A program made the position numbers and the translations under genes. The notes under the pieces were generated by a model that was not told the DNA's origin, searched no databases, and saw nothing but the letters and a program-made list of their open reading frames with translations. This document shows positions 1 to 28,360 of a DNA stretch of 28,360 nt, in pieces. Position 1 is the first letter of the stretch, and each line of letters opens with the position of its first letter. The DNA lies in the IMG/VR virus record IMGVR_UViG_3300044638_008785, positions 1-28,360 of that record. One strand, written 5' to 3'. This DNA is from a virus.

Positions 1-192
1 CTCGTCAATACCTTTTGGTTCATAATTTATAATTTTACAACCTAATTTTTTTGATATTTCTACTGTATTATCTGTACACCCATTATTTAAAATGAAAATA
101 TCTTTACAAAATTTGTTATAATGTTTTATTGTATGAGGTATTATTCTTTCTTCATTGTAACAAAGTATAAAAACAGCTATGCTAATATCCAT
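1..192 (-). CDS. GT2 glycosyltransferase, N-terminal 64 residues (runs off left edge)
   Basis: The reading frame opens with ATG at 192 and stays open to base 1, so only the N-terminus is visible. It shows the GT-A start of a family 2 glycosyltransferase: a beta strand ending in LCYNEER, a helix, then IFILNNGCTDNT, the usual nucleotide-binding turn. The catalytic DxD lies beyond the window. It is the last visible gene of a glycosylation cluster, 7 bases after the methyltransferase stop, so it is probably co-transcribed. Donor sugar and acceptor are unknown. Confidence 0.8.
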   Translation of the reverse strand, partial: MDISIAVFILCYNEERIIPHTIKHYNKFCKDIFILNNGCTDNTVEISKKLGCKIINYEPKGIDE

Positions 193-199
193 AATAAAC

Positions 200-742
200 C
201 TATTTTTTTATACCATAAAAATATAAATCACAACTTATAGGATTGATTTTAAATTCGTGTAGTGAGAAATATTTTTCTAATAAAACAATTTCTTCTATAT
301 CTTCTTCTGTTAGATTTTTATAATAATCAGACCATTCTTCATTTGAAGATAATAAAGGAGCATCTTCTGGTCTGGTTCTACGTGTTCCATGTTCCGGACG
401 TCCAGTTGTTGCGCATGTAAATAAAAATAAACCGCCACTTTTTACAAGTCTAACACAATTGTTAATTGATTTATCATAATACATATCATGCTCAAAACAC
501 TCTGTACTTATAACTACATCGTATTCTCCATCTGGAGCATTATATTCATGAGCTTTTGAAACTATGTCAACATTTCTTCCTGGCCCTATGTCTATTCCAG
601 TATAGACACAATTTTCAAATAAATATCTATTATTTCCATTAATATCTAAAGAACCAACGTCTAAAACCTTTTTATCTTTAAATAAAAGTGGAAATTTATT
701 TTTTACTTCTCTACAAAAATCTATTTGCTCTTTGTGTGCCAT
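200..742 (-). CDS. Class I SAM-dependent methyltransferase
   Basis: A 180-residue protein with the Rossmann methyltransferase core. Motif I is VLDVGSLDINGNN near residue 26, an acidic residue follows in YTGIDIGPG, and the DVVISTECFEHD strand and LVKSGGLFLFT strand match a Methyltransf_11-type fold. The start is ATG 742, preceded by AAGGA at good spacing. It sits between two GT2 glycosyltransferases, so a role in methylating a sugar or sugar precursor is the natural inference; the substrate cannot be read from sequence. No DNA-methylase NPPY/DPPY motif is present. Confidence 0.8.
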   Translation of the reverse strand: MAHKEQIDFCREVKNKFPLLFKDKKVLDVGSLDINGNNRYLFENCVYTGIDIGPGRNVDIVSKAHEYNAPDGEYDVVISTECFEHDMYYDKSINNCVRLVKSGGLFLFTCATTGRPEHGTRRTRPEDAPLLSSNEEWSDYYKNLTEEDIEEIVLLEKYFSLHEFKINPISCDLYFYGIKK

Positions 743-751
743 CTTAAATCC

Positions 752-1804
752 TTATAAAATAATAGTAGCTATTTTATTATTCCAAATTTTTCCGAATAAT
801 ACATGATCGCTGGTCATTTGTTTATCATTCTTTTTTTCACCAACAGAATTAAACGTAAGTGATTCATCGTGCAAAAAACGAACACCTTTTCCGTAATACA
901 TAACTTTATTTTTATTTTCTATTATTCTCAAACACAAATCAACATCCTGAAAGTTTTTAGACAAAGAAGGATTATATCCGCCAAGTTTTATAAAAGTTTT
1001 TAAATCAATAAGATGAAAAGCGCCGGTAACAAATGTATCACCCTTATCGCAATCAACAAGGGCATTTTCTGGCTCTATAAACCTCTTATAATGTAATGGG
1101 CTGAACAATATTGGAGTATTCGGGAACTGTGCCCACATTCCTCCTCCAAACTGAACCGTTCCCCTCCATTTTCCATCTTTCATATTTGGAAAATGATTGG
1201 AAATGTTTGCTGTGTCGGAAGTATCTCCATTGAAAGATTTTAGTGGATACAATAATTTTGTTCCAGATATACTTGAGTTATCTTCTCTGTGCTTCTTTAT
1301 TACAGTTTCTAAATATTCTCTCTTATCAACCCACAAGTCATTATTCCAAAGTATAACTTCAGAGCATTCTAATTTACTTGCTATATATGCACCTATATTG
1401 CACAGCATAGAAAAGTTGAAACCTTTTTCATTATCAACTCTTAGATAAGATATTTGTTTTTTATCTTTTAGAACAGAAAGATAATCGTCTGTTGAACGAT
1501 CATCAACAACCATTATGTTACAGATTTCATCAACTTTATTTTCTAATAAGTTATTAATAGTATATTTTATTAATTCTATATTATTTCTTGAAGGGATAAT
1601 AATAAAAGGATTTTGTTTATTAAAACCCATTTCTTGAAATATAAATTTACATTTATATTCTACTTCAATTTGATTGAATTTTGCTTGTTGACCTTGTATA
1701 TCATTTAGCAATAATTCTTTTTGTTTTACAAAAAAAGGACCAGATAAAATATCCAAGTCTTCTTTAAATAAGTTGCACTCAAAGTATGACGATGTCTGAA
1801 TCAC
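752..1804 (-). CDS. GT2 family glycosyltransferase
   Basis: A 350-residue protein. After about 65 residues of unassigned N-terminus comes a GT-A domain: FIIIPSRNN, then MVVDDRSTDD, and WNNDLWV as the probable DxD-type metal/nucleotide site. Further on, GAFHLIDLKTFIKLGGYNP and FQDVDLCLRI match the acceptor-side motif of rhamnosyl-type GT2 enzymes. The start is a GTG at 1804 inside the 3' end of the upstream GT4 gene (26-base overlap), preceded by GGAA. The overlap implies translational coupling. Donor and acceptor are unknown. Confidence 0.85.
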   Translation of the reverse strand: MIQTSSYFECNLFKEDLDILSGPFFVKQKELLLNDIQGQQAKFNQIEVEYKCKFIFQEMGFNKQNPFIIIPSRNNIELIKYTINNLLENKVDEICNIMVVDDRSTDDYLSVLKDKKQISYLRVDNEKGFNFSMLCNIGAYIASKLECSEVILWNNDLWVDKREYLETVIKKHREDNSSISGTKLLYPLKSFNGDTSDTANISNHFPNMKDGKWRGTVQFGGGMWAQFPNTPILFSPLHYKRFIEPENALVDCDKGDTFVTGAFHLIDLKTFIKLGGYNPSLSKNFQDVDLCLRIIENKNKVMYYGKGVRFLHDESLTFNSVGEKKNDKQMTSDHVLFGKIWNNKIATIIL

Positions 1805-3014
1805 TTGATTTTCCGTTCAATACTTCAATAAATTTTTGCTTTTGTTTCTGTTCAGCAAATTCTTGAACAATATATTCTTGAAGCTTTTTGGCCTTAGCTA
1901 CAGGTGTTGGAAGATTCTTGAATACAGTTCTCATGGCATCTTTAACGCTTGATGTTTTTACATGACACCATTGAGCGTCTGCTTGTATTACACCTTCCCA
2001 TACAGCTTCTTTGTTTACATTTGCTAAATCAAAGTCAACTGCTGTGAAGTGATTTCTTAATCTTACTTTACCATCTTCTTTAACTGGTGCCATAAGGAAG
2101 TCAACATGACCACTCCACTTTGGAGCAATAACTGGAAGACCGGCACAAACCGCCTCAAACAGTGGAAGACCGAAACCTTCACCATGAGTTGTTGAAACAA
2201 TAGCCTTTATCTTTGGATGGTGATATAAGCCAGCCATTTCTTGTTCTGTCATATTGCCATGCAGAAGATAGACTTTGCATTTTGCGTCGCTGTAGTTCTT
2301 TTTAATCGCTTCTAAACGACGCTCACAGACCATTCTGTCCATGATACAGTTCTTGGAATGATTAACCTTCATTACAAGACCAACATTTTGTTCATTTTTA
2401 AATTCTTCGTAGAAAGAAGTGATTGTTGCTTCAGCGTTCTTTCTTGGACCCCATTGAACAACTGATAGGAAATTGAAATCAGTTTGTAAATCTAAATCAA
2501 GTTGTTTTGGCTGGGTTTTCTTTACTGGAAAATGAACAACTTCAACCGGAGTTGTATTTTTAAAATCTATTACTTGACCAGTTTGTGGATGTTGCAGTTT
2601 GTATTCTGTTAAATCAAATACTTGCTTTGAATGATTGGATACAACAATAATTTTATCCATCAATCTTGCTTTATCAATCCATTGTGGAGAGACTTTTGTT
2701 GTTTCTATTCCGGCTGTATAGCCAATATTGATGGGTGCAATCTTTTCAAATTCGTTTGGTATTGTAACCTGAATACTTATATCAAATGGACCTTTTTGTT
2801 GAATGTATCCGTGAGTTTTGGCCATTAATTGTGTTAGCCATTCTGTTTCTTCCGATTGCTCAACTGTCCAACCGGTTTTTCCCCAAGGGATATTGACAAG
2901 AAATATATCAAATTTATCTTCATGCTCTCTCAAACAACGAAGAGCAAATCTGGCTTGTTCTCCATAGCCAGAAAGTGATAGGGCTGGACCTTTTACTAAT
3001 ACTTTCTTTCTCAT
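1779..3014 (-). CDS. GT4 family glycosyltransferase
   Basis: A 411-residue GT-B fold enzyme. The N-terminal loop reads ALSLSGYGEQAR, the glycine-rich acceptor/donor loop. The C-terminal half has FLSVVQWGPRKN and the EX7E motif in GEGFGLPLFEAVCAGLPVI, which binds the nucleotide sugar in GT4 enzymes. I chose ATG 3014 rather than the longer frame because it overlaps the previous stop as ATGA and has GAAGGAG five bases upstream. The adjacent homologous GT4 gene suggests the two act in sequence on one glycan. The substrate is unknown. Confidence 0.9.
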   Translation of the reverse strand: MRKKVLVKGPALSLSGYGEQARFALRCLREHEDKFDIFLVNIPWGKTGWTVEQSEETEWLTQLMAKTHGYIQQKGPFDISIQVTIPNEFEKIAPINIGYTAGIETTKVSPQWIDKARLMDKIIVVSNHSKQVFDLTEYKLQHPQTGQVIDFKNTTPVEVVHFPVKKTQPKQLDLDLQTDFNFLSVVQWGPRKNAEATITSFYEEFKNEQNVGLVMKVNHSKNCIMDRMVCERRLEAIKKNYSDAKCKVYLLHGNMTEQEMAGLYHHPKIKAIVSTTHGEGFGLPLFEAVCAGLPVIAPKWSGHVDFLMAPVKEDGKVRLRNHFTAVDFDLANVNKEAVWEGVIQADAQWCHVKTSSVKDAMRTVFKNLPTPVAKAKKLQEYIVQEFAEQKQKQKFIEVLNGKSSDSDIVIL

Positions 3015-4233
3015 GCGATCTCCTTCAATACCCAACGGTTATAACCTTTTCTATTTTCCCACGAACCTCTTTCATTGTGAACCTTTGTAAAGAGTTCGTC
3101 CCATTTATTCATTAGGGTTGCCATATTATAATTGACTTGTAGATGATTTCTACCGGCTGCACCCAATGCTTCTCTTTCTGCTTGAGACATGTTGAATAAT
3201 TTTAATAGGGCATTTACAAAATCTTCTTTATTCACACGATCTTCATAAATAAAAGGAACTTCTTGTGAACCAACAATCATTTGCGAGGCGATTGGAAGTT
3301 CAACTCCAAAATGATTTCCAGCATCGTCTTTTACTTGTTCTTGCAAACCACCTGTTCGTGGAACAACAATAGGTGTTTCACAAGCGAGGCTTTCCATTGT
3401 TGAAAGACCAAAACCTTCGGCATCGGAAAGACTTACTGTTACATCTGCCATATTATAAAATGCAGCAAGGTCTTGTGGACCAACTCTACCTGGAGAAAAC
3501 ATAACTTCTCCATTTGTTAAACCAAGTTCGTTTATTATTGCTTCAAGGTCTGGTCCGTGAACATCTTTTGGATCTGTGTGCATTAGCAGTCTTGCTTTAT
3601 CTTTTCCTACAACATTTAGGAAATCGTTAAACCACCAAACAATACTACCAGGATTTTTTCTACGAGCATTTCTGCTATTCCAAAATACTGTGAACTTTTT
3701 ATTTGTATCTTTTGGAAAAACTCTTTTTCTAAATTGTTCAACTTGTTCTGATGGATATTTCTTGAACACATCCATATCAACAGCATGTGGAATATAATGA
3801 CACTCTACTTCTGGTGCTACATTCCTAACAATATCATCTGTTACTTTTGATATTGTCGCTATTACATCGTTTGATGCATAATATGGCTTATTAAATTTTG
3901 GATACGGCTTGTTGTCCCAAACATGATAATAAATCATTGGAACATTGCATCTTATTTCGTCTTCTATTTCCCAGAGCCAACCATAGAAACGAGGATCGGT
4001 CATGAACCAAAGAATATCTGGTTTTTGTTGCTTTAACAATTGACGAATTAAATCTTGAGTTCCATATCCATCAACAGGGATAATAACAAAGTCATCTCCC
4101 CACTCTTGGGTCTTTTGGATACGATAATCATTATGTTTTACTGCTCCACCAAGACAAACAAATGAGTATTTGCCAGTTTTCAACATGGCTTCTATCATAT
4201 ATCTCGTTTGTGTTCCGACTCCAGAAGGACTTA
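3011..4233 (-). CDS. GT4 family glycosyltransferase, exon 2 of an intron-split gene
   Basis: The frame from ATG 4198 gives 395 residues with the GT4 EX7E motif in AEGFGLSTMESLACETPIV and a GT-B C-terminal domain. In-frame codons upstream of that ATG encode SPSGVGTQTRY. This aligns with ALSLSGYGEQARF at the N-terminus of the neighbouring GT4, so the true protein starts further upstream. No start codon exists before an in-frame TGA, because the upstream DNA is the 3' end of a group I intron. The upper boundary given here is the likely 3' splice site (G4234 or G4230). The missing start lies in exon 1 near 5450-5498. Confidence 0.85.
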
Positions 4234-5447
4234 CTTTAAATGGACTATATCATCATCATTAAGGTTATTAATGAGTCGGGCGCTGTCGGATCATTGCCAT
4301 GATACTTTTGTATTTTAGGCTAACCGTAGTCTCTGAACCTTCATCACCGTTTCCGGACAGATGCTTGGCTGCTGATTGTCTCAATTTATATTTCTCAGAC
4401 CTTCACACTTATCGTTTCCAATTATGTTGTGGTATATAAATTTTTGAGAGTTTCCAGCAATTCACCCGATTTTACATCCGCCAATGTCCTACGCTAACGG
4501 ATGATCGCTTATTGTCAATATTTTAATCTTTTTATTCATTCACTAACTCCGTGAGAATATCGTTTTTATTTAACTTATAATCATATTCCCATATCACTTT
4601 AACTTTATATCCCATATCAGAAAGATCTTTAAGTCTTTTTTGATCTTCTTCCCATATCTGTTTAGAAGTTTTTTGTTTCTTTTTTATAACGAAATCTTCT
4701 TTATAAAATCTGGGATCTGCGTGCCAGTATGTTCCATTAAATTCAATTATTTGATTAAGTTCTTTGATGTATATATCAACTTTATATAACTTGTCTTGCT
4801 TATTATAAATTGGAAAATCATAAAATATTGTATATTTTGTATTATTTTTTAAATACTCTATTAGTTCTTTTTGAGGTTTTGAAAGTGATATATGTTTAGC
4901 AAGAGCAAAAGCATTTTTAACACCATATTTTTCTAATAAAGTATTTTTAACTTTCTCTCTTACTCCTAATTTTTCTTTTTTTCCAAACGACGGATTATTT
5001 TTCGTCATATATTCAGACATATAACTTTTACGACATTCTTCAGAACCACAAAGTTTTTTATTTTCCATGTCGCGTGGTTCACAATAAAATTGTGTTTTGC
5101 ATTTTATGCATTCTTTGTTGATACCAATTTTTTCATTGACTCTTAAGCGCCACTTATCATATGTGCCATCTTCAATATATTTTTTTGAAGCACAAGAACG
5201 AGAGCAAAAGCCATTTCTTTTTCTGTATCTTGTAACTTCTTTTTCACAATGGATGCATTTAAAGGTTTCTAAATGTTTTAGAATATTCTTTTTTCTTCTT
5301 AAATTATTATGTTTTTTTCTGCACTCATCAGAGCAAGTTCTTTTCATCCCTTGCCCTTCTAATAGTGTAAATTCAGTGTTGCAAATTAAACAATTTCTTG
5401 CAGTCATTTCAGTTTGTTCTCCCACACTTATAAATAGTAGCGTAGGA
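4231..5447 (-). ncRNA. Group I self-splicing intron with an internal homing endonuclease (ends approximate)
   Basis: On the minus strand the conserved core can be read in order. P is AATTGCTGGAAAC (4450-4466), Q is AATCAGCAGCC (about 4367-4377), R is GTTCAGAGACTA (4327-4338) and S is GATATAGTCC (4242-4251). GACTA of R pairs with TAGTC of S as P7. P3 pairs about 4463-4470 with TCGGGCG at 4276-4282 (read on plus). P8 is a CATTAA/TTAATG hairpin at 4257-4273, and two small hairpins between R and P3' fit P7.1/P7.2, suggesting subgroup IA. A 6-bp hairpin (4475-4503) sits before P3. Ten bases at 5438-5447 are perfectly complementary to 4487-4496, a likely P1/P2-type closing pairing. The 3' splice site is G4234 or G4230; the 5' site is not settled. 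Confidence 0.9.
4532..5407 (-). CDS. Intron-encoded homing endonuclease, zinc-finger plus Vsr-like (EDxHD-type) nuclease
   Basis: A 291-residue protein inside the group I intron. The N-terminal half holds three Cys4 zinc modules (CLIC...CSDEC, CIHC...CSRSC, CIKC...CGSEEC). A NUMOD3-like NNPSFGKK and the phage-type LEKYGVKNAFA segment follow. The C-terminal nuclease has a KPQKELIEYL glutamate, VDIYI, IIEFNGTYWHAD and a late IWEEDQKRL. This matches the Vsr-like EDxHD class known from I-Bth0305I rather than LAGLIDADG or GIY-YIG. ATG 5407 has GGAGA upstream; a GTG at 5425 would add six residues. It should cut the intronless GT4 allele near the splice junction. Confidence 0.85.
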   Translation of the reverse strand: MTARNCLICNTEFTLLEGQGMKRTCSDECRKKHNNLRRKKNILKHLETFKCIHCEKEVTRYRKRNGFCSRSCASKKYIEDGTYDKWRLRVNEKIGINKECIKCKTQFYCEPRDMENKKLCGSEECRKSYMSEYMTKNNPSFGKKEKLGVREKVKNTLLEKYGVKNAFALAKHISLSKPQKELIEYLKNNTKYTIFYDFPIYNKQDKLYKVDIYIKELNQIIEFNGTYWHADPRFYKEDFVIKKKQKTSKQIWEEDQKRLKDLSDMGYKVKVIWEYDYKLNKNDILTELVNE

Positions 5448-5498
5448 ACTCAAACTCAAGGACAGTGTTGCGTTCTGTGAAATGAACACGAAGAACAC
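5445..5498 (-). CDS. Candidate exon 1 of the intron-split GT4 glycosyltransferase
   Basis: In the +1 frame relative to the end of the Fe-S nuclease gene, GTG 5498 (or GTG 5489) opens FFVFISQNATLSLS. A hydrophobic first strand followed by TLS is what the N-terminus of a GT4 needs, and it aligns with the neighbour's VLVKGPALSLSG. Splicing after T5447 or T5459 to the base after G4234 restores frame into SPSGVGTQTRY. Weak points: no ATG, no clear Shine-Dalgarno, and the stretch is also forced by the overlapping nuclease frame. The upstream in-frame stop is TAA just before ACT ATC. Treat as inference. Confidence 0.35.
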
Positions 5499-6265
5499 GA
5501 TAGTTTATTTTTTATAAACCTTTCGTGGTCAACATTATGCACACATTCTTGAAGAAGTTTAAGAGCATTACTTACTTTTTTTTCACCACTACTCACACGG
5601 AATAGTTCTACCTTATCCTTCTTTGCTGTTCGTTTTAGAAGTCCAAAGTGAGTTTCAATTTTATCTACTGGAATACCATGTTTCTTTCCAAAGAAATGTT
5701 TATAATAGGTCAACTGATAAGTGACCATTGCATCATTCTTTTTTTGTGGTTCCCACCCCCAACTACAAGTTTTCCAGTCAATGATATTATACTTACCGTC
5801 TTTTGTTTTCAAGACAAGGTCAATATATCCTTTATATTTGTAGTCATCAATTTTATATTCTTCAATTTCCTCAAGCAGATCTTCTTCGGCTGATACATAT
5901 TCAAATTCACCAAAATATTCTTTGGCTGCGGGATAAATTAAGTCAGCAAGTTCGCGACCTTGTTGGTCAAAATCTGTTAAATCTTTGGCAGATATACCTT
6001 CACGGATTTCTTTTGATAAGGAAGAAATTTCTTTTTGGAAGTTAAATGAAAAGTCCTTTGGATAATCAAACGATCCTTCCTTCTCCTGCTTAAAGATTTT
6101 TTCACTGGTTGAGTGGAGGGCTTTTCCAAAAGCAGTGTGAATGGATTCACGGCCTGCGGAAATTCCGTCAATACGAGTAAGTTTATAATAAAAAGGGCAA
6201 AATTTCCAATCTTTGATTGAAGAATAACTAACATAATCTGGTTTTTTAGTTTCTGGTTCAAGCAA
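5456..6265 (-). CDS. PD-(D/E)XK nuclease with Cas4/RecB-like Fe-S cysteines
   Basis: A 269-residue protein. SYSSIKDWKFCPFYY is the usual start of RecB/Cas4-like nucleases, KALHST gives the conserved His, GYIDLV the first acidic ligand and IIDWKT the D-x-K catalytic motif. Cysteines C23, C257, C260 and C268 are placed to bind an Fe-S cluster. The start is TTG 6265, supported by AGAGGTGA five bases upstream and by the absence of a good ATG. A role in phage recombination or DNA end processing is inferred from the family. The last codons appear to overlap exon 1 of the downstream glycosyltransferase. Confidence 0.85.
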   Translation of the reverse strand: MLEPETKKPDYVSYSSIKDWKFCPFYYKLTRIDGISAGRESIHTAFGKALHSTSEKIFKQEKEGSFDYPKDFSFNFQKEISSLSKEIREGISAKDLTDFDQQGRELADLIYPAAKEYFGEFEYVSAEEDLLEEIEEYKIDDYKYKGYIDLVLKTKDGKYNIIDWKTCSWGWEPQKKNDAMVTYQLTYYKHFFGKKHGIPVDKIETHFGLLKRTAKKDKVELFRVSSGEKKVSNALKLLQECVHNVDHERFIKNKLSCSSCSFHRTQHCP

Positions 6266-6277
6266 GAATCACCTCTG

Positions 6278-6961
6278 TTAGATTCCCAACAAGAGTTCTA
6301 TTTTTTCAAATACAGCAGGAGAAATCTTTTTTACACTGTCGTAACGACGTAATGCAAAATACTCCTCAAAGCAATTAGCAAAATATTCTCTCAAGGAAGT
6401 TGCGCCATATGGAGATACAAATAAGTTTGGTGTAAGTTGGGTAAGCGTTGGATAACCTACTATTAAATAAAGAAACTCATCAAACTTTTGACTAAACTCT
6501 GTATTTCCATATGCCGCGTCGGACACCTCATTATAGCCGTAAGCCTTGAGAATGTCAAGTAAAGCACGTCTCTTGCGTAAAAATTCCTGCTCTATCTTGC
6601 CATCTTCATATATATCCATACCATAGGTTTCTTCAACGCAGTGTGCTATTTCGTGAATAATGTCTTCATAGACGTCTTGCTCGTCATCTTGTTCTGGCAG
6701 AACATAAATAACACCGTCTTTATAAAGAGCATTTAGATCTCGCTTTAAAAGGAAATCATATTCTCCAATGTAGATGCCGTCTAAATTTTGAACAAAATGC
6801 TCTGGAATAATAACTTGAAGTTTTTTTAAAATATTATTTAAGTTAATATTATCTGGCATTTCTTGATGTTGAACAACATTAACTGTTCCAAAAACAGTTT
6901 GCTCTACAAGTTTTATTTGCGTTGAAGATTTAAAAAATCTATTCGGATTTTTGTTGTTCAC
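6278..6961 (-). CDS. Zinc metallopeptidase-like protein (HEIAH)
   Basis: A 227-residue protein. IIHEIAHCVEE contains the HExxH zinc site, and EYFANCFEEYFA about 80 residues later can supply the third Glu ligand, as in gluzincin-type peptidases related to the anthrax lethal factor C-terminal domain. No signal peptide or membrane segment is visible. The start is GTG 6961, overlapping the previous gene by 23 bases. The target is unknown; in this neighbourhood it could act in virion maturation or on host proteins. It is the first of three HExxH proteins in the window. Confidence 0.75.
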   Translation of the reverse strand: MNNKNPNRFFKSSTQIKLVEQTVFGTVNVVQHQEMPDNINLNNILKKLQVIIPEHFVQNLDGIYIGEYDFLLKRDLNALYKDGVIYVLPEQDDEQDVYEDIIHEIAHCVEETYGMDIYEDGKIEQEFLRKRRALLDILKAYGYNEVSDAAYGNTEFSQKFDEFLYLIVGYPTLTQLTPNLFVSPYGATSLREYFANCFEEYFALRRYDSVKKISPAVFEKIELLLGI

Positions 6962-7190
6962 CGCTTTGACTCTCCATGTCGGTAATACATTGTTTGTATC
7001 CGCGAATAAAGTTTTCTTGTGCTACTAATAAAAGAAAGTCTGGGAATTCTTCTGCTAAAACTTCAACACACATCTCAACTGTTACTTGTCCATCTTCTGG
7101 TTGAAACTTATTTCCAACATATTCAACAAACATTTCTTTTAATGGGCTTTCTTTTTGCACTACTGTTTCTTCTAATTCTCTTTCTTCCAT
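6939..7190 (-). CDS. Small conserved phage protein, function unknown
   Basis: An 83-residue acidic protein. The central part (EYVGNKFQPEDGQVTVEMCVEVLAEEF, then FIRGYKQ, quoted only in part) resembles a family I associate with T4-like phages, but I cannot assign a function. ATG 7190 has a strong AGGAGA seven bases upstream. It overlaps the start of the HEIAH peptidase gene and follows a free-standing HNH gene, which probably inserted between this gene and phoH. Confidence 0.65.
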   Translation of the reverse strand: MEERELEETVVQKESPLKEMFVEYVGNKFQPEDGQVTVEMCVEVLAEEFPDFLLLVAQENFIRGYKQCITDMESQSGEQQKSE

Positions 7191-7209
7191 ATTATCTCCT
7201 CAAAGTATT

Positions 7210-7881
7210 TTATTTATTATCTCTAACAATTCCATGACAGGAACAATTTGGTATTCCTAGATTATCAAAATTAAGCGAAATAATTTGCTCTTTTGATACA
7301 AAATTTTTCAATTCTTCACTCATTTTATATTCACCATTTTCAAATTTTATTAAACCTTTTTTATATAAATTAAAAACTATTTTTTCTGCTGTATCGTGAG
7401 CGTGATTATGAATTTGGTTTGATTCTTTTCTATCTTGCCCAGAACATAAAAATAAATTTTGTGGTGAATTATTTTCTTTATCTCCATCAATATGGTGTAC
7501 TATTTCATGATCGTTTAAAAATCTTCCAATTTGTTTTTCAACAACAAGTACGTGCTCAAAAATATAACTTCCACCTTTTCTATTTTTTTTCCTAGGATGG
7601 TATTCATCAACTATTAATTGTTTATATCCTCTACCTTGATTATAGCGAATTCCACCATTATGTATTTTTCTTTGAGCAATACTCATGTTTTTTTTCGCTA
7701 ATTCACTTCTTTTTGTACCTGTATTAGTTTCTGTTATAGAACAAGAACGACATATATGAAGAGGATTGTTTTTATCCATGGCAGTTAAATATTTTACTGT
7801 TCTTTCTTTATTACACTTTTCGCAAATAACAACAGCTTTTTTGTCTAGTACTCTTCCTTCTCCTATAATATTTTTTATCAT
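7210..7881 (-). CDS. Free-standing HNH homing endonuclease
   Basis: A 223-residue protein. A Cys4 zinc finger (C20-x2-C23, C44-x2-C47) and a NUMOD3-like TGTKRSELAKKN segment come before an HNH_3-type core, HEIVHHIDGDKENNSPQNL, with the catalytic His at 129-130 and Asn at 137/142. I start at ATG 7881 (AGGAG eight bases upstream) rather than the longer frame, which begins in the phoH 3' flank. No group I core motifs flank it, so it looks like a selfish intergenic gene between phoH and the 83-residue gene. Confidence 0.85.
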   Translation of the reverse strand: MIKNIIGEGRVLDKKAVVICEKCNKERTVKYLTAMDKNNPLHICRSCSITETNTGTKRSELAKKNMSIAQRKIHNGGIRYNQGRGYKQLIVDEYHPRKKNRKGGSYIFEHVLVVEKQIGRFLNDHEIVHHIDGDKENNSPQNLFLCSGQDRKESNQIHNHAHDTAEKIVFNLYKKGLIKFENGEYKMSEELKNFVSKEQIISLNFDNLGIPNCSCHGIVRDNK

Positions 7882-7944
7882 TTTATTTCTCCTAGTTAAA
7901 ACAACATTATAGTAACTAGTGTTGAAATAAATTTTTATCAACAT

Positions 7945-9261
7945 TCACAATATCTTTGATGCCAACGTGGCAACAGCACTCCGTTCGCCCTTAAGTAGCG
8001 ATACGTGACCAGCTAAATGTGTATCTTTAAATTTCTCTACAGCATAAGCAAGACCATTGCTTGTGTCGTTCACATAAACATTATCAATTTGTTCTATGTC
8101 GCCCGTTAAAACGATTTTTGTATCTTCACCAACGCGAGTGACAATCGTTTTGAGTTCGTGCGCTGAAAGGTTTTGTGCTTCGTCTATAACCATAAAAGCC
8201 TTGGCGATACTGCGACCACGGATATAGGTTAGGGCTTCAATTTCAATTTGACCGCGAGCCATATATTCTTGGAGTAATTCTTTGTCATTACCAAGTAGAA
8301 ATTGAAGATTATCTTGAATTGGACTTAACCAAGGCAACATCTTTTCTTCCATTGTTCCCGGCAAGAAACCAATATCACGACCCATTGGCTGAACAGGACG
8401 CGAAACTATGAGGCGAGTATATACGCCTTTTTTAAGCATTTGTTCCATGCCGGCAGCAATTGCAGTAAGTGTTTTACCAGAACCGGCTTTACCAACAAGT
8501 GTAACAATTGGAACTGTTGGGTCCATCAAGAGATCCATCGCAAAACTTTGTTCTCGGTTTCTTGACTCAACCCCAAATATCTGATTGCGACCTTTGAATT
8601 CTGGGATTCTGCGTAATGAAGATTCTTTGTTTATAAATCTTGCAAGGGCTGTTTTATTTGCATTCTTATTTGATATAAGTGTCAAGAACTGATGTGGATA
8701 AAGGCCAGCAGATTGTTTTTCATCAAGATACATCAATTCGCCTTTGTAAAGGCGTTCAATAAACTCATCATCAACAACAAGTTCAGCAAATCCAGAATAC
8801 AATTCAGAACTACTTGAAATTACTTGATTTGCATCATAGCCTTCAGAGCCAAGACCGATTGAATCACAGATCACGCGCATATTAATATCACGCGAAACAA
8901 CTGTTATTTTCTTATCTGGATTTGTTTTTGAGATACCAAAAGCAGTTGCAATAATCACATGATCTGGAACTGACATATCCAAATCTTGTGGAAAATTAGA
9001 ACTTACGAGAGCAGCAGAGCGTAACACTCCTTTGCCTTTTTGCAGTCTTACGCCTTCTTGTAGAGAACCTTTTTCACGAAGTTCATCAAGAATTTTAATA
9101 AAACTACGAGCATTTTGACCAACACCATCTTGGCGATTTTTATGTTTATCAACTTCCTCAAGAACTTTTAGCGGAATATAAACATCATCTTTTCCGAAGC
9201 TATAGACTGCATTTGCGTTTGCCAAACAAACACTCGTATCTAACACAAATATTTTTTTCAT
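7945..9261 (-). CDS. phoH: PhoH-family ATPase with N-terminal PIN domain
   Basis: A 438-residue protein of the PhoH2 layout. The PIN RNase domain (about 1-150) has the acidic residues in FVLDTS, PLKVLEEVDKH, VPDHVI and SRDINMR. A PhoH NTPase follows with Walker A GKAGSGKT (257-264), Walker B MVIDEAQN and sensor IVLTGDIEQID. PIN-PhoH proteins are RNA helicase/RNases, and phoH is a common marine phage gene of unsettled role. The gene starts at ATG 9261, and the only plus-strand gene diverges from its promoter region. No strong sigma-70 box is visible in the 63-base gap. Confidence 0.95.
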   Translation of the reverse strand: MKKIFVLDTSVCLANANAVYSFGKDDVYIPLKVLEEVDKHKNRQDGVGQNARSFIKILDELREKGSLQEGVRLQKGKGVLRSAALVSSNFPQDLDMSVPDHVIIATAFGISKTNPDKKITVVSRDINMRVICDSIGLGSEGYDANQVISSSSELYSGFAELVVDDEFIERLYKGELMYLDEKQSAGLYPHQFLTLISNKNANKTALARFINKESSLRRIPEFKGRNQIFGVESRNREQSFAMDLLMDPTVPIVTLVGKAGSGKTLTAIAAGMEQMLKKGVYTRLIVSRPVQPMGRDIGFLPGTMEEKMLPWLSPIQDNLQFLLGNDKELLQEYMARGQIEIEALTYIRGRSIAKAFMVIDEAQNLSAHELKTIVTRVGEDTKIVLTGDIEQIDNVYVNDTSNGLAYAVEKFKDTHLAGHVSLLKGERSAVATLASKIL

Positions 9262-9324
9262 TTTGTTACCAACTTTTGTTTATAATAATTATACTTTTTG
9301 ATCTGCGGTAATATAGTTACATAT

Positions 9325-10080
9325 ATGCCACAGTTTTTTAAACAATTAATAGGCATAATGATATTAGTAATATGCTCTACTAATTGTGGTTGTGCCACTC
9401 TTTTTAATTCAATTAATTTCAAAAATGCTCCAAGAGAGTCTTTTGTTAAAGTTGAAATTTTAACCACCGATCATGCCTCTGTAGGCTCTGGTGTAATTAT
9501 TAACCATCTCGATAATTTGAACACTATTATTCTTACTGCTGGTCATGTTTGCGACTTTAACACAGTAGCCATAAGAGTTTTAGATCTAAATGAAAATAAA
9601 TATCAAGTTATTAGTTTTACCACTTCATCAGAAGATGATCTTTGTTTGTTAGTAACAGAAACCGTTATTCCAGCACCAGCATTAAAAATAGCAGAAAGTG
9701 GTCCAAAAATAGGAGAACATATTTACAATATATCTGCACCGTTAGGAATACATGGTCCAGATATGGCACTAATGTTTGATGGATATTATCAAGGCAACAT
9801 TAAATTTGTAGAAGAAGAACATCCATATTCTGTATATAATTTAGTTGGAGTTGGAGGAAGTTCTGGTTCTCCAATATTCAATGATAACTGGGAAATTATA
9901 GGTATTATTTCCCGTGGTGTGCCAGAATTTCAAAGCGTTATGTTAGGTGTAAATCATGAAAGAGTAAAATTGTTTTACAACTATTCTTTCAGTTCTCAGT
10001 TTAAAATAAAAGTATTAGAATCAAGAATAAAAATAAAGCAAAGTTTTGAAGAAAAAATAAAAGAAATATTTAAACAATAA
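9325..10080 (+). CDS. Exported trypsin-like serine protease, lone plus-strand gene
   Basis: A 251-residue protein starting at ATG 9325. Residues 1-24 form a Sec-type signal (Lys, then a hydrophobic run, ending GCA), so the protein should leave the cytoplasm. The chymotrypsin-fold triad is visible: H74 in LTAGHV, D104 or D105 in SSEDDLCLL and S180 in GGSSGSP. The fold resembles DegP-like proteases without a PDZ domain; a basic tail ends the protein. It is opposite in strand to every neighbour and has no partner, which fits a moron-type acquisition. Function, possibly at the host envelope, is inference. Confidence 0.85.
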   Translation: MPQFFKQLIGIMILVICSTNCGCATLFNSINFKNAPRESFVKVEILTTDHASVGSGVIINHLDNLNTIILTAGHVCDFNTVAIRVLDLNENKYQVISFTTSSEDDLCLLVTETVIPAPALKIAESGPKIGEHIYNISAPLGIHGPDMALMFDGYYQGNIKFVEEEHPYSVYNLVGVGGSSGSPIFNDNWEIIGIISRGVPEFQSVMLGVNHERVKLFYNYSFSSQFKIKVLESRIKIKQSFEEKIKEIFKQ

Positions 10081-10090
10081 TTTACTTATT

Positions 10091-10261
10091 TTATTTTATA
10101 ATCTCAGAATCTATATCAACATACTTTAAGCCGCCAGGTATTTCTAAAAATGCCCCGCCTTCATATTTGGACCAATTTTCAATAATATAAATTAAGTTAT
10201 CTATTTCTTGCCGTGTTAGTTCATCTTTGAATTCAAAATCAAAGGTAACTCTCATTTTCAT
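10091..10261 (-). CDS. Small hypothetical protein
   Basis: A 56-residue reading frame from ATG 10261 (a second ATG is at 10255). The longer open frame upstream runs through tRNA-Gln and is not coding. The product is acidic, with beta-type sequence (MRVTFDFEF) and a helix (LTRQEIDNLIYIIENW), and has no recognisable domain. It lies just beyond the terminator that follows tRNA-Gln and converges with the plus-strand protease 10 bases away. Its own promoter and Shine-Dalgarno are not obvious. Confidence 0.5.
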   Translation of the reverse strand: MKMRVTFDFEFKDELTRQEIDNLIYIIENWSKYEGGAFLEIPGGLKYVDIDSEIIK

Positions 10262-10281
10262 GTAAGTAATTATATGAAAAT

Positions 10282-10305
10282 AAAAAAACCACCCTTTCGG
10301 GTGGT
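10282..10305 (-). terminator. Rho-independent terminator after tRNA-Gln
   Basis: On the minus strand a 7-bp stem ACCACCC / GGGTGGT with a GAAA tetraloop is followed by seven T. It begins directly after the encoded CCA of tRNA-Gln, so it probably ends the tRNA-Leu/Gln transcript and may also set the 3' processing end. Confidence 0.85.
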
Positions 10306-10379
10306 TGGTTGGGGAACAGGGACTCGAACCCCGATAAGTGGAATCAAAATCCACGGTCCTGCCATTAGACGATTCCCCA
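10306..10379 (-). tRNA. tRNA-Gln (TTG)
   Basis: Cloverleaf with acceptor TGGGGAA/TTCCCCA, anticodon stem GTGGA/TCCAC, loop TTTTGAT giving anticodon TTG, T-arm CGGGG-TTCGAGT-CCCTG, discriminator A and encoded CCA. It is the last gene of a short tRNA pair before a terminator. Confidence 0.92.
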
Positions 10380-10442
10380 AAAAACCCTATATTGTTACGA
10401 AGGGCTGCCGTATTTTGACTACCTCAAACCGTGCTTGCTTTC

Positions 10443-10467
10443 TTTTATAAGTGATCAATTTATAAAA
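10443..10467. repeat. AT-rich inverted repeat between tRNA-Leu and tRNA-Gln
   Basis: Perfect 8-base arms TTTTATAA and TTATAAAA flank a 9-base centre GTGATCAAT with a palindromic TGATCA core. It lies in the 106-base spacer between two tRNA genes. It could be an operator, a processing hairpin or a recombination scar; nothing else in the spacer looks coding. Confidence 0.5.
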
Positions 10468-10485
10468 AAGTATTCAGCCAACTTT

Positions 10486-10564
10486 TGGTGGGCACGGTGG
10501 GAGTCGAACCCACACTGTATTGATTTTAAGTCAACTGTCTCCTGACCTGTTGGACTACGTGCCC
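10486..10564 (-). tRNA. tRNA-Leu (TAA), with unusually short variable region
   Basis: Acceptor GGGCACG/CGTGCCC, a 3-bp D stem GTC/GAC with a long D loop, anticodon arm GTTGA-CTTAAAA-TCAAT giving TAA, T-arm GTGGG-TTCGACT-CCCAC, discriminator A and encoded CCA. The D arm is leucine-like, but the variable region is only about 5 bases where class II tRNAs normally have a stem. The 5' ten bases are also the last codons and stop of the upstream HNH gene. Confidence 0.78.
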
Positions 10565-11181
10565 TTATTTATTAGTTTTTTTAATCTTTTAATATTTCCC
10601 GAACCCGCTAAACCTACTTCTTTTAGTGCTCTATCAACATTATTATGCTTCTTGTATGACTCTAGCAGATCTTCATCAGATATTTTAGTCTTACCTGTAT
10701 TTTGTTTTCCACAAAATGTTTCAGTCTGTGAATGACAATTTGGGCATAACCATCTTAAATTTTCTAATCTATGATCGTTGCGAATTCCATTAATGTGATC
10801 TAATTGTAAAGTTAATTTTTTTTCATTCCAAATGGGAAGCATGTTACAAATATTACACTTATATTCTAATAAATTATTTTTTAGAACTAAGCTTCTAATA
10901 TGTGTACGAGGGGCAAGACTATTTTCTACAAACATTTCTTCTAATTTTATTTTTTTACATACTCTTTGATCAGTTAAAATTGTTTTTCCTTTTGACCATA
11001 GCTGTCCTGTCCAATGAGAAAAATCAATATTTAAATCATTCAAATATTTTCTTAGTCTCGTTGTACTTCCAGATTTACCTTCAAATCCCAGTTTTCTAGC
11101 AGCTTCAGCAGCACTATAGCTGCTATTAATAATATCTAAAATTTCTTCATGAGAAAAGTTATTTAATTTTTTCTTATTCAT
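10555..11181 (-). CDS. HNH homing endonuclease ending inside tRNA-Leu
   Basis: A 208-residue protein. The core is CNIC...LQLDHINGIRNDHRLENLRWLCPNCHSQT, quoted in part, a classic zinc-bound HNH endonuclease. An N-terminal helix-turn-helix-like segment (EEILDIINSSYSAAEAARKLG) is echoed at the C-terminus (LLESYKKHNNVDRALKEVGL), probably two DNA-binding copies around the nuclease. ATG 11181 has AGGAG 11 bases upstream. The stop codon TAG lies at bases 8-10 of tRNA-Leu, so the gene is fused flush to the tRNA and probably uses it, or its DNA, as an insertion site. Confidence 0.85.
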   Translation of the reverse strand: MNKKKLNNFSHEEILDIINSSYSAAEAARKLGFEGKSGSTTRLRKYLNDLNIDFSHWTGQLWSKGKTILTDQRVCKKIKLEEMFVENSLAPRTHIRSLVLKNNLLEYKCNICNMLPIWNEKKLTLQLDHINGIRNDHRLENLRWLCPNCHSQTETFCGKQNTGKTKISDEDLLESYKKHNNVDRALKEVGLAGSGNIKRLKKLINKGT

Positions 11182-11214
11182 ATTGGTAGACACTCCTATA
11201 ATAAATAGTATGTA

Positions 11215-11300
11215 AACCTTTATTTTCTATTTGCGTCTACCTGTTCCACCATTCGGGCTTGAATCACCTTTCCCTTGTTCCGCCATCGGGGCAGGAACGA
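11215..11300 (-). pseudogene. Tandem tRNA-Leu-like 5' fragments in the leader of the HNH gene
   Basis: Just after a strong promoter the minus strand carries GCCCCGATGGCGGAAC and, 30-odd bases on, GCCCGAATGGTGGAACAGG followed by TAGACGC. The second matches a class II tRNA-Leu from acceptor through the D arm (GTG/CGC stem, GG in the loop). No 3' acceptor, anticodon arm with a 7-base loop or T-arm follows. They look like truncated tRNA-Leu copies or a tRNA-derived leader RNA. The open frame across them is not credible as a protein. Confidence 0.45.
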
Positions 11301-11304
11301 GATC

Positions 11305-11333
11305 AGTATAGCACTGATCTCCCCGTCTGTCAA
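11305..11333 (-). promoter_or_regulatory. Consensus sigma-70 promoter upstream of tRNA-Leu fragments/HNH/tRNA-Leu/tRNA-Gln
   Basis: -35 TTGACA (11328-11333), 17-base spacer, -10 TATACT (11305-11310). The spacer and boxes closely resemble those of the promoter at 14531, including GAC after the -35 and GAGATC in the spacer. It should drive the HNH gene and the two tRNAs down to the terminator at 10282. Confidence 0.8.
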
Positions 11334-11391
11334 GCCGCTGCCATCTGCTTTGTATATTCAAACAGCATAATGTTAGCAGTTCTGAAGGATA

Positions 11392-11422
11392 AAATATAAA
11401 AGAAGGCACAGTAAATGGTGCC
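11392..11422 (-). terminator. Candidate terminator after the 80-residue structural-type gene
   Basis: Minus-strand hairpin GGCAC / GTGCC with an 8-base loop, followed by TTCTTTTAT. It lies between the 11476-11718 gene and the promoter at 11305, the expected place. The rest of the gap (11334-11475) shows nothing else I can support. Confidence 0.55.
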
Positions 11423-11475
11423 AAGCTTTTATATTATTAATAAATTTACTGGAGTATTTTGTATTTCTAAATTAA

Positions 11476-11718
11476 TTAGAAAGATTCATCAGGAGTATAT
11501 CCGCGAGCTTTATTAACAGCTGCTTCTGCTCTCTGCTGGAGTGATTCTATATTTGTATATGGATCAGCTGAAGAAAGCTCTAATACTATCTTATATAGCT
11601 CGTGAGCCACCTCTTGTAAATTAGGTGGAGGTTGTTCACCACCTAGTCCACCTTCCTTAATAAGGATTGATATTTCTTCTTTTATTATGGTCTTTAATTG
11701 CTGTTTGTTGAGTTTCAT
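11476..11718 (-). CDS. Small protein with marine-phage N-terminal motif, function unknown
   Basis: An 80-residue protein. Its N-terminus, MKLNKQQLKTIIKEEI, is a short helical motif I recall at the ends of many marine myovirus proteins. A related form (LRKIIREGL, LRGVIRKLLQE) recurs in the 1026-residue protein of this window. A glycine/proline hinge and a helical remainder follow. AAGGAA precedes ATG 11718 at good spacing. The shared motif suggests a virion or scaffold association, but this is inference. Confidence 0.65.
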   Translation of the reverse strand: MKLNKQQLKTIIKEEISILIKEGGLGGEQPPPNLQEVAHELYKIVLELSSADPYTNIESLQQRAEAAVNKARGYTPDESF

Positions 11719-11771
11719 GTATTTATTCCTTTTTTTATAAATAGGTATATTAGAATAAAATGTATTTTTTT

Positions 11772-12284
11772 TCAGACAGAAACCTGCTTAGTATATTCGT
11801 ACAACATTATATGCGCAGTAGCTGCCGTATTCAAACAATAACCTAATCCTGGCATTGGAATCTGTACAATTTCACTGTGTTGGAGAATGTCGGTTGGGAC
11901 TCCTGTTTGTTCATTCCCAACAACAATACAGACTTTACGTTCTGTCGGATAGCGATAATCATATAAACTCCTTGAATTATCTGTAAGTTCCGCTGAAACA
12001 ATGTGAATATTATTTGTTCTACAATAATTTAAAAAATCATGTGGATTAGAAAATTTTTGTAGCTCAACAAAATCACTTGTTGTGCCTGATAGTTCACGCA
12101 GTTCTTTTGGTTCTGGACAGCAACCGATTAAATTTACTTTGCTTGCACCAAAACAAGCTGCTGCTCTAATCACATAACCAATGTTTGGTTCGTGACGAAA
12201 GTTTATACAAGCAATTTCTACAGGAAAATTTTTACTTTCCTTATTCTTATATCTCTCTCGCCTTGTTTGATTACGAAATTTCAT
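11772..12284 (-). CDS. SpoU/TrmH-family RNA 2'-O-ribose methyltransferase
   Basis: A 170-residue SPOUT-fold enzyme. Motif 1 is NIGYVIRAAACFGA, motif 2 VCIVVGNEQTGVP and motif 3 IPMPGLGYCLNTAATAHIMLYEY, the knotted SAM-binding region. The family methylates ribose 2'-OH in tRNA or rRNA. With nine tRNA-type genes nearby, modification of phage or host tRNA is plausible. ATG 12284 overlaps the previous stop as ATGA, so it is translationally coupled. It is at about the minimal length for the family, with no extra RNA-binding domain. Confidence 0.88.
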   Translation of the reverse strand: MKFRNQTRRERYKNKESKNFPVEIACINFRHEPNIGYVIRAAACFGASKVNLIGCCPEPKELRELSGTTSDFVELQKFSNPHDFLNYCRTNNIHIVSAELTDNSRSLYDYRYPTERKVCIVVGNEQTGVPTDILQHSEIVQIPMPGLGYCLNTAATAHIMLYEYTKQVSV

Positions 12285-12634
12285 TCTGTATCCATGAATA
12301 GTGAACAACTTACAGGAAGGTTGTCAAGACACTCAATGTGTCTTAAATCCTCCTTGCATTGATAAATTACCTGCACATCTGGAAGATTTACTCTACAAAC
12401 TTCTTTTTCTTGTACTACACGGTCACAATCTTCAACGGACGTTCCAGTACATGTATGCACTTGCACACACATCATGTCATAAGCTTCTTGACATACTCTA
12501 TTTTTCTGTAAGGAAAAATTTTGTAACTCAATAAGTTTTTTTCCTATAACACCAATTGAAAAACCAGCAACTAATCCAGCTGCAGCAAGTACGTTTACTG
12601 TAAATGGCTGCTTTAAAAAATCAACAACCTTCAT
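12281..12634 (-). CDS. Membrane-anchored cysteine-rich small protein
   Basis: A 117-residue protein. Residues 12-30 are a hydrophobic, glycine-rich helix (NVLAAAGLVAGFSIGVIG) that would anchor it. The remaining 85 residues contain eight cysteines spaced as if for four disulfides, which points to a periplasmic domain. No family is recognised. It overlaps the YkuK-like stop at its 5' end and is coupled to the SpoU gene. An envelope role such as superinfection exclusion is possible but only a guess. Confidence 0.65.
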   Translation of the reverse strand: MKVVDFLKQPFTVNVLAAAGLVAGFSIGVIGKKLIELQNFSLQKNRVCQEAYDMMCVQVHTCTGTSVEDCDRVVQEKEVCRVNLPDVQVIYQCKEDLRHIECLDNLPVSCSLFMDTE

Positions 12635-13119
12635 GTATTCAAACCTTTTCTTTTTGTTCCATCATTACCCTTATGGACAATGAAGTCTGCAGCATATATA
12701 GCATAAATTGAATCTGGTTTACAGTAAGCCTTGAAACCCATTGATTCTGCATATCCGATAGCACTTGCTACAAGTCTGCTTGATTCATACGTTACATCTG
12801 GGTTTAAATCAAAATCAATACATTCAATATCAATATTATATTCGTCTCTCAAAGTTGTAGCAAACTCAATTGCTTTCTCAACTTCAATCCAAAGACGAAC
12901 TTGAGGTTCTTCAAGTTTTGCTATTTTTTCTTTTGAATAAAGTATAAAAGCACCACTCTTGTCTGGATGAATACCGACAAGAGTAGTAATAAATACTGTT
13001 TTGTCTTTGATGTTCATGCTATCGCATCCAACACGATATTTAATATTTGGACGCTTGGCAATAACTTCTTCAAGAGATACTTCTGAGCCGTCATGTAGTG
13101 TTTTAATTTTTAAATCCAT
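12631..13119 (-). CDS. YkuK/DUF458-like RNase H-fold protein
   Basis: A 162-residue protein with the features of the YkuK family. YRVGCDSMN supplies a first-strand Asp, IDFDLNPD acidic residues on a later strand, and AADFIVHKG a C-terminal Asp. The family is predicted to have an RNase H-like fold; its activity is unproven. ATG 13119 has AAGGAAAG at good spacing, so the longer frame is not used. A strong hairpin terminator lies just upstream, so this gene may have a separate promoter or depend on readthrough. Confidence 0.75.
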   Translation of the reverse strand: MDLKIKTLHDGSEVSLEEVIAKRPNIKYRVGCDSMNIKDKTVFITTLVGIHPDKSGAFILYSKEKIAKLEEPQVRLWIEVEKAIEFATTLRDEYNIDIECIDFDLNPDVTYESSRLVASAIGYAESMGFKAYCKPDSIYAIYAADFIVHKGNDGTKRKGLNT

Positions 13120-13137
13120 AAACTTTCCTTGGATATA

Positions 13138-13165
13138 TAACAAGACCGCCCATTTAAGGGCGGTC
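13138..13165 (-). terminator. Terminator-like hairpin between 13179 gene and the YkuK-like gene
   Basis: An 8-bp GC-rich stem GACCGCCC / GGGCGGTC with a 6-base loop is followed on the minus strand by TTGTTATAT. The T run is interrupted, so it may be a partial terminator or an RNA processing signal. Confidence 0.65.
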
Positions 13166-13178
13166 ATGAATCAAGATA

Positions 13179-13493
13179 TCAGGCTGTCTTCCATCCAAGC
13201 TTTTTAAAATGCTCAGAGCGTGAAGCAAACCAATCTTTGCCTTTCTCTGAATCGTTGCGAGAAATAAATTTAATTCCCTTCGTTGTTACTGGATAAGCTA
13301 CATGCTTCAATCCGGAAAGATTTGCAAGAGCAACTGTCTTTACGCGGAATGGAATTTCATCAACCATAACAACCATACCGTGCTGTGGAACGAAATTTGC
13401 TTCCACAACTTTGGTTAGCTTTAAAACTTCATTATCCTGACGGGCACGAAGTTCAAGTTCCATATTTAGTTCAATTGGGCGCTTATCTGACAT
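13179..13493 (-). CDS. Hypothetical protein
   Basis: A 104-residue protein of mixed alpha/beta sequence, start ATG 13493 with AAAGGAGAAA eight bases upstream. The centre (PQHGMVVMVDEIPFRVKTV) looks like a small beta-barrel, and the C-terminus (DWFASRSEHFKKLGW) is basic and aromatic. No family is recognised. It follows the dCMP deaminase by 31 bases and ends at a strong hairpin, so it closes an operon. Confidence 0.6.
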   Translation of the reverse strand: MSDKRPIELNMELELRARQDNEVLKLTKVVEANFVPQHGMVVMVDEIPFRVKTVALANLSGLKHVAYPVTTKGIKFISRNDSEKGKDWFASRSEHFKKLGWKTA

Positions 13494-13524
13494 AACATTT
13501 CTCCTTTTGTTCAAATAGGCAGTT

Positions 13525-13947
13525 TCAATCTGCCTCACAATTTTCTATCTGTTTAACATGTACACCGGATTTTAAAAGAATATTAATTCCAGTTGTATCT
13601 CTATATGATTCGCAATAATAAACTTGTTCTATCTTGGCATTAATAATCATTCTGGCACATACCGGACATGGTGAATGCGTAAGATACATTTTCTTACCAC
13701 GATGCTCTGAGAAGTTCATCTTAATCAGAGCGTTTGCCTCTGCGTGGATGAACCCACTTTTACCTGGCTCCAAACTATCAGGTTTATTAGTTCCACCTTG
13801 TTCATCTCCATTGTAACCAATAGCAAGAACAGTTGTATTATCGTTGGTAACAATGACACTTCCAACTTTCAACCTTGGATCACGTGATTTTTGAGCTATA
13901 TGAATAGCCAAATTCATCCATATTTCATCCCAAGTTGGTCTTGCCAT
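13525..13947 (-). CDS. dCMP/cytidine deaminase family protein (ComEB-like)
   Basis: A 140-residue zinc deaminase. FIHAEANAL contains the zinc His and catalytic Glu, and SPCPVCARMI supplies the two zinc Cys (PCxxC). The N-terminus (RPTWDEIWMNLAIHIAQKS) matches the dCMP deaminase family, which converts dCMP to dUMP for dTMP synthesis. ATG 13947 with GAGG upstream overlaps the 3' end of the zinc-finger gene; the longer frame lacks a signal. Deoxynucleotide supply during phage replication is the expected role. Confidence 0.92.
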   Translation of the reverse strand: MARPTWDEIWMNLAIHIAQKSRDPRLKVGSVIVTNDNTTVLAIGYNGDEQGGTNKPDSLEPGKSGFIHAEANALIKMNFSEHRGKKMYLTHSPCPVCARMIINAKIEQVYYCESYRDTTGINILLKSGVHVKQIENCEAD

Positions 13948-14098
13948 ATTTTTCCTCATAACACTCATCACAAAGCTTTTCTTCATTAAGAGTAAAATTA
14001 GTCCATTCGTTCATACAACCATCACAAAGCTTTGTTGGATCTCTAATAAGAAGTCTAACCATTTTAGACGTTTCTCTTATGGTAAAATTATCATTCAT
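13925..14098 (-). CDS. Small four-cysteine zinc-finger protein
   Basis: A 57-residue protein from ATG 14098, placed directly after tRNA-Arg (3' end 14103). The longer open frame runs through the tRNA and is rejected. Two CxxC pairs (LCDGC and LCDEC, 16 residues apart) should bind one zinc. It overlaps the dCMP deaminase start by 23 bases. Function unknown; a nucleic-acid or protein contact role is typical of such phage proteins. Confidence 0.6.
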   Translation of the reverse strand: MNDNFTIRETSKMVRLLIRDPTKLCDGCMNEWTNFTLNEEKLCDECYEEKYGKTNLG

Positions 14099-14102
14099 AA
14101 CT

Positions 14103-14180
14103 TGGCGCTCCGGGAGGGACTCGAACCCCCGACTTTCAAGATAGAAGCTTGACACTCTGATCCAGCTGAGTTACCGGAGC
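14103..14180 (-). tRNA. tRNA-Arg (TCT)
   Basis: Acceptor GCTCCGG/CCGGAGC, D arm CTCAGCTGGATCAGAG, anticodon arm TCAAG-CTTCTAT-CTTGA giving TCT, T-arm with TTCGAGT loop, discriminator G and encoded CCA. It reads AGA, a codon favoured by AT-rich phages. Confidence 0.93.
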
Positions 14181-14188
14181 ATTTCCTT

Positions 14189-14353
14189 TCATTTTCCCAA
14201 TATACGATACAAATCAAAACATCCACTACATTGGCCTATTGATAATACAATTATCAATAGGGTTGATACTGCACCTAACTGTCTCGCAAATTCTTTTACT
14301 GCTCCAGCCCATGTTTCGGCAACAACAATTGTATTTTTATTTTCTTCTGTCAT
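14189..14353 (-). CDS. Small single-span membrane protein
   Basis: A 54-residue protein starting at ATG 14353, ten bases after the CCA of tRNA-Asn, with AAAGGA upstream. The open frame extending into the tRNA is rejected. The hydrophobic segment (VSTLLIIVLSIGQCSGC) forms one membrane helix after an acidic N-terminus. No family is recognised. It lies between two tRNA genes on the same transcript, so the mRNA is probably released by tRNA processing. Confidence 0.55.
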   Translation of the reverse strand: MTEENKNTIVVAETWAGAVKEFARQLGAVSTLLIIVLSIGQCSGCFDLYRILGK

Positions 14354-14362
14354 ACTATCCTT

Positions 14363-14438
14363 TGGCTGCTTGTGTTGGGCTCGAACCAACGACCCTCTGA
14401 TTAACAGTCAGATGCACTACCAGCTGTGCTAACAAGCA
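14363..14438 (-). tRNA. tRNA-Asn (GTT)
   Basis: Acceptor TGCTTGT/ACAAGCA, D arm with AGCTGGTAGT, anticodon arm TCTGA-CTGTTAA-TCAGA giving GTT, T-arm GTTGG-TTCGAGC-CCAAC, discriminator G and encoded CCA. Confidence 0.93.
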
Positions 14439-14441
14439 ATA

Positions 14442-14518
14442 TGGTGCTCCCGGTTGGACTTGAACCAACGACTTTCACTTTATAAGAATGACACTCTAAC
14501 CAACTGAGTTACGGGAGC
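14442..14518 (-). tRNA. tRNA-Ile (TAT)
   Basis: Acceptor GCTCCCG/CGGGAGC, D arm CTCAGTTGGTTAGAG, anticodon arm TCATT-CTTATAA-AGTGA giving TAT, T-arm GTTGG-TTCAAGT-CCAAC, discriminator A and encoded CCA. It reads the rare-in-host AUA codon. First gene after the promoter at 14531. Confidence 0.9.
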
Positions 14519-14530
14519 GAACATGCACCT

Positions 14531-14559
14531 ACTATAGCAGCGATCTCTCGGTCTGTCAA
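14531..14559 (-). promoter_or_regulatory. Near-consensus sigma-70 promoter of the tRNA-Ile/Asn/Arg operon
   Basis: -35 TTGACA (14554-14559), exactly 17 bases, -10 TATAGT (14531-14536). The expected start point is about 7 bases before the 5' end of tRNA-Ile. It probably also drives the small proteins and dCMP deaminase downstream. Confidence 0.85.
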
Positions 14560-14578
14560 GTGCTGGGCGCATGAAAAC

Positions 14579-15571
14579 TTATTTTTTATAACAGATTGTC
14601 ACATCCATGTTTTTTTCATTTTTAGTTTCAGTTTGGTGTGCCTGGCGTTTTGATGAACCAATAGAAAATTTATTTTGTTCTGAAAATCCTGCTTTTGCGT
14701 GAATATTTTTAACATCCTCTATCATCTTCATCTTGCCGACATTGTGAACATTCCAACATGATACGCCAAAATCGTTTAAATGAGATATGGCCGTAGTTAT
14801 GACTTTTTCCAGCCATCCATCTCGCCAAGTTTCATAGGAGTTGTATTGGTTTTCTGATTGGGCTTTTCCATCTGCATAAATTTCAAGATTAAAATATGGA
14901 GGAGAGGTAAGAATTATATCTACTTTTTTTGTTAAATGATTATTCATATGTTCTGAACCGGTATTATAAATCTCTACTTCATTTTTAATATCTAAAAATT
15001 CAGCAAGTTTATTCAAGTTATTGTAAGTCTCTATATTTGGTTCAAACGCAATATATTTTTTTCCAGCAGCCACTGTTCCTAACATTCTACCGCCCCATCC
15101 AGCACATGGATCTAAAACGGTTTCTCCTGGATATGAAGACACTATTGTTTTTGCCAGATGAGGACGAAACATTGTGTTCTTTGTTAAGCCAGTGCAAAAA
15201 TATATTCCGCGCTTGATCTCTGACAGATATGGAGTTGAATGAGATTTACGATTCCATCGTAATACTTTTACAAGATTTTCTTTGTTCCAAGAGTTTGCAA
15301 AACTTTGGCCTTTTGCATTCTTGATATTATAAAAGTTTGGAAAGAAATGTTCACATAATTTCATTCCAATACGAACAGTTGAATTGCTTGATGTATCTGT
15401 TTGAGAGAAATCTTTTAAATTTTCCCAATCTTTTTTTAATTGTTCTTCTGTATACTGAGTTTTAAAATCTACAAATGTTAATTCTTCGGCCAACATTGGC
15501 AGAATAAATTCAAACTCTTCATCAGTTAATTTACGAGTGCTTTCACGCACATTTAAAAAATTAGAGATCAT
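14579..15571 (-). CDS. DNA methyltransferase, N4-cytosine/N6-adenine type (motif I before TSPPY)
   Basis: A 330-residue enzyme. Motif I is VLDPCAGWGGRMLG (DPC at 154-156), then FEPN at 176-179, then the catalytic TSPPY at 222-226. This is the I-then-IV order of alpha/gamma amino-methyltransferases, and with no large insert between them it fits gamma. TSPPY is commonest in N4-cytosine enzymes. ATG 15571 overlaps the end of the preceding nuclease gene by 11 bases. Together they read as the modification half of a type II system. The recognition site is unknown. Confidence 0.85.
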   Translation of the reverse strand: MISNFLNVRESTRKLTDEEFEFILPMLAEELTFVDFKTQYTEEQLKKDWENLKDFSQTDTSSNSTVRIGMKLCEHFFPNFYNIKNAKGQSFANSWNKENLVKVLRWNRKSHSTPYLSEIKRGIYFCTGLTKNTMFRPHLAKTIVSSYPGETVLDPCAGWGGRMLGTVAAGKKYIAFEPNIETYNNLNKLAEFLDIKNEVEIYNTGSEHMNNHLTKKVDIILTSPPYFNLEIYADGKAQSENQYNSYETWRDGWLEKVITTAISHLNDFGVSCWNVHNVGKMKMIEDVKNIHAKAGFSEQNKFSIGSSKRQAHQTETKNEKNMDVTICYKK

Positions 15572-16133
15572 AAACTTTAATTCCCCACTTGTCCCAATGA
15601 TCCATGCTCAAATTCATCCAAAACTGATCTGACATACTTTTAGAAATTTTAAATTCATTCCAAGTATTTTCTTTGTCTACTGCTTTCCATTGCCCTTTTG
15701 TTTCTATCCAATTTAGATTAGAAACTTTTGGCTGTATTAAAACAAAAATTCTATATTTCTGTCCATCATGTACAAGCGAAAATATTACATCTTCGTGTTT
15801 TTGATCAAGATAATTTAGTTTTTCTTCTATTGTTTTAAGTGAAGTTGTGCGATATGAGGAGATAGAAAGTTTTTTTATTTTCTTTCCTTTTATAACTCCA
15901 GATTTACACGAAATGCTTATTTCTTCACATTTAACATCGGTTCCAGCGCCATGACCGCCCATGTTCCACTGGGAATTTAAACCATTTGATTTAAATGATT
16001 TGTGCAATATTTCTTCCCAAAGAGTTGATGAAACTTTATTATCATAAAGTTCATGATGTTTTATTATTCGTCTTTTTATTTCTTCTATAACTGTATCTTT
16101 TAATAAGATATCTAATTTTAGCTCTTCAAACAT
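15561..16133 (-). CDS. Probable type II restriction endonuclease (PD-(D/E)XK type)
   Basis: A 190-residue protein coupled to a DNA methyltransferase. WNMGGHGAGTDVKCEEISISCKSG contains D66, then S75-C-K77, the D...SxK form of the PD-(D/E)XK active site; only the catalytic part is conserved-looking. SISSYR after it is a motif I associate with restriction enzymes of this kind. ATG 16133 has CGGAG seven bases upstream, and a dedicated promoter lies 17 bases further. The pairing and the 11-base overlap with the methylase argue for restriction. Cleavage specificity and activity are unproven. Confidence 0.72.
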   Translation of the reverse strand: MFEELKLDILLKDTVIEEIKRRIIKHHELYDNKVSSTLWEEILHKSFKSNGLNSQWNMGGHGAGTDVKCEEISISCKSGVIKGKKIKKLSISSYRTTSLKTIEEKLNYLDQKHEDVIFSLVHDGQKYRIFVLIQPKVSNLNWIETKGQWKAVDKENTWNEFKISKSMSDQFWMNLSMDHWDKWGIKVYDL

Positions 16134-16149
16134 AAACAGCTCCGTTGGT

Positions 16150-16177
16150 AGAATAGCATGCAGATCTGGCTTGTCAA
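16150..16177 (-). promoter_or_regulatory. Sigma-70 promoter of the restriction-modification operon
   Basis: -35 TTGACA (16172-16177), 16-base spacer, -10 TATTCT (16150-16155). The -35 box overlaps the stop codon of the preceding gene, and the start codon of the nuclease is 17 bases after the -10, giving a short leader. Confidence 0.75.
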
Positions 16178-16491
16178 ACGGAGCGTTCTGGAACTTTATT
16201 ATTCTGAACTAAGTCGTTAAATTTTTGGATTCTAACACGATGCTGATGTAATAAAACTATTAAACGATTTGTGTCATCTTCGCCGAGGTTTACAACATCC
16301 CAATGACCATAGCGACACTTATAGCCAAAAATATATTTTATAGCAGTTGTTATTTTGCTAAATATATTTTTTGGCTGAATGAGTTGGAAATGAAAAAATA
16401 ATTCTGGTGGGAAGTTATCTTCACTTTCTTCACTTGTTACACAAAATGTATGCTCTTTGCTGGAACATGTGCATTCAAAATAATCATTCAT
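16174..16491 (-). CDS. Conserved phage protein, function unknown
   Basis: A 105-residue protein. The N-terminus MNDYFECTCSSKEHTF and the later FGYKCRYGHWDVV contain paired Cys/His residues that could bind a metal, and the middle (IFSKITTAIKYIFGYK) is amphipathic. I recall similar small proteins in many tailed phages, none with a known role. ATG 16491 overlaps the previous stop as ATGA, ruling out the longer frame. The stop codon is inside the -35 box of the restriction operon. Confidence 0.7.
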   Translation of the reverse strand: MNDYFECTCSSKEHTFCVTSEESEDNFPPELFFHFQLIQPKNIFSKITTAIKYIFGYKCRYGHWDVVNLGEDDTNRLIVLLHQHRVRIQKFNDLVQNNKVPERSV

Positions 16492-16730
16492 ACAGGTTGC
16501 ACCCATTTTTCTAAATGTAATTCTTCTTCTGTGCAATTGTCATGAAAGCCCAACCAAATTTGTTGATGCGATTTTATAAATTTAAATATATCTTCAAAAT
16601 CACCACTAATAAGATAAACTCTTCCAGTAATACCTTGTTGAGTAGTATATTTTCCACAATCCTTTTCTACAAGAAGCGGAGGTAGGATAGGTTTGGTATA
16701 CTTATCCATAAATACAAATAAACTATACAT
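16488..16730 (-). CDS. Small hypothetical protein
   Basis: An 80-residue protein with no recognised domain, start ATG 16730 preceded by GAGA. It contains a central GRVYLISGDFEDIFKFI beta-alpha segment and an acidic C-terminal part. It sits 13 bases after the metallopeptidase gene and overlaps the next gene as ATGA, so it belongs to the same small operon. Confidence 0.6.
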   Translation of the reverse strand: MYSLFVFMDKYTKPILPPLLVEKDCGKYTTQQGITGRVYLISGDFEDIFKFIKSHQQIWLGFHDNCTEEELHLEKWVQPV

Positions 16731-16743
16731 TTTTTATCTCGTT

Positions 16744-17337
16744 TCAAAAACAGGTTTCTAATAATAATTTTAACTGCTTTTTGTTAGGTTTTAAAGATTT
16801 TGTAAATGTTTTAGGCATTGAATTAAACACAAGAGAGGTTCTGGATGGTGGTGTTTTAAACCATTTTCTTGTAATTTTTGCTGCTGCAAATCCAAGAACA
16901 TAACTGTTTGCTTTCTGAATATAAAGTTTTTCATCTTTATAAAGTTTGTATTCTTTTATTAATTTTAAAGCTCGCTTTTCACAATCAAGTTCACATTTTT
17001 GTATTAATTCACAAACTTTATCAAGTTTTTTCTTTGATAAATTTTTTCTGCCATCAATCCATTCATCAAAAAGAACATAAGCCTCTGATGTATCTTTGTC
17101 AAGAAATTTATTTTCTTTCCATTGACAAAAATGACCATACTCATGGGCAAGCACGGTCAACCATTCATCACAATAAATTGCAACATTTAATTGTCTATCG
17201 TCATCGTTCCAAAATCCAGAAACATCAATCTTTTTTGATAATTTAATTTCATATTTCGGATGGAATATTATTTCAACCCCATGTCTTAGACAGTCTTCTT
17301 GAACTAACTCTAAGAACTTCAGGATTGAATTTTTCAT
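16744..17337 (-). CDS. Zinc metallopeptidase-like protein (HEYGH)
   Basis: A 197-residue protein. LTVLAHEYGHFCQW carries the HExxH zinc motif, and a downstream acidic helix (SEAYVLFDEWIDG) can supply the third ligand. The C-terminus is basic (Lys-rich, KSLKPNKKQLKLL). Similar putative peptidases occur in T4-like phages without known targets. No signal peptide is seen, so it should act in the cell or virion. The leader just before ATG 17337 includes the ACTATTTAT motif found before several genes here. Confidence 0.75.
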   Translation of the reverse strand: MKNSILKFLELVQEDCLRHGVEIIFHPKYEIKLSKKIDVSGFWNDDDRQLNVAIYCDEWLTVLAHEYGHFCQWKENKFLDKDTSEAYVLFDEWIDGRKNLSKKKLDKVCELIQKCELDCEKRALKLIKEYKLYKDEKLYIQKANSYVLGFAAAKITRKWFKTPPSRTSLVFNSMPKTFTKSLKPNKKQLKLLLETCF

Positions 17338-17366
17338 ATAGATAAATAGTTTCTACATAATAAATT

Positions 17367-17440
17367 TGGTGGACCGGGAGAGAATCGAACTCTCAATTGA
17401 AGCTTGCAAAGCTACCGTTATCCCATTTAACTACCAGCCC
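17367..17440 (-). tRNA. tRNA-Ala (TGC)
   Basis: Acceptor GGGCTGG/CCGGTCC with G-T and T-G wobbles, anticodon loop TTTGCAA giving TGC, T-arm GAGAG-TTCGATT-CTCTC, discriminator A and encoded CCA. The anticodon stem GTAGC/GCTTC has one T-T mismatch. Confidence 0.88.
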
Positions 17441-17446
17441 AAAAAG

Positions 17447-17534
17447 TGGCGGACAGGGTGAGATTCGAACTCACGATACCTCTCGGTATGCCGGGTTAGT
17501 AATCCGGTGCCTTCAGCCACTCGGCCACCTGTCC
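17447..17534 (-). tRNA. tRNA-Ser with anticodon ACT
   Basis: An 88-base class II tRNA: acceptor GGACAGG/CCTGTCC, serine-like TGGCCGAGTGGC D arm, long variable arm (ATACCGAGAGGTAT), T-arm GTGAG-TTCGAAT-CTCAC, discriminator G and encoded CCA. The anticodon stem is CCGG/CCGG plus an A-C pair, and the loop TTACTAA gives ACT at 34-36 where GCT is usual in bacteria. Confidence 0.88.
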
Positions 17535-17539
17535 TTAAA

Positions 17540-17791
17540 TCATCGCGGTGGAAAAACAACTTTTACCATAACTAATTTAAATTCATCCTTACTATCTTTA
17601 TTCCAAAGCAAACTATCTACCATTCTACCAAGCCAATTCCTTCTTACAAGTGTTACAGAATAATTTTTCTTTATCAAATCACCTTGCTCTGGTGTTAAAA
17701 ATTTTTCAGAAACAAGAGCATCAACAAAACCTTCTTTTACAAGATTAAAATTAATTGGCAAACTTTCATCATATTGAACAATCTGTGACAT
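17540..17791 (-). CDS. Small hypothetical protein
   Basis: An 83-residue protein, start ATG 17791 with AGAGAGAAA upstream. The C-terminal half, after NYSVTLVRRNWLGRMVDSL, is basic and beta-like. No family is recognised. It lies between the aberrant Leu-like tRNA and tRNA-Ser, with its stop 5 bases before the tRNA-Ser 5' end, so it is probably part of a tRNA-processed transcript. Confidence 0.6.
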   Translation of the reverse strand: MSQIVQYDESLPINFNLVKEGFVDALVSEKFLTPEQGDLIKKNYSVTLVRRNWLGRMVDSLLWNKDSKDEFKLVMVKVVFPPR

Positions 17792-17818
17792 ATTATTTCT
17801 CTCTTAAATTAAGTCCGG

Positions 17819-17901
17819 TGTTTAACTCGGATTCGAACCGAGATGCCATTTCGGCGCTGTAAACTACTTTACAGTGAGTCTACCAATTCCTCCAGTAAAC
17901 A
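17819..17901 (-). tRNA. Aberrant tRNA-Leu-like gene (anticodon uncertain, no CCA)
   Basis: Acceptor TGTTTAC/TTAAACA (6 of 7 pairs), U8, D stem GAG/CTC with a leucine-type AATTGG loop, long variable arm (GCC/GGC) and T-arm CTCGG-TTCGAAT-CCGAG. The anticodon stem CTGTA/TACAG closes an 8-base loop AAGTAGTT, so no normal T33 plus anticodon can be placed; TAG (Leu) is closest by alignment. Discriminator is C and the next bases are CGG, unlike all other tRNAs here. A tyrosine reading (CTGTAAA loop) needs two stem mismatches. Confidence 0.6.
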
Positions 17902-17909
17902 CAAGACAG

Positions 17910-17984
17910 TGGTGACACCACAGAGATTCGAACTCTGATATGGAGCTTGAAAGGCTCCTGTCCTGACCATTAGACGATGGTGCC
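17910..17984 (-). tRNA. tRNA-Glu (TTC)
   Basis: Acceptor GGCACCA/TGGTGTC, D arm GTCTAATGGTCAGGAC, anticodon arm GGAGC-CTTTCAA-GCTCC giving TTC, T-arm CAGAG-TTCGAAT-CTCTG, discriminator A and encoded CCA. Its 5' end touches the T run of a terminator hairpin. Confidence 0.93.
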
Positions 17985-18007
17985 AAAAAGGCACATTTTC
18001 ATGTGCC
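17985..18007 (-). terminator. Rho-independent terminator abutting tRNA-Glu
   Basis: Minus-strand stem GGCACAT / ATGTGCC, GAAA tetraloop, then five T that run straight into the first base of tRNA-Glu. It ends the transcript of the small tail-anchored protein; read-through would be needed for tRNA-Glu unless it has its own start. Confidence 0.8.
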
Positions 18008-18013
18008 AAAATA

Positions 18014-18256
18014 TCACTTTTTACGCAGTTTAACAACAGCAACAGCAAGAAGTGCAAGGACCAATACGCCTACAACTCCTGTTGTTGGTGTGAGTTCAAG
18101 ACTTCCTTTTGTATCAGTTACTTCAACCTCTACTCCGTCAACAGAGACGGCAACATCTGGTTGTTCACCTTCGCCTTCTCCAGCAGTTACAGGGACAGTT
18201 TCTACAGCTGGTTCTACTGGTGTTTCAACCGGTGGTGTTTGAGTTACAGTTTCCAT
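18014..18256 (-). CDS. Small acidic tail-anchored protein with sorting-signal-like end
   Basis: An 80-residue protein starting at ATG 18256, with GAAGGAG at ideal spacing. Residues 1-55 are Thr/Pro/Val/Glu-rich and probably unstructured. The C-terminus is LTPTTG, a hydrophobic helix (VVGVLVLALLAVAVV) and KLRKK. This is the layout of an LPxTG-type sorting signal or a tail anchor, but there is no signal peptide. A tail anchor in the inner membrane is the safer reading. No function can be assigned. Confidence 0.65.
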   Translation of the reverse strand: METVTQTPPVETPVEPAVETVPVTAGEGEGEQPDVAVSVDGVEVEVTDTKGSLELTPTTGVVGVLVLALLAVAVVKLRKK

Positions 18257-18614
18257 TTTTTTCTCCTTCAAAATAATTTACAATGTTATATTTTTTGATA
18301 GAAACAGAATATTCCAATCTATCAATTCCTAACAGAGCAGCGGCTTCGCGATCTGATCTGGTAGCAGAGGCAGCATACATCAACAGCGCGGCTTTGGCAA
18401 CATCTTTGAGACTTTTATAGATCGGTAATCCAAAAAGTGGTGCGCCTGCGGCCTTAATTGCTAATTCAAGTTTCAAACCCATTAATTCTTCCATCGTCAA
18501 GGAATTTAACATTACTTCAAATTGTTCGGATATTTTACCATCCCGTTTTAATTTTTTGGAAAGTGAATAATGTTCACGCTTTCCTTGAATTTTTCTTTTC
18601 TTCTTCCAAGTCAC
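18225..18614 (-). CDS. Fis-like helix-turn-helix protein
   Basis: A 129-residue protein from GTG 18614 (start uncertain, weak signal). The N-terminus is very basic. A central helical part (LTMEELMGLKLELAI) is followed by SDREAAALLGIDRLEYSVSIKKY, which resembles the C-terminal helix-turn-helix of Fis/NtrC-type proteins. It may bind DNA as a regulator or an organiser. It overlaps the NMAD1-like gene by 41 bases and the tail-anchored gene by 32 bases, so all three are coupled. Confidence 0.6.
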   Translation of the reverse strand: MTWKKKRKIQGKREHYSLSKKLKRDGKISEQFEVMLNSLTMEELMGLKLELAIKAAGAPLFGLPIYKSLKDVAKAALLMYAASATRSDREAAALLGIDRLEYSVSIKKYNIVNYFEGEKNGNCNSNTTG

Positions 18615-18873
18615 TTACTAATCCTAACAGGGCATAGCCCGCAATATCACGATATGGACTTTCACCAAAAGCATCTTTTCTGGTCGCTATACGAAACAGT
18701 TTATCAATGATTCTGGTGATTGTTAATAGATCGCGATAGTTTTCTGGTTTAACACCATCGGGAAATAAAATTTTTATTATTTCTTCGCTCTTTGAAAAAC
18801 TATCACCATAAGCATCTTGTTTTTCTTTTACAAGTTTTCCTAATTCAGTAGCAGTTTTTATATAGTCTCTCAT
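18574..18873 (-). CDS. Nucleotide-modification-associated domain 1 (DUF1599-like) protein
   Basis: A 99-residue all-alpha protein. KQDAYGDSFSKSEEII, then ITRIIDKLFRIATRKD, then SPYRDIAGYALLGL matches the DUF1599/NMAD1 pattern, a MazG-like family predicted to act on modified nucleotides or precursors. The start is ATG 18873. It precedes the Fis-like gene on one transcript. If this phage carries modified bases, no other dedicated hypermodification gene is visible here. The family assignment is from memory of the pattern and is moderately sure. Confidence 0.6.
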   Translation of the reverse strand: MRDYIKTATELGKLVKEKQDAYGDSFSKSEEIIKILFPDGVKPENYRDLLTITRIIDKLFRIATRKDAFGESPYRDIAGYALLGLVSDLEEEKKNSRKA

Positions 18874-18915
18874 ATTGAGAATAATCTATCATTCTAAAAA
18901 CTGCTTGTAAAGATA

Positions 18916-21900
18916 CTATTTTCTCCTCTTTCTTTCCATAACTGGATTTGGGGATGCCGGTGGTGGTTGTTCTGGCGTTGAAGATGGAAGTTGAGAAGTT
19001 GTATCGCCTTCTGGTGGAGTTGAATCCAGTTTTTGTTTTTCTTTTTCATACGAAGCAGTTGTTGGTTCTTCAACAGCAGTTTTCATATCATCTTCAAAAA
19101 TATCCATGTGCAATAATTGATTTGTTATAAGGTATTCTGAGAATGCATCTTTATCACGTGGGTCTGAAAGAACATCATATGCATCTTTTATTTGTTTTTG
19201 TATTTTATTAAATGTTTTTTCAGACATATCACGACCAGTTGTATCAAGACCATCATCTTCCACTTCTGGCTCTGGTTTTAATTCTGGTTCTGGTTTTGGC
19301 TTATTCTTTTTAGCGAAAGGATCAATAAATCTTGGATCTGCTTTTGCAGCCTGACGGGCTTGGCTTAATTCCTCTTCGTTTTCTTGCTCTTTAAGTTCAA
19401 CATCAACAGAAATTTTTTCTTCTGGTGTTTCTGCGGTTCTTAACAAATCTTTTGTTTTTTTAACAAGATGCGCTCTAAATGAACTTCTTTGTTCTTTGCT
19501 GGTTGTTAATTGTTTATAACTATTTTCAATTGTAGGAACAATTTTTTTAAGAAGATCTCTCAATACATTAATACCAGTAATTGGATGAGGTGGTTCTTCG
19601 TCTTTTTCTTGGAGGAGCTTACGAATAACGCCACGAAGTTGCTGTTCTTCTTGTAGAATTTTTTCTTCGCGTTCTTTCATTTTGCGCTTTAAACCTTCGC
19701 GAATTATTTTGCGTAATTTAATTTCTTCTACAAATTCTTTTCGGTTAATCATGAATTGTTCCTCTTGCATAATTAGTATTTTTATTTTTTCTTTTCTGGA
19801 GGGTTCGTCATCTCGTTTTTGAACTGATGTTCCAAGTCGTGATGTATTTCCACCGCCACCGGGACCACGTTGTGAATAGTTTACGAACTCTTGTTCTAAC
19901 TGTTCCTCTTTTTTTCCTGAACCTATCGGCGCACCGTGAAGTCCACCACCACCTGATGCTGACATTTCTTCCAAATCTTGTTCTTCTTTGAGAGATTTGA
20001 AATATTCTACTTGACGTAATCGTTTCTTCGCTCCGTTACGACTATTATAGCATCCAAGTTTTTTTCTTTTTCCTTCTTTGGTTTTCTTTTTTGAGAAAAC
20101 ACACCACTTATTGCCTGATTTTTGTATAACTTCAGCCAACAAAGAAGGGGAGACAGGTTCCAGAAATTTTTTTTTATCGCCATCAACTACTTCAATTCTG
20201 GAACGAATAAGGTTCATCAACTGAATACCTTCTTCAAGTTCAAGACGACCGGCAACACCCTTCATAAAAGCGTCTATATCGCCTTGTATTGCAGCCTCTC
20301 GCATTTTGCTTGCCGACATACTGGCTGCGCCTTCGCCTTCGTCCAAACGCTCTCCAGCTGAAACTATTTCAATTAAATTAAAACTATAATCTTTATTGTT
20401 ATATTTATTTAATATTTCAAACTGTTCTTTACGATCTGAACCAACAACTAATTTTAAATTCTTATAACCTTTATTAGAGAAGTATTTAGCAGCCTCTATA
20501 ATAGTATTAATTTGAGAAGAATTGATCACATTGTTAGTATATTCAGGAAAGATTTTATTAATGTAAGTGATCTTTTCCTGAATTGTCAATGGATTTTTTT
20601 CTTTATCAGTTGTTTTAGTTGGAATAATAAAAAAATCTGCTTTACTTTGTTTTGCCAAATCACTACCAAACTTAAATACAACTTCATGACCAATAGTTGG
20701 CGGATTAAATCTGCCCCACGAAAGAACTGCAGTTTTATTTTCATTCATAGTAATAAGAGTTTTTAAAGGAGCAACATTACCACGCTGGTAATTCATCATT
20801 CCAAGAATTTGGTTGATAGGAGAAAACAAGCCAGTAATTTTATAAATATTATTGTTATACTTAAATACAATACCTTCACAGCCTAAATTTATATTGTCAA
20901 TGTTTTTAATTTTTTTAAACTGATTATTTAAAAAATTTTGTGCTTCTGGATTTTGTGAACTTCCAACGATGTCAAATATTTCTTGCAATTTGCTCTTCAA
21001 TCTATTTGACTCTTGTATTGTATCTTTAATAGATTTACTTTTAAATTCTTTTAATACACCAGTTCCAAATTCAGTTATTATTTCTTCTATTGGTGAAACT
21101 GCTTCTTTTAAGAGTTTTCTTTCTGAGTTAATTAAATTTCTTACTTTTTCAGTAAGTTCAATTAAATTTTCTTTAATTAAAGTTTCATAAACATGTTTTG
21201 CTGTAACACCTTCTGCTCTCATCAGTCTTTCTAAGAGTTTAATTTTACATTTTCTTGTAAGTTCTGGAATTTGTTTTGATACTTCTTCATCAAGGCGAGA
21301 CAAAACATATTCAGCCAAAGGTGAACCTTCAGAAACAGAATATTTATTTATTTCATTTTGTAAGTTTTTTACAGCGTTTTCATAGCATGATTTATCTTTT
21401 AGTTCATCAATTTTTCTTAAAGGATTTGTTTCAAAAATAAAATTATTTCCAAGATCTTCGTTTAATTGACTATTTTCAGTTAATAATTTTTCTAATTTTA
21501 GAAACTCTTCTTTTAATGTTTCTTGAACTATAGTTTTATTAAATTTATTTTCTTTTAAATGACCAGAACGATGAACTATGATCCTTGGACGATCATAAAG
21601 TAATATATTTGGATTTTTAGGATCAATTATTTCACAATTGTAATAATAATTTGCATTTGGACCAAATATTTTTACTTGTTCATCAATTCTGATCTTTTTA
21701 ACAACGTTTTCAAAAGCCTTAACGGCTTCTGTAATAGAAGCAATAAATTCTTTTCTTTCTGAAAGGAGATTTATGTTTTCTAAAGTTATTCCACCTTCAT
21801 TAATATTTTTATAGTTTCTTGCTGCTCGTGCTTTTCCATCCATAACAGAATAAGATAAATGGAGACAAACCCCATCTAATTTTTCTGTCACCATCATTTT

Positions 21901-21996
21901 TCCAGATGATATTTTTGAAAAAATATCTTTAACTTCTTTAAATGTTAAAGACAGATCTTCGTATAGTGATTCCATGTGACCAGCAGCGCCGCCCAT
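18916..21996 (-). CDS. Ligase-type nucleotidyltransferase / NMNAT-like fusion with virion-type tail
   Basis: A 1026-residue multidomain protein. Residues 30-400 have motifs of the covalent nucleotidyltransferase (DNA/RNA ligase) superfamily: K39-L-D-G, YNCEII (Glu 122), CEGIVFK (374-379) and YKITG (385-389). Residues 424-590 form an HIGH-type nucleotidylyltransferase: GRFNPPTIGH (428-437), VVGSDRKEQF and SASKMREAA (561-569), as in NMNAT. Then WCVFSKKK...KLGCYNSRNGAKKRLRQ (630-662, quoted in part), a Gly-rich linker, coiled-coil LRKIIREGL/LRGVIRKLL repeats and a Pro-rich acidic tail. AAGGAAT precedes ATG 21996. Function, possibly NAD or RNA-end repair carried in the virion, is inference. Confidence 0.8.
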   Translation of the reverse strand: MGGAAGHMESLYEDLSLTFKEVKDIFSKISSGKMMVTEKLDGVCLHLSYSVMDGKARAARNYKNINEGGITLENINLLSERKEFIASITEAVKAFENVVKKIRIDEQVKIFGPNANYYYNCEIIDPKNPNILLYDRPRIIVHRSGHLKENKFNKTIVQETLKEEFLKLEKLLTENSQLNEDLGNNFIFETNPLRKIDELKDKSCYENAVKNLQNEINKYSVSEGSPLAEYVLSRLDEEVSKQIPELTRKCKIKLLERLMRAEGVTAKHVYETLIKENLIELTEKVRNLINSERKLLKEAVSPIEEIITEFGTGVLKEFKSKSIKDTIQESNRLKSKLQEIFDIVGSSQNPEAQNFLNNQFKKIKNIDNINLGCEGIVFKYNNNIYKITGLFSPINQILGMMNYQRGNVAPLKTLITMNENKTAVLSWGRFNPPTIGHEVVFKFGSDLAKQSKADFFIIPTKTTDKEKNPLTIQEKITYINKIFPEYTNNVINSSQINTIIEAAKYFSNKGYKNLKLVVGSDRKEQFEILNKYNNKDYSFNLIEIVSAGERLDEGEGAASMSASKMREAAIQGDIDAFMKGVAGRLELEEGIQLMNLIRSRIEVVDGDKKKFLEPVSPSLLAEVIQKSGNKWCVFSKKKTKEGKRKKLGCYNSRNGAKKRLRQVEYFKSLKEEQDLEEMSASGGGGLHGAPIGSGKKEEQLEQEFVNYSQRGPGGGGNTSRLGTSVQKRDDEPSRKEKIKILIMQEEQFMINRKEFVEEIKLRKIIREGLKRKMKEREEKILQEEQQLRGVIRKLLQEKDEEPPHPITGINVLRDLLKKIVPTIENSYKQLTTSKEQRSSFRAHLVKKTKDLLRTAETPEEKISVDVELKEQENEEELSQARQAAKADPRFIDPFAKKNKPKPEPELKPEPEVEDDGLDTTGRDMSEKTFNKIQKQIKDAYDVLSDPRDKDAFSEYLITNQLLHMDIFEDDMKTAVEEPTTASYEKEKQKLDSTPPEGDTTSQLPSSTPEQPPPASPNPVMERKRRK

Positions 21997-21999
21997 ATT

Positions 22000-22290
22000 T
22001 TATTCCTTTGTTTCAGTCTTGACTTCTTGTTTTGGTTGTTCTACAACTTGTTCTTGTGGTTTCATTTCAACCAAACCAGCCTTTGCTTTTTTTGGCTTTG
22101 GCTCAACTGCAGATTCTACCACAACTGGCGGTGGCGATGCAACTGGCTTCACTGGTTCTGGCTTTTTTTCTTCCACTTGCTTTTCAACAACAACTGGTTT
22201 ATGTTCAACAACTACAGCTGCTTCTTTTTTAAGTTTTTCTCTCAATTTAAAGAGTGCTAATCTTTTTTTTCTTTGTCTTGGTGAGGTCAT
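22000..22290 (-). CDS. Low-complexity Lys/Glu/Pro/Val protein
   Basis: A 96-residue protein. The N-terminus SPRQRKKRLALFKLREKLKK is a basic helix, followed by a repetitive, charged, proline-rich stretch (VVVE and KPEPV units) with no fold expected. ATG 22290 overlaps the metallopeptidase stop. Open frames on the plus strand across this region mirror the biased composition. In position and style it resembles accessory virion proteins of T4-like phages, with no known activity. Confidence 0.6.
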   Translation of the reverse strand: MTSPRQRKKRLALFKLREKLKKEAAVVVEHKPVVVEKQVEEKKPEPVKPVASPPPVVVESAVEPKPKKAKAGLVEMKPQEQVVEQPKQEVKTETKE

Positions 22291-22868
22291 TCTGTGTTTC
22301 CTTCCTTTTTAACTGGTTTAATAAATTTATCAATTAATTTTTTATTAAGCCTATTTCTTCTTTCTTCAAACATGTCTGTGACAGCTTGTTCGTCATCAAG
22401 TCGTTTACGAGTTTGTTTAACTTCTTTATGTTCTTCGTTTTCTTTATTTTCTATAATCATTAATAACCTGTCTTTCTTTTCTTGTTTTAGCATATCTGTA
22501 AAATCTCTTGGCAACATTCCGCCAAGCATGTATGCTTCTTCCTCTGCTTTTCTCAAAAGTGGATTTGTTTGTGCATATCCTTCTTCTGTTGATACTTCTT
22601 GACCATCAAAATCTCCACGGCAATGTTGTGCGTGATGTGTTAATTCATGTGCAAATGATCTCAGAATATCTTTTGGATGACGATTTAAAATGAATAGTGT
22701 AACAGATTTTTTTTCCGGATTATAGTAAGCAGTTTTACCTAATGGATCTTCAGAATTTTTAACATCATTCGTTATGTATCTAATTTTAACCGGTTCTTCA
22801 AATCCGAGTTTTGTTTTAGCAAATGGATAAAATGCTCTTATAAGATTTTTAATTCTTTCAATATTCAT
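22287..22868 (-). CDS. Zinc metallopeptidase-like protein (HELTHH)
   Basis: A 193-residue protein. FAHELTHHAQHCRG contains HExxH, and EEEAYMLGG about 40 residues later has the Glu expected as third ligand in M78/SprT-like enzymes. The last 70 residues are highly charged and helical. The position between structural-type genes suggests a virion or maturation protease, but it does not resemble the T4 prohead protease, which is a serine enzyme. ATG 22868 follows an ACTATTTA leader motif. Confidence 0.75.
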   Translation of the reverse strand: MNIERIKNLIRAFYPFAKTKLGFEEPVKIRYITNDVKNSEDPLGKTAYYNPEKKSVTLFILNRHPKDILRSFAHELTHHAQHCRGDFDGQEVSTEEGYAQTNPLLRKAEEEAYMLGGMLPRDFTDMLKQEKKDRLLMIIENKENEEHKEVKQTRKRLDDEQAVTDMFEERRNRLNKKLIDKFIKPVKKEGNTE

Positions 22869-22889
22869 ATTAATTAAATAGTTATTTTA

Positions 22890-23660
22890 TTACCATTTAC
22901 GGCATGACCAATATCTTGCTTTTGTCTTTGGACCTGGATTTGCGCAACGATGACGAGCACGGAATGATTTACGGCGTTTTGGATTACTCTTTTTGATTCT
23001 CATCTTTTTATCACCGAAATTAACTTTTTTGATATTTCCAGTTTTTGGATCGCGGACGAATACTTTAAATTTTTTAACATCACCACGCATTGGCTTGTTT
23101 AGTTTAACTTTTCTACCTTTGTATTTTGCTTCTGTAAGAAGACCGCACATCGTGCAATCACGACATTCATTACATTGTTTTTGTTCTTCTACTTCTTCAT
23201 ATTGTAATTCTAATTGGCAAGATTGACCACCTTCATCTACGCCTTCGTGGCAACCACTTGCTTCTTCTAATTCTTCTTCTGTCAGTTCTTCTTCATCAAG
23301 AACTGAATATGGAACTGCTTTTGGACCGACTGCTCCATCAGATGGATTTCCCGCTGCATTACCAACATTTTCTTCCATGGTTCCAGTTGTTGATACTGGA
23401 CTCGTTGTACCGGTTGGTAATGAAGTTGTGGTTTTAGTAGAAGCTTGTAATTTCTCTTCTCTTTCGGCATTTTTTAGTGCTTCTTGTGCCGCTCTTGTTT
23501 CTTGTTGGGCTAATGCCAAATTTGTATTTAGCGCCTGATGTTGTTGTTTTGCTGCTTTTTCTCTTTGTTCAGCAGCATTTAGAGCAATTTTTGCTTGCTC
23601 TACACTTATCTCTTTGAGTATAGATTTCCATTTTTTCCACTCAGTTAAATAACTTTTCAT
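22890..23660 (-). CDS. Coiled-coil protein with CxxCxxCxxC and C-terminal marine-phage basic module
   Basis: A 256-residue protein. It opens with the short motif YLTEWKKWKSILKE, then an Ala/Gln/Glu coiled coil (about 17-70), a Thr-rich linker, an acidic stretch, a C163-x2-C166-x2-C169-x2-C172 cluster and a basic module (178-256) with KYKGRKVKLNKP, FVRDPKTGNIKKVNFG and KARYWSCRKW. I recall this last module at the C-termini of several marine myovirus proteins; its role is unknown. It begins just after the preceding stop (TGA-A-ATG). A virion or scaffold role is inferred. Confidence 0.65.
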   Translation of the reverse strand: MKSYLTEWKKWKSILKEISVEQAKIALNAAEQREKAAKQQHQALNTNLALAQQETRAAQEALKNAEREEKLQASTKTTTSLPTGTTSPVSTTGTMEENVGNAAGNPSDGAVGPKAVPYSVLDEEELTEEELEEASGCHEGVDEGGQSCQLELQYEEVEEQKQCNECRDCTMCGLLTEAKYKGRKVKLNKPMRGDVKKFKVFVRDPKTGNIKKVNFGDKKMRIKKSNPKRRKSFRARHRCANPGPKTKARYWSCRKW

Positions 23661-23661
23661 T

Positions 23662-24993
23662 TCATTCTTCCTTTTTAGATTTCCAAGAAACTTGTTTTGA
23701 ACTCTTTTTATTTTTCATACCTTTTCTGGTGCATGCAGAAGGTGTTGGGCGACAAGCAGGATATTTGCCTCTTTTCTCGCCTTTTTGACGACCACAAGAT
23801 TTACATTTTTTACGACCGGTGCTCTTATCTTTGCGACAAGTATTACAGTCTACCCAACCTTTACTTTTTCCTTCTCCACCTTGACGAGAGAACCAGCCAC
23901 GAAGACCTTGTTTTTTTTCTTTTGAAAAATCAGTTTTTCGTTTTCTTTTTTTCTTTTCATCAAGTGTTTCTTGTTCTGCTATTTGTTGAATTAATTCTTC
24001 ATCCAACTCTAATTCTTCATCTAATAAATCTTCTAATAGAATTTCGTCTATTTCTAACTCTTCATCTAATTCTTCTTTTATTTTACCTTTTTTCTTTCGG
24101 CATTTTACCAAATATCCAGATGCATACGCACTTGGCCAAACTTTATATTTGGCTTTTGCTTTATAATAACACGCATCTTTCTTGCCTTTTTTCTTTTTCT
24201 TCTTTTTTGCTTCTTCAATCGTTTCTTGGAAACGAAGTATCTCTTCTTCTATTCCCATATCACTATCATATGCTTGGAATTTTAAATTAGATAATTGCTC
24301 AAGAAAACCTTGATTGCGAAGCATTTTAAATACCATATTTTCTGTAGAGTATTCGCCTTCTGCTTCTAAACCGGCTTGACGATATTTTTTTATTTTATTT
24401 TTTAAATTATCAATACCAATTTTGGCTTTTTGATAGTCTTTTTTAGCAACAAGTTGTGATAATTTATTTATTTGTTCAATAAAACCTTCAGTTCTATTAA
24501 TAACATCATCATAATTGATATCTTGTTTCTTTATTTCTGGCTGTTTAAGCCATTGGTCGCTCATAATTGAATAGACACCAGTTGAATGATGTGGTTCGTT
24601 TATATCTTGAATATAAACTTCAACTTCATGTCCCATAATCATGATATTGTGAGTTTTATTCCAAATTTCTTTTTTTGCGTTAAAATAGTCTTTAAATGCT
24701 TCCATATATTCATCTGGAATTTCATTAAAGTCTAATAAAACATGTAAATCTATATCAGAATATTGATTCCAGTTATAATTTGCAATAGAACCAGTTAAAA
24801 TTATATCTTTTATTTTTAAAGGATGTTTAAAGCCGCGAATAAAGTCTTCGGCTATCTGTTTTAACTTCAATTTTATATTAGCATTTAGTTTTTTTGTTGA
24901 AGGGTCCCAAATTTTAGGGTATAAATCACTCTTCGGTGCTAAAACCGAAGGATCAACTTGAGATTTTACAGAAATTTCATCAACTTTTGTCAT
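23662..24993 (-). CDS. MNT-type nucleotidyltransferase with two C-terminal basic/Cys modules
   Basis: A 443-residue protein. Residues 40-130 form a pol-beta-type nucleotidyltransferase: G68-S69, D80-x-D82 in SDIDLHVLL and a third acid in HEVEVYI. A helical part (to about 250) follows. Then come two marine-virus modules: DACYYKAKAKYKVWPSAYA with CRKKKG (274-303), and GLRGWFSRQGGEGKSKGW with a CNTC/CKSC/CRPTPSAC cysteine set (363-421), which I associate with DUF5872. An acidic linker separates them. ATG 24993 overlaps the previous stop as ATGA. It may nucleotidylate RNA or protein; target unknown. Confidence 0.75.
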   Translation of the reverse strand: MTKVDEISVKSQVDPSVLAPKSDLYPKIWDPSTKKLNANIKLKLKQIAEDFIRGFKHPLKIKDIILTGSIANYNWNQYSDIDLHVLLDFNEIPDEYMEAFKDYFNAKKEIWNKTHNIMIMGHEVEVYIQDINEPHHSTGVYSIMSDQWLKQPEIKKQDINYDDVINRTEGFIEQINKLSQLVAKKDYQKAKIGIDNLKNKIKKYRQAGLEAEGEYSTENMVFKMLRNQGFLEQLSNLKFQAYDSDMGIEEEILRFQETIEEAKKKKKKKGKKDACYYKAKAKYKVWPSAYASGYLVKCRKKKGKIKEELDEELEIDEILLEDLLDEELELDEELIQQIAEQETLDEKKKRKRKTDFSKEKKQGLRGWFSRQGGEGKSKGWVDCNTCRKDKSTGRKKCKSCGRQKGEKRGKYPACRPTPSACTRKGMKNKKSSKQVSWKSKKEE

Positions 24994-25208
24994 TTTTCTA
25001 TCTTTTTTAGTTTTTTATAGTAATTAGGGTCTTCACTTAAATGATCTTTAGCAATTTCTTTGGCAATTTTACGATCTTTCGTATGTTCCATCTCAACTTC
25101 TATGCCATTTTTAAGTTGCTCTGCGTCAAAATCACTATCTGGACGGTTATCGCCTAAGCCACCCTTTATTTTTTCTGATTCTTTGATTAAAATTTTAATT
25201 TTTGTCAT
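24990..25208 (-). CDS. DUF5661-like small protein
   Basis: A 72-residue protein. GLGDNRPDSDFDAEQLKNGI, then EHTKDRKIAKEIAKDHLSEDPNYY (quoted in part) follows the DUF5661 pattern known from phages and marine metagenomes, function unknown. A basic helix with KIKILIKESEK precedes it. GTGAGAAA lies before ATG 25208. It overlaps the nucleotidyltransferase gene as ATGA. Confidence 0.75.
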   Translation of the reverse strand: MTKIKILIKESEKIKGGLGDNRPDSDFDAEQLKNGIEVEMEHTKDRKIAKEIAKDHLSEDPNYYKKLKKIEK

Positions 25209-25214
25209 AATTTC

Positions 25215-25811
25215 TCACTTTTTTGGTGGTAAAATGCGTTTTATTTTTCCAAAAATAGGTGTATCATCTTGAGAAATGCTTAAAATTTCCCAAGTTGCGC
25301 CACAGACTGCTTCACATCCATATCTTTCAGCAGATTTTATTTGAAAATCTTCAATTTTTTCAATTAAATTTGGTTTTCCGTAATCGCACCAGAAAAACTT
25401 TCCTTCAAAGTCTTGGTAAACACATACAGCATGAGCCGAATATGTATCGTCTGGCCATCTTCCCTTCATAGCAAAGAAAGAAAACCATACTTTTTTTACT
25501 AATTTTGATTTTTTTAATGCTACGCACCAATAAATTGCATGGTCATCACAATCGCCAAATGGAGTTTTTGAATTTAAACGACATTGAATAACTCTTGGAT
25601 GTATTAGGTAGTCATTAAATATTTCTGCTAAATTATCTGGTTTATATAAACGTCCATAATTTAATGCTTTCATTATATCTTCAAATTTATAATATATTGG
25701 AATTTTACATTTTGTAAGACTTTGTGAAATTTTCATTGTTAAAATATAATAAACTTGGCTAAACCAAGTAAAGTTATATAAAAATTGTATCCACTTATCT
25801 TTAACTGTCAT
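25215..25811 (-). CDS. Transglutaminase-like cysteine protein
   Basis: A 198-residue protein. GDCDDHAIYWCVAL holds the nucleophilic Cys, SAHAVCVYQD the His, and FFWCDYG an Asp, the C-H-D triad of transglutaminase-like or papain-fold cysteine peptidases (BTLCP-like). The N-terminus is aromatic and hydrophobic (WIQFLYNFTWFSQVYYIL), possibly membrane-associated. ATG 25811 lies inside the Nudix 3' end with GGAG upstream; ATG 25835 has no signal. It could be a peptidase or crosslinking enzyme in virion assembly or entry. Confidence 0.75.
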   Translation of the reverse strand: MTVKDKWIQFLYNFTWFSQVYYILTMKISQSLTKCKIPIYYKFEDIMKALNYGRLYKPDNLAEIFNDYLIHPRVIQCRLNSKTPFGDCDDHAIYWCVALKKSKLVKKVWFSFFAMKGRWPDDTYSAHAVCVYQDFEGKFFWCDYGKPNLIEKIEDFQIKSAERYGCEAVCGATWEILSISQDDTPIFGKIKRILPPKK

Positions 25812-26226
25812 TAAAAAGTTTCTCCAATGCCGCATTAATAATATCTATTAAATCTGGAACTATTTTATAGTTAGATAAATCTTTGGGATTTACCCATTGA
25901 AAATCATCGTGCTCAAAGTCTAATTTTGGCTCACCAGAAAATTTTGTAGCACAAAAGAATGCATGTTCGGTTTCATTGCTTACTTTTGGCAGAAAAATAA
26001 AGTCTGTTGGAGAAACGTCAATACTTGCTTCTTCTTTGCATTCTCTTGAGAGAGCGTCAGTTAATCTTTCGCCTGGTTCTACTTTTCCACCCGGTAAACC
26101 ATAATGACCTGGCATCCAACTATCTGTCTTTGAACGCCTTAATATTAAAACTTTCCCATCTTTAAATAATGCTACATGAGCACTTTTAAAATTTTTATCT
26201 TTAATTTTAACTATTATTTTAGACAT
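25801..26226 (-). CDS. Nudix hydrolase
   Basis: A 141-residue enzyme with a full Nudix box: GGKVEPGERLTDALSRECKEEASI (GX5EX7REXXEEXX; quoted in two parts elsewhere in the family). Nudix enzymes hydrolyse nucleoside diphosphates linked to another moiety, such as oxidised dNTPs, NAD-type dinucleotides or RNA caps; the substrate cannot be told. The start ATG 26226 falls immediately after the T run of a terminator, with no clear Shine-Dalgarno. It overlaps the transglutaminase-like gene. Confidence 0.92.
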   Translation of the reverse strand: MSKIIVKIKDKNFKSAHVALFKDGKVLILRRSKTDSWMPGHYGLPGGKVEPGERLTDALSRECKEEASIDVSPTDFIFLPKVSNETEHAFFCATKFSGEPKLDFEHDDFQWVNPKDLSNYKIVPDLIDIINAALEKLFNDS

Positions 26227-26262
26227 AAAAAAACCCGGTAGACTAAATAAATAGTTTACCGG
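26225..26262 (-). terminator. Terminator abutting the Nudix start codon
   Basis: Minus-strand stem CCCGGTA / TACCGGG, extended by AAACTA/TAGTC pairs, then seven T, then ATG of the Nudix gene. The loop contains CTATTTATT. It ends the 26271-26471 gene's transcript; any Nudix message must start within it or read through. Confidence 0.85.
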
Positions 26263-26270
26263 GTTTGTCT

Positions 26271-26471
26271 TTACAACGCTTTTTGTAGTGAGTTTATATG
26301 AACATCTTTTATATAAACATTCTCTGTCTGTATCAATATATCATATAATTTTAAAAGTTTTTTTGCTTTAACTATTAAGGCTATTTTTGGTTTACTATCT
26401 TCAAGATAATAAACTAAATCTCCAACTTCATATTTGTCAATCGTCGTCTTTTGTTTTTGTGTCGGAAACAT
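26271..26471 (-). CDS. Small hypothetical protein
   Basis: A 66-residue protein with a beta-rich pattern (YEVGDLVYYLEDSKPKIALI) like a small SH3/KOW-type barrel. ATG 26471 lies 35 bases inside the preceding gene, and no better start is visible. It ends at a strong terminator. Function unknown. Confidence 0.6.
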   Translation of the reverse strand: MFPTQKQKTTIDKYEVGDLVYYLEDSKPKIALIVKAKKLLKLYDILIQTENVYIKDVHINSLQKAL

Positions 26472-27000
26472 CTGAATAATAACTATAATCTACGTCTGTA
26501 TTATTCATATATTCAAAAATATAATTTCCTGAATTATTATAATATGGATCGTATTTATCGTCATATTCATTATCGGACGGTGTTTTTAAATCCCATTGAT
26601 TTGGATCGTCCTTTTTTGTTTCTTGCGGTTCTTCGGGAGTGAATATGTGTCTCAACATATCATCTGTGGTTTTCTTTTTGAATTTTTCCCATTCCTGAAG
26701 TTCTCGTCCAGCAGTTGCCATATTGTATCTTAGATTTGCGTTTGATTGCGAAGAACGAATTAAATGTTCTCCCCTAAACCACTCATAATATTCTCCAGCC
26801 GGAAGATTTCCAAGACCAAATGGAAATTTTACTTTTACAGCATAAATTGATTCGCCAGAACGTTCATCGTCATCGGCGACAAATTGAATAACTCCAATTT
26901 TATCTAAATACTCTTGATATATATCGCGAGAGTTATACCATTGACTCCATTTATAATCTGGGGTTGGTGTTATTTGAACCCAGTCTCCTAAGTTAAACAT
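26437..27000 (-). CDS. Hypothetical protein with SH3-like N-terminus
   Basis: A 187-residue protein. Residues 1-85 (FNLGDWVQITPTPDYKW, then IGVIQFVADDDE, YAVKVKFP) look like an SH3/KOW-type barrel. The remainder is Asp/Tyr/Asn-rich and probably disordered (YDDKYDPYYNNSGNY). ATG 27000 has AGGAGA upstream, and a 35-base overlap leads into the next small gene, which shares the barrel-like pattern. Function unknown. Confidence 0.65.
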   Translation of the reverse strand: MFNLGDWVQITPTPDYKWSQWYNSRDIYQEYLDKIGVIQFVADDDERSGESIYAVKVKFPFGLGNLPAGEYYEWFRGEHLIRSSQSNANLRYNMATAGRELQEWEKFKKKTTDDMLRHIFTPEEPQETKKDDPNQWDLKTPSDNEYDDKYDPYYNNSGNYIFEYMNNTDVDYSYYSDVSDTKTKDDD

Positions 27001-27097
27001 CTCTGTCTCCTACTATTGCTAAAATAAGTAAAATTATATTTGGTATTGAAAATAAAATTATTAATACAACTGGATAATATATTAAAATTAATTCCAC
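26993..27097 (-). CDS. Possible 34-residue hydrophobic membrane peptide
   Basis: Between two genes a frame opens with GTG 27097, three bases after the preceding stop, and ends inside the start of the next gene. Its product is almost entirely hydrophobic (LILIYYPVVLIILFSIP, NIILLILAIV) with a DRD tail, as in tiny phage membrane proteins. It fills an otherwise empty 100-base gap. No Shine-Dalgarno is visible, and AT-rich DNA can give such a frame by chance. Confidence 0.35.
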   Translation of the reverse strand: MELILIYYPVVLIILFSIPNIILLILAIVGDRDV

Positions 27098-27100
27098 ATA

Positions 27101-27418
27101 TTAAATATGTGTTTTATATGTCCGTCTGCAGCAAGGGCACATAGAAAGTATATTATTATTTTCTTCTTTTAAAAGTGAATATGTTTCTCGCGAACAATTA
27201 GAGCATATTGGATTAGCGAATGCTCTTTGCTTTTCCATTAATTCTTCTGGAGGATCAATAAAAAAGTCTTCTGGTTGGAATTCTTTTTCCAAGTATTCAC
27301 TCCAGTATTTTTGCATTCTTTCTTCTTCATCTTTATCCATTTTAAATCTCGTAAAATCTTTTGGTGACATAGAAATCTTATAAGAAGTTATAAGAGCAGT
27401 AAGCATGTCGGTAAACAT
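27101..27418 (-). CDS. Small Cys4 zinc-finger protein
   Basis: A 105-residue protein from ATG 27418 (a TTG start at 27433 is possible). The C-terminus has CSNC and CPCC pairs about 20 residues apart, a zinc-ribbon-like arrangement, then a basic tail. The N-terminal helical part (ALITSYKISMSPKDFTRFKMD) is followed by an acidic stretch. No family is recognised. It follows the UV endonuclease gene by 17 bases and is probably co-transcribed. Confidence 0.6.
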   Translation of the reverse strand: MFTDMLTALITSYKISMSPKDFTRFKMDKDEEERMQKYWSEYLEKEFQPEDFFIDPPEELMEKQRAFANPICSNCSRETYSLLKEENNNILSMCPCCRRTYKTHI

Positions 27419-27435
27419 TTTAATTATCACCAATA

Positions 27436-28360
27436 TTAATTAATAATACCAAAGTCTTTTCGCATTTTTAAAACCGCTAAATTTTTTCCTTTTGCCTCAA
27501 CATCTACATCAACTTTATTTTCCAGAATTAGTTCTTTCTGTTTTTCTGGAATATAATGAATATTGAAACTGTGCTTGCGACGTTCAGTGAATGAACCATT
27601 TTCCATACCAGGTTCAGTATTACTCAAATGTTGAAGAGGTTTAATCTCTCCCCAAGTTTTCATAGTTTCCAAACACGCTGTAGAAATGTCCATGTCGCCA
27701 GTATTGAATGTGTGGTGATGACTGTCCCACACAATCGGTGTTCCGGTTTTCTCATGGATTTTAATCAATTCTGGAACACTATAAGAACTTTCATCGTTCT
27801 CAAGCGTTAAACGATTTCGCGTCTGTTCGGGCAATGAATTAATTGTTGCAATTGCTCGTTCAACGTTGCCACGCTTTCCGCCATGTATGTTGATGGCGTA
27901 GTAAGGTGAGCGATCAAATCCCATTTGATCAAACATCCAAGCGTGGTAGTTTAATTCTTTAATTGTATTTGCGATTACATCATCACTGTCACTGCTAATA
28001 ACAGCAAACTGACCGGGATGACACGTTACACGAATATCATTCTTTTTGAACATATCGCCAAGAAGTTTAAACTTATTTAATAGTTCTACATTGTTTTTGG
28101 CAATATCTTCACAGAATTCAAAGAGCGGAAGAACGTTGCTTGACATACGAAATGATTTAATATTTGCTGCATTTAGTTTGGGAACCAACTTCAACAATTC
28201 ATTTACATTATTCAAATATGTTTGACGGATTTGTTCTTCGGTATATTTACCGCGTTTAAACGCACCCAACTGCAGTAATTTTTCTTCAATTGAATTTTCA
28301 TAAACAACGGAACCGTCACGCTTTGTGCGCGGCTCGAGCCATTGACAACATACAGTAAGT
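27436..28360 (-). CDS. uvsE: UV damage endonuclease UvsE/UvdE (5' end cut by window edge)
   Basis: The frame is open to the right edge: about 308 residues are visible, and the TTG at 28269 is internal. Upstream codons read VCCQWLEPRTKRDG, a plausible family N-terminus; only one or a few residues plus the start are missing. TIM-barrel metal ligands are visible: TCHPGQFAVIS, INIHGGKRG, LTLENDESSY, WDSHHHTFN and a late HSFNIHY. The enzyme nicks DNA 5' to UV photoproducts and other lesions. Light-damage repair suits a phage of surface waters. Confidence 0.92.
   Translation of the reverse strand, partial: LTVCCQWLEPRTKRDGSVVYENSIEEKLLQLGAFKRGKYTEEQIRQTYLNNVNELLKLVPKLNAANIKSFRMSSNVLPLFEFCEDIAKNNVELLNKFKLLGDMFKKNDIRVTCHPGQFAVISSDSDDVIANTIKELNYHAWMFDQMGFDRSPYYAINIHGGKRGNVERAIATINSLPEQTRNRLTLENDESSYSVPELIKIHEKTGTPIVWDSHHHTFNTGDMDISTACLETMKTWGEIKPLQHLSNTEPGMENGSFTERRKHSFNIHYIPEKQKELILENKVDVDVEAKGKNLAVLKMRKDFGIIN

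What the first reader, a model, noticed from the sequence alone, without database searches (positions are those of the whole stretch)
4231..5447. Group I intron inside a glycosyltransferase gene, at the glycine-rich loop
All four core elements (P, Q, R, S), P3, P8 and P7 pairings are readable on the minus strand. Sequence just outside the 3' end encodes SPSGVGTQTRY, in frame with the GT4 protein and alignable with the neighbour's ALSLSGYGEQARF. Phage group I introns are usually known from DNA-metabolism or structural genes; a cell-surface glycosyltransferase host gene would be unusual. The insertion at a conserved functional loop is typical of homing sites.
Basis: partly seen in the sequence, partly recalled or inferred. 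Interest (0 to 1): 0.85.

Follow-up and report, generated by a model that had tools for sequence, protein, structure and literature searches.

The report
Phage intron paired with neighbouring endonuclease
A glycosyltransferase gene in an environmental phage is interrupted by a small self-splicing intron that appears to spread between phages with the DNA-cutting enzyme encoded just upstream of the gene, not inside the intron, a rare kind of partnership so far known from a few phages.

Summary
The group I intron is real: Rfam RF00028, 71.5 bits, with strong covariation across 10 relatives. It does sit in a GT4 glycosyltransferase gene. The intron is only 263 nt (4234-4496, minus strand) and has no ORF. 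The ORF that fills the rest of 4231-5447 is a separate homing-endonuclease gene (4532-5407), lying outside the intron and upstream of a 43-nt exon 1. In intronless relatives the two exon sequences are contiguous (79 of 79 readable loci), which fixes the splice sites at CCGT|TA.

Twelve other viral contigs carry the same intron at the same site. Of the 13 including the window, 10 have the same Vsr-like (EDxHD-type) endonuclease immediately upstream, 2 have its remnants, and 1 is cut off by the contig end. No intronless locus has it. Endonuclease and intron have moved together: 81% aa (endonuclease) and 85% nt (intron) identity between phages whose flanking genes are 51-66% aa identical.

Four intronless loci carry, in the same slot, an endonuclease with the same zinc-finger targeting module but an HNH nuclease. 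The best reading is collaborative homing, as in F-CphI/psbA: a new member, with an unusual nuclease swap. Cleavage of the intronless site is inferred, not shown.

The parts
4234..4496 (-). ORF-less group I intron, 263 nt; 5' splice after CCGT (4497), 3' splice after omega-G (4234)
   Evidence: RF00028 71.5 bits; junctions aligned in 10 loci; covariation; P10 fits own exon; exons contiguous in intronless relatives
4497..4539 (-). GT4 gene exon 1 (43 nt, ATG at 4539), encodes MNKKIKILTISDHP and the first base of the next codon
   Evidence: matches the N-terminus of intronless homologues L001-L010 etc.; read-through into the intron meets TAG at 4491-4489
3011..4233 (-). GT4 gene exon 2; the spliced CDS of 1266 nt codes for 421 aa
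   Evidence: Pfam PF00534 3.2e-14, phrog_2170 glycosyltransferase, 83-93% identical full-length intronless relatives
4532..5407 (-). Free-standing homing endonuclease: three Cys-pair zinc-finger-like units plus a C-terminal Vsr-like (EDxHD-type) nuclease domain; stop codon overlaps the GT4 start by 8 nt
   Evidence: AlphaFold model, Foldseek to I-Bth0305I 3r3p (prob 1.00, TMt 0.70) and Vsr 1vsr (0.99); phrog_3339 homing endonuclease; TIGR00632 vsr weak, 0.0034
5411..5456 (-). Stem-loop that would cover the endonuclease ribosome-binding site; conserved upstream of both Vsr-type and HNH-type versions
   Evidence: MFE -19.9, z -5.9, 0 of 200 shuffles; the same fold in L001, L003, L048
5456..6265 (-). 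PD-(D/E)XK exonuclease gene, the left neighbour in intron-plus and intronless phages; its stop is the left edge of the endonuclease slot
   Evidence: Pfam PF12705 2e-15, phrog_1218 exonuclease; synteny

Best explanation
The locus is a two-gene mobile unit. A short group I intron interrupts the GT4 gene at codon 15 and splices itself from the mRNA, restoring DHP-L-SPSGVGTQ. The adjacent, separately encoded zinc-finger/Vsr-like endonuclease most likely cuts intronless GT4 alleles at or very near the intron site. Repair from the resident copy then installs endonuclease, exon 1 and intron together, and the intron protects the new copy by splitting the target (collaborative homing). Shown by sequence: intron, exons, splice sites, intronless alleles, co-occurrence and joint transfer. 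Inferred: splicing in vivo, DNA cleavage, the exact cut site, protection by the intron.
For: RF00028 hit over threshold in the window and in 6 relatives at the GT4 site. Covariation in P3, P5, P6 and P8-type helices, 0 of 500 shuffles. Each lineage's internal guide fits its own 3' exon (sum 39 vs mean 25.75, 24 of 40320 permutations as good). 79 intronless homologues read straight through. The intron core is found in 12 viral stretches, all at this site. The full Vsr-type endonuclease lies directly upstream in 10 of 13 intron contigs, with remnants in 2, and in none of the intronless loci. Window vs L195: exonuclease 51% aa, GT4 66%, next GT 60%, but endonuclease 81% aa and intron 85% nt; in other pairs the endonuclease evolves as fast as the exonuclease (window-L123 49 vs 46%), so slow evolution does not explain this. 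Intron state needs at least 6 changes on the GT4 tree. Vsr-like homing nuclease fold.
Against: No cleavage or splicing data. HNH-type versions with the same N-terminal module sit in intronless genomes, so the module's target may be the gene gap or elsewhere in the GT4 start rather than the intron site itself. Extra divergence next to the site is seen (L195-L013: 69% near vs 85% far; L001-window 73 vs 88%), but some control pairs show as much, so conversion tracts are only suggestive.
Confidence: 0.72

Rival explanations
1. Hitchhiking: the endonuclease homes by itself into the gap between exonuclease and GT4 (intronless homing). Its target is that junction or the GT4 start, and the intron, about 40 bp away, is carried along by gene conversion without protecting the target.
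For: HNH-type versions sharing ~80% of the N-terminal module occupy the same gap without the intron. Endonuclease and intron are separated by only 35 nt.
Against: Every intact Vsr-type copy with readable flank has the intron, and none is intronless; hitchhiking alone would sometimes leave the intron behind.
Confidence: 0.2
2. A conventional single mobile intron of ~1.2 kb with the endonuclease ORF inside, the 5' splice site being near 5447.
For: Endonuclease ORFs normally lie inside phage group I introns. In L271 the ORF does run through exon 1 to position 1640, 73 nt into the intron.
Against: Exon 1, P1 and the guide sequence lie between the ORF and the catalytic core. In intronless phages exon 1 continues exactly into exon 2. 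The covariance model starts at 4506.
Confidence: 0.02
3. The intron is a degenerate, non-splicing remnant and the GT4 protein starts downstream (ATG 4198) or is lost.
For: An ORF from ATG 4198 gives 395 aa. No RNA data.
Against: All core helices intact and covarying, P1 and P10 kept in every lineage, exon 1 coding sequence conserved.
Confidence: 0.04

Closest known systems
Collaborative homing: F-CphI (ORF177) with the psbA group I intron of cyanophage S-PM2
   Same: ORF-less group I intron in a phage auxiliary gene with a free-standing endonuclease gene next to the interrupted gene (PMC6083498)
   Different: F-CphI has an Endo VII-type nuclease and was shown to cut intronless psbA; here the nuclease is Vsr-like with zinc fingers, lies upstream of exon 1 with its stop overlapping the host start codon, the host gene is a GT4, and cleavage is untested
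T3/T7-like and ICP1 intron plus adjacent endonuclease gene (Bonocora and Shub 2009, as cited in PMC10448857)
   Same: intron and endonuclease gene adjacent, endonuclease outside the intron
   Different: other host genes; the ICP1 terminase case has a T5orf172 endonuclease (PMC10448857); different nuclease families
I-Bth0305I, EDxHD / Vsr-like homing endonuclease
   Same: C-terminal fold (3r3p)
   Different: this one has an N-terminal zinc-finger array and is not encoded inside an intron
Phage group I introns of Staphylococcus PT1-4 (lysin), Lactococcus AM1 (RNR) and phiKZ
   Same: 74-78% DNA identity over part of the intron core
   Different: other host genes; an HNH gene lies in the intervening region in PT1-4 and AM1, whereas here the intron has no ORF

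Membership tests
Group I intron (RF00028) | Covariance model of the catalytic core above the gathering score | tested here: met
   71.5 bits vs 50; relatives 57.6-77.2 bits
Group I intron (RF00028) | P1 with U.G at the 5' splice site, omega-G at the 3' end, P3-P7 pseudoknot, P10 | tested here: met
   AUCCGU:GCGGAU, final G4234, P7 GACUA/UAGUC invariant, P10 fits own exon
Group I intron (RF00028) | Self-splicing RNA | not testable with these tools
   no RNA data; intronless alleles show the expected product
Collaborative homing system | Intron without an ORF and a free-standing endonuclease gene adjacent to the interrupted gene | tested here: met
Collaborative homing system | Intron and endonuclease transferred together | tested here: met
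   81% aa / 85% nt in an otherwise 51-66% aa background; polyphyletic on the GT4 tree
Collaborative homing system | Endonuclease cuts intronless but not intron-containing allele at the insertion site | not testable with these tools
   needs a biochemical assay
EDxHD / Vsr-like homing endonuclease | Vsr-like nuclease fold | tested here: met
   Foldseek 3r3p prob 1.00 (E 8.3e-3), 1vsr 0.99; weak TIGR00632
EDxHD / Vsr-like homing endonuclease | Exact EDxHD catalytic residues superposed on I-Bth0305I | not tested
   D211, E222, H229 and others are invariant in 7 relatives, but residue-level superposition was not made and the I-Bth0305I paper is not held
GT4 glycosyltransferase (host gene) | Glycos_transf_1 domain above cut-off | tested here: met
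   PF00534 53.3 bits vs 26.4

The most novel reading that the evidence does not exclude
A single zinc-finger targeting module has been paired in nature with two unrelated nucleases in the same gene slot. The HNH version (L001, L003, L048, L299) spreads as a lone endonuclease without the intron, while the Vsr-like version is obligately partnered with the intron. Which nuclease is fused to the module would then decide whether the element needs an intron for self-protection. L271, where the endonuclease ORF runs into the intron, would be a step towards a composite mobile intron.
Probability: 0.35. Interest if true: 0.72.

Novelty: new member of a known kind. Interest (0 to 1): 0.56.

Why it matters
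Collaborative homing is known from very few phages and is the proposed route by which endonucleases became enclosed in introns. This locus offers a family of at least 13 related copies. It includes intact pairs, decayed endonucleases with the intron retained, empty sites, one ORF that runs into the intron, and a nuclease-swapped competitor without the intron. The order of events and the role of the intron as protection therefore become testable. It also adds a glycosyltransferase to the host genes of phage introns.

Tried and rejected
The whole-window Rfam gathering scan missed the intron; the 1.5-kb scan found it. MFE of the intron alone is only z -1.5, so single-sequence folding was not used as evidence. 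The conversion-tract test around the insertion site was inconclusive against control pairs; a first version timed out. phmmer against PDB gave no meaningful relative of the endonuclease; the structural search did. Pfam found nothing for the endonuclease. Phage isolates hold no close GT4 or full-length endonuclease relative. Literature searches found no report of a group I intron in a phage glycosyltransferase gene in the held library; subscription papers are not held, so this is weak. Loci L200 onward share only the C-terminal nuclease domain and were not pursued. The idea that the ORF lies inside the intron was rejected.

Full report
Observation. A covariance scan of 4100-5600 gives one strong hit: RF00028 at 4221-4506, 71.5 bits against a gathering score of 50, E 8.4e-18 (the same score for the whole record). 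The fast whole-window scan had missed it. The intron is therefore real, but it covers only the last quarter of the stated interval.

Exact anatomy (minus strand). Intronless relatives set the borders. GT4 exon 1 is 4539-4497 (ATG AAT AAA ... GAT CAT CCG T, MNKKIKILTISDHP). The intron is 4496-4234 (263 nt, ending in G). Exon 2 starts at 4233 (TA AGT CCT TCT GGA GTC = L S P S G V). The spliced CDS is 1266 nt, 421 aa. Reading through from exon 1 meets TAG at 4491-4489, so the full protein needs splicing. The endonuclease ORF runs 5407-4532, and its stop overlaps the GT4 start codon by 8 nt. The left neighbour is a PD-(D/E)XK exonuclease (5456-6265).

Intronless alleles. Of 80 related GT4 loci from IMG/VR, 79 have a readable start. 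All 79 read continuously from a start codon through xISDHPLS into PSGVGTQ with no insertion, and six of the closest have no RF00028 hit. This is the spliced product predicted for the window. The GT4 relatives were sampled by peptide patterns, not exhaustively.

The intron as RNA. Ten introns at the same site were aligned. With a structure that includes P7 as a pseudoknot, 96.9% of cells are paired (28-41% with partners slid by 1 to 3 columns). 25 pairs have double-sided changes (16.8 expected from shuffles) and the covariation score is 0.357 versus 0.146; none of 500 shuffles reaches these values. The structure was derived from this alignment, which inflates the paired-cell comparison, but not the count of compensatory changes against shuffles to the same degree. 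P1 (AUCCGU with GCGGAU) is invariant. P10 varies with the host exon: where exon 2 starts UAAUGC, UAAGCC, UAUCACCG or UGAGC, the intron's guide changes accordingly. The fit of own guide to own exon is reached by 24 of 40320 permutations (duplex energies). The window's own P10 needs one bulged A.

Distribution of intron and endonuclease. A 22-nt invariant intron core occurs in 12 IMG/VR stretches, all in this GT4 site. Counting the window, 13 contigs carry the intron. Ten have a full-length or contig-spanning Vsr-type endonuclease directly upstream: window, L193, L194, L195, L196, L197, L198, L115/L296, L123, L271. Two have decayed ones: L270 keeps about 50 C-terminal residues, and L145 has a GDP-mannose dehydratase-like gene between endonuclease remnants. 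One starts inside the intron (L273). Of the 80 intronless loci read (79 plus L299), none has the Vsr-type gene.

Joint transfer. Between the window and L195 the exonuclease is 51% identical in protein, the GT4 66% and the next glycosyltransferase 60%, but the endonuclease is 81% and the intron 85% in DNA. Endonucleases are not generally slow: window-L123 gives 49% for the endonuclease and 46% for the exonuclease. On the GT4 tree the intron state needs at least six changes. The window lies in a fully supported clade of nine whose eight other members are intronless, and L195/L196 have the intronless sister L013. Local excess divergence beside the site is present for L013-L195 and L001-window, but some control pairs reach the same level, so I do not rely on it.

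The endonuclease. An AlphaFold model from seven relatives (mean pLDDT 76) shows three Cys-pair units and a C-terminal nuclease domain. Foldseek places that domain with the homing endonuclease I-Bth0305I (3r3p, probability 1.00, TM 0.70 on the target) and E. coli Vsr. E-values are modest (8e-3, 1.6e-2), but a weak independent Vsr profile hit agrees. It belongs to the Vsr-like/EDxHD type by fold; catalytic residues were not superposed.

The nuclease swap. In L001, L003, L048 and L299, all intronless, the same gap between exonuclease and GT4 holds a different endonuclease. In L001 and L003 its first ~107 residues are about 80% identical to the window's (57-60% over ~80 residues in L048 and L299). 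The rest of the protein is unrelated; its DHI...N...NLRPL...N pattern is read here as HNH, from the sequence (no family hit in NCBIfam). The 5' stem-loop is also shared with L001, L003 and L048. L001 is the window's nearest GT4 relative (93%) and L048 is the sister of the intron-bearing L145, so the two kinds replace each other within close relatives.

Mechanism. The best-supported reading is collaborative homing, described for F-CphI and the psbA intron of S-PM2 (PMC6083498; reviewed in PMC3984707; also PMC10448857 for T3-like phages and ICP1). The upstream endonuclease opens intronless GT4 alleles at or near the intron site, repair copies the whole unit, and the intron hides the target. The main rival is hitchhiking of the intron with an endonuclease whose target is the neighbouring gap; the intron-free HNH versions keep that alive. 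Cleavage and splicing are inferred.

Novelty. Both parts are of known kinds and the arrangement has precedents, so this is a new member of a known kind. Less usual are the Vsr-like nuclease in such a pair, the glycosyltransferase host gene, and the exchange of nuclease domains on one targeting module that tracks the presence of the intron.

Noticed in passing
L193:506-795 (also L272:8417 onward): A phage contig related to the window carries tRNA-Leu(UAA) interrupted in the anticodon loop by a 203-nt group I intron (RF00028 51.8 bits; ARAGORN with introns gives tRNA-Leu taa). The site is after anticodon base 34, which from my own knowledge is the position of the cyanobacterial/plastid tRNA-Leu intron.
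   Followed up: partly
window 5411-5456 minus: Strong stem-loop over the endonuclease ribosome-binding site with a conserved AT-rich loop, shared by HNH-type and Vsr-type versions; it resembles translational control reported for T4 homing endonucleases (own knowledge).
   Followed up: partly
L145:1226-2472: The endonuclease slot holds a GDP-mannose dehydratase-like gene between endonuclease remnants while the intron is retained: possible cargo or decay.
   Followed up: partly
L271:618-1640: The endonuclease ORF overlaps all of GT4 exon 1 and ends 73 nt inside the intron, intermediate between free-standing and intron-encoded.
   Followed up: partly
window 7210-7944 and 10555-11193 minus: Two further HNH endonuclease genes in the window, not linked to an intron hit.
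   Followed up: no
window 17817-17901 minus: ARAGORN calls an odd tRNA with a four-base anticodon (gtag), not supported by the Rfam tRNA model at its cut-off.
   Followed up: no
window 200-3035 minus: The GT4 gene belongs to a sugar-modification cluster (second GT4, GT2, methyltransferase); substrate unknown.
   Followed up: no
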